From Candidatus Accumulibacter cognatus (GTDB lineage: Bacteria; Pseudomonadota; Gammaproteobacteria; Burkholderiales; Rhodocyclaceae): DNA of 64,000 bases. The number at the start of each line of letters is the position of its first letter. Within the stretch, counting starts at the first letter, position 1. The position numbers and the translations under genes are program-made. Shown in pieces: positions 1 to 64,000 of this stretch. The stretch is from contig CP058708.1 in NCBI GenBank assembly GCA_013414765.1, positions 677,553 through 741,552 on the forward strand. The letters run 5' to 3'. The notes below the pieces were generated by a model. That model had not been told where the DNA came from and did no database searches. It saw nothing but the letters and a program-made list of their open reading frames with translations.

Positions 1-358
1 GAAATGCGCCGTCGCGCGCGTCTTCATGAAGCCGGGAAGCGGCAAGTTTATTGTCAATGGCAAACCGGTCGATGAATTCTTCTCGCGAGTTACGGGGCGC
101 ATGATTGTTCGACAGCCGCTGCAGCTAGTCGAGCAAACGGCTGGCTTCGACATTCTCGTCAATGTTGCTGGCGGCGGCGAGTCCGGTCAGGCAGGCGCGG
201 TTCGGCATGGCATTACGCGGGCGCTGATTGCCTACGACATGTCGCTCAAGCCAGCGCTTTCGAAAGCGGGCTTTGTCACTCGTGACGCCCGTGAAGTTGA
301 ACGCAAGAAAGTTGGTTTCCACAAGGCACGTCGGCGCAAGCAGTTCTCGAAGCGCTGA
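1..358 (+). CDS. rpsI: 30S ribosomal protein S9, C-terminal part (5' end outside window)
   Basis: The open frame enters from base 2 and ends at the stop at 356-358. It encodes the C-terminal part of ribosomal protein S9: AVARVF near the window edge, then [13 protein letters not shown], the [19 protein letters not shown] core, and the very basic tail ending [11 protein letters not shown] that reaches the ribosomal P site. S9 is normally about 130 residues, so only a short N-terminal piece is missing. The usual upstream partner rplM would lie outside the window. A rho-independent terminator follows at once, so rpsI appears to end its transcription unit here. Confidence 0.96.
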
Positions 359-378
359 CCGCACCCTCTTGTACCGCG

Positions 379-402
379 AAGCCGCCTATGGGCGGCTTTT
401 GT
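379..402 (+). terminator. Rho-independent terminator after rpsI
   Basis: A perfect 8-bp stem (AAGCCGCC at 379-386, GGCGGCTT at 391-398) with a TATG loop is followed by T residues. It lies 20 bases after the rpsI stop and about 50 before the argC start, so it separates the two genes. Confidence 0.85.
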
Positions 403-451
403 GTTCTCGTGGCTCGGGCACTTTCATTGCCAGTTATCGCGGAGACTGTTT

Positions 452-1486
452 ATGATCAAGGTTGGAATCGTCGGAGGCACCGGCTACACCGGCGTCGAAT
501 TGCTGCGGCTTCTAGCGCAGCATCCAGCAGTGCAGCTTGTTGCCATCACCTCCCGAGGAGATGCCGGCACCGCGGTCTCCAGCATGTTTCCGAGTTTGCG
601 CCGACGACTGAACCTGCAGTTCGAGGATCCAGCAAGCGCCAATCTGCAAGCCTGCGATGTGGTTTTTTTTGCCACACCGAACGGTGTCGCGATGCAACAG
701 GCTCCGACTCTGCTCGACGTCGGCGTGCGCGTGATCGACCTCGCCGCTGATTTTCGCCTCAGCAACGTGGCCGAGTGGAACCAGTGGTACGGGACGCAGC
801 ACTGCAGTCCGGAATGGGTCGCCCAGGCAGTCTATGGTTTGCCGGAATACCATCGAGCCGACATCCGCAACGCTCGCCTGGTCGCCAATCCGGGCTGTTA
901 CCCGACGGCAGTGCAACTGGGCTTCATGCCGCTCCTCGAGGCCGGTGTGGTGGAACTGGATCATCTGGTTGCGGACGCGAAATCGGGCGTATCCGGGGCT
1001 GGGCGCAAGGCTGAGATCTCCTCCCTGTTCTCGGAAGCCGCCGACAATTTCAAGGCCTATGGCGTCCCCGGACACCGCCATCTGCCGGAGATTCGGCAGG
1101 GTCTGTCGAGAATGGCTGGCAACCCGGTCGGACTGACCTTTGTTCCCCACCTGACCCCTTTGATCCGAGGCATTCACGCCACTCTCTACGCGCGCATCAA
1201 CACCAAGAGTACAGTGGACTTTCAGGCGATCTTTGAAAAGCGCTACCAGAACGAGCCTTTTGTCGATGTCCTGCCGCCCGGTTCACATCCTGATACGCGC
1301 TCGGTACGAGCCGCCAACACCTGCCGTATCGCGGTGCATCGTCCCCAGGAAGGCAACGTTCTGGTTGTGCTCTCGGTCATCGACAACTTGGTCAAGGGCG
1401 CCGCAGGACAGGCTGTGCAAAACATGAACATCATGTTCGGCCTGCCGGAAACCGAAGGTCTCCGGCAACTGGCAGTGTTTCCCTGA
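452..1486 (+). CDS. argC: N-acetyl-gamma-glutamyl-phosphate reductase
   Basis: A 344-residue protein with the N-terminal NAD(P)-binding motif [10 protein letters not shown] and the catalytic-cysteine motif NPGCYPT near residue 150. It performs the NADPH-dependent reduction of N-acetyl-glutamyl phosphate in arginine synthesis. I chose the ATG at 452 because GGAGA lies at 441-445 and the protein then begins MIKVGIVGG as in the family; the frame is open upstream to 401, but those residues look like non-coding sequence. The stop codon (1484-1486) overlaps the 10-bp target duplication of the following IS element, so the insertion sits at the very end of the gene without changing the protein. Confidence 0.96.
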
Positions 1487-1494
1487 GACTGTAC

Positions 1495-2766
1495 CAGGGC
1501 AATCGCATGAATGCCATTGTCGTGAACCTTCGGAAATAATGGTTTACGCTCAAGGAGTTACGAATGGGCTGTTCACAGCTCATTGATTTGTGTAGTTTTC
1601 TGTCTTTTTGGGGTTTTCCATGGAGGCAGGAGGCAGGGTCCGGTTGATGGACGTGTGGGTTGGCGTGCGAGATCCGCGGCAGGCGAAGAAGGTCGAGCAC
1701 GACTTGGTGGAGATGCTGGTGGTGGCGGTGTGTGCGGTGCTCTCGGGTGCGGATGGCTTCGTGGAGATCGAAGCCTGGGCGAAGGAAAAGCTGGACTGGC
1801 TGCGCCGTTATCTCAAACTGGAGCGTGGCATTCCGTGCCATGACACGTTCGGGCGGGTGTTCGCGGCGATCGATCCCGGCGAGTTCGGTGCGGCTTTCCT
1901 GCGCTGGGTCGGCCAAGTCGTGCCGGCGTTGAGCCGGGAGGAAGTCGTGGCGATCGATGGCAAGACGAGTCGTCGTTCGGGGAAAGCGGGCGCCACGCCA
2001 TTGCATCTGGTGAGCGCTTTCGCCGCCCAAGCCGGCGTGGTCCTGGGACAGCGTGCGACGGCTGCGAAATCGAACGAGAAGACCGCCATTCCGGAACTGC
2101 TGACCACCCTGGCACTGGAAGGCTGCCTCGTCACGATTGACGCGATGGGGACGCAGCCCAACATCGCACAGGCCATTCGTGATCGCGGAGCCGACTATGT
2201 GCTGGCGGTCAAGGACAATCAGCCCACCCTGGCCGGGTCGATCCGGGATTTCGTCAGCGCCTTCGACGCCGCGCCGGAGCGGACCCCGCACCGGTTTCAC
2301 CAAGTCGTCGAGAAGGACCATGGCCGTCTGGAGGGGCGGCGCTGCCACGTCTTCGACCAGCTCGACTGCCTGCATGCGCCGGAACGCTGGCCAGACCTGA
2401 AATCCTTCGCGATGATCACCAGCGAGCGGACGATCGGTGGCAAGACCTCCGTCGAACGTCGCTTTTATCTCAGCAGCCTCGCTCCGGACGCTGAACGAAT
2501 GAACCGCGTCGTTCGCCAGCACTGGCGTGTCGAGAACAGTCTGCACTGGTGCATGGATGTCGTCTTCCGCGATGATCAGGCGCGCACGCGTACCGATCAT
2601 GCTGCCCACAACCTTGCGGTCCTGCGCCAGTGGGTCCTCAACCTCCTGCGCACCGCGCCCGTGAAACGCAAGGGCGGCCTTCAGGTGCAGCGCCTCATCG
2701 CCGCGACTTCCGACAGCTTCCGGGCGCAAATCTTGGGGCTTGTATAAGATTCATGCGATTGCCCTG
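1495..2766 (+). mobile_element. Complete ISAs1-family insertion sequence
   Basis: The ends are 18-bp perfect inverted repeats: CAGGGCAATCGCATGAAT at 1495-1512 and its complement at 2749-2766. The element is flanked by a 10-bp direct repeat, GAGACTGTAC, at 1485-1494 and 2767-2776, which is the target duplication. Length is 1272 bp with a single transposase gene. Termini beginning CAGGG, 8-10 bp duplications and this size are usual for ISAs1. The undamaged ends, identical duplications and intact gene suggest a recent insertion. Confidence 0.95.
1620..2747 (+). CDS. ISAs1-family DDE transposase
   Basis: About 375 residues, full length for the family. The N-terminal region (GVRDPRQAKKVEHDLVEML, then VLSGADGFVEIEAW) is the ISAs1 helical domain. 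The acidic catalytic residues appear as VVAIDGKTSRRS, VTIDAMGTQ and the WRVENSLHW segment, a DDE pattern. The ATG at 1620 is preferred; a TTG at 1608 and an ATG at 1647 are alternatives and no strong ribosome site decides. The gene fills the element and ends 19 bases before the right terminus. No frameshift is visible, so it may be active. Confidence 0.93.
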   Translation: MEAGGRVRLMDVWVGVRDPRQAKKVEHDLVEMLVVAVCAVLSGADGFVEIEAWAKEKLDWLRRYLKLERGIPCHDTFGRVFAAIDPGEFGAAFLRWVGQVVPALSREEVVAIDGKTSRRSGKAGATPLHLVSAFAAQAGVVLGQRATAAKSNEKTAIPELLTTLALEGCLVTIDAMGTQPNIAQAIRDRGADYVLAVKDNQPTLAGSIRDFVSAFDAAPERTPHRFHQVVEKDHGRLEGRRCHVFDQLDCLHAPERWPDLKSFAMITSERTIGGKTSVERRFYLSSLAPDAERMNRVVRQHWRVENSLHWCMDVVFRDDQARTRTDHAAHNLAVLRQWVLNLLRTAPVKRKGGLQVQRLIAATSDSFRAQILGLV

Positions 2767-2776
2767 GAGACTGTAC

Positions 2777-3016
2777 CGATCCGCACAAGGTCCAACGACA
2801 AAAATGTTATGATCAGCGGCGGCGGCAGGAATGCGATCAGTGCCTGGGAAGCTTGGAACCTCTGGAACTCCTCGAAAGCAGACATGTCTGACCTGACGTT
2901 GCAAAGCGTCACGCTGCTTGACAAGCGCCTGTCCAATCAGGCAGGCATCAGAACCGTAGTACGCAAACTGGCCGCAACTGACCGATCCTGGCTCGAATCG
3001 GCGCAGATATCAGATT
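2777..3016. other. Intergenic stretch between the ISAs1 element and erpA
   Basis: About 240 bases that, before the IS inserted, followed argC directly. A frame is open through it, but its upstream end lies inside the IS, and the predicted peptide (with LQSVTLLDKRLSNQAG) resembles nothing I recognise. I treat it as the upstream region of erpA; TTGGAG at 3016-3021 provides the erpA ribosome site. Confidence 0.4.
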
Positions 3017-3031
3017 TTGGAGAATGATGTA

Positions 3032-3382
3032 ATGAATGTAGCGACTGAAATACCGATGCCCTTTGTTTTTACCGACAGTGCGGCTGGCAAGGTGAAAGAG
3101 TTGATCGAAGAGGAAGGCAACCCGGAACTGAAACTGCGGGTATTCGTCACTGGCGGCGGGTGTTCAGGTTTCCAGTATGGGTTCACCTTCGACGAGGTGG
3201 CCAACGACGACGATACCGCGCTGCAGAAGAACGGCGTCACCTTGCTGATCGACCCGATGAGCTACCAGTATCTGGTCGGCGCCGAAATCGACTACACGGA
3301 AGGGCTGGAAGGTTCGCAGTTCGTGATCAAGAACCCGAACGCCTCCTCGACCTGCGGTTGCGGCTCTTCGTTTTCGGTTTAG
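3032..3382 (+). CDS. erpA: Iron-sulfur cluster insertion protein, A-type carrier
   Basis: A 116-residue A-type Fe-S carrier that delivers clusters to apoproteins. The three cluster-binding cysteines are visible in [11 protein letters not shown] and the C-terminal CGCGSSF. The N-terminal [13 protein letters not shown] and the overall length match ErpA better than IscA or SufA. The ATG at 3032 is chosen because TTGGAG ends about ten bases upstream; an in-frame TTG at 3017 would overlap that ribosome site. The respiratory Fe-S and heme proteins that follow are plausible clients, but ErpA is a general carrier. Confidence 0.93.
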
Positions 3383-3465
3383 GCCACTGGCAGGCTGGAC
3401 CGGCAGCGAGAGGACTGCCCGCCACGGCGTGGTCGCCTTTCCTCAAACGTAGGGCCGGTTCAGCG

Positions 3466-4515
3466 TCAAATAGAATCGCCCGACACCCGCGCCACCCGAA
3501 GTTCGTGGTTCAACCATAGCAGCAAGCCCAGGACGACCATCGCTCCGCCTTGATGCGCAGCCCCCAGGCCCACCGGAACGGCCAGCAGCAGGGTGGCAAT
3601 GCCCAGCGCGATCTGGATCAATACCCCCGCCAGCAACAGCGTTGCCACCATGCGCGCCGTGGAAGACACGACCGCGTTCCTGATCTTCCACCAGAACCAC
3701 GGCATCAGAAAGACCAGCAGCCAGGCGCCCAGACGATGGTCAAACTGAACCAACGCCATATTGTTGAAGAAATTCAGATACCATGGATCGATGATGAAGC
3801 TTTCCGGCGGCAGCACATGCCCGTTCATCAGGGGAAAGCTGTTGTAGGCCTTGCCGGCGCGAATGCCGGCGACAAAGCCGCCGGTCATGACCATATAGCC
3901 GACCAGGATCGTCAGCCAGAAGCCGGTCCGCTGCAGCCCCTTTAGCGCAACGTCGCGGCTGCCCCGGCCGCGCTCGCTGAGCAGGCCCAGCGCCACCCAG
4001 AACATCGACAGGAAAATCAGGAAGGCCAGCGACAGATGTGCGGTCAGCCGATAGTGACTGACACGAGGATCGTCGACCAGGCCGCTCTTGACCATGTACC
4101 AGCCCATCGCTCCCTGCAGCCCCCCGAGCACGAATATCCCCAGCAGCTTCGGGACCAGCGACGGCGCAATCCGCCGCCGCAACAAAAAGTAGAGGAATGG
4201 CAGCAGGAAGACCAACCCGATCAGACGTCCGAGAACGCGGTGCCAGTACTCCCAATAGAAGATGCTCTTGAACTCTGCGAGCGTCATCTGGTGGTTGACC
4301 TGCTGGTATTCAGGAGTTTTCTTGTATTTCTCGAAGGTCTCGTCCCATTCGGCCGGATTGAGCGGCGGGATGACACCGACAATCGGCTGCCACTCGACGA
4401 TCGACAGGCCCGAATGGGTCAGACGTGTGACGCCACCGACCACCAGAATGGCGAAGACCATGGCACTGCAAATCAGCAGCCAGAGTGCAACTTGTCGGCG
4501 AGCAACCTTATCCAT
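3466..4515 (-). CDS. ctaA: Heme A synthase (COX15/CtaA family)
   Basis: A 349-residue polytopic membrane protein that oxidises the C8 methyl of heme O to make heme A. All four conserved histidine regions are present: EYWHRVLGRLIG, VSHYRLTAHLSLAF, FDHRLGAWL and AAHQGGAMVVL. About eight hydrophobic segments are predicted by eye. It runs away from the heme-copper reductase cluster and shares the roughly 290-bp upstream region with it. With ctaB downstream of the reductase genes, the locus can supply heme A or O to the enzyme. Confidence 0.93.
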   Translation of the reverse strand: MDKVARRQVALWLLICSAMVFAILVVGGVTRLTHSGLSIVEWQPIVGVIPPLNPAEWDETFEKYKKTPEYQQVNHQMTLAEFKSIFYWEYWHRVLGRLIGLVFLLPFLYFLLRRRIAPSLVPKLLGIFVLGGLQGAMGWYMVKSGLVDDPRVSHYRLTAHLSLAFLIFLSMFWVALGLLSERGRGSRDVALKGLQRTGFWLTILVGYMVMTGGFVAGIRAGKAYNSFPLMNGHVLPPESFIIDPWYLNFFNNMALVQFDHRLGAWLLVFLMPWFWWKIRNAVVSSTARMVATLLLAGVLIQIALGIATLLLAVPVGLGAAHQGGAMVVLGLLLWLNHELRVARVSGDSI

Positions 4516-4669
4516 GACAGATCACCGGGGTGAAAAGCGAAGCCACGGATTATATGCCCTTTGCGACGCTCCCCAAGCCTTGCGAAGACTGCGACCATTG
4601 GTCGCGGCCCAAACCATGCAATGCCGATGCCTGCTGGCTTTGCCGACCATCATCGGGTTTCCCCGGTTC

Positions 4670-4712
4670 TTGACGTGCATCAAATCAATGGTCGCCCGGC
4701 TGCAGGTATCCT
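4670..4712 (+). promoter_or_regulatory. Fnr/Anr-type box and -10 element for the heme-copper reductase cluster
   Basis: TTGAC-GTGC-ATCAA at 4670-4683 matches nine of ten positions of the TTGAT-N4-ATCAA site of Fnr-type regulators. A -10-like TATCCT lies at 4707-4712, predicting a start near 4718. The box centre (4676.5) is then about 41-42 bases upstream, the class II activator position. The first gene begins at 4806 with GGAGG at 4794-4798. This implies induction at low oxygen. The rest of the 4516-4805 gap shows nothing else I can name. Confidence 0.65.
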
Positions 4713-4805
4713 GCGGGCAATTGTGCCCGGAAGGCCCAAGAAATTCGACCTTATCCGCAACTTACCAGCCGCCACAAGCGCAAATCATTGATGGAGGATA
4801 CAAAC

Positions 4806-4955
4806 ATGGCCGTCAACAACGATGATGACGTTCCGTTCATGCAGAAGCTGCTGGACAACCACTTCCTGCTGCTGTTTCTCGGCGTGGCTTCACCAGGTTT
4901 GCTCTACATCCTGTGGGGCATCATCGACATCATGAACACCCCGGTTGCCAGGTAG
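4806..4955 (+). CDS. Small single-pass membrane protein, probable minor subunit of the heme-copper reductase
   Basis: A 49-residue protein starting MAVNNDDDVPFMQKLL, with one hydrophobic segment (about residues 19-41, LLLLFLGVASPGLLYILWGI region) and a short tail. GGAGG sits eight bases before the ATG, and subunit II begins 30 bases after the stop. B-family (ba3-type) oxidases have a tiny one-helix subunit IIa next to subunits I and II, so this is the likely equivalent. The function is inferred from position and topology only. Confidence 0.7.
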   Translation: MAVNNDDDVPFMQKLLDNHFLLLFLGVASPGLLYILWGIIDIMNTPVAR

Positions 4956-4985
4956 GTCGGCCATTCACATCAGGGAGAAACAAAT

Positions 4986-5525
4986 ATGAGTGCAATTCTG
5001 CCGCCGTCGGAACGGCTCTGGTGGAAGCAACCCATCGACAAGGTCGAATGGGCCTGGATCGCGATCGCCTTCGTCTGGGGGATGGTCATGTTCGTGATGA
5101 TGATCTACTGGCACGTCTACGGGAAGCAGAACCTCTCCAACGAGGCCTACAAGACCAGCCCAGAAATGTTCGCTGCCAAGGCCGAAAAGTTCATCGCCGA
5201 AAACACCATCCGTACCGAGACCGATCAGAACATCCCGGTCGTCAAGGTGCCGGCGGGTGGTGACGGCTACCTGATTGCCCGGCTCTGGGCATGGTATCCG
5301 ATCCTCGAACTGGAAAAGGGGCAGACCTACAAGATCCACCTGTCGTCGATGGATTACAACCACGGCTTCTCTCTGCAGCCGGTCAATATCAACATCCAGG
5401 TAATCCCTGGCTACGAGCACGTCGTCAAGATGACGCCGACCAAGGAAGGCACTTACGCCATCGTCTGCAACGAATACTGCGGCATCGGTCACCATTCGAT
5501 GCTCGGCCGTATCTACGTGAAATAA
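4986..5525 (+). CDS. CuA-containing subunit II of a B-family (ba3-like) heme-copper reductase
   Basis: 179 residues: one N-terminal membrane helix (about 22-43) and a periplasmic cupredoxin domain. The binuclear CuA site is complete: His126 in DYNHGFSL and C161-N-E163-Y-C165-GIG-H169-HS-M172. This subunit takes electrons from a soluble donor such as cytochrome c and passes them to subunit I. The short single-helix form is typical of ba3-type enzymes rather than aa3 types with two helices. It lies 14 bases before subunit I. In norSY-senC clusters of ammonia oxidisers the equivalent gene is norY; that link is inference. Confidence 0.9.
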   Translation: MSAILPPSERLWWKQPIDKVEWAWIAIAFVWGMVMFVMMIYWHVYGKQNLSNEAYKTSPEMFAAKAEKFIAENTIRTETDQNIPVVKVPAGGDGYLIARLWAWYPILELEKGQTYKIHLSSMDYNHGFSLQPVNINIQVIPGYEHVVKMTPTKEGTYAIVCNEYCGIGHHSMLGRIYVK

Positions 5526-5539
5526 GGGGGAATGAATAG

Positions 5540-7234
5540 ATGGCAACGACCTACCGTACCTGTCCCATTTCCGGACTGCAGTTCGAGGACCAGGCCGAGA
5601 AGCTGATGCGCTGGAACGCCGTTGTCGGCGTTCTCTGGCTGCTCGTCGGCGGCATCACCGCGCTGCTGGTGATCCTCACCCGCTGGCCGGCGATCAAGCT
5701 GCTGCCGGCCGACCAGTTCTACCTGATCCTCACCGCCCACGGCATCGACATGCTGATCCTGTGGATCCTGTTCTTCGAAATGGCGGTTTTGTACTTCGCC
5801 TCATCGACATTGCTCAGGTGTCGGCTGGCGGCACCGAAGATCGCCTGGCTCGGTTTCTGGCTGATGGTCGTCGGCGGCATCATGGCCAATGTCGCGATCT
5901 TCCAGGGCGAGTCGAGCGTGATGTTCACCTCCTATGTGCCGATGCAGGCGAAATGGCACTTCTACCTGGGGATCATCCTGGTCGCCGTCGGCGCGCTGCT
6001 CGGCGTCGCCATCTTCTTCGGTACGCTGGTCGTCGCCAAGCGCGACAAGACCTATCAGGGCTCGCTGCCACTGGTCACTTTTGGCGCGCTGACCGCAGCG
6101 ATCATCGCCACGTTCACCATTCTGGCCGGCGCCGGCATCCTGCTGCCGACCTTTTTGTGGTCGGTCGGACTGATCAAGGAAATCGACGCGCAGTTGTATC
6201 GCATGGTGTGGTGGGGTCTGGGACACTCGTCGCAGCAGATCAACGTCTCGGCGCACGTTGCCGTCTGGTACCTGACCGCCGCCGTGATCTTCGGCGCCAA
6301 GCCCTTGTCCGAGAAAGTATCGCGCTTCGCCTTCCTGCTCTACATCCTTTTCCTGCAACTCGCCAGTGCGCACCACCTGCTCTCCGATCCTGGCATGAGC
6401 GCCGAGTGGAAAGTGCTGAACACTTCCTACTTCATGTACTTCGCGGTGATGGCCTCGATGATCCATGGCTTCACGGTTCCTGGTGCGATCGAAGCGGCAC
6501 AGCGGCGCAAGGGCTACACCAACGGCCTGTTCGAATGGCTGCGCAAGGCACCCTGGGGCAACCCGGTATTCTCCGGGATGTTCATCTCGCTGGTCAGCTT
6601 CGGCTTTCTCGGCGGCATTTCGGGGGTCGTGCTCGGTACCGAACAGATCAACATGCTGATGCACAATACCTTCTATGTCCCGGGCCACTTCCACACCACG
6701 GTCGTCACCGGCACGACGCTGGCCTTCATGGCGATCACCTACCTGCTGGTACCGGTCCTCTTCCGGCGCGAAATGATCCTGCCCAAGCTGTGCCAGATCC
6801 AGCCCTACCTGTTCGGCATCAGCATGTCGGTGCTCGGCCTGGTGATGATGGGCGCCGGTACGCTCGGCGTCTCCCGCCGGCACTGGGACATGGCCTTCTC
6901 CGGCGCACCGTTCCAGTATGAATGGCCGGGTGCCGCCTACCTGATGATGGGTCTGACCGGAATCTTCGGCGTCATCGCCGTGATTGGCGGTGGGCTGTGG
7001 ATCCTGCTCGTCGTCGGTTCGCTGCTGTTCGGCAAGAAACTCGACGGCGGCAAGGTTTCAGACCGACCGACGCCAATCCCGACGAACACTCAGGCGGCTT
7101 CAGCGGTTGCGCATGGCAGCGACCACGTTGGTGTCCCCGGCACCGTCGTTCTGGCCCTGTTGCTGTTCGTCTGCTTCGTCCTTTACTACTTCGTCAACTG
7201 GAAGTATCTTTCCGAGGTCTGGCTGCTCAGCTGA
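5540..7234 (+). CDS. Subunit I of a B-family heme-copper reductase, probably an NO reductase type
   Basis: 564 residues with many membrane segments. Ligands align with the ba3 pattern: His67 (TAHGIDM) and His385 for the low-spin heme, His383 (PGHFHTT) for the high-spin heme, and His229, His278 and His279 (ASAHHLLSDPG) for CuB. In O2-reducing ba3 enzymes the His229 motif is H-P-x-V-Y, with the Tyr cross-linked to His. Here it reads H229-S-S-Q-Q233, so the Tyr is replaced by Gln. Loss of that Tyr marks NO-reducing relatives (sNOR, eNOR and similar). The neighbours ctaB and senC and the Fnr-type box agree with the norSY-senC arrangement. O2 reduction cannot be excluded from sequence alone. Confidence 0.85.
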   Translation: MATTYRTCPISGLQFEDQAEKLMRWNAVVGVLWLLVGGITALLVILTRWPAIKLLPADQFYLILTAHGIDMLILWILFFEMAVLYFASSTLLRCRLAAPKIAWLGFWLMVVGGIMANVAIFQGESSVMFTSYVPMQAKWHFYLGIILVAVGALLGVAIFFGTLVVAKRDKTYQGSLPLVTFGALTAAIIATFTILAGAGILLPTFLWSVGLIKEIDAQLYRMVWWGLGHSSQQINVSAHVAVWYLTAAVIFGAKPLSEKVSRFAFLLYILFLQLASAHHLLSDPGMSAEWKVLNTSYFMYFAVMASMIHGFTVPGAIEAAQRRKGYTNGLFEWLRKAPWGNPVFSGMFISLVSFGFLGGISGVVLGTEQINMLMHNTFYVPGHFHTTVVTGTTLAFMAITYLLVPVLFRREMILPKLCQIQPYLFGISMSVLGLVMMGAGTLGVSRRHWDMAFSGAPFQYEWPGAAYLMMGLTGIFGVIAVIGGGLWILLVVGSLLFGKKLDGGKVSDRPTPIPTNTQAASAVAHGSDHVGVPGTVVLALLLFVCFVLYYFVNWKYLSEVWLLS

Positions 7235-7246
7235 ACGGGCACCTCC

Positions 7247-7267
7247 CCCCACGCCCTCGGCGTGGGG
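7247..7267 (+). other. GC-rich hairpin between subunit I and ctaB
   Basis: A perfect 9-bp stem, CCCCACGCC (7247-7255) and GGCGTGGGG (7259-7267), with a CTC loop, lies 12 bases after the subunit I stop. No T run follows, so it is more likely an attenuating or mRNA-stabilising structure than a full terminator. Confidence 0.55.
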
Positions 7268-7372
7268 ACCTGCCTCAATCGGTCCTGGCTACGACAGGTC
7301 CGATTCAAGCCGGTCCGCACACCTCCCAGGCCACCCGATCATTACCTTGACTGCTACCGCTATCGACCACCC

Positions 7373-8263
7373 ATGCCATCCGTCCGCGCATCGAAAAGCA
7401 CCTCTCCCCTCCGTGCCATTCTCGGCGTGTTCAAGCTGCGCATCGGCGTCGTCATCACCTTTACCGCCCTCGCCGGTCTGGCGGTCAGCTCCGGACCCAG
7501 CCTGAGCCTGCTGCAGCTACTCGTGCTGACCTTGTCGGTACTGATTTCATCGGCCAGCGCCGGAGCCTTCAACCAGTATTACGAACATGACAGCGACCTG
7601 CTGATGTCGCGAACCCGCCAGCGGCCCTTCGTCACTGGCGAGCTTCGGCACGGACCGGCCTGGCTACTGGTCATCGCCGCCCTGATGACGCTCTCGGTCG
7701 GTGCCGCCTGGTTCGCCCTGAATGCCTGGTCAGCGCTGTTCGTCTTCCTCGGCGCTTTCTTTTACGCCGTCGTTTACACGGTGTGGCTGAAGCGGCGCAC
7801 CTGGCTGAACATCGTCTTCGGCGGGCTGGCCGGGAGCTGGGCCGTGCTCGCTGGCGCGACCGCAGCCGACCCACAGCCCGGCGCCATCCCGCTAACGCTG
7901 GCCCTGGTTCTCTTTCTATGGACGCCGCCGCATTTCTGGAGTCTGGCGATCGCATTCCGTGACGACTACGCCGCTGCCGGAGTGCCGATGCTGCCAGTCG
8001 TCGTCGGCGACCAGCAAGCGGCAAACACCATCTTCTTCAGTACCCTGGCGCTGGTCGCAGCCAGCCTGTTGCCCCTGGCCTTCGGGCTGGGCATGATCTA
8101 CTTCGCTGGCGCCTTTGCTGGCGGCTTCCTGTTCATTCAGAAGGCCTGGCGGCTGACTCGCGACCCCTGCCGCAAGTCGGCGATGATCTGCTTTCATGCA
8201 TCACTGATCCAGCTGACGCTGGTCCTGTTCGGTGCCATCCTTGACACGCAATCCGGTTTCTGA
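7373..8263 (+). CDS. ctaB: Protoheme IX farnesyltransferase (heme O synthase)
   Basis: 296 residues, a UbiA-superfamily prenyltransferase that adds farnesyl to heme B. The first Asp-rich motif is NQYYEHDSDLLMSRTRQRP, and the second conserved loop is FRDDYAAAGVPMLPV, both typical of CtaB. Several hydrophobic segments span the protein. The frame is open from 7262, but residues before MPSVRASKST look non-coding, so the ATG at 7373 is chosen, without a strong ribosome site. It provides heme O, which CtaA on the other side of the cluster can turn into heme A. Confidence 0.92.
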   Translation: MPSVRASKSTSPLRAILGVFKLRIGVVITFTALAGLAVSSGPSLSLLQLLVLTLSVLISSASAGAFNQYYEHDSDLLMSRTRQRPFVTGELRHGPAWLLVIAALMTLSVGAAWFALNAWSALFVFLGAFFYAVVYTVWLKRRTWLNIVFGGLAGSWAVLAGATAADPQPGAIPLTLALVLFLWTPPHFWSLAIAFRDDYAAAGVPMLPVVVGDQQAANTIFFSTLALVAASLLPLAFGLGMIYFAGAFAGGFLFIQKAWRLTRDPCRKSAMICFHASLIQLTLVLFGAILDTQSGF

Positions 8264-9194
8264 TTTTGTACGGCCCACCCCGGTGCATGACCGGTTTGCG
8301 CGCCCGCTGCTCGCGTCCCCGCTGCTCGTGTCCCTGCTACTCGCGTTGCTCCTCCTGATCGCGGCACCCTCGCTGCTCGCTGACGACGCCACAACCGAAA
8401 AGCCCAAGCTCACCGCTCGCCCACAAGGGATCAACAGCAGCCTGGTGCTCACCGCCCTGGACGAAAAAGCGGCTTTCGAACTCTCGCAAAGCGCGATCGG
8501 CAAAGTGGTCGGAGACTTCGTACTCCTCGATCGCCAAGGGCGGCCGGTCGAACTGTCGCGCTATCGAGGCAAGCCGCTGCTGGTCAACTTCATCTACACC
8601 GCCTGCTTCCAGGTCTGTCCGACGACCACCCGCAACCTGCAAAAAGCCGTCGAGAATACGGTCAGCGTGATGGGTGCCGACCGCTTCAACATGATCAGCA
8701 TCGGTTTCAATCAGCCCTTCGACTCGCCGGCCGCCTTGCGGGACTTCGCCAGACAATACGGCATCCGTCTGCCCAACTGGGAATTCCTGAGCCCTGCCCC
8801 TGCGATCGTCGGCGAGCTGACGCGCAATTTCGGCTTCAGCTTTGTGGTCACCGCGGCCGGATTCGACCACATCAACCAGGTGACCCTGGTCGATTCCGAC
8901 GGCCGGATCGTTCGCCAGGTCTATGGCGAGAAATTCACCGCCGAAGACATCGCCGAACCGCTCAAGCTCCTGATCGCGCACTCGTCGATCCCGCCCGAGA
9001 TCGGCACACTCAATGAAATCATGCAGCGCGTCAGAATCCTCTGCTCGATCTACGACCCCGTGACCGGCAGATACCGGACCAACTACTCGATGTACTTCCA
9101 GATCGCCGGCTTCATCACCTTTGTCGGCTTCATGATCCATCTGTCGATCAACTTCTGGAAGAACCGGCGTCGCAACCAGGCGAAAACGCCCTGA
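8232..9194 (+). CDS. SCO1/SenC family copper chaperone
   Basis: A membrane-anchored thioredoxin-fold protein of up to 320 residues. An N-terminal hydrophobic segment (about 28-48) leads to the SCO domain with the copper-binding CFQVC (C-x3-C) and a distal His in FDHINQV. An extra C-terminal hydrophobic segment lies near residues 288-308. It probably delivers copper to the CuA site of subunit II. The start is uncertain: GTG 8232 overlaps ctaB by 32 bases and GTG 8283 would avoid the overlap. It corresponds to senC of norSY-senC clusters. Confidence 0.88.
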   Translation: MPSLTRNPVSDFVRPTPVHDRFARPLLASPLLVSLLLALLLLIAAPSLLADDATTEKPKLTARPQGINSSLVLTALDEKAAFELSQSAIGKVVGDFVLLDRQGRPVELSRYRGKPLLVNFIYTACFQVCPTTTRNLQKAVENTVSVMGADRFNMISIGFNQPFDSPAALRDFARQYGIRLPNWEFLSPAPAIVGELTRNFGFSFVVTAAGFDHINQVTLVDSDGRIVRQVYGEKFTAEDIAEPLKLLIAHSSIPPEIGTLNEIMQRVRILCSIYDPVTGRYRTNYSMYFQIAGFITFVGFMIHLSINFWKNRRRNQAKTP

Positions 9195-9234
9195 ACCGCT
9201 GCAGGCACATCATCGACCATCCCCCGCTCGCCCA

Positions 9235-9852
9235 TCAAAGAACGTAAAACAGGACCGCAAAGTAATGGGCCGCGCTGCCGGCCATCACGAACAGGTGCCA
9301 GACACCATGCGCATGCCGGAGACGGGTGTCGAGTACATAGAAGACGATCCCGCCGGTGTAGAAAACACCACCCGCCGCCACCCACGCGAAGCCGGACACT
9401 CCCAGCGCCTCCAACATCGGCACCAGCGCCACCACGACCGCCCAGCCCATCACGATGTAGATCACCATCGACAGGGTGCGCGCTTCGCTGCGCATGCACA
9501 GTTCCTGTACGCCGCCGAGCAGCGCCAGCCCCCAGACGACAGCCAGCAAGGACCAGCCCCAGGGACCGCGCAAGGTGACGAGACAGAACGGGGTGTAACT
9601 GCCGGCAATCAGCAGATAGATGCTCTGGTGGTCCAGCTTGCGCAGGATATCCTTGGCACGCCCACGAAAGCTGTGGTAGAGCGCCGAAAAGCTGTAGAGC
9701 AACACCAGCGTCGCACCATAAATCGAAATGCTGACCATCTTCCACGCATCGCCGCTCCGTGCCGCCAGGACCACTAGCACGGCCGTACCAGCGACCGCCA
9801 GAATGGCCCCGACCAGATGTGTCCAGGCGTTGAATTTTTCCCCGTAGTACAT
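9235..9852 (-). CDS. Hemolysin III family (PAQR-like) membrane protein
   Basis: 205 residues with about seven membrane segments. The metal-site residues of the HlyIII/PAQR superfamily are visible: Ser and His in FSALYHSF, Asp in RKLDHQSIY, and H-x3-H in HGVWHLFVM. The ATG at 9852 is chosen because GGGGGAA lies eight bases upstream and the protein then begins MYYGEKFNAWTH, as in the family; the frame is open to 9921. Bacterial members are often called hemolysins, but their physiological role is unsettled. It faces the SCO gene tail to tail. Confidence 0.88.
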   Translation of the reverse strand: MYYGEKFNAWTHLVGAILAVAGTAVLVVLAARSGDAWKMVSISIYGATLVLLYSFSALYHSFRGRAKDILRKLDHQSIYLLIAGSYTPFCLVTLRGPWGWSLLAVVWGLALLGGVQELCMRSEARTLSMVIYIVMGWAVVVALVPMLEALGVSGFAWVAAGGVFYTGGIVFYVLDTRLRHAHGVWHLFVMAGSAAHYFAVLFYVL

Positions 9853-9898
9853 ATGGAATTCCCCCGCGGGATTTGTCTCTATTGCGTGAATCATTCTA

Positions 9899-9946
9899 AC
9901 GGTCATGACTTTTTCAGGCATCCCCGATCATGAAAGTCATGACCGT
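9899..9946. repeat. 14-bp perfect inverted repeat upstream of the HlyIII gene
   Basis: ACGGTCATGACTTT (9899-9912) pairs with AAAGTCATGACCGT (9933-9946) across a 20-base spacer. Each arm contains the palindrome GGTCATGAC. It lies just upstream of the HlyIII start, so it could be an operator or a small transposable relic. Confidence 0.6.
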
Positions 9947-10424
9947 CTCTCTCCCCCGATCCCTCCCCCGCAAGTGGGGAGGAGAGATTCGCGAGTCGCT
10001 GACGCGACTTTCACATTCACCTGTTGAAAGCGGCTGGAAAATCGATGCGGCGGCATAGGATGGCAGCCCACATCGCTTTCACCGATGTACCTGACGCGAT
10101 GGAGACGGAAATCCGTGGTCGCCGCGCTCGCAGGCCATTCCGTCTTGCTGCAGTGGCCTGCACGGCCACTCCCGACCTTTCAGGCCAATCTGGGTCGAGT
10201 ACGGCGCCGAAGTCTGGATGCGCACGTGCATCCCACCCCAAACCAGTCCGCTCGAATCCTTCGATGAGCCCGAGGATGGACGCCTGCTGCTTGTCGAAAA
10301 AAACTTCCCTGTCGCCTCCATTACCCTGCGGTGGTCTACCTCCTGCCTGGAGTTTCCAGCCCGTATCTCTCCAGAACAGGGTTGCCGGCAGCCGGCAATC
10401 CGCGGCAAGGGAAGATTTTCGGAT
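9947..10424. other. Non-coding stretch before the cytochrome b operon
   Basis: About 480 bases without a convincing gene; several overlapping open frames on both strands show no recognisable protein. A small hairpin, AGTCGC-TGAC-GCGACT, occurs near 9995-10010. The promoter of the next operon begins at the right edge. Confidence 0.4.
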
Positions 10425-10465
10425 TTGACTCGTGTCAAGACACGGATCATCCGCCAGAAATATAA
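10425..10465 (+). promoter_or_regulatory. Fnr-type class II promoter of the cytochrome b fusion operon
   Basis: TTGAC-TCGT-GTCAA at 10425-10438 is a perfect inverted repeat matching eight of ten positions of the Fnr-type consensus. A consensus -10, TATAAT, lies at 10460-10465, predicting a start near 10472. The box centre (10431.5) is then about 40-41 bases upstream, the class II position. This links the fused cytochromes to low-oxygen induction, like the reductase cluster 6 kb upstream. Confidence 0.68.
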
Positions 10466-10519
10466 TCGAGTGCTAATAATCCTCATCGAATCCTCATCGG
10501 CGGCCGGGACCCCAGCGAA

Positions 10520-12076
10520 GTGAGTTTCCACGCAGTATTGCGCAATGGCGTGAAAAGCATCTTTCTGCGCTTCGAAGAAGCGCTCGATACCCCTTTCGGG
10601 GGGGATGACAACCCGCTGCGACATCTCGGCGCGTTCGGCCTATACCTGCTGTGGATCGTCGTCGGCAGCGGGCTCTATCTGTACGCGGTGCTCGACACCG
10701 GCATCGACGCCGTCTACCGCTCGATCGGCGAGATCTCCAGCGAACAGTGGTATCTCGGCGGCATTCTGCGCAGTCTGCACCGTTATGCGTCCGATGGCTT
10801 CATGCTGGTGATGCTGCTGCACCTCATCCGCGAATGGTGCTACGGGCGCTACCACGGCTTCCGCCGTTATTCCTGGCTGACCGGCGTACCGCTGCTCTGG
10901 CTCGCCTACCTCGCGGGCATCGGTGGCTACTGGATCGTCTGGGACCAGCTCGCGCAGTGGTCGGCCACCGCCACCACCGAACTGCTCGATTGGCTACCGA
11001 TCTTCAGCGAACCGTCGGCACGCAACTTCATGGCGCCGGACTCGATCAACGATCGCTTCTTCACCATGCTGGTATTCCTCCATCTCGGCGTGCCGCTACT
11101 GCTGATCCTCGGCCTGTGGGCGCATGTGCATCGCATCAGCCATGTCGATTACCTGCCGTCCCGGCGCGCCATGCTGGCGACGCTGGCGACGCTGCTCGTG
11201 CTTTCGCTGCTCAAGCCAGCGCTCAGCCATCCGCCGGCCAATCTGGCGAAGGTCCCCGGCGCGATTGGCCTCGACTGGTTCATCCTGTTCATTCATCCGC
11301 TGACCGACCTGAGTTCGCCGGCGCTCATCTGGACGCTGTTGTTCGGGCTGACGGCGCTGCTCTTCGCCCTGCCCTTTCTTCCGCGGCTGCGGCCGCAGCC
11401 GGTCGCCGTCGTCGATGCAACCAGCTGCACTGGCTGTGATCGCTGCCTCGCCGACTGTCCCTATGCGGCGATCAGCATGGCGCCGCACCCACGGCGGCCA
11501 GGTCTGCAACTGGCGGTCGTCGATGCCGATCTCTGCGCGGCTTGTGGAATCTGCGCCGGCGCCTGCCCTTCATCGACCCCTTTCCGCAGGCAGGAGGCGC
11601 TGACCACCGGCATCGACATGCCGCAGCAGCCGGTCAATGCCCTGCGCGAGCAGCTCGAGCAGGCTCTCGCCCAATGCTCGGGCCGCTGCAAGATCGTCGT
11701 TTTCAGTTGCACGCGCGGCGCAGACGCCAGCGCCCTGGCTGCCGCCGACACCGCGGTGATTCCCCTGCTGTGCACCGGCATGTTGCCGCCGGCCTTCGTT
11801 GAATACGCGTTGCGTGGCGGTGCGGACGGGGTATTCGTGAGTACCTGCCGTCACGGCGGTTGCGATTTCCGCCTCGGCGACCGATGGACCAGCGAACGCC
11901 TGCTCGGCCAGCGTGAACCCCATTTGCGCAAGACCGTCCCGGCTTCGCGACTGCAACTCTATCCTGCCGCAGCCCGCGACAGCGGTGCTCTGGCCGATAC
12001 GCTGGCCGACTTCAGAACCCGGCTCGGAACGGTTTCTGACGACAGACTTCCCTCCTATCAGCGGAAAGCCCCCTGA
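10520..12076 (+). CDS. Cytochrome b fused to a 2[4Fe-4S] ferredoxin and an MvhD-like domain
   Basis: 518 residues. Residues 1-270 resemble cytochrome b/b6, with two bis-heme pairs spaced 14 apart: His87/His101 (SLHRYASDG to LLHLIREW) and His188/His202. Around 295-355 two ferredoxin clusters appear as CTGCDRCLADCP and CAACGICAGACP. The C-terminal part (about 385-480) has LLCTGMLPPAFVEYAL and STCRHGGCDFRLGD, close to the MvhD [2Fe-2S] domain of heterodisulfide reductase and hydrogenase complexes. The layout suggests electron transfer between the quinone pool and an Fe-S partner. The start is a GTG with a weak ribosome site. The fusion is unusual and the partner unknown. Confidence 0.85.
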   Translation: MSFHAVLRNGVKSIFLRFEEALDTPFGGDDNPLRHLGAFGLYLLWIVVGSGLYLYAVLDTGIDAVYRSIGEISSEQWYLGGILRSLHRYASDGFMLVMLLHLIREWCYGRYHGFRRYSWLTGVPLLWLAYLAGIGGYWIVWDQLAQWSATATTELLDWLPIFSEPSARNFMAPDSINDRFFTMLVFLHLGVPLLLILGLWAHVHRISHVDYLPSRRAMLATLATLLVLSLLKPALSHPPANLAKVPGAIGLDWFILFIHPLTDLSSPALIWTLLFGLTALLFALPFLPRLRPQPVAVVDATSCTGCDRCLADCPYAAISMAPHPRRPGLQLAVVDADLCAACGICAGACPSSTPFRRQEALTTGIDMPQQPVNALREQLEQALAQCSGRCKIVVFSCTRGADASALAAADTAVIPLLCTGMLPPAFVEYALRGGADGVFVSTCRHGGCDFRLGDRWTSERLLGQREPHLRKTVPASRLQLYPAAARDSGALADTLADFRTRLGTVSDDRLPSYQRKAP

Positions 12077-12077
12077 C

Positions 12078-12575
12078 ATGCTTAAACCCACCGCCCTCTT
12101 CGGCCAGTTGATCCTCTACGGCGCTTTTGCTGCCTTTATCGGCTACTTTTCGACCTCGCCGAAATACCGGCAGATTCCCGACGACGTCGCGCTGATCAAG
12201 CTGTCGATCAGCCACCTGGGCGACCGCGAGTGTCGCAAACGCACGCCTGAAGAACTCGCGAAACTGCCCCCCAACATGCGCGCGCCCATGGAATGCCCGC
12301 GCGAGCGCTCCGACATCAGGCTTGAAGTCGATTTCGATGGTCAGCCCGCTTTCCGCACCGTGATGCACCCCACCGGCCTCTACAAGGACGGGGTTTCGAC
12401 GGTGTACAAACGCTTCGAGCTGAAAGCCGGCCAGCACCGGGTGGCCGTCAGAATGAACGACAATCTCATCAAGCCTGGCTTCAACTTCAGCAAGGAAGCC
12501 GAGATCACCCTCGTACCGGGACAAGTGATGGTGATCGACTTCAACCCGGATCGTGGCGGCCTGTTCTTCAAATGA
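12078..12575 (+). CDS. Hypothetical membrane-anchored protein between the two cytochrome b genes
   Basis: 165 residues starting one base after the previous stop, so co-translated. Residues 8-24 form one hydrophobic segment (LILYGAFAAFIGYF); the rest is predicted periplasmic, with ECRKRTPEEL and a C-terminal beta-rich region (KAGQHRVAVRMND, LVPGQVMVIDFNPDRG). I do not recognise the family. Its place suggests a role in assembly or as a subunit of the fused cytochrome complex. Confidence 0.75.
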   Translation: MLKPTALFGQLILYGAFAAFIGYFSTSPKYRQIPDDVALIKLSISHLGDRECRKRTPEELAKLPPNMRAPMECPRERSDIRLEVDFDGQPAFRTVMHPTGLYKDGVSTVYKRFELKAGQHRVAVRMNDNLIKPGFNFSKEAEITLVPGQVMVIDFNPDRGGLFFK

Positions 12576-12646
12576 GCACGCTCGTCTCCCTCGCCGCCGA
12601 CCAGGCTGGACGCGGGCGCCGCTTCCCGCCGGCCGCCAATCGCGCC

Positions 12647-12672
12647 GCACGACACATTAGCACGACACATTA
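12647..12672. repeat. Exact 13-bp tandem duplication before the second cytochrome b gene
   Basis: GCACGACACATTA occurs twice without a gap (12647-12659, 12660-12672), 22 bases upstream of the next start codon. It may be a simple replication slippage or a doubled binding site; nothing decides. Confidence 0.6.
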
Positions 12673-12694
12673 ATCTCCCGAGCTGAAATCGACC

Positions 12695-14611
12695 ATGGTC
12701 AAACTCCTGCAACAATTCCTGCGCTGGCTGTTCATGCGCATCGAGAACGTGTTCAACGTCGCCTTCGGCGATAAGATGAACCCTTTCTATCATCTGGGAA
12801 CGATCAGCTTCTGGCAGTTCTGGTTGCTGGTGGGCTCCGGCCTCTACCTCTACATCTTCGCCGATACCGGCGTCCATGACGCTTTCGAGTCGGTCGAGCG
12901 GATTACCCACGACCAGTGGTGGGCCGGCGGCATCCTGCGCAGCATCCACCGCTACGCGACAGACGGCATGATCCTGACGATGCTGCTGCACATGCTGCGG
13001 CACTTTGCCTACGACCGCTATCGCGGTTTTCGTTCGTTCTCATGGCTGACCGGCGTGGCCCTGTTGTGGCTGGTTTACATTGCCGGCGTCAATGGCTTCA
13101 TGCTGGTGTGGGACAAGCTCGCGCAATTCGTGGTCATCGCCACTGCCGAGTGGTTCGATGTCCTGCCGATGTTCAATGGCACGCTGATCCGCAACTTCCT
13201 CTACCTCGAGAGCGTCAACAGCCGCCTGTTCACGCTGCTGGCCTTCATCCATATCGGCGCGCCTTTGATCGTCGCATTCATCATGTGGGTACATGTCCAG
13301 CGCGTCCCGCGCGCGCACATCAATCCGCCCCGTCCGATCGCCATCGCGGTCAGCGTCATGTTTCTGGCACTCGCGCTGGTCAAGCCAATCCTCAGCCAGG
13401 GTGGCGAAGCCGACATGTCGGTGGTGCCGACCGACATCGACTTCGACTGGTTCGAGTTGCCGGTGCTGGCGCTGGTCTACGTGATCAATCCGCTGCACCT
13501 CTGGTACTGGGTGCTCGGCCTCACGGCCCTGTTCTTCCTGCTGCCCTGGTTGCCACCAAAGCGCCTGGGTTCGGCGAGGGCACAGAATTCGATCACTTTT
13601 CACCCCGACCAGAAGGCCATCAGCGCACGCTTTGGCGAAACTCTGCTCGACGCTGGCCTGCGCCAGGACATCGATCTGCCCTACGAATGCCGTAACGGCG
13701 GCTGTGGCGTCTGCAAGTGCACGGTGCTGCAGGGCAAGGTCGATCCCGGACTCTACCAGCCGAGCGCGCTTTCCGCCGCCGAACTGGCGCAGGGCAAGGT
13801 CCTGCTGTGCTGCGCCAGCGCGCTCGAAGACGTCGAAATCGAGTACCAGGCGAGCACGGCGCCGAAAATTCTCCGGGAGTACAGCGCCCGCGTCGTCGGC
13901 ATGGAGAAACTCACCGACGACGTCATGCGTGTTCTGCTCAAGCTCCCGGAAGGGCAGCGGATTGCCTTCAAGGCCGGCCAGTACATCAACATCCTGCTCG
14001 AAGACGGTCAGCGGCGCGCCTTCTCGTTTGCCAATCCGCCGCACGAAGCCGAGTTTGTCGAACTGCAGATCCGGCTGATGCCCGGCGGACGTTTTACCAC
14101 GTACGTCTTCGAAGCGATGAAAGTGGGCGACCCCGTCCGTTTCGAAGGCCCGATGGGCGACTTCACGCTGCGCGAGTCCGCGCGGCCGATCGTCTTCGTC
14201 GCCGGCGCCACCGGCTTCGCACCGGTCAAGAGCATGGTCGAGGATGCCTTCAGGCGCGGGCTGCAGCGCCAGATTTATCTCTACTGGGGGGTGCGCAGCC
14301 GCAAGGATCTGTACCTGCCCGATCTGCCGGAGCAATGGGCGCGCGAGCACGAAAACTTCCACTTCGTTCCGGTCCTCTCGGATCCGGCCCCCGACGATTC
14401 CTGGAGCGGCCGCACCGGCCTGGTTCATGAAGCGATTCTCGAAGACTTCCCGGAACTCAAGGAACACGAAATCTACGCCTGCGGCTCGGTACGCATGGTC
14501 GAGGCGATCTTCCCCTTCCTCAAGAAGCACGGCGCCGAAGACGGCGCCTGCTTCTCGGATGCCTTCAGCGTATCGGCGCGTTCAATGGCCTTTCAACCCC
14601 GCCAGAAGTAG
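12695..14611 (+). CDS. Cytochrome b fused to 2Fe-2S ferredoxin and FAD/NAD(P) oxidoreductase domains
   Basis: 638 residues. The N-terminal 270 are cytochrome b-like, with histidine pairs 85/99 (SIHRYATDG, LLHMLRHF) and 186/200. A plant-type ferredoxin follows (about 290-380) with C-x4-C-x2-C in YECRNGGCGVCKC and a later CC. Then comes a ferredoxin-NADP reductase unit: FAD site RRAFSFANPP, nucleotide site VFVAGATGFAPVKSM and C-terminal YACGSVRMVEA. It could pass electrons between NAD(P)H and quinone. As I recall, such a fused cytochrome was proposed in the first Accumulibacter metagenome to let the TCA cycle run without oxygen. It follows the preceding gene by 119 bases and may share its operon. 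Confidence 0.9.
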   Translation: MVKLLQQFLRWLFMRIENVFNVAFGDKMNPFYHLGTISFWQFWLLVGSGLYLYIFADTGVHDAFESVERITHDQWWAGGILRSIHRYATDGMILTMLLHMLRHFAYDRYRGFRSFSWLTGVALLWLVYIAGVNGFMLVWDKLAQFVVIATAEWFDVLPMFNGTLIRNFLYLESVNSRLFTLLAFIHIGAPLIVAFIMWVHVQRVPRAHINPPRPIAIAVSVMFLALALVKPILSQGGEADMSVVPTDIDFDWFELPVLALVYVINPLHLWYWVLGLTALFFLLPWLPPKRLGSARAQNSITFHPDQKAISARFGETLLDAGLRQDIDLPYECRNGGCGVCKCTVLQGKVDPGLYQPSALSAAELAQGKVLLCCASALEDVEIEYQASTAPKILREYSARVVGMEKLTDDVMRVLLKLPEGQRIAFKAGQYINILLEDGQRRAFSFANPPHEAEFVELQIRLMPGGRFTTYVFEAMKVGDPVRFEGPMGDFTLRESARPIVFVAGATGFAPVKSMVEDAFRRGLQRQIYLYWGVRSRKDLYLPDLPEQWAREHENFHFVPVLSDPAPDDSWSGRTGLVHEAILEDFPELKEHEIYACGSVRMVEAIFPFLKKHGAEDGACFSDAFSVSARSMAFQPRQK

Positions 14612-14734
14612 GGCCGCAGACCTGGCGCCGGCGCTCACGATGGCATCTTCCGGAAGGATTGGCCAGTTGCCGGACATCTGATCGCCAGGGCAGAGCCCGC
14701 GGCCAGGAGTCGTCCGAGCCCGGCGAAAACCCGC

Positions 14735-15589
14735 TCAGCCCTGGCCGCGTCCCGCGGCCAGGGCGACGCCACTCCGCGGCGCCGGCCACTCCGTGGCCCC
14801 GGCCGGGCTCGTGGACCTCAGGGCAAAGCGGAAACCGACGCGCCGGGTGGCGCCGTCGGGCGCGTTGGCGCAGCGGTATGCTGAGCGGGCGTTCCCGGCG
14901 TCGTTGATCCAGGAGCCGCCGCGCAGCGCGCGCTCGGCAACACCTCCCCCACCCCCAGACGCGTCGGCACACCATTCCCAAACGTTGCCATGCATCTCGT
15001 ACAAGCCCCAGGGATTGGCCAGCAGGCTCCTGACCGCCACCGTCATCATCCGCGCCCCTTTGTCCGACCAGTAGTTCACCTCCTCGCCGGTGATCGTTTC
15101 GCCAAAGCTGTACGCGGTCCGGGTTCCGGCCCGGCACGCGTATTCCCACTCGGCTTCGCTAGGCAATCCGGCCGCCGCGCCGGCCGTGAAGGCTTGCAGG
15201 CGAACCAGGAAGCCCTCCGGCGGCAGAACGACGTCGTTCCAGCTCACCCAATCGACCGGATGTTGCGGAGATCCCGGCTGCTCGCTGTTGCGCTCGTTGA
15301 AGTGGCTCGGGTTATTGCCCATCACCGCCTGCCACAGCGCCTGCGTGCAGGCGGTGTCGGCGAGCCAGAAACCGCTGGCGATCGTCGTCGGCACCTGCCG
15401 CTCGGGCTGGCTCTCGTCGCCCATCCGGAAGTGGCCGGGTTCGATCCAGCGCAGGCGCTGCACCTCGGTGGCCACCCGCAGCTCGGCCCAGACGCCGTAG
15501 CGATCGTCGCCCCAGGCGCTCGCCCAGGGCGGCGGAAACGGATCGGGGCCGCGACGCTGCCAATCGGCAAGACTGAAGACGGCACTCAT
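14735..15589 (-). CDS. DGR target protein 1: FGE/sulfatase-modifying-factor-like protein
   Basis: 284 residues. The formylglycine-generating-enzyme-like fold (C-type-lectin relative) covers about 45-265: FRMGDESQPER, FWLADTACTQALWQAVMG, GLPSEAEWEYACRAGT, GLYEMHGNVWEWCAD, then ERALRGGSWIND and GFRFALRS. The last block is variable repeat 1. Such proteins are common DGR targets, where the fold shows variable residues as a ligand surface; enzymatic formylglycine formation is not implied. The start ATG at 15589 overlaps the preceding stop (ATGA), so it is translationally coupled to the broken reverse-transcriptase ORF. Confidence 0.88.
   Translation of the reverse strand: MSAVFSLADWQRRGPDPFPPPWASAWGDDRYGVWAELRVATEVQRLRWIEPGHFRMGDESQPERQVPTTIASGFWLADTACTQALWQAVMGNNPSHFNERNSEQPGSPQHPVDWVSWNDVVLPPEGFLVRLQAFTAGAAAGLPSEAEWEYACRAGTRTAYSFGETITGEEVNYWSDKGARMMTVAVRSLLANPWGLYEMHGNVWEWCADASGGGGGVAERALRGGSWINDAGNARSAYRCANAPDGATRRVGFRFALRSTSPAGATEWPAPRSGVALAAGRGQG
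14738..14764. repeat. Hairpin beside variable repeat 1 (DGR cruciform candidate)
   Basis: A perfect 12-bp stem, GCCCTGGCCGCG (14738-14749) and its complement (14753-14764), with a TCC loop, lies about 50 bases past the coding-strand end of VR1 at the gene's 3' end. In the Bordetella phage DGR, a hairpin just after the variable repeat promotes retrohoming. The same loop occurs in the two hairpins beside VR2. Confidence 0.7.
14817..14943 (-). repeat. DGR variable repeat 1 (VR1)
   Basis: 127 bases matching the template repeat at 15778-15886 except for an 18-nt block that the template lacks and about ten point differences. On the coding strand all but one of these (GCG to GCA) fall on template adenines: template AAC codons became ATC, TAC, TGC and CGC; AGG became GGG; CAG became CGG; GAC became GTC. 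Adenine-specific change is the signature of DGR mutagenic retrohoming. The invariant end is GGTTTCCGCTTTGCCCTGAG. Confidence 0.92.
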
Positions 15590-16248
15590 CGCGACGCCAG
15601 GGCGGGCGGCGACCCGGGGAGCTGTCGCGTCAGCGCTGCTGCGCCTTCACTACCGGCACCCCGGGAGCCTTCGAGTTTGGAGGGCGGCCGCAGTGCCACC
15701 GCCACCGGAAACGGCGCCTGGTCCATCGGCAGCGGCAAATCCATGCCGGGGTGTTGCCACACCCGTCGCCGGTCGAGCTCAGGGCAAAGCGGAAACCGTC
15801 GTTCTGGTTGGCGTTGCGGTTCGCTGAGCGGGCGTTCCTGGCGTCGTTGTTCCAGGAGCCGCCGCGCAGCGCGCGCTCGGCAACACTTTTTGCCTTGCAG
15901 GCAAGCGGCGCTGTTCACAGGGTAGCCGCACCACCACAGGATGTCGTCCATGTAGCGCAGCTGCGCACGCACCCGGCGATCTTCGAGCAGCCATCGATCG
16001 GCCACGTCGAGGTAGGCGTTGGCAAAGTGCTGCGAAGTCAACGAGCCGATCGGCAGAGCGCGCCCGGCCGCCCCGCCCGCGTCGATGATCCGCCCGAGCA
16101 GGGCGAGGAAGCCATCGCCCTTGAAGCGCCTCGCGAGCAGCGCCTTCAGGCGGGCGTGGTCGATGCTCGGAACATGGGCATTCAGTTCGTCCTGTGCCGC
16201 ACGGCCGTCGAGCGCGTGGATGGCGAAAAAGTGTAGCTCGCTGCTCAT
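15586..16248 (-). pseudogene. Truncated DGR reverse transcriptase ORF containing the template repeat
   Basis: The 220-codon ORF begins with about 23 residues (MSSELHFFAIHALDGRAAQD) resembling the start of the small HRDC-type accessory proteins beside some DGR reverse transcriptases (tentative). It then jumps into the middle of a DGR reverse transcriptase: PSIDHARLKALLARR, LPIGSLTSQHFANAYL and the catalytic YMDDILWW. The first catalytic Asp segment and the thumb are absent, so it should be inactive. The rest of the frame runs through the template repeat and unrelated sequence. It starts at an ATGA overlap with the gene upstream and ends in an ATGA overlap with the gene downstream. Confidence 0.82.
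15778..15886 (-). repeat. DGR template repeat (TR), with an internal 18-nt deletion
   Basis: 109 bases matching VR1 and VR2. In the VR reading frame it is rich in AAC codons (SWNNDARNARSANRNANQND), the usual adenine-rich design. Both VRs have 18 extra bases at the point corresponding to 15806/15807. The missing block is what recombination between two GCCAAC direct repeats would remove. The template therefore cannot have produced the present VRs in its current state. It lies inside the broken reverse-transcriptase ORF. Confidence 0.9.
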
Positions 16249-19052
16249 GTTCGTCCTCGGTCAAAAGGGTCAGGAAAACTCGTTGCAGCCCCCGTCCCGG
16301 GGGCTGCAACGGTGCCGCGTCCCGCGGCACCGTCCACGCCGCTCCGCGGCGCAGGCCACTCCGTGGCCCCAGCCGGGCTAGTGGACCTCAGGGCAAAGCG
16401 GAAACCGTCGTTCAGGTTGGCGTCGTCGGGCGCGTGGGCGCTGCGGATCGCAGAGCGGGCGCCCCTGGCGTCGTTGATCCAGGAGCCGCCGCGCAGCGCG
16501 CGCTCGGCAACACCCTCGCCTTCCGGACCGCGAGGATCGGTCTCGTCGCGCGCCACATACTTGCGTTGCCCGTCGGCACACCACTCCCAGACGTTGCCGT
16601 GCATTTCATAAAGTCCCCAAGCGTTGGCCGGCAGGCTGCCGACAGGAACCGTTGATTCACGGTAGAGGCCCTTGCGGCCGCCAGCATAAGGGTAATTCCC
16701 ATCGTAGTTCACCTGCTCGGGAGTGATCTGGTCGCCGAAGTGGAAGGCAGTGCTTGTGCCGGCACGGCAGGCGTATTCCCACTCGGCCTCGCTCGGCAGG
16801 CTGGCGATCGCCCCCGGCAGCCGCTGTTCGAGCGCGCGCAGGAAGCGCTGCACGTCGTTCCAGCTCACCTGCTCGACCGGATGCTGCGGGCCGCCGCCGC
16901 TCTTCAGTTTGAAATAACTCGGGTTCTTGCCCATCACCGTTTCCCAGAGCGCCTGCGTACAGGCGGTGTCGGCCAGCCAGAAACCGGCGCTCAGGGTCAC
17001 CGAATGCTGCGGGTCTTCGTCGTCATCGCGCTCTGGCTCGGATTCTGGCGACCCCATCCGGAAGTGCCCGGCCTCGATGTAGCGCAGGCGCTGGACGACG
17101 GCTTTCGCGCCAGCCGAAGCCTTGCGCGCCTGGCCTGGTATTTCGACGATCGCGTAGAGGCCATGCGCGTCGCGGCCGATTTCCTGCGCCCAGGCGGGGC
17201 GTTCGACGCGGCCAACGAGGTAGCTGTGCTGGCCGGCGGTGACGGTCAGCGGTCTGTCCGGGTCGGCGAGACTGGGGAGCGGCGCGACGAGCTGCGGCCG
17301 GCCCGCCGGGTCGGGGTCGAGCACGCGCGTCGGCCCGCCCTCGCTGACCAGCAGCCGCCTCGCCCGCAACGGCGAGCCGAGGCGCGAATGCGCCGGGCCG
17401 GCCGGGCGCTCGCCGCCGCCGAACAGCACCAGGCCCTGCGCCTGCACGCCCAGCTCGCAGGCGAGCAGCGGCAAGTCGCCGCGTTCGCTGATCGCCTGCA
17501 ACAGGTGTTCGGGCCGCAGGCCGGCGGGCGCGGTCTTTTCGCCGCTGGCGACCCAGACCGGCGACAGCGCCCGCGAGTGGGCCTGCAACCAGGCGAAGTC
17601 GGCGGCGTTGCGCGCCAGCAGGTCGCGCGCGTACTGGCGCAGTTGCGGATCGGTGCGCCCCGCCTGGCTGGCCCTGGCGCCGAGGGCGGCGAACCAGCGT
17701 TCGGCTTCGGCGATGCGATCGGCGGCGTCACGTTTCGCCTCGTCGCGGGCGTGCGCCTGCCAGACCAGGAGCTCGGTGGCTTCGGTCGCCCGCCCGCGCC
17801 AGGCGTGGATGTGCAGCGTCTGCTCGAGTGCCGCGAGTTGCTCGGCCGCCGCGAGTTCTTCGAAATCCTGGCGGTAGCGCGCGACATGCGCGGCGGCGAC
17901 GGCGCGCGAAACGAGGCTGTCGTAGACCACCGGCGGGTGGTTCCAGACCAGCGCTTCGAGCGCCGGTTCGTTCGCCGTCGCCGGCGTGATCCCGCGCAGC
18001 GCCCGCAACAGCACCGGTTCGACGCGGATGCAGCAGGCCATGCGCGCCAGCAGCCGTTCGCGCAGAACCGCCAGGCGTTGCCGTTCGGCCTGCCTTTGCT
18101 CCTCGTCGGCAAGGCGGCCGCGTTGGCGGCGCAGGTCGCCGCGCGGCTGCAGGCAGAACACGCGCGCGCGGCGCGCGAGTTCGACCTCGATCTGCGCCGG
18201 CGCCAGCGGCGCCCAGAACACCGGCTGCGCGCCGCCGGCGACGAGATGGCGCGCGAAGTCGCTCCAGTCGCGAATCGCCTGGGGCCAGCCGGCGAGCGCG
18301 CCGGCGTCGGAGAGGATCAGCACGCGGCTGCCGGGCGCCGGCAGCGGCATCGCCGCGGGCGCCCGGCAGGTCGCAGACGGCGGCACCGGCCAGCGCTGGC
18401 GGATCTGCTGCGGGCTGCCATCGACCAGCCACAGCGTACAGCCGGCGTCACCGCGCTGCTGCCGCAGTTCGGTGACGATGGCGGCGAAGTCGTCCTGGTA
18501 GGGTTGCAGATGCCGCGCCCAGTCCCAGACGACGAGCAGTTCGCCGCCCCAGGTCGCCTGCCGGGCCGCCGGCAGCCGCCGAACCGCCTGCGCGCGCGCC
18601 AGTTCGCGCAGCAGGCGTGGCAGGTCGACGCCGCGCCGGTGGACTTCGAGCAGCGAACGCTTGAGCGCCGGCCACAGGCGCGTGCGGCGAACCAGCGGGA
18701 CGAACGGCGCCGCTTCGCCGCGCTGCGCGCGCGGCAGGCATTGCGCGTCGGTCAGCGGCTCGGGTCTGGCCGCTGCACTCGCTTCGGCTGGCTGTTCGAG
18801 GCGGCGGCAAGCGGTGATCGCGAACAGTGGTGCCTGCAGGCGGTCGGCGGCAAGTGAGCTCCCCGGCGGGCCGGTGAAGCCAACGCCGTGGGCCATCACC
18901 TGGAGTGCGACCGACGCGAAGCCAAACACCGCCGCCGGCCGCTCGACGAATTCGAGCCGCCCGGCGTAACGCCGCTGGCGCTCGTCGTCGTCGCCGGCGA
19001 GCGCCAGCGCCTGCAACAGATCGGCGCGCGCGAGCTGCGGCTGCCGCTTCAT
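16245..19052 (-). CDS. DGR target protein 2: large MoxR-partner protein with C-terminal FGE-like domain
   Basis: 935 residues. The start ATG (19052) overlaps the stop of the MoxR gene as ATGA; the frame is open much further, but that part overlaps MoxR. Residues about 170-300 (LLVVWDWARHLQPYQDDF, RVLILSDAGALAGW, PVFWAPLAPAQIEVEL) look like a Rossmann-type, possibly vWA-like domain. A helical middle follows. From about 655 the FGE-like fold runs: FRMGSPESEPERDDDEDPQH, GFWLADTACTQALWETVMG, LPSEAEWEYACRAGT, GLYEMHGNVWEWCAD and variable repeat 2. MoxR plus vWA-type partner plus effector recalls the ternary NTP-dependent conflict systems described by Aravind and colleagues. Here the sensor would be fused to the partner. 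Confidence 0.82.
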   Translation of the reverse strand: MKRQPQLARADLLQALALAGDDDERQRRYAGRLEFVERPAAVFGFASVALQVMAHGVGFTGPPGSSLAADRLQAPLFAITACRRLEQPAEASAAARPEPLTDAQCLPRAQRGEAAPFVPLVRRTRLWPALKRSLLEVHRRGVDLPRLLRELARAQAVRRLPAARQATWGGELLVVWDWARHLQPYQDDFAAIVTELRQQRGDAGCTLWLVDGSPQQIRQRWPVPPSATCRAPAAMPLPAPGSRVLILSDAGALAGWPQAIRDWSDFARHLVAGGAQPVFWAPLAPAQIEVELARRARVFCLQPRGDLRRQRGRLADEEQRQAERQRLAVLRERLLARMACCIRVEPVLLRALRGITPATANEPALEALVWNHPPVVYDSLVSRAVAAAHVARYRQDFEELAAAEQLAALEQTLHIHAWRGRATEATELLVWQAHARDEAKRDAADRIAEAERWFAALGARASQAGRTDPQLRQYARDLLARNAADFAWLQAHSRALSPVWVASGEKTAPAGLRPEHLLQAISERGDLPLLACELGVQAQGLVLFGGGERPAGPAHSRLGSPLRARRLLVSEGGPTRVLDPDPAGRPQLVAPLPSLADPDRPLTVTAGQHSYLVGRVERPAWAQEIGRDAHGLYAIVEIPGQARKASAGAKAVVQRLRYIEAGHFRMGSPESEPERDDDEDPQHSVTLSAGFWLADTACTQALWETVMGKNPSYFKLKSGGGPQHPVEQVSWNDVQRFLRALEQRLPGAIASLPSEAEWEYACRAGTSTAFHFGDQITPEQVNYDGNYPYAGGRKGLYRESTVPVGSLPANAWGLYEMHGNVWEWCADGQRKYVARDETDPRGPEGEGVAERALRGGSWINDARGARSAIRSAHAPDDANLNDGFRFALRSTSPAGATEWPAPRSGVDGAAGRGTVAAPGTGAATSFPDPFDRGRT
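16282..16333. repeat. Two tandem hairpins beside variable repeat 2
   Basis: Hairpin A: 13-bp perfect stem GTTGCAGCCCCCG (16282-16294) and complement (16298-16310). Hairpin B: 11-bp perfect stem ACGGTGCCGCG (16309-16319) and complement (16323-16333). Both have a TCC loop, as does the hairpin beside VR1. They lie about 55 bases past VR2 inside the end of the target gene and are candidates for retrohoming cruciforms. Confidence 0.7.
16387..16513 (-). repeat. DGR variable repeat 2 (VR2)
   Basis: 127 bases aligned to the template repeat. Outside the 18-nt block missing from the template, all differences lie on template adenines: AAC to ATC (twice), GGC, AGC and CAC; TCA to TCT; CAG to CTG. The changes differ from those of VR1 at most sites, but both share SWIND where the template has SWNND. 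The flanks beyond the repeat are nearly the same in both target genes, including TSPAGATEWPAPRSGV downstream. Confidence 0.93.
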
Positions 19053-20059
19053 GACGCCGCCGGGTTGCCTTTGGCGGTCGCCGGCGGCTGCTGCGCGAGC
19101 TGCGGATCGCCCTCGACGATGTTCTTGTGGAAGACGTAACGCCCGAGCCGAGCGAGCCATTCCATTTGGGCATTCTCGTCCCCCGGCGCCAGGCGGCGCA
19201 GTGCGGCGAGCAGGTCGATGTATTCGGCAAGGCCGGGCGCCGGCACGCCGGCGGCGACGGCGTGCCGGCGGTCTTCGGCGAGCTGCACGGCGGCGGTCTG
19301 CAGCACTTCGTCGCCGAGGCAATCGTTCGCCGGCCGCTCCGCGCGCGCGCCGAAATGCGCCTGCCCGCGCTTGACGAGGAAGCGGGGGTAGGGTTCCTCC
19401 GGCTCGAGCGTGAGCACGACGCAGCGGCGCAGGAAAGCCGCCGGCAGCTCGCGCTCCTCGTTGGTGGTGATCAGCACCAGCGGCAGGCCGTGCGTCGGCC
19501 GGATCGCCGTGCGCGTCACCGGGTTGGGAAACTCGCGGCTGCCGAGAACTTCGAGCAGGCTGTTCGGCAGGTCGCTGTCGGCCTTGTCGATTTCGTCGAT
19601 CAGGATGACATGGCCGCCGGGTGCGGGCTGCGCCTCTGCTTGCTGACTGGCGGCCGACGGTCCGTAGGCCTGCGCGCCGGCCCAGTCGAAAGCGCGCCAG
19701 AACGGTCCCGGCAGCCAGTAGTGCGCGTCGTCCCGGATGCCGCCACCGGCAAACCCGGCGGCCTGCGCGTCGGCGAGCCGGCGGACCGCGTCGAAGCCGT
19801 GGAAAAGGTCCGATGCCTCGCAGCGCGGGCTGACGGTGACCGGGTGCAGATGCCAGCGCAGCGCGACCGCAGCGGCCCGCGCCAGTTGCGTCTTGCCGGT
19901 ACCCGGTTCGCCGCGCACCAGCAGCGGGCGTTCGCAGGCCAGCGCCAGATGCAGCGCGTCGATCTCGTTCTGCGACCATTGGTGGAAGGCGCCGTTGTCG
20001 AGCGCGGTAATCGCGTCGTGCTGGAGGTCTTGCAGGAGCTGCTGGATGTTGTGTTCCAT
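19049..20059 (-). CDS. MoxR-type AAA+ ATPase
   Basis: 336 residues. Walker A is G50-EPGTGK-T57, Walker B VILIDEID (151-158) and sensor 1 VLITTNEE (about 192-199), in the order typical of MoxR ATPases. Such ATPases remodel partner proteins, usually vWA-domain proteins encoded beside them. The gene ends in an ATGA overlap with the large target protein, so the two are made together. It follows the TIR gene by 47 bases. In ternary conflict systems the MoxR unit is thought to control activation of the effector; that role is inferred here from context. Confidence 0.88.
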   Translation of the reverse strand: MEHNIQQLLQDLQHDAITALDNGAFHQWSQNEIDALHLALACERPLLVRGEPGTGKTQLARAAAVALRWHLHPVTVSPRCEASDLFHGFDAVRRLADAQAAGFAGGGIRDDAHYWLPGPFWRAFDWAGAQAYGPSAASQQAEAQPAPGGHVILIDEIDKADSDLPNSLLEVLGSREFPNPVTRTAIRPTHGLPLVLITTNEERELPAAFLRRCVVLTLEPEEPYPRFLVKRGQAHFGARAERPANDCLGDEVLQTAAVQLAEDRRHAVAAGVPAPGLAEYIDLLAALRRLAPGDENAQMEWLARLGRYVFHKNIVEGDPQLAQQPPATAKGNPAAS

Positions 20060-20106
20060 GGGTTTGCCTTCGTGTGATGCAAGAACGTCGGGTTAAGCCC
20101 TGCGGG

Positions 20107-21558
20107 CTAAGCCGACCCGCGATTCTGCTTGAGACGCTTGAGAATGTAATCGGTGATCAGCCGGGTGGAATTGGGCGCACGACAGTTGTGGACGCCGTCT
20201 ACTGTAGGAAAGACACCCTCGACCTTTACGTCGTCGAACCGACAAAGCATCACTCCATTTTCCCCACCGCTATTGCGTCTCTCACGGATGGCTCGCCATT
20301 CCACTTTGCACCATCGCTTTTCCTGATACTCCGCGGACAAGAAGGCGACAGCCAGATCGGATTGACGCTGGTAGACCTTCTGGAGCAGTGTGTCCATATT
20401 GTCTACGGTTGTCCGGGAGATGTAATCCTTGTAATAGAACACCGAACCCTCTCCGAGCTCCCCTTCGAGCGCCCGAGCAATCTCCTCGACGTACGCGCAC
20501 TGCTCGTCAGCGAAGGAGAGGGCGACGCGAAAATGCATCTCCCTCCGAGGGTGAGAATCTCGATCGTCGCCGCCCTGCGGATAGATCAGATCAAACAGAT
20601 TGTCGAGGTAATGCAGCAGGTCGTTCTGCAGGCTGGCCTCCTTCCACGCCGCTGCTCGCTGCGGCTCCAGGAGCGCCGATGCGGCACGATCGTAGAGGAA
20701 GGTGGCGACGTCAAAGCGCCTGGCAAAGGCGCGCCGCAACGCCGGGTCGTCCAGGGGGTGAGGCTCCTGCGCTGCCAGTCCAAACATCAGGCGGGCGCCG
20801 TGGTCATCTTCGTACTGGTCGAGCCCTTCCTGGAGGACTTCATCCGATGGCAGGCCACCACGGTCCTGAATTTCCTTCAGGCGCGCCGGCCGATCGAACG
20901 AAACCAGCGTCGGGTCTTGGATTGCGGCATTGACCATCGCTTGCAGCTCCGCCTTGACGCACTGCTCGGCGCCAAGGAAACCGTATTCTAGCGGCGCCGC
21001 GTGCTGCGGCATGACGTTGACCGCGCGCGCCCGCCGCGTCGCCTCGTCGAAGCGAATTCTGACGCCCTTTCCCGACCACACGGCGGCAATCAGGGCCGCG
21101 GCCAGTGGTTTCGTCGCGTCGATCAACATGCCCTCGACCGGCACGGCACGTCCAATGACCTTGTGCTTGCGAGCCTTGGCCAGCACATGGCTCTCGCAGG
21201 CAACCAGGCACAGACCGACCACCACCTCACGCAAGGCGTCCGGGATCACGCGCGCGGCTTGGCCGGCGCCGTGCAGCTTCGGGACGAGACCGAGGATCCG
21301 CCCCAGCAGGCGTACCGGCGCTTTCGCTTCGCGCAGCAAAAGGCCGAACAGCGCTTCGGTATCGTCAACAACCGCCGTCCCGAAGGTCGCCGCCCAGGCC
21401 CTGGCAAAATCCTGCCAGAGCACGTCATCACGAAGCGTCCGCAGACGCTCGAGCAGCTTCTCCTGCAGGCGACTTCGGCTGCTACCGGCGGTCGTCTTCA
21501 AAGCGACTTCAACGGCCCTTCTGATAGGTGCCGACCAACTGCGCTTCTGCAACGACAT
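20107..21558 (-). CDS. TIR-domain effector protein of the conflict locus
   Basis: 483 residues. The C-terminal TIR domain covers about 341-478: FRVALSFADEQCAYVEEI, the VFYYKD loop, SDLAVAFLSAEYQEKRWC, and Glu420 in CKVEW, the place of the catalytic Glu of NAD-degrading TIRs. The N-terminal 340 residues (including WQDFARAWAATFGTAVVDD) are mainly helical and I do not recognise them. The gene lies upstream of MoxR on the same strand and likely supplies the toxic output. The chosen ATG overlaps the end of the PEBP gene by 50 bases; a start about 20 codons later is possible. Confidence 0.85.
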   Translation of the reverse strand: MSLQKRSWSAPIRRAVEVALKTTAGSSRSRLQEKLLERLRTLRDDVLWQDFARAWAATFGTAVVDDTEALFGLLLREAKAPVRLLGRILGLVPKLHGAGQAARVIPDALREVVVGLCLVACESHVLAKARKHKVIGRAVPVEGMLIDATKPLAAALIAAVWSGKGVRIRFDEATRRARAVNVMPQHAAPLEYGFLGAEQCVKAELQAMVNAAIQDPTLVSFDRPARLKEIQDRGGLPSDEVLQEGLDQYEDDHGARLMFGLAAQEPHPLDDPALRRAFARRFDVATFLYDRAASALLEPQRAAAWKEASLQNDLLHYLDNLFDLIYPQGGDDRDSHPRREMHFRVALSFADEQCAYVEEIARALEGELGEGSVFYYKDYISRTTVDNMDTLLQKVYQRQSDLAVAFLSAEYQEKRWCKVEWRAIRERRNSGGENGVMLCRFDDVKVEGVFPTVDGVHNCRAPNSTRLITDYILKRLKQNRGSA

Positions 21559-21979
21559 GCCCCCGCATCGCCTGCTCGAGGGCCTTCCTGGTCGGTCTTT
21601 TCAGGTCGGGCAACACCAGGTCAAGTGCGTACAGCTTGTGGAAGTAGCGGTGTCGGCCGATGGGAGGACAGGGGCCGCCGTAGCCAACCCGCTGCCAGTC
21701 GTTCAGTCCATCCAGGGTGCCGGCCGGCAACGACCGTACGGCCTCGGGCAACCCCGTGCTGTTGGCCGGCAGGTTGTACAGCACCCAATGAACCCAGGTC
21801 ATGCGGGGTGCGGCAGGATCCGGCGCATCCGGATCGTCCACAATCAGTGCTAGACTCTTGGTGCGGGCAGGCACACCACTCCAGGCCAGTGGCGGAGAAA
21901 TGTCCTGACCCTCGCAGGTGTACAGCTTCGGGACCGGCCCGTTGTGTTCGAACGCACTTGAAGTGATGGTCATGTCCAT
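21509..21979 (-). CDS. YbhB/YbcL family PEBP-like protein
   Basis: 156 residues with the PEBP (Raf-kinase-inhibitor-like) signature: LIVDDPDAPDPAAPRMTWVHWVL, PANSTGLPEA, and YGGPCPPIGRHRYFHKLYALD. The ATG at 21979 is chosen because CTGGAGGA lies seven bases upstream and the protein then starts MDMTITSSAF, as usual. Bacterial members are cytoplasmic or periplasmic ligand-binding proteins of uncertain role. Its end overlaps the predicted start of the TIR gene, so the TIR operon may be read through from here. Confidence 0.9.
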   Translation of the reverse strand: MDMTITSSAFEHNGPVPKLYTCEGQDISPPLAWSGVPARTKSLALIVDDPDAPDPAAPRMTWVHWVLYNLPANSTGLPEAVRSLPAGTLDGLNDWQRVGYGGPCPPIGRHRYFHKLYALDLVLPDLKRPTRKALEQAMRGHVVAEAQLVGTYQKGR

Positions 21980-22098
21980 ACTGGCTCCTCCAGTTTGAGG
22001 GGTGATCACCCGGACGCCAGGCATCAGCGGATACGCGGCAATGGTGCCCAGGCGGATGTCAGCGACAGGATGATCAGATAGTCAATCTCAGGCTACAC

Positions 22099-22359
22099 AT
22101 GGTGATACTTTACCGCAAGCTAGGGCTATTGAAATGGCTGAAAGGGTTGTTTGTCACCCAAGCCAAGTTGCCTCCCGAGATCCAGCGAGCCAAGGAAGTC
22201 ATCGCGGCCATAGACTCGGGAGGCATGCCATTGAATCCGGCAACAATCAACACGATCGCACGGAACCTGGGGCTGGAGGTGCCCAGACGAGCACCCGTCA
22301 GCGACACGGTCCAGCGCATCCGGAGGGCGCTTGAACGAAGCCAACACTTGCGGTCTTGA
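22099..22359 (+). CDS. Small hypothetical protein
   Basis: 86 residues, basic at the N-terminus (MVILYRKLGLLKWLKGLF), then a predicted helical part (PEIQRAKEVIAAIDSGGMPL, NPATINTIARNLGLEVPR, VQRIRRALERS). It looks like a small DNA- or protein-binding helical domain. I do not recognise the family. The coherent composition and the lack of a competing frame support a real gene; there is no strong ribosome site at the ATG. Confidence 0.6.
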   Translation: MVILYRKLGLLKWLKGLFVTQAKLPPEIQRAKEVIAAIDSGGMPLNPATINTIARNLGLEVPRRAPVSDTVQRIRRALERSQHLRS

Positions 22360-22457
22360 TGTCCCCAGGAGGCAAAAATCGGGGTCGCTGTTGACCCCCG
22401 CCTCCAAGGAAGCTTTTTGCAACCCCGCTGCCTCCCGACGCATGGATGGAACCACCG

Positions 22458-23195
22458 ATGACCGAAGAACTATTCCGCGAAGACGCCACGCTCACCAGTT
22501 GTGAAGCACGAATCACTTGCATCGACCAGCGCGGCGTTCAACTCGAGCGCACGGTCTTCTACCCGCTGGGGGGAGGCCAGGCTGGCGACCGCGGGACCCT
22601 GATCCTGCCCGACGGCATTGATCTGCGGATCGCCGACACCCGCAAGGGTGCGCAGGCCGGCGAAATCCTGCATGTGCCGGCGGCTGGCCAGGAGGAACTG
22701 CTCGCGCAGATCAGCGCCGGCCAGAGGGTTAACGCCCGCCTCGATGAGCACCGCCGACAGCGCCACATGCGCTTCCACACCACGACGCACCTGCTGTGCG
22801 CCTTGATCCCTCACCCGGTCAATGGCTGCTCGATCACCTGCGACTATGCGCGGCTGGATTTTCACATGACGGAGCCGCTCGACAAGGAAGCCCTGACCGC
22901 CGGCCTGGCGCACTTCGTCGGCGAGGCCCGCCCGGTCCGTCATCGCTGGATTGCCGAGGCCGAACTGGATGCCAATCCCGGCCTGGTACGCAGCATGAGC
23001 GTGCAGCCACCACGTGGACTGGGCCGCGTCCGGGTCATCGAAATCGAAGGGGTGGACCTGCAGCCCTGCGGCGGCACACATGTCGGCAACACGGCCGAGA
23101 TCGGCGCCGTCGTCGTCACCCGAATCGAGAAAAAGTCGGCGATGACCCGCCGGGTCGTGCTCGCATTCGCCGATCCGGCCACCAGTGCGAACTGA
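22458..23195 (+). CDS. Alanyl-tRNA editing protein (AlaX-type)
   Basis: 245 residues, a free-standing editing domain related to the second half of AlaRS that removes Ser or Gly from misacylated tRNA-Ala. Zinc-binding motifs are seen as RFHTTTHLLCAL (HxxxH) and LQPCGGTHVGNTAEIG (CxxxH). The N-terminal segment ERTVFYPLGGGQAGDRG also matches. The ATG at 22458 is preferred over 22446 because GGATGGA lies seven bases upstream of it. Confidence 0.92.
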   Translation: MTEELFREDATLTSCEARITCIDQRGVQLERTVFYPLGGGQAGDRGTLILPDGIDLRIADTRKGAQAGEILHVPAAGQEELLAQISAGQRVNARLDEHRRQRHMRFHTTTHLLCALIPHPVNGCSITCDYARLDFHMTEPLDKEALTAGLAHFVGEARPVRHRWIAEAELDANPGLVRSMSVQPPRGLGRVRVIEIEGVDLQPCGGTHVGNTAEIGAVVVTRIEKKSAMTRRVVLAFADPATSAN

Positions 23196-23224
23196 CGGTG
23201 CCGCCCGCCGGCCAAAGCGCAGGC

Positions 23225-23494
23225 TCAGGCCGCCAGCCTGCGTTTGAGAAGCCGCATCAACCAGCCGATTCCGGGAAGCCTGGCGTACAGTTCTTCGGTG
23301 GCGTCCCAATAATAATCGCGGTGCCAGCTCACCTTGCCTGAGCCTCGATGCGCAGGTGCGTGCGACGCTCTGCGAAGCACTTGCGGCGACGCCGTCTTCC
23401 CCAAGCCCTGCGAGCGGATAGTGCAGCTCCCATCACAGCAACGCACTGTTGTTTCGTTTCCCTCGACCTGAACTCCACGTGCGACAGCTCTCAA
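23225..23494 (-). other. Doubtful ORF, possible gene fragment
   Basis: An 89-codon frame beginning with a TTG that overlaps the helicase stop. The first 50 codons look random. The last 35 (SWHRDYYWDATEELYARLPG, then IGWLMRLLKRRLAA) have more protein-like character and could be the end of a lost gene. No family recognised. Confidence 0.25.
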
Positions 23495-26400
23495 TCTGCG
23501 GGTGGCTGAAGTGAAATCAGCCAGTTGGCAAAATCCGCCGACTCATGATTAGCGCTCTGGCCTAGGCTAAACAGCAGGTCCTCCTGGCGGGGTTGACCGA
23601 AAACCATCCGATAGAGAGCCAACCCCTGCTTCAGCTGTTTGAGCTTTCCAACGTCCTTGCTGTATGGGAGCAGGGGAATGCGGCGCTCCACCCGTGCGGA
23701 ACCATCCTCGAAGATCCAATACGGGATCAGATCAGAATATCCAATTGGTTTGCCTTGTGCAGCGATCTGGAAAAGGGCCTGCCACGGATCGCTACCCTCA
23801 AGATTCTCAGAGAGAGCGGTCAGACCATACCGTTCAGCAACATTCTTTCTGACCGCATGGCCCTTATAGCGATGAACACGGCCTTCGCGTTGTTCAAGAT
23901 CAACGGGATTGGAAGGCAGGTTCCAATGGACCACCGCATGGCACCAAGTGTGGAAGTCCAACCCTTCCTGGCCAATTGAAGTCGACGCCAGAACGAAGGG
24001 GCGAAACGGTGAATTGAAGGCATCCCTCACCGCGTCGGCGCGAACGAGAGCCTGGTCATTGTCGTCTCGAATATCCCCGAATCGGAGCGCAAATCGACAG
24101 CGGATATTGAAATCATCACGAGCAAAGCCGTCTCCCGACTTCTTTATTTCATCGATTCGAATCTGTGCTGTCCGTAGTGACAACACAGATTGGATGCACT
24201 CGGCGATGCCAGCGACCTGTTCTTCCAAGGAATGTTCTTGGAGACCCAAAGATTCTCGAAGGACATGCACATATTCGTCGAGCACCGATTGGAGATTGCC
24301 ATCGATACCGTACTGAAGCGTCAACCTCCAATAAGTATCCTCGCCGGAGCCTCGCAGCATGGCAATTGTCTCCGGCATATTGAAAAGCGATCGGAAGCCG
24401 GATGCGATTCTGGCTGCGGCAGACAGAAGGTTCGGATCGGATGGGTCGAGTTCGGCACCGATACGACGAAGTGCTCGCAAAGCACATACGCCAGGACCGG
24501 CAAGAGCCAGATCGCAAAGCACATCGACCAGATCATCCGGCTGAGGACCGAGAGGAATTTTGCCCTCCGCCATGCTGACCAGCAGGTCGATGTGATCTTT
24601 GAAACAGGTGCCTGATTCCTGATCCGGTGTAGCGGATCTCCATCCTGAATGGCTCTTACACCAGTCCAACAACCCTTTATGAGAATCGAGAAGAATGGGA
24701 GCCGCCCAATACCATCGTTCATCAGCTCGCGCCCCTTCCTCTGCACCAGGCAGGGTCTCGACCAAACTGCGGCAAATAGCCTTGACCTCGTTTCTCAGTT
24801 CCTGGGCGTCCAACGGTCCGCTCCCACGACCCAGAGCAATCTCGAGCGGATCAATCTTGGTGGCAAGTGTTGGGGACGGCAGCAACCAGGAAATAACCGG
24901 CATACCAGTCAGGCGATTATCGTTTGAGGCCACCGCAAACCGCAGCAATGGCTTGATCTTGTCGTAGAGTTCGCTGTGGGAAACCGAGGTCCCGGCAATC
25001 ATTTTCCGTTCGGCTTCGTAGGAGCAGATTGACGCGACCGCGTCTGGAACAGCACTCCAAGAGGAAAATACAAGGGCCTTGGTCAAGCCATCCTTATCCT
25101 GGTATGCGCCACCAGGCTTGATGTACGGCATGGACGGCGGCATCCATAAAAGCTGCCACATGCCCTTATCAATCGTATCTTCGAAAAGTACGCGCATCCT
25201 CGGATTGGCAGGATCGAGAGCCTGATAGGCTTGCAGTTTGTCCTTCGTCAGCAACTGCCCATTTGCCGATGAAAGAATTCCGCGAAGAACATCTGAAGGG
25301 GCATTCAACTGGGCATCCAGCTTATGCCTCAGTTCATAATGTTTCAGGAAGTTGATCAGGTAAGGCGCAGATTTCCAGTATTCAATTGGTTCCCCGGCCT
25401 TGACGCAGATTGCCACCGCGTCAACCGTCGCGGCGTGCTGAATATCCGCTGGCGTAAGGGGTGCCATCCGTTCAATCTCGGTAAGCATTGAGTTGTGATC
25501 ACGAGTCGTCGCTACTCGCTCCGTTCGGCACATGACTTTCAGGAGGGCTCGTTCAAGTTCAGCCTTTTCCCCCGGCTGACATGCCGAGCCCTTCGCACAG
25601 GCGTGAAGCGTCGTTCGATGTTCTGACAAAAGACTTTTGACCTCATCGACCTTGCCGGAATCATTGAAGAGGAAGTTCAGTGTCCTGATGAAATCTGGAT
25701 AGTGGTCGTCTTCGTCATTCTCCTGGTCGAGGGTGAACATCTTGTAGGGCGTCGCGGAAAGCAGGAGAACGCGAACCTCGGGATGTTCAAAGAGCGCGGT
25801 CGCGAGCATGGAGGCTTCGTCATCGCCATCCAGCAGGTGCTTGAATCGTTGGAACTCATCAAGGATGACCAGATCGGGCTCAAGCGCGGAAAGGCACACT
25901 GAAGCCAGCTTGCTTCTGAGTTTTCCGATCAGGTCGTAGCGACGACCGGAGTCTTCCGGGGGAATTCTGCTGTAGTCCCGGTAACGAGCAAAGCGTTCAC
26001 AGCCTTCCTTCAAGGCCGCATACAGTTCGGCATCCTCAAGAACTGCCTGGCGGAAGGCCTTGGAAAGGTCTGCATCAAGATCCTCTGCTGGGAGGTTTTT
26101 GGCCTTGGCTCGCCAGTTATCCTTACCTGCTGTTGCCTGAAGAATGTTGAGGAGGCCTACGCGCAGCCGTCTGCGCCGTTCATTTTGCGCCAGAGGCAAG
26201 TCGTACAGCATCCGATAGAGGATCGCCCGTTCGTCGGCATGCCCGCCTCGACTGCGGGCATGGTCGAAGGCCGTACCGGGCGTCAGGCTGATGAAATTTA
26301 CCTTGTTCTTTCGCAGCGAGCGTACTTGCCTGGGCAGGTACGTCAGTCGCGTAGCGATTGAAAAACCATCCGTGTCGCTGACATTGAGCCGATTGACATT

Positions 26401-26655
26401 CTGTGTTGCTATGGCGGCATTGGAACAGATGTAGATCACATCGACCCGGCCCACCTTGTCTTGGAGGTGCTCCAAGGTCTTGGCGATGATTCCCCGGGCG
26501 ACAAGCGTTTTTCCGAGTCCAACTTCATCGGCGATCAGAAAACGGGAAGTTGGGTCATTGCCATAGAGCCGCTTGAAGACGTACTCGACGCTCTTCCTCT
26601 GGAAATCTTTCAGACCGGCCAAGGCGAGAGCTGATAAAAAACGGTTGCTATGCAT
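23491..26655 (-). CDS. SF2 helicase of the defence-island operon
   Basis: 1054 residues, a large superfamily 2 DNA translocase or helicase. Motif I is ADEVGLGKTLVARG, motif II is LDEFQRF (DExQ), motif III is LLLSATPYKMF, and the C-terminal RecA-like domain has STSIGQEGLDFHTW and QREGRVHRYKGHAVRK (motif VI). Long insertions lie between the two halves. The ATG at 26655 overlaps the PLD gene stop by eight bases, so the two are coupled. It is the last clear gene of the operon. Pairing a helicase with a PLD-like protein recalls DISARM and Mokosh, but their other genes are missing. Confidence 0.88.
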   Translation of the reverse strand: MHSNRFLSALALAGLKDFQRKSVEYVFKRLYGNDPTSRFLIADEVGLGKTLVARGIIAKTLEHLQDKVGRVDVIYICSNAAIATQNVNRLNVSDTDGFSIATRLTYLPRQVRSLRKNKVNFISLTPGTAFDHARSRGGHADERAILYRMLYDLPLAQNERRRRLRVGLLNILQATAGKDNWRAKAKNLPAEDLDADLSKAFRQAVLEDAELYAALKEGCERFARYRDYSRIPPEDSGRRYDLIGKLRSKLASVCLSALEPDLVILDEFQRFKHLLDGDDEASMLATALFEHPEVRVLLLSATPYKMFTLDQENDEDDHYPDFIRTLNFLFNDSGKVDEVKSLLSEHRTTLHACAKGSACQPGEKAELERALLKVMCRTERVATTRDHNSMLTEIERMAPLTPADIQHAATVDAVAICVKAGEPIEYWKSAPYLINFLKHYELRHKLDAQLNAPSDVLRGILSSANGQLLTKDKLQAYQALDPANPRMRVLFEDTIDKGMWQLLWMPPSMPYIKPGGAYQDKDGLTKALVFSSWSAVPDAVASICSYEAERKMIAGTSVSHSELYDKIKPLLRFAVASNDNRLTGMPVISWLLPSPTLATKIDPLEIALGRGSGPLDAQELRNEVKAICRSLVETLPGAEEGARADERWYWAAPILLDSHKGLLDWCKSHSGWRSATPDQESGTCFKDHIDLLVSMAEGKIPLGPQPDDLVDVLCDLALAGPGVCALRALRRIGAELDPSDPNLLSAAARIASGFRSLFNMPETIAMLRGSGEDTYWRLTLQYGIDGNLQSVLDEYVHVLRESLGLQEHSLEEQVAGIAECIQSVLSLRTAQIRIDEIKKSGDGFARDDFNIRCRFALRFGDIRDDNDQALVRADAVRDAFNSPFRPFVLASTSIGQEGLDFHTWCHAVVHWNLPSNPVDLEQREGRVHRYKGHAVRKNVAERYGLTALSENLEGSDPWQALFQIAAQGKPIGYSDLIPYWIFEDGSARVERRIPLLPYSKDVGKLKQLKQGLALYRMVFGQPRQEDLLFSLGQSANHESADFANWLISLQPPAD

Positions 26656-28462
26656 CACGCCCCCCGATGGCAGATTCAAAAACCGTCCAGAGGTTTAAAA
26701 AATCCTCGGGGATAATTGCATTTGGGCTTCCCTGGGACAGATCGCGAACCAGTCCCGAGACTTCCGCCAGTCTCTCCGGGTGTCGGCTGTACGTTCGGAT
26801 CAGATCTTCCAGTAGCGGGATATCCTCACCGTTGGCCAACCGGGCCAACCATTTGGCAAACCCGGAGCCACTCCCGGGATCAAGTCCGGATACCTTATCT
26901 TCACCCAGCAACAGCAGGAGATAACGCAGGAATCCCTCCTGATTGCTGATCACGCTTTGCAGGATGGCGGAGTGACGCTCTTCTGGAACGCCGATAACGG
27001 GAATATTCAGAACAAACCTAGCCGTGACATCCGGATGGTTGGTCTTGAGCTCAAACGCGATGAGGCCCGTTACAGAAGAAGCGGAGAACTCTCCGAGCCT
27101 GATCCCGCCATGAGCATCACTGTCCAGGATGTCCACAGCAAACTCTCGAGTAACGGTTATCGGCCATGCGGAAGCACTGACGATCCCCTCAAGGGAGGGG
27201 ATTTCGCCCGACAAAACCAATGCCCAAAGGCCGTCCTTTGATCCCGGGCTGCATTCGATAGACAGAGCTACTTCAGCTATCCGGGAGCGAGCCCGTTCAA
27301 CGGATTCCTCAGCCGCCTGCCGGAGCGCATCAACCTCTGCTTCCTTGCTCGTGTCGAAGTCGACAAGATATTCACCTAATCCGTCAGCACCAAGAAGTTC
27401 GTCGATGCCGCCGACTTTGCTCTTCCGGCCAACCAGCTCGATCAGAATCTCGACATTCTTCGATGCATTCAGCGCTGCGTTGGTCGCATTCGCGGACCCC
27501 ATGATCACATGGGTGTAGTCGGAATAGTACCGGGTCTCAAACAGATAGACCTTTGCATGAAGACCGGTCGCAAGCGGCTGCTCGGTGGCATCGTCTTCCT
27601 CGCCATCCTCGGTTTCCGCCGCGTCGTCCAGATGAAGACATTGTGTGAAGAGATCCAGTGTGTCCTTCTTCAGGGCGGACAAGGACTCCGGGCGTGAGAT
27701 GAGAGCATCTGCGGCCTTGGTTTTTCTCGTCAATGCTCGCAGGGCCTCATCAGAACAGAACGGCGAGATGACGGCCATCCGGTTCGCCGTGGGAGGCTCC
27801 CAGTCAAACCCTTTTGTGCCCGGAAGATAGAAGGTCAGCTTGTCAAAGCCGCCAGGGAGTTCCCACTGGACTCGATGCAGCTCGTCCGCGAATCTGAGAG
27901 CTTGTTCGCTCCTGTCCGGTTCTTTTGTTCCGAGGGCCAGATCAGGAAGCGTCTTGAAGAAATGCGCCAGCGGTTTATTTGATTTGGACTGCCGGCCTGC
28001 AATCGTCCCCTCGAGCTGAAGTGACAGGTCCCATGACTGATCGGTGGTCATATTTCTCGTCATGACCACCAGGCGATACATCGCGTTGCTTTCATCAGGG
28101 CTGACAAAACGGATTGCCCATACTTTCGGATGAAAAACGCCTCCGCCGGGGGCCGTTACCTCGACAACCATTTCCTCCAGAAACCCGAACAACGGGTTGG
28201 GCTTGGCAATTTGGGGCACTTGAATCCGTCCTCGTTGTACATAGACGGTGATTCGTTTCGAGTACCTGCGGATGGCTTCAAGCACAGACAACGGGTCAGG
28301 ATCGGTCTGACCATCCGCCGCCATTAACGCCAGATAGACAGGAGCCTCAAGCAGCAGGACTGGGTCCATCGAAAAGGTGGTCGCAACTGCCTCGGCGAAA
28401 ATCATCCCCGCCGGTGGGGTCAATGCAGAGGTATAAAGGCTCCGGGAGTTTGGGTTCAGCAT
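26648..28462 (-). CDS. PLD-like (HKD) protein of the defence operon
   Basis: 604 residues. Two HxK motifs are present: VFHPKVWAIRF with a later TRNMTTDQSWD, and GLHAKVYLFE with MGSANATNAALN. This is the two-half active site of phospholipase-D-fold nucleases. The ATG at 28462 overlaps the DUF6361 stop by seven bases; the frame is open to 28561 but those residues overlap DUF6361. A nuclease function is inferred; the C-terminal half (about 380-604) shows no recognised domain. Confidence 0.85.
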   Translation of the reverse strand: MLNPNSRSLYTSALTPPAGMIFAEAVATTFSMDPVLLLEAPVYLALMAADGQTDPDPLSVLEAIRRYSKRITVYVQRGRIQVPQIAKPNPLFGFLEEMVVEVTAPGGGVFHPKVWAIRFVSPDESNAMYRLVVMTRNMTTDQSWDLSLQLEGTIAGRQSKSNKPLAHFFKTLPDLALGTKEPDRSEQALRFADELHRVQWELPGGFDKLTFYLPGTKGFDWEPPTANRMAVISPFCSDEALRALTRKTKAADALISRPESLSALKKDTLDLFTQCLHLDDAAETEDGEEDDATEQPLATGLHAKVYLFETRYYSDYTHVIMGSANATNAALNASKNVEILIELVGRKSKVGGIDELLGADGLGEYLVDFDTSKEAEVDALRQAAEESVERARSRIAEVALSIECSPGSKDGLWALVLSGEIPSLEGIVSASAWPITVTREFAVDILDSDAHGGIRLGEFSASSVTGLIAFELKTNHPDVTARFVLNIPVIGVPEERHSAILQSVISNQEGFLRYLLLLLGEDKVSGLDPGSGSGFAKWLARLANGEDIPLLEDLIRTYSRHPERLAEVSGLVRDLSQGSPNAIIPEDFLNLWTVFESAIGGRDA

Positions 28463-29685
28463 TGCTCCTCCCGGTTCATCCCTTGGTACTGGTCGTTCAA
28501 AAGCACCTTCACATTCGGCCAGCGATAGACGAGTCTTCCGACGCCGGAGTATCCGCCCCACTGCTCGAGCGCCCTCTGGTTCCTGAATCGGGAACGCGTG
28601 CCCTTGAGTTTCATTTCCCTTCTTTTGATCAGGGTGAGCGCTTCGGCGTTAGAAAGGAGGTCACTGGGGGACCTCCGGGTATGCTCGATCCACTGCTGAA
28701 CGAAGAATCTCGTTTGAGGGGTGATGGTGTGGCCATAATCCATGGTCAACTCCCAAAGGCGGCTCACCGACCAAGAGCGAATCTCATCCAGGGGGAGATT
28801 CGCGATCCATTCGTCGAAACTTGCCTGATGCTCGGCGACAAGGTCTTCAAGTTTTCTAAGCCTGGCGAGCTGAACGTTGTACGAGAGCGCCGCTCCATGC
28901 ATTACCTCCGAGAACAGCCGTGCATGGGTCAGGAGTTCTTTATGCTGGTCGGAAAAGCGGCCGTAGTCCGGATGCTCCCATGGAGTTTGGGTGTCGGCGG
29001 GTTCGCAGTGCAGCGCCAAGAACGAGAGAAGGCTGTTGGGGCAAGCGACCTGGAAACGATCCAGAATAAACTCGGCTTCTTCCCGGGATAAGGCGAAGTT
29101 CACCGTTGAAGGAAAATCTTTAGGAGGCGCTGGCAATCGAGGATGCCAACTGAGAGCGGCCATCCGCTGGTCGACATCGATATCGTCTCCTCGTGCCTTT
29201 GCGTCTTTCTCAAGAGCCTTCAGGGCATTCCGGCGGCGGTAAGTTTCGTCGATGCGCCTGTGATATTCATCCTGCGAGAATGGCGTAATGCGTATTCCCA
29301 AAACACCGAGACCGGCCCAATAGACGGAGCTGGGCAACCGTTTGAGACCCTTTCCTGCGGTTTTACCAAATACGCCAGCCTGATCATCGGAGTCCATCAA
29401 TGGCTGAACCAGATCCCTTTCCAGCTTGTCGGCCTGGATCGTAAACTTCTCCGCAGGTAGTTGCTTCTCCTCCAGTGAATGGTAAATCCATGGCACGAAA
29501 AGCATGTAGCGGAGGCGCGTCTGGATCGTGCTTGTTCCTGGGAATAACTGATCGGCAAAGCTGTCCCGAACAGAACCGAGTCCTAGTTCGTCACGACTTT
29601 CCTTTTCCTGAAAAAGGGAGAGGATGCGCAATGTGCGCTCCCGTGCTTTCGAATCGTGATCGATCCAAGAAAGTGTCGATGGCAT
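28456..29685 (-). CDS. DUF6361 family protein
   Basis: 409 residues. The N-terminus (SWIDHDSKARERTLRIL, ESRDELGLGSVRDSFADQLF, PGTSTIQTRLRYMLFVPWIY) matches what I remember of DUF6361, a family of unknown function found beside helicases and PLD-like proteins. It lies nine bases after the AddA-like gene and overlaps the PLD gene, so it belongs to the operon. No catalytic motif is visible; it may be a structural or recognition partner. Confidence 0.8.
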   Translation of the reverse strand: MPSTLSWIDHDSKARERTLRILSLFQEKESRDELGLGSVRDSFADQLFPGTSTIQTRLRYMLFVPWIYHSLEEKQLPAEKFTIQADKLERDLVQPLMDSDDQAGVFGKTAGKGLKRLPSSVYWAGLGVLGIRITPFSQDEYHRRIDETYRRRNALKALEKDAKARGDDIDVDQRMAALSWHPRLPAPPKDFPSTVNFALSREEAEFILDRFQVACPNSLLSFLALHCEPADTQTPWEHPDYGRFSDQHKELLTHARLFSEVMHGAALSYNVQLARLRKLEDLVAEHQASFDEWIANLPLDEIRSWSVSRLWELTMDYGHTITPQTRFFVQQWIEHTRRSPSDLLSNAEALTLIKRREMKLKGTRSRFRNQRALEQWGGYSGVGRLVYRWPNVKVLLNDQYQGMNREEQC

Positions 29686-29694
29686 AGATTGTTC

Positions 29695-32600
29695 TCAAGA
29701 AGGTTCAATACCCAGCGCGCCTCCAGCAACAGGCAAGAACAGCCAGTTCTCGACAATTGTCCGCCCCGTAGCCGTCTCTACCGCCCCTGCATACGCCGCC
29801 ATCTGCACCCCGTACTCGTCAGCCAGTTGCCCCCAATGATCCGGTGCCAACTGGCTGGACTTGTGGTCGATTAAGATCAAACCATTTTCTGTTTCCAGAA
29901 GTAGGTCAATCCGTCCGTTCAGTATCTGCCCTGATTTCAATACGTGTTGCACCGCAATTTCGGCATGCGGCTTTGCTCCTGGCCAGCGGCTTGCCAACCA
30001 ATCATGGAGCGCGCTGATCTGTTGCAATACGGCCGCAGGCGAAAGAAATTCCGCCACATCAAAACGGCACAAGATGTTCTTGACCTCGGCTTCCGATAAT
30101 GGAATGTTTCGGTCGGTGAATGACAATCCAATGCAGGCATGAATTGCCGTTCCGAGCACACTCATATCGACACCACCCGCAACTGGAATCCGCTCGCCGA
30201 TTTGGCATTTCTCCAAAACTTTAGCCAGACCCTTTTCCTCTGCAGAGGGACTGAAGTTGAGAGGCAACCGCCTAACGGTATGCCCTCCGGATTTGAACCA
30301 GTGCAGTGAGCTGAAGGGTGCCTCATCCCCGTTGTCAGCCTCCTCCAACGGATCAAGTACCCAGCGTTCCGCCGGGATATGCTCACCGGATGGCAAAGCC
30401 ACGGTGTTGCTCCCATCTTCCTGTAGAAGCCACGGTGCCTCGACACAATCAAGCCACTCCCCGGTCAATTTCCGGCTGGAACGCACCAGCACCAAGAGGT
30501 CCCGCGCCCGAGTCATGCTCACATACAAGAGGCGCTTGGATTCTTCGATGGCCGATTTCCGGAAGCCTTCGGCAATCGGCGAGAGCGCAATGGCATCGGC
30601 CACCGCAACCTTTTGCTGCTGCCCAAATGGCCAGGGCCAATAACGAATGGATCGGTCGGCCAAGGGATCTTGGGCATCGAAGCCCATTCCGGATTGCGCT
30701 GTGATCGACCACAAGCGGTCCTTGATGTCCTTAGCAAGGTCGGTAAGCACGACCACCGGCCACTCCAGCCCCTTGGCGGCATGATGCGTCATCACCTTGA
30801 CCGCGTCGATAGCCGGCTCGGCCAGCATGTCCTTTTCCTGTTGGGCGATTTCGCCGAACCAGAGAATGAGGCCGGAGATCGAGGCCGCATGCTGTCCGCT
30901 ACGGCAGAGGTCTTCGTATTGTTCGGCGAGTACGATCAGGGCTTCCAAGTTGGCCAACCGCACACGGACACGATCCAGATCAGGTGTCCAGCGCACCACT
31001 TTTTCCGGTAGGGAACAGGCGGCGATCACTGTCGCAAGGGTCTCCCGAGGGGCCAGCACCGGCATGGTAGACCGCAAACCGGCGATGAGCCCCAGCACCG
31101 GATGGGCGGTATGGCCGTCGATGGCCTCTTCCAGCCATCGGTCGGCATTTCCGTCCTTCGCCAAATATTTCAGGCGATCCGCCACCCATACCTCGGGTTC
31201 CAGACCATCGGCCAGCGACACAATCTCAGCAGTAGCCACCGTATCGCCAGGGTCGTTGAGGCGGCGCAGACAGGCAAGCGCCAAGATAGCTTCGGGAGTC
31301 GCCAGCAGGCCCGGTTGTGCCGTGGCAACCGGAATGCCCAGCGTTGACAAGGCGGCCGCCAGGGTCTTCACGCCATCATGCGAGCGTGACAGGATTGCCA
31401 CATCGCCAAAGCGGACCGGACGTAGCCCCTTATTCGGCTTGTCGAAGATGACGTAACCGGAGTCGATCAATTTCTGAACTCCTGCCGCCAATGCGGAGGC
31501 CTCTTGCCCGGCATTTTTTCCGCCAAGAATCCAGTTCGCCAGCGCCGATCCAGTCAATGATTCATTGCGCTCCGGTTTAAGTTCGACCTCTGCCTTCGGC
31601 AATGAATTTTCGAACGCGTGGGTAAAGACGGCATTGACGGTCTTCACCAGATCCGGACGGGAACGCCAGGACGATGACATAAACTCCTTGGTCCCGCCAA
31701 GTTTCGGCAATTCCCCGAGGATGGCTTGCATGAGCTCTGTGTCGCTGCCCCGGAAGCCATAGATTGCCTGCTTGATATCTCCCACCCAATAGACTTTCTT
31801 GGCGAAGCGGGCCAGCTTCAGAAATAGCGCGAGCTGAATCGGGCTGGTGTCCTGGAACTCGTCGACCATCAAAAAATCGAGCTCGTCATCGAGCACGGCC
31901 GCCACTTCGGGATGATCGAGCAGGCCGAGCAGCTGGTGTTCCTGGTCAGCGAAATCGAGTGCGCCAAGCTCCTGCTTGATGGCTTGATAGTTCGCCAGGA
32001 CCTTGGCCGCGAGATCAAACATCAATGCGAGGTAACAGCGCAGGTCGGCGTGCAGACCGTGATGCTCGGCTACCCGACCGGCCAATTCCGCAATTGGCTC
32101 GATGGTCGGCCGCAAACTCGCTTCAGGAGCCTCTTTGGCGAGTTTGGCCCACTCGCTCCAGGAAGCAGCGTGACGCTCCAGATTGAGGGCAAAGCCCTTG
32201 ATCAACGCAAGATAGGCATTGGTGTTTTTTTTGCCACCGGCCAGCGCGATCGCCTCAACCTCAGGGAGGGCCGTCTTGATCGCACGCAGAAGCTCGGCAT
32301 CAAGCTCCTGCGCCGCCGGCTTTGGAAAGTGACTGAGGAGATCGTCGGCATTGGTTTGCGCAAATCCGGCAACCCTGGCGAGTGGAATGTCGTTGCTGCG
32401 GATCTGATTGACCAGCGACTGCAACGCCTCCTTCCAATCTTCTTCTAGTCCCAGGCGGCGCACCAGCGCCAGCAGCTCGCTCATCGCCGATCCGTCGAGT
32501 ACAGCATCGATGGCCCGGCCAACCAGGGTGCTCGCCTGCACCTCCTCCAGCACCTGCTGCTCAGTCGACATTCCTGCCTCGAAGGCGAAGCGGGCGATCA

Positions 32601-32868
32601 ATTGTCCGCAAACGCTGTTGACCGTTCCGATCCTCGCCTGCCCCATGGCATTCGCAAGGCCGAAGTTGCCTTGCTTGAGAAGATGCTCGCGCACGCGCTC
32701 CCGCAATTCGGTAGCTGCTTTCTTTGTGAACGTCGTTGCGACCACCCCCGACGGACGAATGCCTCCGGCGGTCAGCTCGCTATACAGGAGTTCGGTCAGC
32801 CGATGTGTCTTGCCGCTTCCTGCCCCGGCACTGATGAAGGTGATGTTGGCTTTCATCTTGGACGTCAT
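29695..32868 (-). CDS. UvrD/AddA-like helicase-nuclease
   Basis: 1057 residues. SF1A helicase motifs: SAGAGSGKTHRLTELL (I), LMVDEFQDTSPIQLALFLKL (II), WVGDIKQAIYGFRGSD (III), MTHHAAKGLEWPVVVLTDL (V) and LYVSMTRARDLLVLV (VI). The C-terminus has a PD-(D/E)XK nuclease core, GRIDLLLETENGLILIDHKS, with QMAAYAGAV. This is the AddA plan. The ATG at 32868 follows the preceding stop by two bases. With the AddB-like partner it could process or degrade DNA ends; being inside a defence operon suggests a dedicated copy, not the housekeeping RecBCD/AddAB. Confidence 0.88.
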   Translation of the reverse strand: MTSKMKANITFISAGAGSGKTHRLTELLYSELTAGGIRPSGVVATTFTKKAATELRERVREHLLKQGNFGLANAMGQARIGTVNSVCGQLIARFAFEAGMSTEQQVLEEVQASTLVGRAIDAVLDGSAMSELLALVRRLGLEEDWKEALQSLVNQIRSNDIPLARVAGFAQTNADDLLSHFPKPAAQELDAELLRAIKTALPEVEAIALAGGKKNTNAYLALIKGFALNLERHAASWSEWAKLAKEAPEASLRPTIEPIAELAGRVAEHHGLHADLRCYLALMFDLAAKVLANYQAIKQELGALDFADQEHQLLGLLDHPEVAAVLDDELDFLMVDEFQDTSPIQLALFLKLARFAKKVYWVGDIKQAIYGFRGSDTELMQAILGELPKLGGTKEFMSSSWRSRPDLVKTVNAVFTHAFENSLPKAEVELKPERNESLTGSALANWILGGKNAGQEASALAAGVQKLIDSGYVIFDKPNKGLRPVRFGDVAILSRSHDGVKTLAAALSTLGIPVATAQPGLLATPEAILALACLRRLNDPGDTVATAEIVSLADGLEPEVWVADRLKYLAKDGNADRWLEEAIDGHTAHPVLGLIAGLRSTMPVLAPRETLATVIAACSLPEKVVRWTPDLDRVRVRLANLEALIVLAEQYEDLCRSGQHAASISGLILWFGEIAQQEKDMLAEPAIDAVKVMTHHAAKGLEWPVVVLTDLAKDIKDRLWSITAQSGMGFDAQDPLADRSIRYWPWPFGQQQKVAVADAIALSPIAEGFRKSAIEESKRLLYVSMTRARDLLVLVRSSRKLTGEWLDCVEAPWLLQEDGSNTVALPSGEHIPAERWVLDPLEEADNGDEAPFSSLHWFKSGGHTVRRLPLNFSPSAEEKGLAKVLEKCQIGERIPVAGGVDMSVLGTAIHACIGLSFTDRNIPLSEAEVKNILCRFDVAEFLSPAAVLQQISALHDWLASRWPGAKPHAEIAVQHVLKSGQILNGRIDLLLETENGLILIDHKSSQLAPDHWGQLADEYGVQMAAYAGAVETATGRTIVENWLFLPVAGGALGIEPS

Positions 32869-32870
32869 GC

Positions 32871-35498
32871 TCAGCGCTCCCACCCGGCCAGTGCCCGGTA
32901 GTCGTTGTACGCTTCGTTGAGCGTTTCCATCGTCATGGCCTCTGCGGGCGGTTCGGAGTCCTCGGTGGCAGGTATCGCGTCCAGAACGACTTCAATCTGA
33001 CCCGACTGAATTTGCGCGACGCGCCAGCGCCAGGTAGCAAGGAAGCGCTGCCAAAGCTGCGCCGTGTTCTCGCCATCGGCCGACGGAACGACTTCGGCAT
33101 CGGGGAAGGCGCGGTCATCGGGGGCTAAGAAGCGGGCCCGGTCGAGGATGTAATAGGCGACCGACGGCCACGCCCCGGTTTCCTGCCGCAAAAGTTCGGC
33201 GTAGATGGCAAGCTGCAGATGGCGGTTCCGCTTGAGCTTGTCCGGGAATTTCTTGATCCCGGACCATTTCATGTCGACGATGGCGCGCTCGCCTCGGCCG
33301 TTCCGCATGACAAGGTCAGCTGAACCGGCGAGTTCGCCACCCGGGAACTGCCCTGCAACACCTCGCTCGGGAAGAACCTGCACCATGCCGGCCTTGGCCA
33401 CTTGATAACGCAAGCTGCGCATCGAGTGGTGCAGGCGGTAGCGGAACCCCTCCAGATCGGCACCTCGCCCCGGAGACCGCAGGATCGCGCCCTCCTGATC
33501 GACAAGCACACTGAAGGATTCAGCGAACCAGACATCGAATTCCGCTTCCGACATCACCAGCGCGGAGGGATGAAGGAAATACTGTTCGATCAGTCCGTGA
33601 GCGAGATTGCCCAACATCCGGAAGTCGCCGCCCATGCTGACGATGCGTGACGGTTGAAGCTTTGCCGGATACCGCAAGAGCCACTGGTTGGGGTTGAAGA
33701 GCAACTGTTCAAGGCTTGAGAAGGACTCTTTTGGTCGCAGGGCGATGGCGACATCGTCTGGCAGTTGCCACCAGCGCTTGGGCGCCGGGAGCGGCACAGA
33801 GGCAACAGCCGTCATGGTTTCGGCTCCGGTGAGCAGAAGCGTTTCCAGATCAATAGTCCTGGCCTGATCGACGACTGCACCGATCATTTGCCAAAGGGGG
33901 TGAACCTCTTCGCCAGGCGGCGGCAGAACCAAGACCAGTTGTTCTTGCGCTGCCATCATCGGGCGCAACCAGTCGTGTGCGGCCCGGTCGAGCCGGTCGG
34001 CAACTTCCGCGAGCACGGTGCCGGCCTGTCGCAGCGCACGAACTTCGCTTGCCGACCAGGGATCGCTTCCCGGCAGCACCGGCATGGCCAACCGCCACCA
34101 GATCACCCGCTCGACCGGTTCAATCACCGCGCCGGGCTGACTGACCACCTGCCCGGCACCGACTTCGGCCGGCCAGAGGGGGTTGTCCGATCCGTTGGCG
34201 GTGGCCTGGGCGACGAGTTTCTGGAGTTGTCGGGGGCGGATCCGATTGGCGCCTTGGGCTTGCAATCCTTTTAAGGACTCCAGACAGGCTTTGCACTGGC
34301 CGAAACCAGCATGGAAGGCAAGGCGTTGCGCGGTATCGGGTTCGCCAAGCCGCTGGCGGAAGAAATCCGCCAGTCGCTCGACCCGCTCGATGACGGCGTC
34401 AAGCGGCGCGCCGAACTCAGACGGGAACCGGGTATGTTCGATCCAGGCGGCAATCTGCTCGCGGACTTTCGGCGCCTGTTCCGCGCCATAGTGCTTGTCG
34501 ATCTCGGCCAAGGTGCGCTGCCAATAGGCGCCACCGATCCCCGGCGCGTCGGCAACTTTTTCTGCGAGTCGGCGGCGAGCATAACCGCGGATCGGGCAGA
34601 CCGAGTGAGTCAGGAACTGCACCAGCGCGTAGAAATTGGGGGGATCCCATAGTAGTTCCAGAACCAACGGCAGCACCTGCAACGCCGGACGGAAGGCGCT
34701 GGCCTCCTTGAGCCCCTGGCGAGGCAAGCACGCAGCGGCCAGCATCGCATCGAGACGCGCGCCATCGCCGCCAGATACCAGCAACGTCTGACGATCGACG
34801 GCCAGCTGCGTCGACAGCCAGAGGGCGGCCAGGGTAGTCGTTTCGGCCTGAACGACGAGCACGGAGCCGTCGTCTTGCCAGGGGAGTTTTTTGGGCGTCT
34901 GCCCGGTTGCCGCAGCCTGAAGTTGTTGTTGCAGGGTTTTGAGAAAGCCTTGTCCCGCGGGTTGTAACGCGACCGGACCGACAATGGGCAACGCGGCGAG
35001 AACCATTTGCCAGCGGGCCGGGAAGGTTTCGGCAGAGTCCACGAGCTGAACTTGTTCGACGTCCGGTTTGCGGTGCTGTAGCGCTTGGTGGACCGCATTC
35101 AGGCGCTGCCCGATGTTCGGACTCACCGCCGTGTTTGCAAGGGATTCGACCTCTATCAGATCCCGCAGGCGCTTCGGTGCCTCGTCGGCCATGGTGCCGT
35201 TCCACCCGTGCAGAATCCATTGATCCCGCCAATCAAGCAGACACGCCGCCGTACCCAGCGGATCAGTAGCGAAACTCCAGTGATAGAAACGCTGGTCGTT
35301 GTCGAGTTTCTGCAAGCAGTCCCGATACTGAACGATGCGTTCCGCCTGCGAAGGGTGCAGCGCCAACAAGCCCAACTGGGTTTCGAGAATGTTCAGAAAG
35401 CCCAGGGGGCCGACTACCGACGCGCCAAGCGAGTCAGCCGGCTGCGTGGCGCGCTGGCCGTCGAGGTGCCAGCCAAACGTGATGCGTCGTCCTGCCAT
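32871..35498 (-). CDS. AddB-like PD-(D/E)XK nuclease partner
   Basis: 875 residues starting MAGRRITFGWHLDGQ; the ATG at 35498 has GGAAG upstream, while the frame is open to 35531. The C-terminal domain has the nuclease pattern GSADLVMRNGRGERAIVDMK and the Q-x3-Y motif HLQLAIYAELL. The N-terminal two thirds are divergent and lack a Walker A motif that I can see, as expected for an AddB-type inactive helicase. It precedes the AddA-like gene by two bases, forming a two-subunit helicase-nuclease. Confidence 0.8.
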   Translation of the reverse strand: MAGRRITFGWHLDGQRATQPADSLGASVVGPLGFLNILETQLGLLALHPSQAERIVQYRDCLQKLDNDQRFYHWSFATDPLGTAACLLDWRDQWILHGWNGTMADEAPKRLRDLIEVESLANTAVSPNIGQRLNAVHQALQHRKPDVEQVQLVDSAETFPARWQMVLAALPIVGPVALQPAGQGFLKTLQQQLQAAATGQTPKKLPWQDDGSVLVVQAETTTLAALWLSTQLAVDRQTLLVSGGDGARLDAMLAAACLPRQGLKEASAFRPALQVLPLVLELLWDPPNFYALVQFLTHSVCPIRGYARRRLAEKVADAPGIGGAYWQRTLAEIDKHYGAEQAPKVREQIAAWIEHTRFPSEFGAPLDAVIERVERLADFFRQRLGEPDTAQRLAFHAGFGQCKACLESLKGLQAQGANRIRPRQLQKLVAQATANGSDNPLWPAEVGAGQVVSQPGAVIEPVERVIWWRLAMPVLPGSDPWSASEVRALRQAGTVLAEVADRLDRAAHDWLRPMMAAQEQLVLVLPPPGEEVHPLWQMIGAVVDQARTIDLETLLLTGAETMTAVASVPLPAPKRWWQLPDDVAIALRPKESFSSLEQLLFNPNQWLLRYPAKLQPSRIVSMGGDFRMLGNLAHGLIEQYFLHPSALVMSEAEFDVWFAESFSVLVDQEGAILRSPGRGADLEGFRYRLHHSMRSLRYQVAKAGMVQVLPERGVAGQFPGGELAGSADLVMRNGRGERAIVDMKWSGIKKFPDKLKRNRHLQLAIYAELLRQETGAWPSVAYYILDRARFLAPDDRAFPDAEVVPSADGENTAQLWQRFLATWRWRVAQIQSGQIEVVLDAIPATEDSEPPAEAMTMETLNEAYNDYRALAGWER

Positions 35499-35549
35499 GC
35501 TTTTTCTTCCTGAATTTCTGTTGCCCGACACGTCGTATCGGCCAATCGA

Positions 35550-36713
35550 TCAAGCCCCTGGGTAGCGCTCGATGTAGTAGTCCTCTTCGGCGCTCGCCTC
35601 CGGATCGTCCCAGTCGCCCAAACGCCAGTCGCCAGCCGTCGCGAGGTCATCGGCCATCTCTTCCATGACCTCACGCAGTTCGAGCGGCGCCAGCCAGCGC
35701 GCCGGAATGGCCGCCCGCCCTAGCATCGCGCCGAGCAGATGCCCGGCGATCAAGCCGGTGGAATCGCTGTCGCCGTCGTGATTGACCGCCATCATGACGC
35801 CGGTTTCAAAGTCTCTGGCCTTCAAGGCGCAATAGACGCCGATCGCCAGCGCTTCTTCGGCGATCCAGCCCTGTCCCAGTTGCCGGATGGCGTCGTCCGG
35901 TGCCGTGTCCGACGCATGGAGGGATAGCGCCTGTTGCAGGGCAACGCGTGTTTCTTCGTACCGATCCTTGCACGTCAGCAAAGGCGTCACCCGATCGATT
36001 GCCGCAGCAAGATCGCTTCCATCGAGGAGCTCGAAGACCAGGGCAGCCATCACGCCAGCTGTCAGGAATCCCGTGGGATGTCCATGCGTCAGCGCAGCGG
36101 CGTCGCAGCCCAGGTCGAACGCGCATGCGAAGTTTTCCGATCGGAGCGAAGGGCTGCTATTGGTCAGCGCGTGGAACAGCATGCCGATCGGCGCGACGCG
36201 CATCACCCCGCCGCAGCCCTTGCTGTCATTCCGGGCCGGTTGGCCGATCTGGATGCTTCTGCGCAGCGCATCGACGCAGGTACTGCCCGGTGCCCGGCGG
36301 GAGAACAAGGCCTTCTGTCCAATCAGCCAGCCAGAAAGCAGGAATTCCTTGTCACGCGGCTGGTGCTCGCCTTGGGTGTATAGCCAGCGCAGGTAGGCGT
36401 AGTGAATCACGCTCGGCGGACTGCAAATGCCGCGCAGGGTACCGCGCACATAGGCCCGAAGGGCTCCTTCGGCGGTAAACAGCGTCATTTGAGTGTCGTC
36501 GGTGATCGCACCGAGCTTGCCGTAGGCCGGCGCCAGATCGGTGATCCCTTGGGGGCCGAACTCCCGTTGGATTTCAGCACAACTCATGAATTCAACCGGT
36601 GCGCCGAGTGCATCCCCGACCGCGCCGCCCAGCAGACAGCCCTGGTAACGCTCCCGAACGGCCGCCGAAGGAATGCGTCGCTGAAATTTTTTAATCGATT
36701 CAGTCTTGGTCAT
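35550..36713 (-). CDS. ADP-ribosylglycohydrolase family protein
   Basis: 387 residues of the DraG/ARH fold that removes ADP-ribose from proteins or other targets. Metal-ligand motifs are GAVGDALGAPVEF, ITDDTQMTLFTAEG and NHDGDSDSTGLIAGHLLGA. The ATG at 36713 overlaps the preceding stop by one base (TGATG); the frame is open to 36890 but overlaps the phosphatase. In a defence operon it may reverse a toxic modification or counter NAD-based signalling; that is inference. Confidence 0.9.
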   Translation of the reverse strand: MTKTESIKKFQRRIPSAAVRERYQGCLLGGAVGDALGAPVEFMSCAEIQREFGPQGITDLAPAYGKLGAITDDTQMTLFTAEGALRAYVRGTLRGICSPPSVIHYAYLRWLYTQGEHQPRDKEFLLSGWLIGQKALFSRRAPGSTCVDALRRSIQIGQPARNDSKGCGGVMRVAPIGMLFHALTNSSPSLRSENFACAFDLGCDAAALTHGHPTGFLTAGVMAALVFELLDGSDLAAAIDRVTPLLTCKDRYEETRVALQQALSLHASDTAPDDAIRQLGQGWIAEEALAIGVYCALKARDFETGVMMAVNHDGDSDSTGLIAGHLLGAMLGRAAIPARWLAPLELREVMEEMADDLATAGDWRLGDWDDPEASAEEDYYIERYPGA

Positions 36714-37279
36714 CAGGCACTCCGAGTCCTTGTTGCTTTTAGGCTGAGAACGTATTGCTCCTGCGCGTGCGTTTCGATTGCCCCTGGTCGAACAGCTCGC
36801 ACTCGATGGACGGCATCTCGCGGCACGCATCCACGCTCCACCAGGATTCGCGCCGCGACCAGACCAGTGCGCCCTATCCCTCCCCGGCAATGAATCAGGA
36901 TGCGTTCGCCGTCATCCAGGCGCTGATGAATTTCCTGACCGACGGCTTGCCATCCATGCTCAAAGCGTTCGTCCGGGACATCCACGTCCCGGATCGGGAG
37001 ATGAATCCAGCTCATCCCGATCCGGATCCCGACCTGCCCGAGATCCGGCACCTGTAGCCATTCGAACTCATGCGGTTCGATCAGCGAAATGACCGTACTC
37101 GCACCCCAGTTCCGGATTTCCCTCATGTCCTCGCCGAGATCACGATCCCAACCGTATTCCGGATCTTTCTTGCCGGGGCAGAGGGTCAGGCCCAAGCGCC
37201 CCTGACGTTCTCCGAAGCGTACTTCGGCGATCCGCAAGGGGGACGATTGGCTGGTGTGTAATCTGGTCAAAGCGCTCAT
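36713..37279 (-). CDS. Protein-tyrosine/dual-specificity phosphatase-like protein
   Basis: 188 residues with the CX5R active site HCRGGIGRTG and a likely general-acid Asp in the LPIRDVDVPDERF loop. The N-terminal LTLCPGKKDPEYGWDRDL and VISLIEPHEF match CDKN3-like bacterial phosphatases. The start overlaps the preceding stop as ATGA. Together with the metallophosphatase and ADP-ribosylglycohydrolase it forms a group of modification-removing enzymes at the front of the operon. Confidence 0.88.
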   Translation of the reverse strand: MSALTRLHTSQSSPLRIAEVRFGERQGRLGLTLCPGKKDPEYGWDRDLGEDMREIRNWGASTVISLIEPHEFEWLQVPDLGQVGIRIGMSWIHLPIRDVDVPDERFEHGWQAVGQEIHQRLDDGERILIHCRGGIGRTGLVAARILVERGCVPRDAVHRVRAVRPGAIETHAQEQYVLSLKATRTRSA

Positions 37280-38241
37280 GGCCGCACCCAGTGGAGTTTT
37301 CGTTCATCGAGCGTCGGTTCGCCATCCCAGCGGTAGGCCACAAGTTTTCCGCCCTTGGCGACGCTGTAATCGACGCAGGCGACCTTGTTTGAAAGCAGTT
37401 CCGGCGCTCCGGTCAGCCAGTAATGGCCGATGAAGACAGGTTTCCCGCCGTCGTGCCCGATCAAGGCGTGCGGCGGAACAGGATCGTCAGGAAACGCTGC
37501 CCGTTCGTGATCGGCCAGCATGGCGGCGCAGCGATAATCGGTGGCGCCGTTGTCCCACCAGCGAACCCGGACTCGATTGCGATCGTGCCCATCCTTGTCG
37601 CGAATGGTATGGGGAGCCGGCAACGGCACTTCCACGCCCTTGAGAACCGCCTCCACCGCTTTAAAGACGGTCATTTCCGGGGTGTCCTTCTCGGCTTCAT
37701 TTTCGGGTTCGCGGGTCGCCAGAATCATCGTTTCCTGTTTCAGACAATGATCGACCGTTAGAAACGCACGCAGGTATTCGAGTGCTGCAACATGCCAACA
37801 GGCATGAATGACGCGCAGATCGGGCAAGTCGAGGCAGACCGGAAGGGTCAGAAACCACATCACCAGTTCCTCGTGAAGCGGCGAGCCTTCCACTGCCGAA
37901 AGAAATGCCTGATGCTGCTTCCGGTTCTTGTCGCCGTACTTGGCCGAATGATGTTTGCGGAGGAATTCACCGGGACACTCGGGATCAGGCAGGAACCAGG
38001 CGATGGCGTTGAATTCATGGTTGCCCATCACCGCACGAGCCGATCCGGCGTCGACCATCCGCCGCACAAGACTGACGGTTTCCATCTGCTTCGGACCCCG
38101 GTCGATAAAGTCGCCTACGAACAACGCCTGACGGGCCAGGTGACGCCAAGCACCTCCCATGTTCCGATACCCGAGATCAGTCAGCAGCGCTTCGAGTGCG
38201 TCGGCATGTCCATGGATGTCGCCGATGATGTCGTAGCTCAT
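37276..38241 (-). CDS. Calcineurin-like metallophosphatase
   Basis: 321 residues with the full metallophosphoesterase signature: GDIHGHADALEALL, VGDFIDRGPKQ, VMGNHEFNAIAW, a distal IHACWHVAAL and GHYWLTG. The ATG at 38241 gives the usual start MSYDIIGDIHGH; the frame is open to 38316. It resembles PrpE and diadenosine-tetraphosphatase-like enzymes that act on phosphoproteins or nucleotides. The substrate here is unknown. It follows the first gene of the operon by 13 bases. Confidence 0.9.
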   Translation of the reverse strand: MSYDIIGDIHGHADALEALLTDLGYRNMGGAWRHLARQALFVGDFIDRGPKQMETVSLVRRMVDAGSARAVMGNHEFNAIAWFLPDPECPGEFLRKHHSAKYGDKNRKQHQAFLSAVEGSPLHEELVMWFLTLPVCLDLPDLRVIHACWHVAALEYLRAFLTVDHCLKQETMILATREPENEAEKDTPEMTVFKAVEAVLKGVEVPLPAPHTIRDKDGHDRNRVRVRWWDNGATDYRCAAMLADHERAAFPDDPVPPHALIGHDGGKPVFIGHYWLTGAPELLSNKVACVDYSVAKGGKLVAYRWDGEPTLDERKLHWVRP

Positions 38242-38254
38242 GAATGCCTTCCCC

Positions 38255-39199
38255 TCACTGCAAACTCGAAAACAGGCCCGACGGCTCGATGACCGCCTTA
38301 CCCGAGAATTCGGCACGCAACACGATCGCCAGGCCTTCGGCCACTGCGGAGAACTCGTTCATGGCGATAACCAGATGGGCAGGCACGAAGGGATCCGCCG
38401 GCACATCCAGGGCGGCATACACGACGTGATCGTGCAAGAAGACCCGGATTCGGTGCACACCGTCGTTGATCAGGTTGATCTTGCGAAGCAGCGCCGGGGT
38501 TTCTGTTGCTTCCGTCACGAGCGCCGAGAACAGGCGTACCCGGTTATCGAGCTGCACCGCACTGATCACGATGGCCCCGTAGCGGACGGACACATCGCCA
38601 TTCTCGTCAAATGCCAGATCTTCGATGCCGGTGACGTCTCGATAGACGGACAACACCTGATCCATCAAGGGTGTGTCCGCACGGGCCGACGGCTTCAGCC
38701 CCAATTCCTGGAACGCGAGCGCCCCGCCCTCGGAATCAAACGACTCGTAGTTCAGAGCCCCGGGATAGGGCAAGCCCAAGCCGTGGATCAATGTGTCGAT
38801 GATCATGCTCACGAGGTCGGGTGCGGAGACAGGCGACGGGACATCGATGAAGTAGTTCGGTGATCCGTCCGGGTCTTTGTCGGGCGTTGCCTGCTTGGGC
38901 GTACCGGAGGGGACATTCCACCCGTGGGTGCGCAACCACGCCATCTCCTGTCGAGTCAATCGGTCGTCGCCTTTCAGGAAATGATTGCTGACAACCTCGA
39001 TCCGTGTGCCCCAAGTCCCTTGACAAGAGAACTGCAGGTAGCGATTTCCTTTTTTAGCCGAAAGGATCAGGAACTGGTCCTCTTCGAGTCGTGCCAGCAC
39101 ACGGGAGAGATTTTGGGCGAACGGCGCCCAGTCCCTGGACACCCGACGATCAGCACGCTGACGCTGAGGAAGTCCACGTTCTGCATTGGCTTTGCCCAT
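38255..39199 (-). CDS. Hypothetical protein, probable YbjN/T3SS-chaperone-like domains; first gene of the defence operon
   Basis: 314 residues. The N-terminal half (DWAPFAQNLSRVLARLEEDQ, FLILSAKKGNRYLQFSC) and the C-terminal half (LPLL-type repeats are absent; INDGVHRIRVFLHDHVVYAALD and FVPAHLVIAMNEFSAVAEGL are typical) look like two YbjN/type III secretion chaperone-like folds. This assignment is tentative. The ATG at 39199 has GGGGGG five bases upstream; a TTG at 39214 is the alternative. The gene starts about 35 bases after the predicted transcription start of the operon. Confidence 0.7.
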   Translation of the reverse strand: MGKANAERGLPQRQRADRRVSRDWAPFAQNLSRVLARLEEDQFLILSAKKGNRYLQFSCQGTWGTRIEVVSNHFLKGDDRLTRQEMAWLRTHGWNVPSGTPKQATPDKDPDGSPNYFIDVPSPVSAPDLVSMIIDTLIHGLGLPYPGALNYESFDSEGGALAFQELGLKPSARADTPLMDQVLSVYRDVTGIEDLAFDENGDVSVRYGAIVISAVQLDNRVRLFSALVTEATETPALLRKINLINDGVHRIRVFLHDHVVYAALDVPADPFVPAHLVIAMNEFSAVAEGLAIVLRAEFSGKAVIEPSGLFSSLQ

Positions 39200-39221
39200 C
39201 GCACCCCCCGACAAACATACT

Positions 39222-39269
39222 TAATCTTTTTGATGATGTGATTATATGTAATCAAAAAGATTATGTCAA
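39222..39269 (-). promoter_or_regulatory. Consensus sigma70 promoter inside a 13-bp-arm palindrome, driving the defence operon
   Basis: On the minus strand, TTGACA (39269-39264), a 17-base spacer and TATAAT (39246-39241) form a perfect consensus promoter, predicting a start near 39234. Two perfect inverted arms, TAATCTTTTTGAT (39222-39234) and its complement (39251-39263), flank the -10 and fill most of the spacer. A repressor bound here would block RNA polymerase. The divergent WYL gene is the obvious candidate regulator. Confidence 0.88.
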
Positions 39270-39285
39270 TCGTGATTTTCGTCTA

Positions 39286-40175
39286 GGGCGCGAATGAAAG
39301 TGTTGGACAAATCCATATGCTTATCATGGTCAGCGACTTTGCCAAATTGGCGAGGAGTCTGCGATAGAGTAGCGTTCCCATCCTCTGAGAGAAACCATGC
39401 CCATCATTTCCTGCGACGAAGCTTTTGATACGAGAGTCTTGGCGGCCTGCCTGGCCGCCCAGCCCAAGATGTCGGCCAAGGTGCTGGAGATGCTGGATCT
39501 GATGGAGAATGCTCAGGGAAACCTGCGGCGTGCCGACGAAGCCAAGCGGCGCGTGACCGAAATCCTCCGGGAGACGGGCCAAGAGCTTCTGACGGGGTGG
39601 GCCGGGCAGGTCGCTGATGCGGTGACGGCCGAGGCGCGGGCGGCCGCTCCGGTCGTTGGACACGTCAAAGTTCGGAGCGCAGGGAGGCTTCCTGATCGAC
39701 TTGTTTCACGTTTGCGACTATCTGACCCCGGCCAGTGTGGTCTGTGCGCCCGATTCCCCCAAGGATTGGATAGCTTCCCAAAAGGCGCGATTGTTGGCCG
39801 GCAAGGCCGGCGAGGTGCTTGCAAAGATGAAGCCACACGTCGAACCCTCGCCAATAGATGACGCGCAGGCCCCGGTGCGTGCGGCCTGGCGCGACCTCTC
39901 CAACCGTCTCGACCCGTTGGACTATCCCCGCGCGATTGCGCTGAATCTGCCCATCGGCTTTGGCGCGATCGAGAGTTCTCATCGCTACCTCGTGGGCCCG
40001 CCTCAAGCGCCCGGGGGCTTGGGGGTGTGAGGACATCGCGCAGGCCATGATCAACCTGCGCGTCATGCGGCATAACCCGCTCTGGGAATCCTATTGGGAA
40101 AAGCGCTGGGTGAAACCCCTGCGCAGGGCAGCTTAAAAACCAACATCGCCCCGCCCAACACTTTCATTCGCATCC
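39286..40175 (+). mobile_element. Decayed ISKra4-type element with intact ends and target duplication
   Basis: The 21-bp terminal repeats (39286-39306 and 40155-40175) match at 19 positions, with a perfect core of 16 (CGAATGAAAGTGTTGG). A 9-bp direct repeat, TTTCGTCTA, flanks the element at 39277-39285 and 40176-40184. The 890-bp length is well below that of autonomous relatives, and the transposase gene inside is broken. The element separates the defence-operon promoter from its likely regulator. Confidence 0.88.
39397..40136 (+). pseudogene. Broken ISKra4-family transposase
   Basis: Three frames are needed. The first part (39397 on) has AAQPKMSAKVLEMLDLMENA and REETG-like text; the second (from about 39660) has GGFLIDLFHVCDYL and LNLPIGFGAIESSHRYLV; the third, ending at 40136, has GCEDIAQAMINLRVMRHNPL and SYWEKRWVKPL. 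These are typical of the ISKra4/UPF0236 group. Frameshifts near 39660 and 40010 and a large internal deletion make it inactive. Confidence 0.85.
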
Positions 40176-40182
40176 TTTCGTC

Positions 40183-40188
40183 TATACT
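40183..40188 (+). promoter_or_regulatory. Orphaned -10 element of the WYL regulator gene
   Basis: TATACT matches five of six -10 consensus positions and lies 24 bases before the GTG start, which has GGAG at 40201-40204. With the IS removed and one copy of the duplication kept, the -35 region would fall at TTATGT (about 39261-39266), next to the palindrome. The IS therefore split the spacer of this promoter. Confidence 0.5.
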
Positions 40189-40211
40189 TTTTCCAACAAA
40201 GGAGCACGGAT

Positions 40212-41108
40212 GTGACACAAGAAGCCATCGACGATCTGAGCCAGAAGCAACGCGATCGCCTGGCCTACGTTGAATTTCGCCTGTGGTTTCTGGGCGATAT
40301 TTGCCGGCGCGACCTGATGGAGCGCTTCGGCATTGCCCCGGCAGTGGCGACACGGGATTTCACTGCTTACCGGGATCTGGCCCCGCAGAACATCAATTTC
40401 GATGGTCGGCGGAAGGTCTATGTCCCGAGCGAGCGCTTTGCTCCGGTGTTCGAGCATGAGCCGGAGCGAGTCCTGTCAGCGATCTCTAGGGGGTTCGGCG
40501 ATGGCGACGATCGCAAGGGGGGCAGTTACCTTCCGTGCGAGTTGCCGGTTCGGCTGAACCGCCCATCTCTTGAAGAGCTGGCCGTGGTCACCCGCGCGAT
40601 TCACCAGAAACAGGTGCTGCGGGTGAAATATCACTCGCTCAAACGTGGCGCAGCAGATCGGGAGGTCATCCCCCATGCCTTGGTGGACAGCGGGCTACGT
40701 TGGCACACGCGGGTCTTTGATCGGAAGAGCAACGAATTTCGGGATTTGGTGATTTCCCGGATCGAGGCGGCAACCCCGGTACACGATGCAGAAGTCCAGT
40801 CCCACGAGATGGAAAGCGCGGACGAGGAATGGAATCGCCAATTGGATCTGGTGCTGATGGTACATCCCGGCGTTGATCGGCCTGAGATTGTTCAACGGGA
40901 TTTCGGGATGCGGCGAGGCGAACTTCACCTAACCGTTCGCGCTGCGGTCGCCGGATACATGCTTCAGCAGTGGAATGTCGATTGCAGTCCAGATAGGCGA
41001 CTGGATCCGATGATCCATCGCTTGAGTTTGAAGGACATTGAATCACTGAAGGACTGCAAGAGTGCGGCGATTGCTCCGGGATTTAGTAATCCGGTCGCCC
41101 CTGGCTAG
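40212..41108 (+). CDS. WYL-domain transcriptional regulator (BrxR/CapW-like)
   Basis: 298 residues. An N-terminal winged helix (about 10-85, FRLWFLGDICRRDLMERFGI, then VATRDFTAYRDL) precedes a WYL domain (about 120-200: VLRVKYHSLKRGAADREVIP, LRWHTRVFDRKSNEFRDLV) and a C-terminal WCX-like part. This plan is that of BrxR and CapW, repressors that sit beside BREX, CBASS and other defence operons and bind palindromes in their promoters. The GTG start has GGAG seven bases upstream. The gene is divergent from the defence operon. Its own promoter is interrupted by the ISKra4-type element, so its expression may be low. Confidence 0.88.
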   Translation: MTQEAIDDLSQKQRDRLAYVEFRLWFLGDICRRDLMERFGIAPAVATRDFTAYRDLAPQNINFDGRRKVYVPSERFAPVFEHEPERVLSAISRGFGDGDDRKGGSYLPCELPVRLNRPSLEELAVVTRAIHQKQVLRVKYHSLKRGAADREVIPHALVDSGLRWHTRVFDRKSNEFRDLVISRIEAATPVHDAEVQSHEMESADEEWNRQLDLVLMVHPGVDRPEIVQRDFGMRRGELHLTVRAAVAGYMLQQWNVDCSPDRRLDPMIHRLSLKDIESLKDCKSAAIAPGFSNPVAPG

Positions 41109-41159
41109 CAGTTGCCAACCACAACCGACTGTCCCAAACCCCGCGCCAATACTGGAAGT

Positions 41160-41183
41160 GGCCTCGCGCACGCTCGCGAGGCC
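41160..41183 (+). other. Hairpin downstream of the WYL gene
   Basis: A perfect 9-bp stem, GGCCTCGCG (41160-41168) and CGCGAGGCC (41175-41183), with a six-base loop. There is no T run. It could weakly end WYL transcription. The rest of 41109-41304 shows no gene. Confidence 0.4.
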
Positions 41184-41304
41184 GGCAGAGAAAAACTGAG
41201 AACAGAGAGGCCGTGAAGGGCCAAAAGCGCGGAAATGTGAGGGGTGACGCTCGCGAGGCAAATCCGCGAAGGCCCGCCAGTACAGGCGCTACGTGCAGAC
41301 GTGA

Positions 41305-41331
41305 AAAAGCCCGAAACGGGTTCGGGCTTTT
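41305..41331 (-). terminator. Terminator after tRNA-Phe (bidirectional)
   Basis: A perfect 11-bp stem, AAAAGCCCGAA (41305-41315) and TTCGGGCTTTT (41321-41331), with a five-base loop. Its A/T-rich ends give a T run on either strand. It lies five bases past the tRNA CCA end. Confidence 0.85.
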
Positions 41332-41336
41332 GGAAT

Positions 41337-41412
<76 letters not shown>

Positions 41413-42597
41413 AACAAGTCTTGAAGTATATCGAATCGACTTCGCGTCGTCAAAGAAAAGCCTTGTCCAATGAGAGATCATTTTCCATGTTTGCCGAACT
41501 TTTCGCGACAGACGTAGCATCATCACACTGATGCTCTCCGAGCCGGGAAAGGCTGCACGTTTTCGTGGAAGACCATGTCCTGCTGATACTCGGCAGCGAC
41601 CATTTTCCAGGCGGCGTCGAAACGCTCACTCCTCGCGCTGTCCATCCTTCATCGGCAGCACCATCACCTCATCAAGCAATACCGCCAGCACCGCCGCACC
41701 AGCGCCCTTGTCGACCGGCTTCCTTGCCTCTTGAGAGAGTTGTTGGCGGGTGGCGCTGCGGCCCATCCCCCCGGCCACGTCGCTGACTTTACCCTAGAAT
41801 AGGGCGGATGCGTGCTCCAGCACCCAAGTTTCCACTTCCCGAATGCCATCTGCGTGCAAGCAGTCGGAGGCTCTCGACAAGAGTATTCAAGGACGGGCAC
41901 GAAATCCTGAATGAGCACCACGTTCCTTCGGTGGCGCACCATCGCCGCCTCGACTTCCTGCTGTTGAGCTTACTGGCCATCGCCCAGCACGTCCTCTCCT
42001 GCTTGGGATCACGGTGCTCGGCTGCGGCGTACCTCTCCTCGACCACTTCCGCCGGTTCCTGACGCACGCTGGCCGATACTCTTTTTTCCTCACCTTCGGC
42101 CATGCCACCGTTTACCGCCATCTGCCCCCGTTAGACGTGGACTTCTCGAACGGAACAGCGCGAGCGAATCGGTGGGATTGGTGGGGAGAACCAGCCGGAG
42201 TGATCTCGGCCGTATGCAGCCCTTGGCGGAATGGTCGCCGTTAACGACCGCGCTGTCCGTCAGCCAGTCCGATGTAGACATCCGAGGTTCGGTCTCGTTG
42301 GCTCCTGCGGGAACGCAGGCAGTTCGCCTAGCCGCGGCCTATCCTGCCCCATCTCACCAGTAAGGACACTGCGATGGTGTCTGCGAAGCTGCTTGCAGGC
42401 CGCAGCAGTCGCATTTATCCGGATAGTCCTTGTAGTGACTCGGCGCATTACAGGTACCGAAAAGGGTTCCAAGTCCAAGCAGGTGAGCATACTCCCACCC
42501 TATTCCTGACCTTGAAGTCTCGCGCGGCGATCCCATATTTTAATGAAGAGTGCAGGTATGGGGCGCCTGCCCCGATCCGATCCGCAAGGAGGAATCC
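41413..42597. other. 1.2-kb stretch without a recognisable gene
   Basis: Many overlapping short frames on both strands, none with a recognisable domain. The minus-strand frames 41664-42121 have text such as VVLIQDFVPVLEYSC that could be frameshifted transposase or toxin debris, but I cannot name a family. AAGGAGG at 42583-42589 is the ribosome site of the broken hsp20 gene that follows. Confidence 0.35.
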
Positions 42598-42979
42598 ATG
42601 TGCTATCGAAGCCCGTTTCCGGGCGATCAGTTCGCGGAACTGGAGCGGCGGCAACGCGAGATGCAACTGGCTGGTGAGTATTCACCGAGGATCGACGGCA
42701 GCGGTGCCTTTCCAGCCCTGAACGCGGGCGGCACGCCGCGGTCTGTCGAGATCTACGCCTGTGTGCTCCGGACATCTGCCCGTCCACGACGTCCAGCTCG
42801 AAAAGGGCGTGCCGACGGACTACCTGCCGCGCTATCGCCGCGTGTTCAACCTTTCGAAGGCAGCAGACACCGAACAGGTGGCTGCCGTGTTCGACCATGG
42901 CGTGCTCAAGCTGCGCATCCCCAAGGCGGCGCATGCACGGCCGCGCGAGATGGAGATATTTGAGATATGCGTCGAATGA
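42598..42979 (+). pseudogene. Broken small heat-shock protein (Hsp20)
   Basis: The first frame reads MCYRSPFPGDQFAELERRQ to GTPRSVEIYACV. The continuation is in another frame: VHDVQLEKGVPTDYLPRYRR, FNLSKAADTEQVAAVFDHGV, LKLRIPKA. The central beta strands between VEIYA and VQLEKGV, and after EKGV, are shortened. The gene thus has a frameshift plus small deletions. It stands directly before an intact Hsp20 gene, as in heat-resistance loci with several sHsp genes. Confidence 0.82.
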
Positions 42980-43028
42980 ATCCTGTAACCCGTGCGGGTT
43001 CGCCCGCCATCGTCCGAGGGGAATTGCC

Positions 43029-43535
43029 ATGAAAATTCAAGAGATCAAGGAAGGTTTCGGGAACCTGCTCGACTCCGTCGCCGAGGGCTGGCACCACCTG
43101 CGAGAATCAGCGGCCAACGCGCTGACGCGCTTCAAGCCCGGCCAGCAGACGCAACTGCCTGCGCGCGAGGAGATCGACGATCCACTCTACCTGCCGGCGC
43201 GCGGCTGGTCCATGCTTGGCGGCGAAGTATTTGAAGATGACACGCGCCTCGTCGTTCGTCTCGAAATGCCAGGCATGGACAAGCAGAACATAGCCATCGA
43301 CGTGCGCGACGACGCGCTGGTGGTGAGCGGCGAGAAGCGCTTTGAACGCGAGAGTACCGAGGGTCGCTGGCGCGTCATGCAGTGCGCCTACGGCAGTTTC
43401 CGCCGCGTTGTGCCACTCGCCGCGCCGGTGGACGCTGACCAGACCAGGGCGAGCTACAGGAACGGCGTGCTTAGGATCGATCTGCCCAAGGTTGCGCCCG
43501 GCAAACCGAAGTCAATCAACATCAAGCTCACTTGA
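43029..43535 (+). CDS. Small heat-shock protein, Hsp20 family
   Basis: 168 residues with an alpha-crystallin domain (about 70-168): VFEDDTRLVVRLEMPGMDKQ, DALVVSGEKRFERES, AYGSFRRVVPLAAPVDADQT, YRNGVLRIDLPK. The N-terminal arm MKIQEIKEGFGNLLDSVAEG resembles the sHsp of the transmissible locus of stress tolerance. The ATG at 43029 follows GAGGGGAATTGCC. It is an ATP-independent holdase. It looks intact. Confidence 0.9.
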   Translation: MKIQEIKEGFGNLLDSVAEGWHHLRESAANALTRFKPGQQTQLPAREEIDDPLYLPARGWSMLGGEVFEDDTRLVVRLEMPGMDKQNIAIDVRDDALVVSGEKRFERESTEGRWRVMQCAYGSFRRVVPLAAPVDADQTRASYRNGVLRIDLPKVAPGKPKSINIKLT

Positions 43536-43678
43536 CCGTAAGAAGTTGGCGCCAGCGACGCCGGCTGGCTGTGCAGAGGCTGCCGCAAATGGCACGGCAG
43601 CCCACGGCGGCATGGCAGGCTGGGTAACAGACAAGAACACACTGGTGAGGTCCCCGATGCAAGCACTCGATCATCAAG

Positions 43679-43915
43679 GTGGCGTTCCGTCATGAAAGCA
43701 TCATTCAGGTGAAGATGGTGCTGCTGATCACGCTCATCGCGCTGGCACGCAAGTTCGTGATCCTCGACCCGGACGTGAGTCCATCCGAGGTAGCCGCCCT
43801 CGCAGGGGCAACCCTGGCGCTGGGCGCAACCTACTGGTTGCTGCGCGAGCGCGATGACCGTTCGGAAGTGTTGGCGAAAAGTGGCCCGGCACAACGACAA
43901 GAAGGCCTAGAGTGA
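43679..43915 (+). pseudogene. C-terminal remnant of a PsiE-type membrane protein
   Basis: A 78-codon frame with FRHESIIQVKMVLLITLIAL, ARKFVILDPDVSPSEVAALA and GATYWLLRERDD, matching the end of PsiE (phosphate-starvation-inducible) proteins. The N-terminal membrane helices are missing upstream. Its stop overlaps the start of the M48 gene as GTGA-type text. A psiE gene followed by M48 and DegP-like proteases is the 3' order of the tLST/LHR heat-resistance locus. Confidence 0.72.
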
Positions 43916-44853
43916 ATCCTATCTGGCATTCGCACCGCCGGCTCAACAGGCTGCAGAGCGCCCTGCTGATCCTGTCGATGCTGGGCATCGCGGCCATGGC
44001 GGGCTCCCTGCTGCTGGGAGAAACGGGCGCCTGGCTGGCCGCCGGCGTGGCCCTGATGGCGTTGTTGATCGAACCGACGACCTCCTCGGCGCTGACCCTG
44101 CGCCTGTATCGCGCCCGACCGCTCCATCCGGCCGAAGCACCCGGGTTGTGGGCGTTGCTGCGCCAGTTGGCCAAGCTTACCGGACTGCCGGCCGTGCCGG
44201 TGCCGCATTACGTGCCGAGTCAGATGATCAATGCTTTCGCCACTTGCTCGCGGCAGCGTGCGGCCATCGTGGTCACCGACGGGTTGCTGCGCACCCTGAC
44301 CCCTCGGGAACTGACCGGGGTGCTGGCGCATGAAGTGGCGCACATCGTACATGACGATTTGCGGGTGATGGGGCTGGCCGATTCGGTCAGCCGGCTGACC
44401 AGCCTGCTTGCACTTCTGGGGCAACTCATATTGATTCTGTCCCTGCCGTGGTTTCTACTGGGCGAGCTCTCCGTGTCCTGGCCGGCATGGCTGCTGCTGG
44501 CTTTGGCGCCGCACTTGACGCTGTTGGCGCAACTGGGCCTGTCACGGGTGCGCGAGTTCGATGCCGACCTGATGGCAGCACGCCTGACCGGCGACCCGCA
44601 GGGGCTGGCTTCGGCACTGGCGCGCATCGAGCAGGTTTCGCGCTCGTGGCGGCACTGGCTGCTGCCCGGCTGGGGGAATCCGGAGCCATCCTGGCTGCGC
44701 ACCCATCCGGCGACTGCAGCACGCATTAAACGCCTGCACGCGCTAAGCACGCCGGGTTGGAGCGATCTGCCGACACCGGCGATCCATGTGCATGATGGCT
44801 GGCCATGCCCGCCCCACGCCCCGCGTTGGTACCCGGGTGGGTACTGGCGCTGA
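43912..44853 (+). CDS. M48-family zinc metalloprotease (HtpX-like)
   Basis: 313 residues with two N-terminal hydrophobic segments, the zinc motif VLAHEVAHIVHDDLRV, two more hydrophobic segments after it, and the third ligand region SRVREFDADLMAARLTGDP. This is the HtpX/M48B plan for degrading damaged membrane proteins. The C-terminus carries THPATAARIKRLHAL, as in the family. The start (GTG 43912) overlaps the PsiE remnant stop. It belongs to the heat-resistance cluster. Confidence 0.9.
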   Translation: MNPIWHSHRRLNRLQSALLILSMLGIAAMAGSLLLGETGAWLAAGVALMALLIEPTTSSALTLRLYRARPLHPAEAPGLWALLRQLAKLTGLPAVPVPHYVPSQMINAFATCSRQRAAIVVTDGLLRTLTPRELTGVLAHEVAHIVHDDLRVMGLADSVSRLTSLLALLGQLILILSLPWFLLGELSVSWPAWLLLALAPHLTLLAQLGLSRVREFDADLMAARLTGDPQGLASALARIEQVSRSWRHWLLPGWGNPEPSWLRTHPATAARIKRLHALSTPGWSDLPTPAIHVHDGWPCPPHAPRWYPGGYWR

Positions 44854-44868
44854 TCCATTACCACCAAG

Positions 44869-46035
44869 GTGAACGTATTGCACTATCCCGATCCTTCCCA
44901 ACGCCCTGTGCCCGAATCCGACCGCTTCCTGCCTCGCCTGACCGCGCTCGGCCTGTGGCTGATCGGGCTGATGCTGCTGTGGCACTTCCTGCCGACGATC
45001 GAGTCCTGGTTCTCACCAAACGAGGGCACACCGCGCACCGTCACCGCACGCGGTGACCTGGCCGCCGACGAAAAGGCCACGATCGAGCTGTTCGAGAAGT
45101 CGCGCGATTCGGTGGTGTTCATCTCTACCGCGCGAGTGGTGCGCGACGTCTGGACGCGCAACGCCTACACCGTGCCGCGGGGCACCGGTTCGGGCTTCAT
45201 CTGGGACGACGCCGGCCACGTGGTCACCAACCTGCATGTCATCGAGGGTGCTTCACAGGCGACGGTGAAGCTGGCCGATGGTCGCGACTACCAGGCTGCG
45301 CTGGTGGGTGCATCACCTGCGTACGACATTGCGGTGCTCAGGATAGGCGTGGGTTTCAAACGCCCGCCGCCGGTGCCGGTGGGCACGAGTAGCGACCTGA
45401 AGGTGGGACAAAAGGTGTTCGCCATCGGCAACCCCTTCGGCCTGGACTGGACGCTGACCAACGGCATCGTCTCGGCGCTGGACCGCTCGCTCGCTGGCGA
45501 GCGCGACGGACCGGCCATCGAACACCTGATCCAAACCGACGCGGCCATCAACCCGGGCAACTCCGGCGGGCCGCTCCTGGATTCCGCCGGGCGGCTGATC
45601 GGCATCAACACCGCCATCTACAGCCCCTCGGGGGCGTCCGCCGGCATCGGCTTTGCGGTGCCGGTAGACACGGTGATGCGCGTGGTGCCGCAGCTCATCA
45701 AGAGCGGACGCTACATCCGCCCGGCACTGGGCGTCGAGGCCGACGAGGCGCTCAACCGGCGGCTAGCGGCAGCGACGGGCATCGCAGGGGTATTCGTGCT
45801 GCGCGTCCAGCCGGGATCGGCTGCCGAGAAGGCCGGCTTGGCCGGAGTGACCGTCAGTGCCCACAGCATCGTGCCGGGCGACATCATTGTCGCCATCAAT
45901 GACAAGCCGGTGGACGACGTGGCCACGCTACTGGCTCGTGTCGACGACTACCGGATGGGCGACGTGGTGCAACTGACACTGCGGCGCGGGGCACAAACGC
46001 GCAAGGTCGATGTCACCTTGCAGCCTGGGGTGTGA
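44869..46035 (+). CDS. DegP/HtrA-like serine protease with PDZ domain
   Basis: 388 residues. One N-terminal membrane anchor (about 22-42, LTALGLWLIGLMLLWHFLP), a trypsin-like domain with His in VTNLHVIEG, Asp in AYDIAVLRIG and Ser in NPGNSGGPLLD, and a C-terminal PDZ domain (about 290-385). It acts in the periplasm on misfolded proteins. The GTG start has AAGG close upstream; the gene follows the M48 gene by 15 bases. A DegP-like gene closes the tLST/LHR cluster in other bacteria. Confidence 0.92.
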   Translation: MNVLHYPDPSQRPVPESDRFLPRLTALGLWLIGLMLLWHFLPTIESWFSPNEGTPRTVTARGDLAADEKATIELFEKSRDSVVFISTARVVRDVWTRNAYTVPRGTGSGFIWDDAGHVVTNLHVIEGASQATVKLADGRDYQAALVGASPAYDIAVLRIGVGFKRPPPVPVGTSSDLKVGQKVFAIGNPFGLDWTLTNGIVSALDRSLAGERDGPAIEHLIQTDAAINPGNSGGPLLDSAGRLIGINTAIYSPSGASAGIGFAVPVDTVMRVVPQLIKSGRYIRPALGVEADEALNRRLAAATGIAGVFVLRVQPGSAAEKAGLAGVTVSAHSIVPGDIIVAINDKPVDDVATLLARVDDYRMGDVVQLTLRRGAQTRKVDVTLQPGV

Positions 46036-46596
46036 ACATAGGCGGTGACCCGCTGCAGGCATGCCGGCAACTCACCGCGCCGCGATGGCTGATTACCCGG
46101 CTCTCACCGGCAGAAAATCGTGCGCGATGAGAGTGTGGCCCTGCCCGCAGCAAGGGGACTCAAAGAACGATGCCCGGTGCTCGAGCAACTGCGAGGCACC
46201 CTGCACGCCCAGCGCCACTGAGCGAGGCGCTATCGCAGGCGACCAGGCTCGATTAACGGGACTGGGGACAACGCCGGCGAGTGCAAACGCGAACAAACCC
46301 TGATCGTCGGCGCGTATCCGCAGCTCAAAGCCGAGAAAATTCCGTCCACTCGCACGATGATCAATCGGACCAGAAACTCTTGAATCGCGCTGACACCAGA
46401 CCACGCTGGCGCCCGACCTCGTGGCGGCCATCCTAAATGAGACCCTGCCTCACGTTACGGTTCATGCGCTTGCGATCAGTCCGCCGTTGTTGTGGGTGGA
46501 ACCACGGGAGAGGATTGGTGTTGGAAGCGAAAGGGACTGCACACGAAGTGATGGGCCGCATCCGGCTCTCTACAGCGCGGTGGCCAAACGACCCTG
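46036..46596. other. Stretch without a clear gene
   Basis: Several short frames on both strands. A minus-strand frame (46093-46431) ends LLEHRASFFESPCCGQGHTL and might be transposase debris, but no family can be named. Confidence 0.3.
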
Positions 46597-46770
46597 ATGA
46601 AACGTTCGGTCTTCGACATCGTGGGGGTCGGCGGTCTGGGGGCGACCTGGTCTCGCTATCTTGCTGCGATCGACGGCTCCTCGGCTATTCCTGGTATTGA
46701 TAGCGTGGCCGAGCTGAGTAAGCGTCATCAGAAGCATTTACGTGCCAGTGGTCGCAACCGCGCCACTTGA
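46597..46770 (+). other. Possible 57-residue ORF
   Basis: ATG at 46597 to TGA at 46768-46770, reading MKRSVFDIVGVGGLGATWSR and later SVAELSKRHQKHL. It has no clear ribosome site and no recognised family. It may be a gene fragment. Confidence 0.25.
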
Positions 46771-46829
46771 GGCAAAATTTAGCTTGCGTCGAGACATCCA
46801 GTTAAGGCGCAGCTTAAAGGATCTCAAAA

Positions 46830-47951
46830 GTGGATAGCAGCCGGCGAACAGTTGATAGACGCACATCCTCGTTCATGAGCAGGTTGTCAGGCATTGCCGT
46901 GATGTTAGGGACGCTTTGCGTCATGCCGGCATTCGCCGCCGAGGTGACGGCGGCCGGCCCACTGCGTGTTGCGACCGGCAAAATTGCGCCTTTCGTACTC
47001 AAACGGGGTGAGCAACTGACCGGCTTCAGCGTAGACCTGTGGAGCGAAATTGCCCGCCGGATAGGCGTCGACTTTGTGTGGATAGAGGCTGGATTGCGCG
47101 AAGAGCAGTTGGCAGCTCTACGAAGTGGCGATGCCGACATGGCCATTTCTGCCCTCGTGATGACGCCGAAACGCGAACAAGAGATCGATTTTTCGCTGCC
47201 CTATTTCAACTCCGGCCTGCAGATCATGGTCCGTGCCGAGGAAGAGAGTCCAATTCTGGTGACCTTGATGGCAATACCTTGGGTGGCCATCTGCAAACTC
47301 TTCGTCGCAGCAATCGTATTGATGTTTCTATGGGCGAACGTCCTCTGGTTCATCGAGCGCGGGCACCCGCACAATCGCTTCAAAGGATACGTAGCGGGAA
47401 TCGGCGAAGAAATGTGGAACACGATGCTGATCATCGCCACCGGCGAGCACGGCGAGCGCAGCGAACCGGGTAAACTGAGGCGGTTTGTGATTGCAAGCGT
47501 GTGGCTGATGGGGATTGTACTGATCGCGCAATTGACGGCGACTGTGACTTCATCGCAGACGGTGCAACGGCTTCGGTCGAACATCACCGGGCCAGGCGAT
47601 CTGCCCGGAAAGAAGGTAGCAACGGAGCCTGGTACCATCGCCGCCGACTACCTTACGCAACGCCGCATACCATTCGTCGAAGTGACCAACGCGGCGGACG
47701 CCATCGACCGGCTCACGCGGGGCGAGGTGCAGGCGATCGTCTTCGACGCGCCGACTTTGCAATATTGGTTGGCCCAGTCTAATCAGAGGGCGCTCCAGAT
47801 CGTCGGTCGCGTGTTCATGCCAGAAATGTACGGTATCGCGATTCCCTTAGGCAGCCCGCTGCGAAAGAGAATCAATGAGGCGCTGCTCGAGGTCTACCAG
47901 GATGGGACGTACGAGACGATCTACGGCAAGTGGTTTACCCCGCACAGGTAG
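46830..47951 (+). CDS. Bacterial ionotropic-glutamate-receptor-like channel
   Basis: 373 residues arranged like GluR0: signal peptide (cleavage after AFAA about 37), ligand-binding lobe S1 (45-140, with AALRSGDADMAISALVMTPK and DFSLPYFNSGL), membrane helix about 152-175, a pore loop, membrane helix about 218-240 (LIAQLTATVTSSQTV), then lobe S2 with TRGEVQAIVFDAPTLQYW. The loop reads IIATGEHGERSE. In GluR0 the filter is the potassium type TVGYGD; here TGEHGE (204-209) aligns, so selectivity should differ. The GTG start has AAAGG eight bases upstream; ATG 46875 is an alternative. Confidence 0.82.
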   Translation: MDSSRRTVDRRTSSFMSRLSGIAVMLGTLCVMPAFAAEVTAAGPLRVATGKIAPFVLKRGEQLTGFSVDLWSEIARRIGVDFVWIEAGLREEQLAALRSGDADMAISALVMTPKREQEIDFSLPYFNSGLQIMVRAEEESPILVTLMAIPWVAICKLFVAAIVLMFLWANVLWFIERGHPHNRFKGYVAGIGEEMWNTMLIIATGEHGERSEPGKLRRFVIASVWLMGIVLIAQLTATVTSSQTVQRLRSNITGPGDLPGKKVATEPGTIAADYLTQRRIPFVEVTNAADAIDRLTRGEVQAIVFDAPTLQYWLAQSNQRALQIVGRVFMPEMYGIAIPLGSPLRKRINEALLEVYQDGTYETIYGKWFTPHR

Positions 47952-48088
47952 ATTTTTTCGACCCACCATGCTGGCCATCCCCGCGACACGCTCACAGTTG
48001 GTGAAAAGAGGGAGCCCCTGCCATCACGCGCAGACATCAGGTCGGGGGGTTTCCGCGTACGCAGCGTCTGCGGCGCGCAGCGCGTCAG

Positions 48089-49420
48089 CTACACGCCATC
48101 GAGGCGCACCGGCGGCAGAACGCCGCGCGTCTTGGCGCGCTCCGCCTCCTCGCGCACGTAAGCCCAGTCCGGCCCGGTCGACGCGTGCGTCCAGCAGACG
48201 ACGCAGCGCGCCGCGTCGAGCTGCTCGGCGATCGTCTCGCGCCAGCGCTCGCCGCCACCGATGTCCTGATGACCCACCGTACCGACACGCCCGCGGCACG
48301 CAATGCGGTGACCAAGGGCTCGACGCACGACCAATCTTCGCGATTGTAGCGGACGAAACAGTCGCTCATCGCTCGCTGGCCGCGCGCCGCCGCGCCTCTT
48401 CGACGAGCCGTTGACCGACCGGCGACAGAACGCCACGCGCCTGCAGGGCAAGCAAGGCGTCGGCGACCTGCCGCCAGGTGACCCCGCCACCGATCGTGGC
48501 TAGCCGCCAGCGACACGGCCACGTCGCGCTGCGCTTGTGCCGACGCCGGGTTCGCGGCCGCCAGCCGGCGGCGGGCGATCTGCAGGCTCTCGTCGAAGCT
48601 GCGCCGGGCGGCGGCGAGGTCGCCGGCCGCTTGCTTCAGGTCGCCGAGTTCGACCGCGGCAACGCTGCATTCGCGGTCGTCGTTGGCGACGCGGCGCGCT
48701 TCGCCGGCGGTGTGCAGCACCTGCGCGGTGTCGCCCGATTGCTGCGTCAGCCGGCCGATGTAGACCCAAGTCCGGAAGTCGTCGGTGTCGCGCTGCGCCG
48801 CCGCACGCCAGAGTTGCAGCACGTCGTTTGTCGTCTTCTCGCCGCGGTCCTGCATGTCGGCGGCGAGCGCGGCCAGTTGGCGGTATTCGGCGGCGCTGCG
48901 CAGCTTGTTGGCTTTGTCGCGCGCCGCTTCCTCGACGCGCGTCAGCTCTTCGAGGACGGCGAAGGCGCCGACGCGGTCGCCGTCGGCATAGCGTTGCAGT
49001 GCCTGGCGTCGTTCGGGGTTCGGCGAATCGGCGAGGGCGGCGATCAGCCGCCGGTATTCGGCCAGTTCGGCGCGGTACGCCGAGTCGCGCGCGCTGAGTT
49101 CGTCGACCAGGCGCTGCCGTTCGCTGGTCAGCGCGCGCAGCTCCTTGCCCAGGCGGGCCGTCTCGGCCGCGCTCTGGTTCTGCTGCGCGAGCGCTCGCCG
49201 CAACTGTTTGTCGCGCTGTTCGAGTCCTGCGAGCAGGGTCACTTCGCGTTCCAGGCTGCGCCGCTGACTCGCCGCGAGCGACGCGGCACGATCGAGGACG
49301 AGGGCGCTCGGTCAATTCGCGCACTTGCGCGTCGCGATCGGTTTCGCTGCCCGGCGCCAGCTCCACCGTTGCGCCCGCGGCAGTCGCCGCGCGCGCCTCG
49401 ATTTGATGGCGCAGAGCATG
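48089..49420 (-). pseudogene. Broken TPR-TIR gene of the Accumulibacter type
   Basis: A long coiled-coil/TPR stretch (REVTLLAGLEQRDKQLRRAL, then SFDESLQIARRRLAAANPAS, AQAQRDVAVSL) is followed out of frame by a TIR start, MSDCFVRYNREDWSCVEPLV. A second shift leads to GGGERWRETIAEQLDAARCV, VVCWTHASTGPDWAY and REEAERAKTRGVLPPVRLDG before a stop at 48089. A further shift lies near the N-terminus around 49310. Intact relatives join TIR, transmembrane or coiled-coil, and TPR repeats in one protein. At least three frame breaks make this inactive. Confidence 0.75.
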
Positions 49421-49909
49421 GCAGGAGTCTCCCGAAGGTGAAAGACGAGGAGCGAGTGGATGGGTAAGCTGCAGGACCGGGCAGCGACCCGCGACCCCCA
49501 ACGAACGAGGCATGACCGGCCCATCACCCGCTGGCCAACCGCCCGCTCCGGCCGCCCCACCCCGAAGCCCCTTGCCAGCCGCCAAACCCCTACCGGAAAA
49601 GCAGTATCGACACGCGCTCGAGCCTTGTCAAGCCACCCCCCGACGGTCCTTTGCTGGCCGTTCACCCGCATCCGACCCCTCGCCGCAGGTCAGACGGCAG
49701 GCGCCAGTCCATCGATTCGCTGCGGCCGCTGCCCGTGTCCGGGCTGGCCCAGGGGTCCGGCGCTTGACACTGCACGGGGGGCCAAGGATACTCCCGCGGG
49801 CGGCGATGCGCTGGCGGCCCATGGTGTCCGCGGCGGCGAAGTGCTGCCGACCATTCACTCAAGGCGTTTGCCGCCGAGCTTCTGACGCCCCCGCTCATTT
49901 CCTCTTCCC
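49421..49909. other. Intergenic stretch before the ABC exporter
   Basis: About 490 bases of GC-rich sequence with overlapping frames on all strands but no recognisable protein, RNA or strong promoter. It presumably holds the exporter promoter. Confidence 0.35.
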
Positions 49910-51195
49910 ATGGCCGAACCCGACAAGACGCCTGCCTCCCCGCTGTCGCTGCTGGCGATTGACCGCAACGCGGCCCCGACCCGGCGGCGCCGACGCCGCT
50001 GGGCTGTCTGGCTGGCGGCTGTGCTCGGCATCGGTGGCATCGCCGCCTACCTTCTCGTGCCGGGCAGGGTGGACGTCCAGGTCACGACCGTGCTCAGTGC
50101 CTACCCGTCGCAGCAGTACACGCAACTGACCGCCTCCGGCTACGTGGTCGCCCAACGCCGCGCGTCGGTGGCTTCGAAGGGCACCGGCCGACTGGTCGAG
50201 CTGCGGGTGCGCGAGGGCAGCCCGGTGCAGGCGGGCGAACTGATTGGACGCCTTGACGCCAGTGACGTGCGGGCCGCTCTACGGGTCGCCGAGGCGGCGA
50301 TCGGTCAGGCCGCGGCCGGGCTCCGGCAAGCCGAGGCCAACCTCGAACAGGCGCGGGCCGAAGCCGCCAACGCCGAGGTCGAGTTCCAGCGCCAGCAGGC
50401 CTTGCGCGCCCGTGGCTTCGTCTCGTCGCAGGCGGTCGATGCGGCGCAGCGCCGCGCGCTGGCGGCACGCGCGGGGGTCGGCGCCGGGCGGGCGGCGATC
50501 GACAGCGCCCGCGCCGCTGTGGCGCTGGCGCAAGCCCAGGTGGCGGTGCAGCAGGTCAATCAGGACAATACCGATATCCGCGCGCCCTTCGATGGCGTGG
50601 TGTTGGTGAAGAACGCCAACGTTGGCGACATGATCACGCCTTTCTCGGCGGCGGCGGGCACCTCGGGCGCCGTCGTGACGATGGCCGACATGAGTACGCT
50701 GGAGGTCGAGGCGGACGTCTCCGAAAGCCATGTCGCCAGGGTTCGCGTCGACATGCCGGTGGAGATCACGCTCGATGCGATCCCCGATGCGCGCTTCCGC
50801 GGCAGCGTCGCCCGCGTCGTGCCGACGGTGGACCGGGCCAAGGCGACGGTGGTGACCAAGATCCGCTTCGACAGGATCGACGCGCGCATCCTGCCGGAAA
50901 TGAGCGCCAAGGTGAATTTCCTGTCGCAGCCGGCGACGGATGCCGACCAGACGCCGGTAGTCGCCGTCAACCCCAGGGCGATCGCCGAGCGCGCCGGCAG
51001 CAAGGTCGTTTTCCGGCTGCTCGGCGAGACCGTCGAAGCCCTCCCGGTGACGCTCGGCCGCAAGCTCGGCGATGCGCAGGAACTGACCGGCAGCCCGCTG
51101 CAGCCCGGCGAACGCCTGGTCCTGGCGCCCCCGGAGCGGCTCGCTGCCGGCGCCCAAGTGGTCGTTTCGGGCGGCAGCGCCGCGAAGAGGAGCCC

Positions 51196-51199
<4 letters not shown>
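49910..51199 (+). CDS. Periplasmic adaptor (membrane fusion) protein of an ABC exporter
   Basis: 429 residues. N-terminal anchor (about 31-50), then a lipoyl/barrel-sandwich half (RASVASKGTGRLVELRVREG), a long alpha-helical hairpin rich in Ala, Gln and Arg (about 120-220), the second lipoyl half (DIRAPFDGVVLVKNANVGD) and beta-barrel domains. This is the HlyD/MacA plan linking an inner-membrane pump to an outer-membrane channel. The stop overlaps the ATPase start (TTGA). The two permeases downstream complete a MacAB/DevABC-like exporter; no outer-membrane factor is in the window. Confidence 0.9.
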
Positions 51200-51897
<698 letters not shown>

Positions 51898-51939
51898 TGG
51901 CGGTCGCCGCATGAGGCTCGCACACACACGAGGCGACCG

Positions 51940-53097
51940 ATGTTCCTGCTGCGGCTGCTGCTGAAGAACGCCTTTCGTCACCAGTTGCGCACCGGCCTGA
52001 CGCTGATCGGACTGGTGGTGGCGATCTGCGCTTTCGGCCTCCTGCGCACCATCGTCGATGCCTGGTATGCCGGCGTCGAGGCCAGTTCGAGCACCCGCCT
52101 GGTGACGCGCAGCAGCATCTCGCTGACTTTCCAGTTGCCGCTCAACTACGCGCAGCGAATCCGCGCCGTCGAGGGCGTGCGCGCGCTCAGCTGGGCCAAC
52201 TGGTTCGGCGGGGTGTACATCACCGAGTGGAATTTCTTCCCGCAGTTCGCGATCGATCCGGCGAGCTATCTGGCACTCTACCCGGAGTATGTGATTGCCG
52301 ACGCCGACAGGCTCGCCTTCTTGCGTGATCGGCAGGGAGCGGTGGTCGGACGCGGGCTGGCCAGCAAGTTCGGTTGGCAGGTCGGCGACCCGATCCCCTT
52401 GCGCGGCACGATCTATCCGGGCACCTGGACCTTCACCCTGCGCGCGATCTACGACGGCGCGGACGCCAAGACCGACGAGAACCAGATGTTCGTGCACTGG
52501 GCGTTCATCAACGAATCGCTACGCCAGACCGCGCGCCAGCGTGCCGACGCCGTCGGCGTGTACATCGTCGGTATCGACGAACCGAACAACGCCGCCCTGA
52601 TCTCGCAACGCATCGACGCGCTGTTCGCCAATTCGCTGGCCGAAACGCTCAGCGAGACCGAAAAGGCGTTCCAGCTCAGTTTCGTGTCGATGAGCGAGGC
52701 GATCCTGGTGGCGATCCAGGCGGTGAGCCTGATCATTATCGTGATCATCATGGCGGTGATGGCCAACACCATGACGATGACCGCGCGCGAGCGGCTGGCG
52801 GAATACGCGACACTCAAGGCACTGGGCTTTCCGCCCGGCTTCGTCGTCGGTCTGCTGTATGGCGAAAGCCTGCTGATCGCCGGCCTCGGCGGCGTGCTTG
52901 GGGTCGCCGCGACGCTGCCGCTGTCGGCGGCCTTCGCGCAGGCAACCGGCACACTGTTTCCGGTGTTCCAGCTGTCCGCCCTGACGATGGGCCTGCAGTT
53001 GCTGGCCGCGGCGATCGTCGGCCTCGTCGCCGCCGCGTGGCCGGCGTGGCGGATGAGCCGGATCGACATTGTCGATGGCCTGCGGCATGTGGCGTAA
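51940..53097 (+). CDS. ABC exporter permease 1 (FtsX/MacB type)
   Basis: 385 residues: one N-terminal membrane helix (about 17-40), a large periplasmic domain, then three C-terminal helices ([59 protein letters not shown]), the FtsX arrangement. The cytoplasmic motif [20 protein letters not shown] contacts the ATPase. It starts 42 bases after the ATPase gene. It pairs with the next permease as a heterodimer. Confidence 0.9.
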
Positions 53098-53174
53098 GTG
53101 GTCGTGAAGCGGGCGCTGCCTGGTCGCCTGGTGCCGGCTCGCGTGCGCCGCCCGCTGCACCCGCGGAGCACGCA

Positions 53175-54344
53175 GTGAAGGGCCTGCCGCTGGCCTACAT
53201 CGTACGCAACCTGTGGGTGCGCCGGGTGACCACCGTGCTCACCGCGCTCGGCATGGCGCTGGTGGTCTACGTCTTTGCGACGGTGCTGATGATGAGCGAA
53301 GGCATTCGCGCGACGCTGGTCGCCACCGGTCAGGCAGACAACGTCATCGTCCTGCGCAAGGGGGCCGGTGCCGAGATCAACAGCGCGGTCACTCGCGATC
53401 AGGCGGGAATCATCGAGACGCTGCCGGGAATCGCCCGCGACACATTGGGCCGCACGATGGTCAGCCGCGAGCCGGTGGTGCTGATCAATCTGCCCAAGCG
53501 TGGCAACGGTAAGCCGAGCAACGTCACCGTGCGCGGCACTTCGGAAATGGGCGGGGAACTGCGGCCGCAGGTGCGCATCAGCGAGGGCCGCATGTTCCGC
53601 CCAGGCACTTCCGAGATCGTCGCCGGCAGCGCCGTGGCGGCTGGCTTTCAGGGGGTCGGCCTGGGCCAGACGCTGCGCTTCGCCGGCCGCGACTGGCTCG
53701 TCGTCGGCATTGTCGACGCCGGCCGCAGCGGCTTCGACTCGGAACTCTGGGGCGATGGCGAACAGATGCTGCAGGCTTTCAGGCGAAACGCCTTTTCGAC
53801 CGTCGTGCTGCGTCTGGCCGATGTGGACGGCTTCGAGCACATCCGGAAAGCGCTCGAGGACGATCCCCGGCTGTCGCTCGAAGCCAAACCCGAACGTGTC
53901 TTCTATGCCGAGCAGAGCGAGGCGCTGGCGACCTTCATCCGCCTGCTCGGCACCGCCCTGGCCGCCATCTTCTCGATCGGCGCCGTGGTCGGCGCGATGA
54001 TCACGATGTTCGCCGCGGTGGCCGCGCGCACCGCCGAGATCGGCACCTTGCGGGCGCTTGGGTTCCGGCGCCGCGCCGTTCTACTGGCGTTTCTCGGCGA
54101 GTCGCTGCTGCTGGCGACGCTCGGCGGCGTGCTGGGGCTGGCGGGCGCGAGCGCGATGCAGGCGGTCGACATCTCGACGACGAACTTCCAGACTTTCGCC
54201 GAACTGGCTTTCCGTTTCGTCCTGACACCATCGATCGCCTTGCAGTCCATGGCTTTCGCGTTGGCGATGGGCGTCGTCGGCGGCTTCGTCCCGGCATGGC
54301 GCGCGGCACGTCTGGAGATCGCCGATTGCCTGCGGGCGGCTTGA
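53175..54344 (+). CDS. ABC exporter permease 2 (FtsX/MacB type)
   Basis: 389 residues from the GTG at 53175 (VKGLPLAYIVRNLWVRRVTT). The frame is open much further upstream but overlaps permease 1 in another frame, so the long form is rejected. One N-terminal helix, a periplasmic domain with GRMFRPGTSEIVAGSAVA, and three C-terminal helices with AARTAEIGTLRALGFRRRAV give the FtsX plan. It completes the four-gene exporter. The substrate is unknown. Confidence 0.9.
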   Translation: MKGLPLAYIVRNLWVRRVTTVLTALGMALVVYVFATVLMMSEGIRATLVATGQADNVIVLRKGAGAEINSAVTRDQAGIIETLPGIARDTLGRTMVSREPVVLINLPKRGNGKPSNVTVRGTSEMGGELRPQVRISEGRMFRPGTSEIVAGSAVAAGFQGVGLGQTLRFAGRDWLVVGIVDAGRSGFDSELWGDGEQMLQAFRRNAFSTVVLRLADVDGFEHIRKALEDDPRLSLEAKPERVFYAEQSEALATFIRLLGTALAAIFSIGAVVGAMITMFAAVAARTAEIGTLRALGFRRRAVLLAFLGESLLLATLGGVLGLAGASAMQAVDISTTNFQTFAELAFRFVLTPSIALQSMAFALAMGVVGGFVPAWRAARLEIADCLRAA

Positions 54345-54598
54345 ACAGGAATCCAGGCACGGAGCACCGGCGGTGGCAAGCCTCTGGAGGCCAACCAAGG
54401 CATCCACACCGAGCACGGCAAGGCCGAAGAAACGGCCCAGACGGTCGGCGGCAAGCGGTTGCTGCGGAACGGCTGTGTATTCGTAGCTCTAAACGTGCAA
54501 ACGTGATAGATCGGAGAGCAGCTTGTCTGAATCAAGAACTTTCCTTGAACGGACACGGCGGCAGCCGTCTGCCGCAGCGCCTGGTCCGGCGCGTGTCT
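54345..54598. other. Intergenic stretch after the exporter
   Basis: About 250 bases between convergent genes; no gene, strong hairpin or repeat was seen. Confidence 0.35.
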
Positions 54599-55795
<1,197 letters not shown>

Positions 55796-55836
55796 CTAGA
55801 CCACTCATGGAAATTGTAAGCGTCTCGTACCGCGGG

Positions 55837-56458
55837 TCAAGCCGTGAGAGATGGCCCCGTTTGTTTGGACAGAAAACCCGCTTTCATCAGTGGAGTCCTG
55901 CCGGGATAAAGAGCCTCGATCCCCATACGCGCCATCAGAGTGCCGATGGGTTTGCGCCCGGCCTGGAAACCCTCGGGGCGCAGCAGATCGCGCAACAGGC
56001 GGGTGCCGGCAAACGGGTGATCGGGAGGCCACTCGTCGATCCGGCGCATCAGCGCCAGATCCTCCGCCGGGACCTCGCGGGGCGTGTAGTAGGCGGTCGA
56101 ACGCGCCAGCCCGAACAGGGAGCACTGATGCACTACGGGAAGCTCGGGGTTACGGTCAATCATCGTGCGCTCAGCAAGCCCGCCTGGGTAAGCGCGTTTC
56201 TAACAGATCGTTTTCCAGCGTCAACGGGCCGATCTGGGCGTGCAGTTTCGTCAGTTCCGCACGGCTCGCGGGGCTTCCGGCGTCTCCAAATACCTGAACC
56301 GCACGCTCTGTCAGTGGCCGCTTCCCGTCCGTGATCGGATTCGGGTGAAGGTCATACTGCTGGGCTCACTCCGCCAGCGTCTTGTCGCTCTTCAGCGCTG
56401 CCAGTGCCACTTGCGCCTTGAATGCCGGGCTGGGGTTCCGCCTCGTCCTTCTTGCCAT
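55837..56458 (-). pseudogene. IS3-family transposase remnants (orfA and start of orfB)
   Basis: orfA starts at 56458 (MARRTRRNPSPAFKAQVALA) but meets a TGA after KSDKTLAE, then continues QQYDLHPNPITDGKRPL and later LENDLLETRL. orfB starts at 56163 (MIDRNPELPVVHQCSLFGLA) through ARSTAYYTPREVPAEDLALM, RRIDEWPPDHPFAGTRLLRD and stops at 55837 before the DDE core. Both pieces are typical of the IS3 superfamily. The element is truncated and dead. Confidence 0.85.
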
Positions 56459-56690
56459 GCACTTGCTCCTGGTGTGACTGCTTCCGCAGCCGTTCGAGGG
56501 GGCAAGGCTACCACTGATCCCGTTATCCGAATTTCCGGGGCTACCTCTGCTTCTGCGCTGTACGAAATTTCCGCGAAAGGCAGCTTGACCTGAGTAAGCG
56601 TCTTGGCGTACAACACTTTCAACGCGTCCTTACGGGCCGACTGTCCCGTTTGCCGTGAAATACCACAATGTCACCGAAAGGCCCTCAACG

Positions 56691-56990
56691 ATGAAGAAAT
56701 TTCTGCTAGGTGCTGTGATTGCAGCCTCGCCATGTCTTGCCAATGCTGTCGATATTAACGTCAATCTCGGCAACATGCGCGTCGAGGCACCAGGCGTTAC
56801 CGTAACCTTCGGCTCCCGCGACAATCGTGGCTATTACTGGGATGGTTACGAATACCGCGACCCTAAGTACTGGAAAGAACACAATGGCCCACGTGGCGAG
56901 AAGCACTACACTGGACGCGGCAACAATGGCGTCCCACACCAAGGTGGAGGACATTGTCCGCCGGGCCAGGCTAAGAAAGGCAATTGCTAA
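56691..56990 (+). CDS. Small periplasmic protein (DUF2502-like)
   Basis: 99 residues. A clear signal peptide (MKKFLLGAVIAASPCLANA) is followed by VDINVNLGNMRVEAPGVTVT and an aromatic, basic region DNRGYYWDGYEYRDPKYWKE, like E. coli YpeC/DUF2502 proteins. The ATG at 56691 has GAAAGG upstream; the frame is open to 56655. Function unknown; it stands alone between IS debris and decayed genes. Confidence 0.75.
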   Translation: MKKFLLGAVIAASPCLANAVDINVNLGNMRVEAPGVTVTFGSRDNRGYYWDGYEYRDPKYWKEHNGPRGEKHYTGRGNNGVPHQGGGHCPPGQAKKGNC

Positions 56991-57109
56991 GGCCACACTC
57001 CCCATGGGCTGGATGCCAGTTTTTTTGTCATCCGACCCATCCTCACAGAATTTCAATTGCCCATTGCACGTAGGCGGGACGATTTGCCTTCGGCCTGGCG
57101 CTGGTCTTG

Positions 57110-57765
57110 GCATCACGGCGCATCTTCCTGACGACCTTGTTGAAGGTCGCCATGCCGCCTGCGCCGCATCGGCACCGAGCACACGACCCTGGCCCATTCC
57201 GTCGCACACCTGGACAACCGGCACTCCGAGCCCACGCGCCACCGCCGTGGTGAAGAAGGCGTAGTAGTCATCCACCCGAGACGGCATGAAGTCCTGCGCA
57301 TCCTCGTCAAGCGGCGCTTACGGTTTGCCCTTGATCTAGTACGTTCCAGCCGAGATCAGGGCCGGCTGGATACCCTTGGCGGCAAAGGCCTGCGAGTAGT
57401 AGAAGTGCGCCTGCCAGACCCAGATCGATCCCACCTCGCCGCCTGGCATGACGTAGAACTCGGAAGCCGAGCAGCCGATCCAGCCAGTGCGCCGCGCTGG
57501 CCGCCAGGCTGTTGACAATGGCGCAGATCGGCTTCTTGCCGCGCGCTGTGAGAATCTCGTCCGCCAACTCAGACACCCCATAGACGCTTCCACCCGGACT
57601 GTCGATATCGATCAGGATCTGACTGACCGAATCATCGGCCAGCGCCTGGCGCAAGGCTGACGCGAACTGCTGCTTCCTGACACTCCCCGGCCCCAAGACA
57701 TCGTCGACCAGGTTGCCGCACTTCGTGACCACGCCGTACAGGGGCAGTACCTCCGTCACTGGAAA
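57110..57765 (-). pseudogene. Decayed S49 (SppA/phage-type) peptidase
   Basis: The first frame has VTEVLPLYGVVTKCGNLVDD, SQILIDIDSPGGSVYGVSEL and KPICAIVNSLAASAAHW, the Ser region of S49 peptidases. The next frame gives SASEFYVMPGGEVGSIWVW and AFAAKGIQPALISAGTY, then a stop. A third frame continues with SRVDDYYAFFTTAVARGLGV and VCDGMGQGRVLGADAA. Such proteins occur in prophages as prohead proteases. At least two frame breaks; the 5' end is fused to a MacB permease fragment. Confidence 0.75.
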
Positions 57766-57769
57766 CCAC

Positions 57770-58036
57770 CGTGGCCTCCTCGTCATCGTTGAACTGGCGG
57801 CCGGCGGCCAACTTCCAGTTGCCGGAATCAAGGTAATCGCTGGTCGTACCGCTGACCGTGGACGACCGGTTCTGCGTGCCGGCCACCCGCCCAGTGTCAC
57901 CATGGTGATCACCGCAGCCACGCCGATGACGATGCCGAGCACGGTCAGAAAGGAGCGCATCAATCAGATTGCGGTGGATCTCGCGCAGGGCGAGCAAGAG
58001 CGCGTTCAGCAACATGGTTCGGCAGCCGCCTGGCAT
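57770..58036 (-). pseudogene. Truncated MacB-type permease
   Basis: The start (MLLNALLLALREIHRN) overlaps the ATPase stop, as in intact MacB operons. Out of frame follows MMRSFLTVLGIVIGVAAVIT and MVTLGG, and in the first frame again GTTSDYLDSGNWKLAAGRQF. After about 85 codons the sequence switches to the S49 peptidase. Frameshift and truncation leave the neighbouring ATPase without a permease. Confidence 0.72.
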
Positions 58037-58716
58037 TTGTCGCTGGCGACCAGGCCATCGACAAAATGGACGATGCGTCGCGCGTAGGCCGCCATGTCCG
58101 GCTCGTGGGTCACCATGATCATCGTAATGCCATGGTCGCCATTCAGCTGGGTCAGCAGTTCCATGATTTCGTGGCTGCGCTTGCTGTCGAGGTTGCCCAT
58201 CGGTTCATCGGCCAGAAGTACCAGCGGATTGGTCACGATGGCACGGGCAATGGCAACGCGTTGCTGCTGGCCGCCGGACAATTCGGCTGGCGTGTGATGT
58301 TCCCAGCCGGCCAGCCCGACCTTGTCGAGCGCCGTCCGTGCCATGGCATGGCGCACTTCGGCCGGTTCGCCGCGATGAAGCAGCGGCAGTTCGACATTTT
58401 CCTGGGCCGAGGTACGCGCCAGCAGGTTGAAGCCCTGGAAGACGAATCCCAGGCGTTGCCGACGCAACAGGGCGCGCTGGTTGCGGTCGAGTTGCTCGAC
58501 GTTGATGCCGCGAAAAAGGTATTCGCTCGTGGTTGGCGTGTCGAGACAGCCGAGTAGATTCATCACCGTGGACTTGCCTGAACCCGAAGGCCCCATCACC
58601 GCCACAAAATCGCCTTCCGCGATACTCAGATCAACGCCGCACAGTGCCTGAAACGCTGCCTGGCCCTGACCGTAGGTCTTGGTAATGGCCCGCAATTCGA
58701 TCAGCGGCGCGCTCAT
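58006..58716 (-). CDS. MacB-type ABC ATPase, orphaned
   Basis: 236 residues from the ATG at 58716 (MSAPLIELRAITKTYGQG). Walker A GPSGSGKSTVMNLLGCLD, signature [15 protein letters not shown], Walker B VLLADEPMGNLDS, with Met in place of the usual Thr, and H-loop IMVTHEPDMA. The nucleotide-binding domain looks intact, but the permease downstream is broken and no adaptor is adjacent, so it is probably a relic of a MacAB exporter. Confidence 0.85.
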   Translation of the reverse strand: MSAPLIELRAITKTYGQGQAAFQALCGVDLSIAEGDFVAVMGPSGSGKSTVMNLLGCLDTPTTSEYLFRGINVEQLDRNQRALLRRQRLGFVFQGFNLLARTSAQENVELPLLHRGEPAEVRHAMARTALDKVGLAGWEHHTPAELSGGQQQRVAIARAIVTNPLVLLADEPMGNLDSKRSHEIMELLTQLNGDHGITMIMVTHEPDMAAYARRIVHFVDGLVASDKCQAAAEPCC

Positions 58717-58871
58717 GTCAGCGCCGACCATTGGCACTGTTACCAGTTTTCGCGCGTGTACCGGCGCGCATCACTTTATCGCTTCATGAAAGCTAGCAGC
58801 CTGTCGGACTTTACCCTTGCCGCCCGCTGAATATGCTACAATCATAGCTGTTCCAGGAACGGAGGTCCGGC

Positions 58872-60230
58872 ATGTCCCATTTCATCGTCACCGATCGCAA
58901 GACCGACTACCTGCTGCCGCCGTCACTCGACGATTGGTTGAACGAGGATCATTTGGCGCGATTCATTGTGGAGGTGATCGACTCGCTTGATTTGTCGAAG
59001 CTGACGCGGCAGTACGCTGGACGGGGATCGAAGGCGTACCATCCGGCGACGCTGCTGGCCATTCTGGTCTATGGCTACGCGACGGGTATTTTCTCCAGCC
59101 GCAGGCTGGAGCAGGCGACCTACGATTCGGTCGCCTTTCGCTACATTGCCGCCGGCAGCCATCCCGATCACGACAGCCTGGCGACGTTCCGCCGGCGTTT
59201 TCTGGAGGAACTGAGCGACTTGTTCGTGCAGGTTCTGGAGATGGCCCGGGAGATGAAGCTGCTGAAACTGGGCAATGTCTGTCTTGACGGCACGAAGATT
59301 CAGGCCAACGCCTCCCGCCACCGTGCGCTTTCGCACGGCCACATCGAAAAGCTGGAAGCGCAACTCAAGGCGGAGGTGCAGGAACTGTTCGCGCTGGCCG
59401 AACAGGCGGATCAGGCGGAGGTTCCGGACGGCGTCAGCCTGCCGGAAGAAATCAAGCGCCGCGAAGATCGGCTGGTGGCGATGGCGGCGGCCAAGGCGAA
59501 GATTGCGGCGCGGGCCGAGGAGCGCTATCAGCGAGAGAAGGCGCAGTACGACGAGAAGAGGGCGCGGCGCAAGGCGAAAGAAGAAGAGACCGGCAGGAAG
59601 TGGGGGGGCAGAGTGCCCAAAGCCCCCGAGCCCGGCGTACGGGACAGTGACCAGATCAATCTGACCGACGAAGAATCGCGCATCATGCCGGTGGCCGGTG
59701 GCGGCTTCGAGCAGGCGTACAACGCCCAGGCGGCGGTTGATCCCGCGACCCTGCTGGTGGTGGCGGTCGGCGTGACGCAAGCCCCCAACGACAAGGAGCA
59801 GGTCGAGCCGATGCTGGCGACGCTCCAGGCGCAGGCCGATGGGCTGGGTTCCGTGCACGGGATGATCGCCGACACGGGCTTCTACAGCGAGAAGAACATC
59901 AAGGCGTGCGAGGCGGCCGGCATCGTCCCCTTGATCGCGGTGGCGCGCGACGAGCATCATCCTGACTGGCGGGAGCGGCATAGCGAACCGGCCGCGCTAC
60001 CGGAGCATGCGACACCCGTGCAGGCCATGTCGCATCGTTTGAAGACCAGAGCGGGGCGAGCGCTCTATGCGTTGCGCAAGCAGACCGTCGAGCCGGTCTT
60101 CGGCATCATCAAGTCGGTCATGGGCTTTCGCCAGTTTTCCTTGCGGGGTTGGCAGAAGGTCACCGGGGAATGGACGCTGGTCTGCCTGGCGTGGAATTTG
60201 AAGCGCATGGCCAAGTTGCGCCCGCAGTAG
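58872..60230 (+). CDS. IS1182-family transposase
   Basis: 452 residues. N-terminal domain LPPSLDDWLNEDHLARFIVE and HPATLLAILVYGYATGIFSS; DDE core with NVCLDGTKIQANAS, MIADTGFYSEKN and EPVFGIIKSVMGFRQF. A charged coiled-coil insertion (about 165-260) is usual for the family. GGAGG lies at 58860-58864 before the ATG. No frame break, so it may be active. Confidence 0.94.
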   Translation: MSHFIVTDRKTDYLLPPSLDDWLNEDHLARFIVEVIDSLDLSKLTRQYAGRGSKAYHPATLLAILVYGYATGIFSSRRLEQATYDSVAFRYIAAGSHPDHDSLATFRRRFLEELSDLFVQVLEMAREMKLLKLGNVCLDGTKIQANASRHRALSHGHIEKLEAQLKAEVQELFALAEQADQAEVPDGVSLPEEIKRREDRLVAMAAAKAKIAARAEERYQREKAQYDEKRARRKAKEEETGRKWGGRVPKAPEPGVRDSDQINLTDEESRIMPVAGGGFEQAYNAQAAVDPATLLVVAVGVTQAPNDKEQVEPMLATLQAQADGLGSVHGMIADTGFYSEKNIKACEAAGIVPLIAVARDEHHPDWRERHSEPAALPEHATPVQAMSHRLKTRAGRALYALRKQTVEPVFGIIKSVMGFRQFSLRGWQKVTGEWTLVCLAWNLKRMAKLRPQ

Positions 60231-60252
60231 AGAAAAACGAGGAAAAAACCTC

Positions 60253-60288
60253 AAAAAGGCCGGAAAATCGACAAATTCCGGCCTTTTT
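60253..60288 (+). terminator. Strong terminator inside the IS1182 element
   Basis: A 13-bp perfect stem, AAAAAGGCCGGAA (60253-60265) and TTCCGGCCTTTTT (60276-60288), 22 bases after the transposase stop. Its T-rich end gives efficient termination in either direction. Confidence 0.88.
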
Positions 60289-60372
60289 CATGCCGAAAAG
60301 TAAAATTTGTCGGTTTCCCGGGCGCCAAGTCCGACAGGCTGCTAGAGTACCAACTGCCACCAGGGCGTCTCG

Positions 60373-61080
60373 TCAGAGGTCCAACTCAGCGCCGCGAGCC
60401 CTGAGCCATTCCTTCTTTTCCCGATAATCCGGCAACACCTTGTCCACTTCGTTCCAGAACGCGTCCGAGTGGTCGCGGTAGTGCAGGTGGCACAGTTCGT
60501 GGACGATGATGTAGTCGAGGATAGTCAGCGGGGCCATGAGGCATTTCCAGTGAAAATGCAGATCTCCATTCTTGGTACACGACGCCCACCGGTAGCCCAG
60601 ATCCTTTATCCGAATATCGCCTGCCTTCACGCCAACCCTGGCTGCGAAGTACGTCACTCGCTTCTGAATCCGGGGCAAACCCTTGCTCTTGTAGAATGAC
60701 TCGAAGACTTGATGAGCGGCATTCGGGCCGTCACGCTCGATAACCTCGCGCAACAGGCAGAACCGGCCGTCTTTCAACTTGAGAGGTTCGTCTTGTTCAG
60801 ACACCAACTGCAGCCGGTAGTGACTGCCCAAGTAGAAGAATGTCTCGCCACTGACCCATTCGCGCGTTACGCGAGTGGCGTTGAGATCACGCCATTCAGC
60901 CAGATTGCGGTAGATCCACATCCGCTTGCTGAGCACGGTTTCGTCCACTTGCTCGGGCGTCATCCGCAGTGGTGGGCGAACGGTGATGATGCCATCGCGC
61001 TCGATCACGATATCCGCGGTCTGCCGGTCTGAGCCCGGCAATAACTGGTAGTGAATGTCACGCACCTGACGGAGCTGCAT
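60373..61080 (-). CDS. YgjP-type (M48-like) metallopeptidase beside HsdR
   Basis: 235 residues with the zinc motif IIVHELCHLHYRDHSDAFW and the upstream RWASCTKNGDLHFHWKCLMA block typical of YgjP/DUF45 proteins. The ATG at 61080 overlaps the HsdR stop as TGATG, so translation is coupled; a GTG at 61083 is the alternative. YgjP genes often follow type I restriction genes; the role there is unknown. Confidence 0.88.
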   Translation of the reverse strand: MQLRQVRDIHYQLLPGSDRQTADIVIERDGIITVRPPLRMTPEQVDETVLSKRMWIYRNLAEWRDLNATRVTREWVSGETFFYLGSHYRLQLVSEQDEPLKLKDGRFCLLREVIERDGPNAAHQVFESFYKSKGLPRIQKRVTYFAARVGVKAGDIRIKDLGYRWASCTKNGDLHFHWKCLMAPLTILDYIIVHELCHLHYRDHSDAFWNEVDKVLPDYREKKEWLRARGAELDL

Positions 61081-64000
61081 CACGCTCCCCCTGTCCGTGC
61101 CATGTTGACCAATTCATCGTGGCGGTTCTTGGCCAGCTTCATGACCTCTACGGCCACACGCTCACGATTGAGCTTCAGTTCTTCGATGCCCGTTTTGGCG
61201 ATCTCGGTCTTGATCAAACCGCGCACGCGCTTTTGTTTGTCGGGGTTCTGCCAGAAATCGATGCTGGCAATGGTTTCCTGCAGTATCTCCACGGTGGTCT
61301 CCATCAATGCCTTGAATGCAGGCTTGTCTGCATCATTGACAGAACCATTTGCGAAGCCAAGCTGAACGATGTACTCGTAGAAGGTCGTCGCCTCCTTGCT
61401 CATGCCATCCTCACCTTGCTGACGGCCCGCAATGGCTTCCTTGCGCAGCTCGGCCAGCTTTTCGGCCAGTCGCTCCCACTCGTCGTGGTGCTTCTCGATC
61501 AGCGCATCGACCTTTTCCGATAGGCTCTTGTAGAAGGCAGGGTCTTCATCGTGGTGAACAGTGCAGTGCTTGCGAATGGCGTGTTCCATCTCGCTGGCCT
61601 TGGCCTCGTTGTTCTGGCCTGCGTGGGCAGCCAGTTTGTCGAGAAAGTCTTCCGCCAGCAGTTCGACGGGTGGCACCTTGGGGTTGATGCCCAGACTGAT
61701 CAAGTGTTCGTTGATCAGCGCCTTCACCTTTTCGCCAGCACTGCCCAAATCAAGGCTGGTGTCCTTGTAGCGCTCCTTGGTCACCTGCAGGATGTAGCCG
61801 AAGCGCTTCGCGGGCACACGGTAGGGCTGTGCGAATGCGTTGGGCAGGATGATGTCCAGACTCATCAGAAACTTCTTGAGGTACACCTCGAAGTCAGCGC
61901 GCCTCTTGTCGTCCTTGAGCGCCTTCACCGCCTCATGCACCAAGGCGGCCTCGGCATCCAGATTGGGCAACTCGCCATTGACGAAGGCTTTGATCTGTTT
62001 GATGCCCAGGGCCATGAAGTGCTGGAGCAGCCGCTGGTAACGTTCTTCCAGCACTGGCAATTCCGACGCGATGTTCTTCATCCCGTCGTGCAGTTCCTGC
62101 AGCTCATCGCTGGCCGCGTAAAGGGTCAAGGCATCGGTCAGGTGGTTGGCCAGGCCGATGTAGTCGACGATGTAGCCGCGCTGCTTACCCTTTTTCACGC
62201 GATTGGTGCGGGCGATGGCCTGCAGCAGGGTGTGCTCGCGCAGCTTCTTGTCGATGTACATCACCTGCTCGATGGGCGCATCGAAGCCCGTCAGCAGCAT
62301 GTCGCAGACGATCAGAAAGGCAATGCCGGTGTATTCCTTGTCCGGGTCTTCAATATCGAAGCTGCGGCAGAAGTTTTCTACCGCATTCATGCGTTGCGCC
62401 TGTTTGCGGGCGTGGGTAATGTAAGCAGCCTCGTTGGTGCCGTCCGACGATACCACCACGGCTGTCTTGAGGAAGCGCAGGCGCTGGATCAGCCCCATGT
62501 CGGGAGCAGCCTGCGCTTCTTCCTTGGCGAGACGTTCTGTCAGTGCGGCTTCGATGCCGTTCTGGTAACGAATGCACGCCAGTTTGGAATGGCACACCAC
62601 CTGCGCCTTGAAGCCGTTGGGCAAGATGTTGTCGACATAGTGAGCGACCAGATCACGGGCAATCGCGTTGATGCGGTTTTCGGCTTCCAGAATGTCGCCG
62701 GTCGCGCCGTACTTCTTCTTGATCGCCAGCAACTCTTCTTCGCTGCGGTCGCGGAAAAGGTCTTCAAAGGCTTCGTCGAAAGCATGTTTTTCGTTCAGTG
62801 CGCTGTCTGCGGTCTTGCCTTCGTAGAGGATTTGCAGTGTGGCCCCATCGTTCACCGCGTCCATCAGGCGGTAGGTGTCGATGTACTCGCCAAAGCGCTT
62901 GTGGGTCTTCTTTTCGCCGTGGCGCTCCGTGAGCAGCGGCGTACCGGTGAAGGCGATGCGCGTGGCGTTGGGGAAAGCCTCGAACAGGTTGTCGCCCAGG
63001 TCCGAGCTTTGCGTGCGGTGGGCCTCGTCGATCATCAGGATGATGCGATCCGAGGTGTTGACCACCCCGAAGGTCTTGCCCGCTGGCATGGCCAGGTAGG
63101 TGCCCAGCGCTTCCGCCACCGTGTTGGTCAGCGTCTGCTTGTGCTCCTGAAACTTGTGGATCATCACCATGCTGATGTCCGAACTGTCGGTCGACAGGTG
63201 CTGGCGCAGGCCTGCCCGGGTTTCGATCACATTCACCCGCCCGCCAATCAGTGTGGCGGTGTCGCCCAGTTGTTCTTCCAGGTCTTGCCGGTCATTGACC
63301 AGCACGATTTTGTAATCAGCAAGGTCCCGGCTGGCGCGCAGCATTCGCGCCAGGAACACCATGGTCAGTGACTTGCCCGAGCCTTGGGTGTGCCACACCA
63401 CGCCACTGCGCTCTACCGCCGTTTCGCCGGTGCGCAATCGTTCGACGATTTTGCTGGCGGCACGGAATTGCTGATAGCGACACACCACCTTCACACGAGG
63501 GCCGCCGTCCGTGTCCATGAAAACCGAGCTGGTGCGCAGGATCTGCAGCAGGTTCACCTTGTTCAACATCCCGGCCATCAACTGCTGCTGGGCATTCAGC
63601 CCTGCCAGCGCGGAATCGTCGGCTGGGTGGAGCGTCTTCCAGGCATGGAAGTGCTCTTCACCGGAGGTGATGGTGCCGTAGTCAGCTTCCAAGCCGCAGC
63701 TGCGCACCAGCATCAGGCTGCTGTAGAACAGCCGGGGCTCGCCTTCCTTGAGGCCGGAGGATTCCGTCTCCTTACGGAGCCGCATGTAGCGCTGCAGTTG
63801 CACAAAGGCCTCCTGCATCGGGTTGGCGCAGGTTTCCGAGCCCTTCTTGCACTCCACCACCACCAGAGGAATGCCGTTAACGAACAGCACGATGTCCGGA
63901 ATGATGAACGCCTTCACACAGCCCGGCGTGTCGATGCGAAACTGGTTGATCGCGTGAAACTGGTTGTTCGCGGGGTTATGAAAGTCGATCAGCCGTACCA
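61080..64000 (-). CDS. hsdR: Type I restriction endonuclease R subunit, N-terminus outside window
   Basis: At least 970 codons, open to the window edge. The nuclease motif is visible in PDIVLFVNGIPLVVVECKKG (D-x-n-E-x-K). The motor has WHTQGSGKSLTMVFLARML (I), ILMIDEAHRTQ (II), IAFTGTPLL (III) and LQAIARTNRVKKGKQRGYIV (VI), followed by a long helical C-terminus that binds HsdM. It translocates and cuts unmodified DNA. hsdM and hsdS would lie beyond the window edge. No frame break is seen. Confidence 0.93.
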   Translation of the reverse strand, partial: VRLIDFHNPANNQFHAINQFRIDTPGCVKAFIIPDIVLFVNGIPLVVVECKKGSETCANPMQEAFVQLQRYMRLRKETESSGLKEGEPRLFYSSLMLVRSCGLEADYGTITSGEEHFHAWKTLHPADDSALAGLNAQQQLMAGMLNKVNLLQILRTSSVFMDTDGGPRVKVVCRYQQFRAASKIVERLRTGETAVERSGVVWHTQGSGKSLTMVFLARMLRASRDLADYKIVLVNDRQDLEEQLGDTATLIGGRVNVIETRAGLRQHLSTDSSDISMVMIHKFQEHKQTLTNTVAEALGTYLAMPAGKTFGVVNTSDRIILMIDEAHRTQSSDLGDNLFEAFPNATRIAFTGTPLLTERHGEKKTHKRFGEYIDTYRLMDAVNDGATLQILYEGKTADSALNEKHAFDEAFEDLFRDRSEEELLAIKKKYGATGDILEAENRINAIARDLVAHYVDNILPNGFKAQVVCHSKLACIRYQNGIEAALTERLAKEEAQAAPDMGLIQRLRFLKTAVVVSSDGTNEAAYITHARKQAQRMNAVENFCRSFDIEDPDKEYTGIAFLIVCDMLLTGFDAPIEQVMYIDKKLREHTLLQAIARTNRVKKGKQRGYIVDYIGLANHLTDALTLYAASDELQELHDGMKNIASELPVLEERYQRLLQHFMALGIKQIKAFVNGELPNLDAEAALVHEAVKALKDDKRRADFEVYLKKFLMSLDIILPNAFAQPYRVPAKRFGYILQVTKERYKDTSLDLGSAGEKVKALINEHLISLGINPKVPPVELLAEDFLDKLAAHAGQNNEAKASEMEHAIRKHCTVHHDEDPAFYKSLSEKVDALIEKHHDEWERLAEKLAELRKEAIAGRQQGEDGMSKEATTFYEYIVQLGFANGSVNDADKPAFKALMETTVEILQETIASIDFWQNPDKQKRVRGLIKTEIAKTGIEELKLNRERVAVEVMKLAKNRHDELVNMARTGGA

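What the first reader, a model, noticed from the sequence alone, without database searches (positions are those of the whole stretch)
14735..19052. Diversity-generating retroelement with one template and two diversified FGE-like targets
Template repeat 15778-15886 aligns to two variable repeats (14817-14943, 16387-16513), each at the end of an FGE/C-type-lectin-like gene on the same strand. On the coding strand all mismatches but one fall on template adenines, and the two variable repeats differ from each other at most of these sites. This shows past adenine-specific mutagenic retrohoming into both genes. Codons hit are mostly AAC, as in known DGRs.
Basis: seen in the sequence. Interest (0 to 1): 0.9.

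Follow-up and report, generated by a model that had tools for sequence, protein, structure and literature searches.

The report
Broken mutation engine beside immune receptors
A sludge bacterium carries receptor-like genes that were once scrambled on purpose by a built-in mutation machine, but the machine has since been broken by deletions, so the receptors are probably frozen; worn-out copies of this kind are already known.

Summary
The repeats are real. One template repeat (TR) matches two variable repeats (VRs), and mismatches sit almost only on template adenines: VR1 10 of 21 A sites against 1 of 88 others, VR2 7 of 21 against 0 of 88. Past adenine-directed retrohoming is well supported. 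But this is not a working DGR. The ORF holding the TR is wreckage: about 23 codons of an HRDC accessory gene fused to RT residues 141-221, without the motif-A catalytic region or the RT's ends. The TR is 18 nt shorter than its VRs. The same locus is intact in another species of the genus. A third target lies 0.93 Mb away. The genome keeps an intact related DGR at 216 kb whose template does not fit these VRs. The neighbours look like a MoxR/TIR conflict system. Degenerate DGR loci, and multiple DGRs in Accumulibacter, are in print (PMC10907252). Extra: by my classification 7 of 17 comparable RT loci in the genus are damaged, and a covarying RNA element follows the TR and recurs in other proteobacterial DGRs. 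New member of a known kind.

The parts
14735..15589 (-). VP1, target gene with FGE-sulfatase / C-type-lectin domain
   Evidence: PF03781 2e-29; profile of 13 relatives matches T. denticola variable protein 1 (2y3c) at 2.9e-41
14817..14943 (-). VR1
   Evidence: 10/21 A and 1/88 non-A mismatches to TR
14740..14816 (-). stem-loops with GGA triloops after VR1
   Evidence: two perfect stems of 6 and 12 bp by the scan; fold z -1.30, not significant
15586..16248 (-). remnant ORF: HRDC start, RT middle, TR, then the flank; its stop overlaps the VP1 start (ATGA)
16177..16248 (-). start of the HRDC accessory gene (about 23 codons)
   Evidence: 95.7% identical to residues 1-23 of the L075 HRDC protein; alignment limits
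15927..16170 (-). RT remnant, L075 RT residues 141-221; has YMDD, lacks DVDGYF
   Evidence: PHROG 1423 reverse transcriptase 8.5e-23; 90.6% DNA identity to L075
15778..15886 (-). TR, 18 nt shorter than the VRs
15605..15724 (-). conserved RNA element 3' of the TR
   Evidence: covariation in 17 loci; 86.7 bits with model R1, of which the window is a training member
16245..19052 (-). VP2, target gene: N-terminal half possibly vWA-like, C-terminal FGE domain
   Evidence: PF03781 4.2e-45; weak vWA fold matches on a low-confidence model
16387..16513 (-). VR2
   Evidence: 7/21 A and 0/88 non-A mismatches to TR
16270..16386 (-). tandem stem-loops with GGA triloops after VR2
   Evidence: three perfect stems of 6, 6 and 14 bp; DNA fold z -6.97
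19049..20059 (-). MoxR-like AAA ATPase
   Evidence: AAA_5 1.9e-13, bpMoxR 7.7e-7
20107..21558 (-). TIR-domain protein, putative effector of the same operon
   Evidence: PF13676 6.2e-9

Best explanation
A degenerate DGR locus of the HRDC-accessory type inside a MoxR / vWA-like-FGE / TIR operon of a Candidatus Accumulibacter genome. Shown by sequence: an adenine-directed process copied the TR into the ends of VP1, VP2 and a remote third gene; later deletions removed most of the accessory gene, the RT outside residues 141-221, and 18 nt of the TR. Inferred: with no working RT at the locus and no other fitting template found, the VRs are now frozen, while the target genes, still open, act as fixed receptors. 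The deletions look like slippage between short direct repeats.
For: A-site bias. Intact orthologous loci L075 (complete: VP2, HRDC, RT, full-length TR, VP1; its TR differs from its two VRs at 17/27 and 15/27 A sites and 0/100 others) and L076 (HRDC, RT with both motifs and full-length TR; contig starts inside VP2). Against L075 the window lacks 836 nt (6 nt in their place) and 438 nt (7 nt in their place) across HRDC, RT and flank, and 18 nt of TR. Direct repeats lie at or near the ends in L075: CCCAGCATCG and TGGTGCG, and GCCAAC 18 nt apart in the TR. All three VRs that match this TR keep the 18 nt, and in a reconstituted BPP-1 DGR 18 missing target nucleotides were restored from the TR (PMC12875486, passages). 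Other TRs compared in this genome mismatch VR1 and VR2 at 25/78 (216 kb), 23-24/73 (4.50 Mb) and 29-32/73 (3.83 Mb) non-A sites, against 0/78 for the 216-kb TR and its own two VRs. No second copy of this TR among the nine DNA matches.
Against: No reads or strains: present activity was not measured. The RT remnant has low pairwise omega (0.17 over 81 codons), lower than VP1 or VP2; the window branch shows 6 nonsynonymous: 5 synonymous changes against 2: 8 on the L075 branch, p 0.18, so relaxation is not shown. The TR-flanking RNA element and a 65%-identical intact RT at 216 kb are still present, so trans use cannot be ruled out. The slight excess of nonsynonymous change in VP1+VP2+MoxR outside the VR on the window branch (78:57 against 60:74, p 0.04) could mean the receptors too are losing constraint.
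Confidence: 0.9

Rival explanations
1. Active in trans: the intact RT and HRDC gene at 216 kb (or another RT of the genome) reverse-transcribe the window TR and still diversify VR1-VR3.
For: An intact RT and HRDC gene are in the genome, and the window TR keeps the 3' RNA element also found at 216 kb. [quoted passage not shown]
Against: The 216-kb TR does not fit the window VRs (25/78 non-A mismatches), and none of the three VRs matching the window TR has its 18-nt deletion.
Confidence: 0.07
2. Population polymorphism or assembly error: other cells of the species carry the intact locus and this genome happens to show a broken variant.
For: Intact and disrupted variants coexist within aggregates of Thiohalocapsa (PMC10907252). 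Only one genome per species was available to me.
Against: Several separate lesions, with base differences at the junctions, in a one-contig genome listed as 100% complete; six further damaged loci in the genus.
Confidence: 0.15
3. Ordinary duplicated FGE genes with chance or gene-conversion similarity, no retroelement involved.
For: VP1 and VP2 are paralogous outside the VR too.
Against: A-site bias at p 8e-8 and 4e-6, an RT remnant beside the TR, and an intact DGR at the same place in a sister species.
Confidence: 0.01

Closest known systems
Degenerate DGR loci of Thiohalocapsa PB-PSB1 (Dore et al. 2024, PMC10907252; abstract, two of three parts of Results and one of two parts of Discussion seen)
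   Same: Several related DGRs in one genome, some complete and some with machinery missing or pseudogenised; targets with C-type-lectin domains in putative conflict systems; Accumulibacter named as having multiple related DGRs
   Different: There decay is ascribed to transposons and MITE-like arrays; in the window no transposon was seen at the breakpoints, only deletions, including one inside the TR
Treponema denticola HRDC-type DGR (PMC4891356, passages)
   Same: HRDC accessory gene, FGE-like targets, remote targets, isolates that keep targets after loss of RT and TR
   Different: There the accessory gene lies between TR and RT; here the order is VP2, HRDC, RT, TR, VP1 (in the intact ortholog)
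BPP-1 DGR of Bordetella phage (PMC3240598 and PMC12875486, passages)
   Same: TR/VR logic; hairpin after the VR; structured RNA 3' of the TR
   Different: Avd instead of HRDC; one hairpin with a 4-nt GRNA loop against tandem GGA triloops; different gene order and 3' RNA
MoxR-vWA ternary conflict systems (Kaur et al. 2020, PMC7159879, passages)
   Same: MoxR ATPase beside a large FGS-domain protein, TIR domain, DGR association
   Different: The third core component was not identified here and the vWA domain is only weakly indicated

Membership tests
Functional DGR | TR and VR differing mainly at TR adenines | tested here: met
Functional DGR | VR at the 3' end of a C-type-lectin-type target gene | tested here: met
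   VP1 and VP2
Functional DGR | IMH / IMH* difference downstream of the repeat | tested here: met
   CTGAGGTCC after both VRs, CTGAGCTCG after the TR; the role is recalled from BPP-1 work
Functional DGR | complete RT with motif A and YxDD | tested here: not met
   only residues 141-221; motif A absent, YMDD present
Functional DGR | complete accessory gene (HRDC or Avd) | tested here: not met
   about 23 codons left
Functional DGR | TR and VR of equal length so that retrohoming keeps the reading unit | tested here: not met
   TR 18 nt shorter
Functional DGR | ongoing A-site variation in the population | not testable with these tools
   no reads or strains of this species
Degenerate DGR locus (sense of PMC10907252) | TR/VR present with key machinery missing or pseudogenised | tested here: met
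MoxR-vWA ternary conflict system | MoxR ATPase next to a vWA protein | tested here: inconclusive
   MoxR-like met; vWA only by Foldseek matches at E 6e-3 and weaker on a model of mean pLDDT 59.8
MoxR-vWA ternary conflict system | third core protein (VMAP, iSTAND, FtsH or beta-propeller) | not tested
   no targeted search made; neighbour 20107-21558 matched only TIR_2 in Pfam
DGR RT clade 5 | phylogenetic placement of the RT | not tested
   no tree built; the label is from PMC10907252, which names Accumulibacter among organisms with several related DGRs

The most novel reading that the evidence does not exclude
Lock-in of receptors: in this genus, lineages repeatedly lose the RT core, often by frame-preserving deletions, while keeping targets, TR and the RNA element 3' of it, so that a useful diversified receptor becomes fixed while other DGRs of the same genome stay active; and that RNA element is the recognition part that defines this DGR type.
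Probability: 0.2. Interest if true: 0.75.

Novelty: new member of a known kind. Interest (0 to 1): 0.5.

Why it matters
A clean TR/VR pattern in a genome does not mean a working mutagenesis system: the same locus is intact in a sister species and broken here. Accumulibacter genomes hold several related DGRs in states from intact to nearly erased, a natural series for asking when and why bacteria stop diversifying their putative defence receptors. The covarying RNA element beside the TR offers a way to find this DGR type without the RT, including loci whose RT and TR are gone.

Tried and rejected
Plain duplication was rejected. Diversification from another template of the genome was rejected for the three other TRs compared (216 kb, 3.83 Mb, 4.50 Mb); other DGR-like places (583 kb, 4.07 Mb, 4.55 Mb) were not opened. 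A second copy of this TR was sought with window:15700-16000 in the one-contig genome: nine matches, no full-length second TR of this type among them; matches 215-217 kb and 4.50 Mb belong to other DGRs. The idea that the window and L192 share RT breakpoints was dropped: L192 is rearranged around a transposase-like gene and resumes at a different residue. The structure model of VP2 (935 aa, 11 sequences) has mean pLDDT 59.8 and gives only a hint of vWA. Query RT_9 was out of frame; its rows are ignored and repeats the search without it. RT-remnant relaxation is not significant (p 0.18), and that four fused deletions keep frame (about 0.012 if each had one chance in three) was noticed after the fact. 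A conserved small protein downstream of the TR was considered; the same stretch is better explained by RNA structure, but a coding role is not excluded.

Literature: DGR + Accumulibacter, 3 papers; listing mostly unrelated; no paper in the listing was on both DGRs and RAYTs. Roux et al. 2021 was not read.

Full report
WHERE. The window is G000:C1:677553-741552, strand +, in a 5.17 Mb one-contig genome listed as 100% complete. Its genus is Candidatus Accumulibacter: same-genus contigs G006:C68 and G023:C63 have the lengths (23,551 and 46,245 bases) and the same RNA-element sequence as the named Accumulibacter records behind L110 and L117. Everything discussed reads on the minus strand.

OBSERVATION. 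TR 15778-15886, VR1 14817-14943 and VR2 16387-16513 are confirmed. TR against VR1: 10 of 21 A sites and 1 of 88 others differ; against VR2: 7 of 21 and 0 of 88. A third repeat at 1.62 Mb, in another FGE-like gene (L010:7416-8312), differs at 14 of 21 and 4 of 88. Between species the orthologous VRs differ at 16 of 27 and 19 of 27 A columns against 4 and 3 of 100 others. Omega between the window and L075 is 0.31 (VP1) and 0.38 (VP2) outside the VR and 7.7 and 7.2 inside it.

The TR is 109 nt, the VRs 127 nt. The TR lies inside ORF 15586-16248, whose protein begins like an HRDC accessory protein and goes on as the middle of an RT. In a species of the same genus (G027:C141, locus L075) the locus is whole: VP2, HRDC gene (PF00570 2.8e-19), RT (PF00078 1.1e-10), full-length TR, VP1; its TR differs from its VRs at 17/27 and 15/27 A sites and 0/100 others. 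G011:C53 (L076) also has complete HRDC and RT genes and a full-length TR; its contig begins inside VP2. Against L075 the window lacks 836 nt (6 nt in their place) from HRDC to RT residue 140, 438 nt (7 nt in their place) from RT residue 222 into the TR flank, and 18 nt of TR. The RT segment left, residues 141-221, keeps YMDD but not DVDGYF. In L075 direct repeats lie at or near the ends of the lost pieces: CCCAGCATCG, TGGTGCG and GCCAAC in the TR.

CONSEQUENCE. The three VRs that match this TR all keep the 18 nt. In a reconstituted BPP-1 DGR 18 missing target nucleotides were restored from the TR, and inactivating RT, Avd or TR lowered repair to about 1e-9 (PMC12875486, passages). I infer that no retrohoming from this TR has left a mark on these VRs since the TR deletion. 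The intact DGR at 216 kb (L009) matches its own two VRs with 0 of 78 non-A mismatches but the window VRs with 25 of 78; the TRs at 4.50 and 3.83 Mb mismatch VR1 and VR2 at 23-32 of 73. Against my reading: the RT remnant shows low omega (0.17 over 81 codons) and no significant relaxation on the window branch (p 0.18), so either the decay is recent or that segment is still constrained.

SURROUNDINGS. MoxR-like ATPase, VP2 with an FGE domain, and a TIR protein recall the MoxR-vWA ternary conflict systems of PMC7159879 (passages), which PMC10907252 links to DGR targets (abstract). The vWA call is weak and the third core protein was not searched for. VP1, VP2 and MoxR frames are open.

GENUS-WIDE. 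The L075 RT was searched in 28 genomes of the genus. I classified 17 loci as this RT lineage: near full-length hits of 56% identity or more, and fragments beside an HRDC gene and TR. Left out: contig-edge fragments (G015:C100, G027:C7), the 40%-identical G019:C56, and the remaining hits, mostly under 45%, which I take for other lineages. Ten look intact: L009, L075, L076, L079, L198, L199, L200, L202, L203, L204. Seven are damaged: the window; L078 (HRDC start fused to RT from residue 67); L190 (RT 1-41 + 216-323); L191 (RT 1-135 + 240-334); L192 (RT about 135-223 only, YMDD now RMDD); L193 (RT 186-323 only); L201 (full length but YMDH). In four (window, L078, L190, L191) the pieces are fused in frame. 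TR and VR lengths disagree in four of the seven (window TR -18, L078 TR -6, L190 TR +9, L191 VRs +6 nt) and in none of the ten (one length in L193 was misread by the script because of an inner GFR). In G001 (L077) both target genes remain, but no RT or HRDC match was found, only a 44-nt TR piece, and a transposase-like gene (Y1_Tnp 4.8e-4, below the curated cut-off; the name RAYT is recalled) sits between inverted repeats. L192 has a similar gene inside HRDC/RT.

TARGET HAIRPINS. 28 of 41 VRs and 0 of 19 TRs are followed within 170 nt by a perfect stem of at least 6 bp with a GGA triloop (recounted by hand after moving three TRs that the script had labelled VR: L009:8351, L193:6457, L203:5735). 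VR loci without it include L011, L197, L203, L076 and the 1.62-Mb VR3. The published phage consensus is a 4-nt GRNA loop (PMC3240598, passages).

RNA ELEMENT. Between the TR and the downstream target gene the 17 loci share a covarying structure: 22 pairs, 94.4% of cells paired, 14 pairs with changes on both sides (3 of 500 shuffles reach this), covariation score 0.534 against 0.213 +/- 0.022 shuffled (0 of 500) and at most 0.154 when slid; the number of further pair types is not exceptional (28 of 500). Much of the covariation separates two groups of loci, so independent events are fewer than cells, and the structure was derived from the same sequences. Single-sequence folds are mostly unremarkable (z -1.69, -0.19, -3.01, 0.50). 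The model, run over 85 sources (84 of the 212 loci then held, plus the window), gave 10 matches at E <= 2e-4 and one at 0.61. One is the window; L110 and L117 duplicate training members; the others are L010, L114 (Accumulibacter), L115 (Zoogloea), L126 (Rhodocyclaceae), L132 (Chromatiaceae), L118 (Methylomonas), L119 (Gammaproteobacteria) and, weakly, L113 (Magnetococcales). A TR-like sequence starts 123-145 nt upstream in 8 of the 10 non-window matches, not in L010 and L132. In a second run of 23 loci all 16 training members and L010 matched; L011, L077, L194, L195, L196 and L197 did not, so the other DGRs of this genome (3.83 and 4.50 Mb) lack it. In the own genome it occurs three times: 216 kb, window, and 1.62 Mb, where no RT match and no TR were found. 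Rfam has no match at gathering in 13500-20500. A structured spacer 3' of the TR that recruits RT-Avd is known for BPP-1 (PMC12875486); I infer that this is its counterpart.

VERDICT. Real repeats, right family, wrong state: a decayed DGR locus. Degenerate DGR loci are in print (PMC10907252), so this is a new member of a known kind. The RNA element and the extent of decay in this genus I did not find in the searches or the passages read.

Noticed in passing
window 15605-15724 (-), 16 other training loci; L010, L114, L115, L118, L119, L126, L132: Covarying RNA element 3' of the TR with conserved GGTAG...CGA parts, no Rfam family at gathering; recurs in other Beta- and Gammaproteobacteria.
   Followed up: partly
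window 14740-14816 and 16270-16386 (-); 28 of 41 VRs: Stem-loops with GGA triloops, often in tandem, follow VRs but none of 19 TRs.
   Followed up: partly
window 15586-15589 and 10 further loci of the 17: A frame open through the whole TR ends in a stop that overlaps the start of the downstream target gene (ATGA in 7 loci, TGATG in 4), as in translational coupling; long chance ORFs are common in this GC-rich DNA.
   Followed up: partly
L077:7123-7647, L192:2495-2995, L076:1875-2402, L078:6067-6414, L011:9143-9634 and 9772-10284: IS200/RAYT-like transposase genes recur in DGR loci of this genus, twice in place of RT and HRDC parts.
   Followed up: partly
G000:C1 about 216, 583, 1621-1623, 3830 and 4500 kb: The same genome has further DGR loci: intact at 216 kb and, by RT and TR/VR, at 3.83 Mb; TR, two VRs and RT-like pieces at 4.50 Mb; two orphan VR genes at 1.62 Mb; two VR-like matches at 583 kb not opened.
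   Followed up: partly
window 20107-21558 and L075:8628-10118: The TIR proteins at the same place in the two species share their N-terminal stretch but differ strongly elsewhere, as if the effector had been exchanged or had diverged fast.
   Followed up: no
window 23491-26679 (-): Helicase-like protein with a near full-length PADLOC ZacC match (1210 bits) close to the conflict operon.
   Followed up: no
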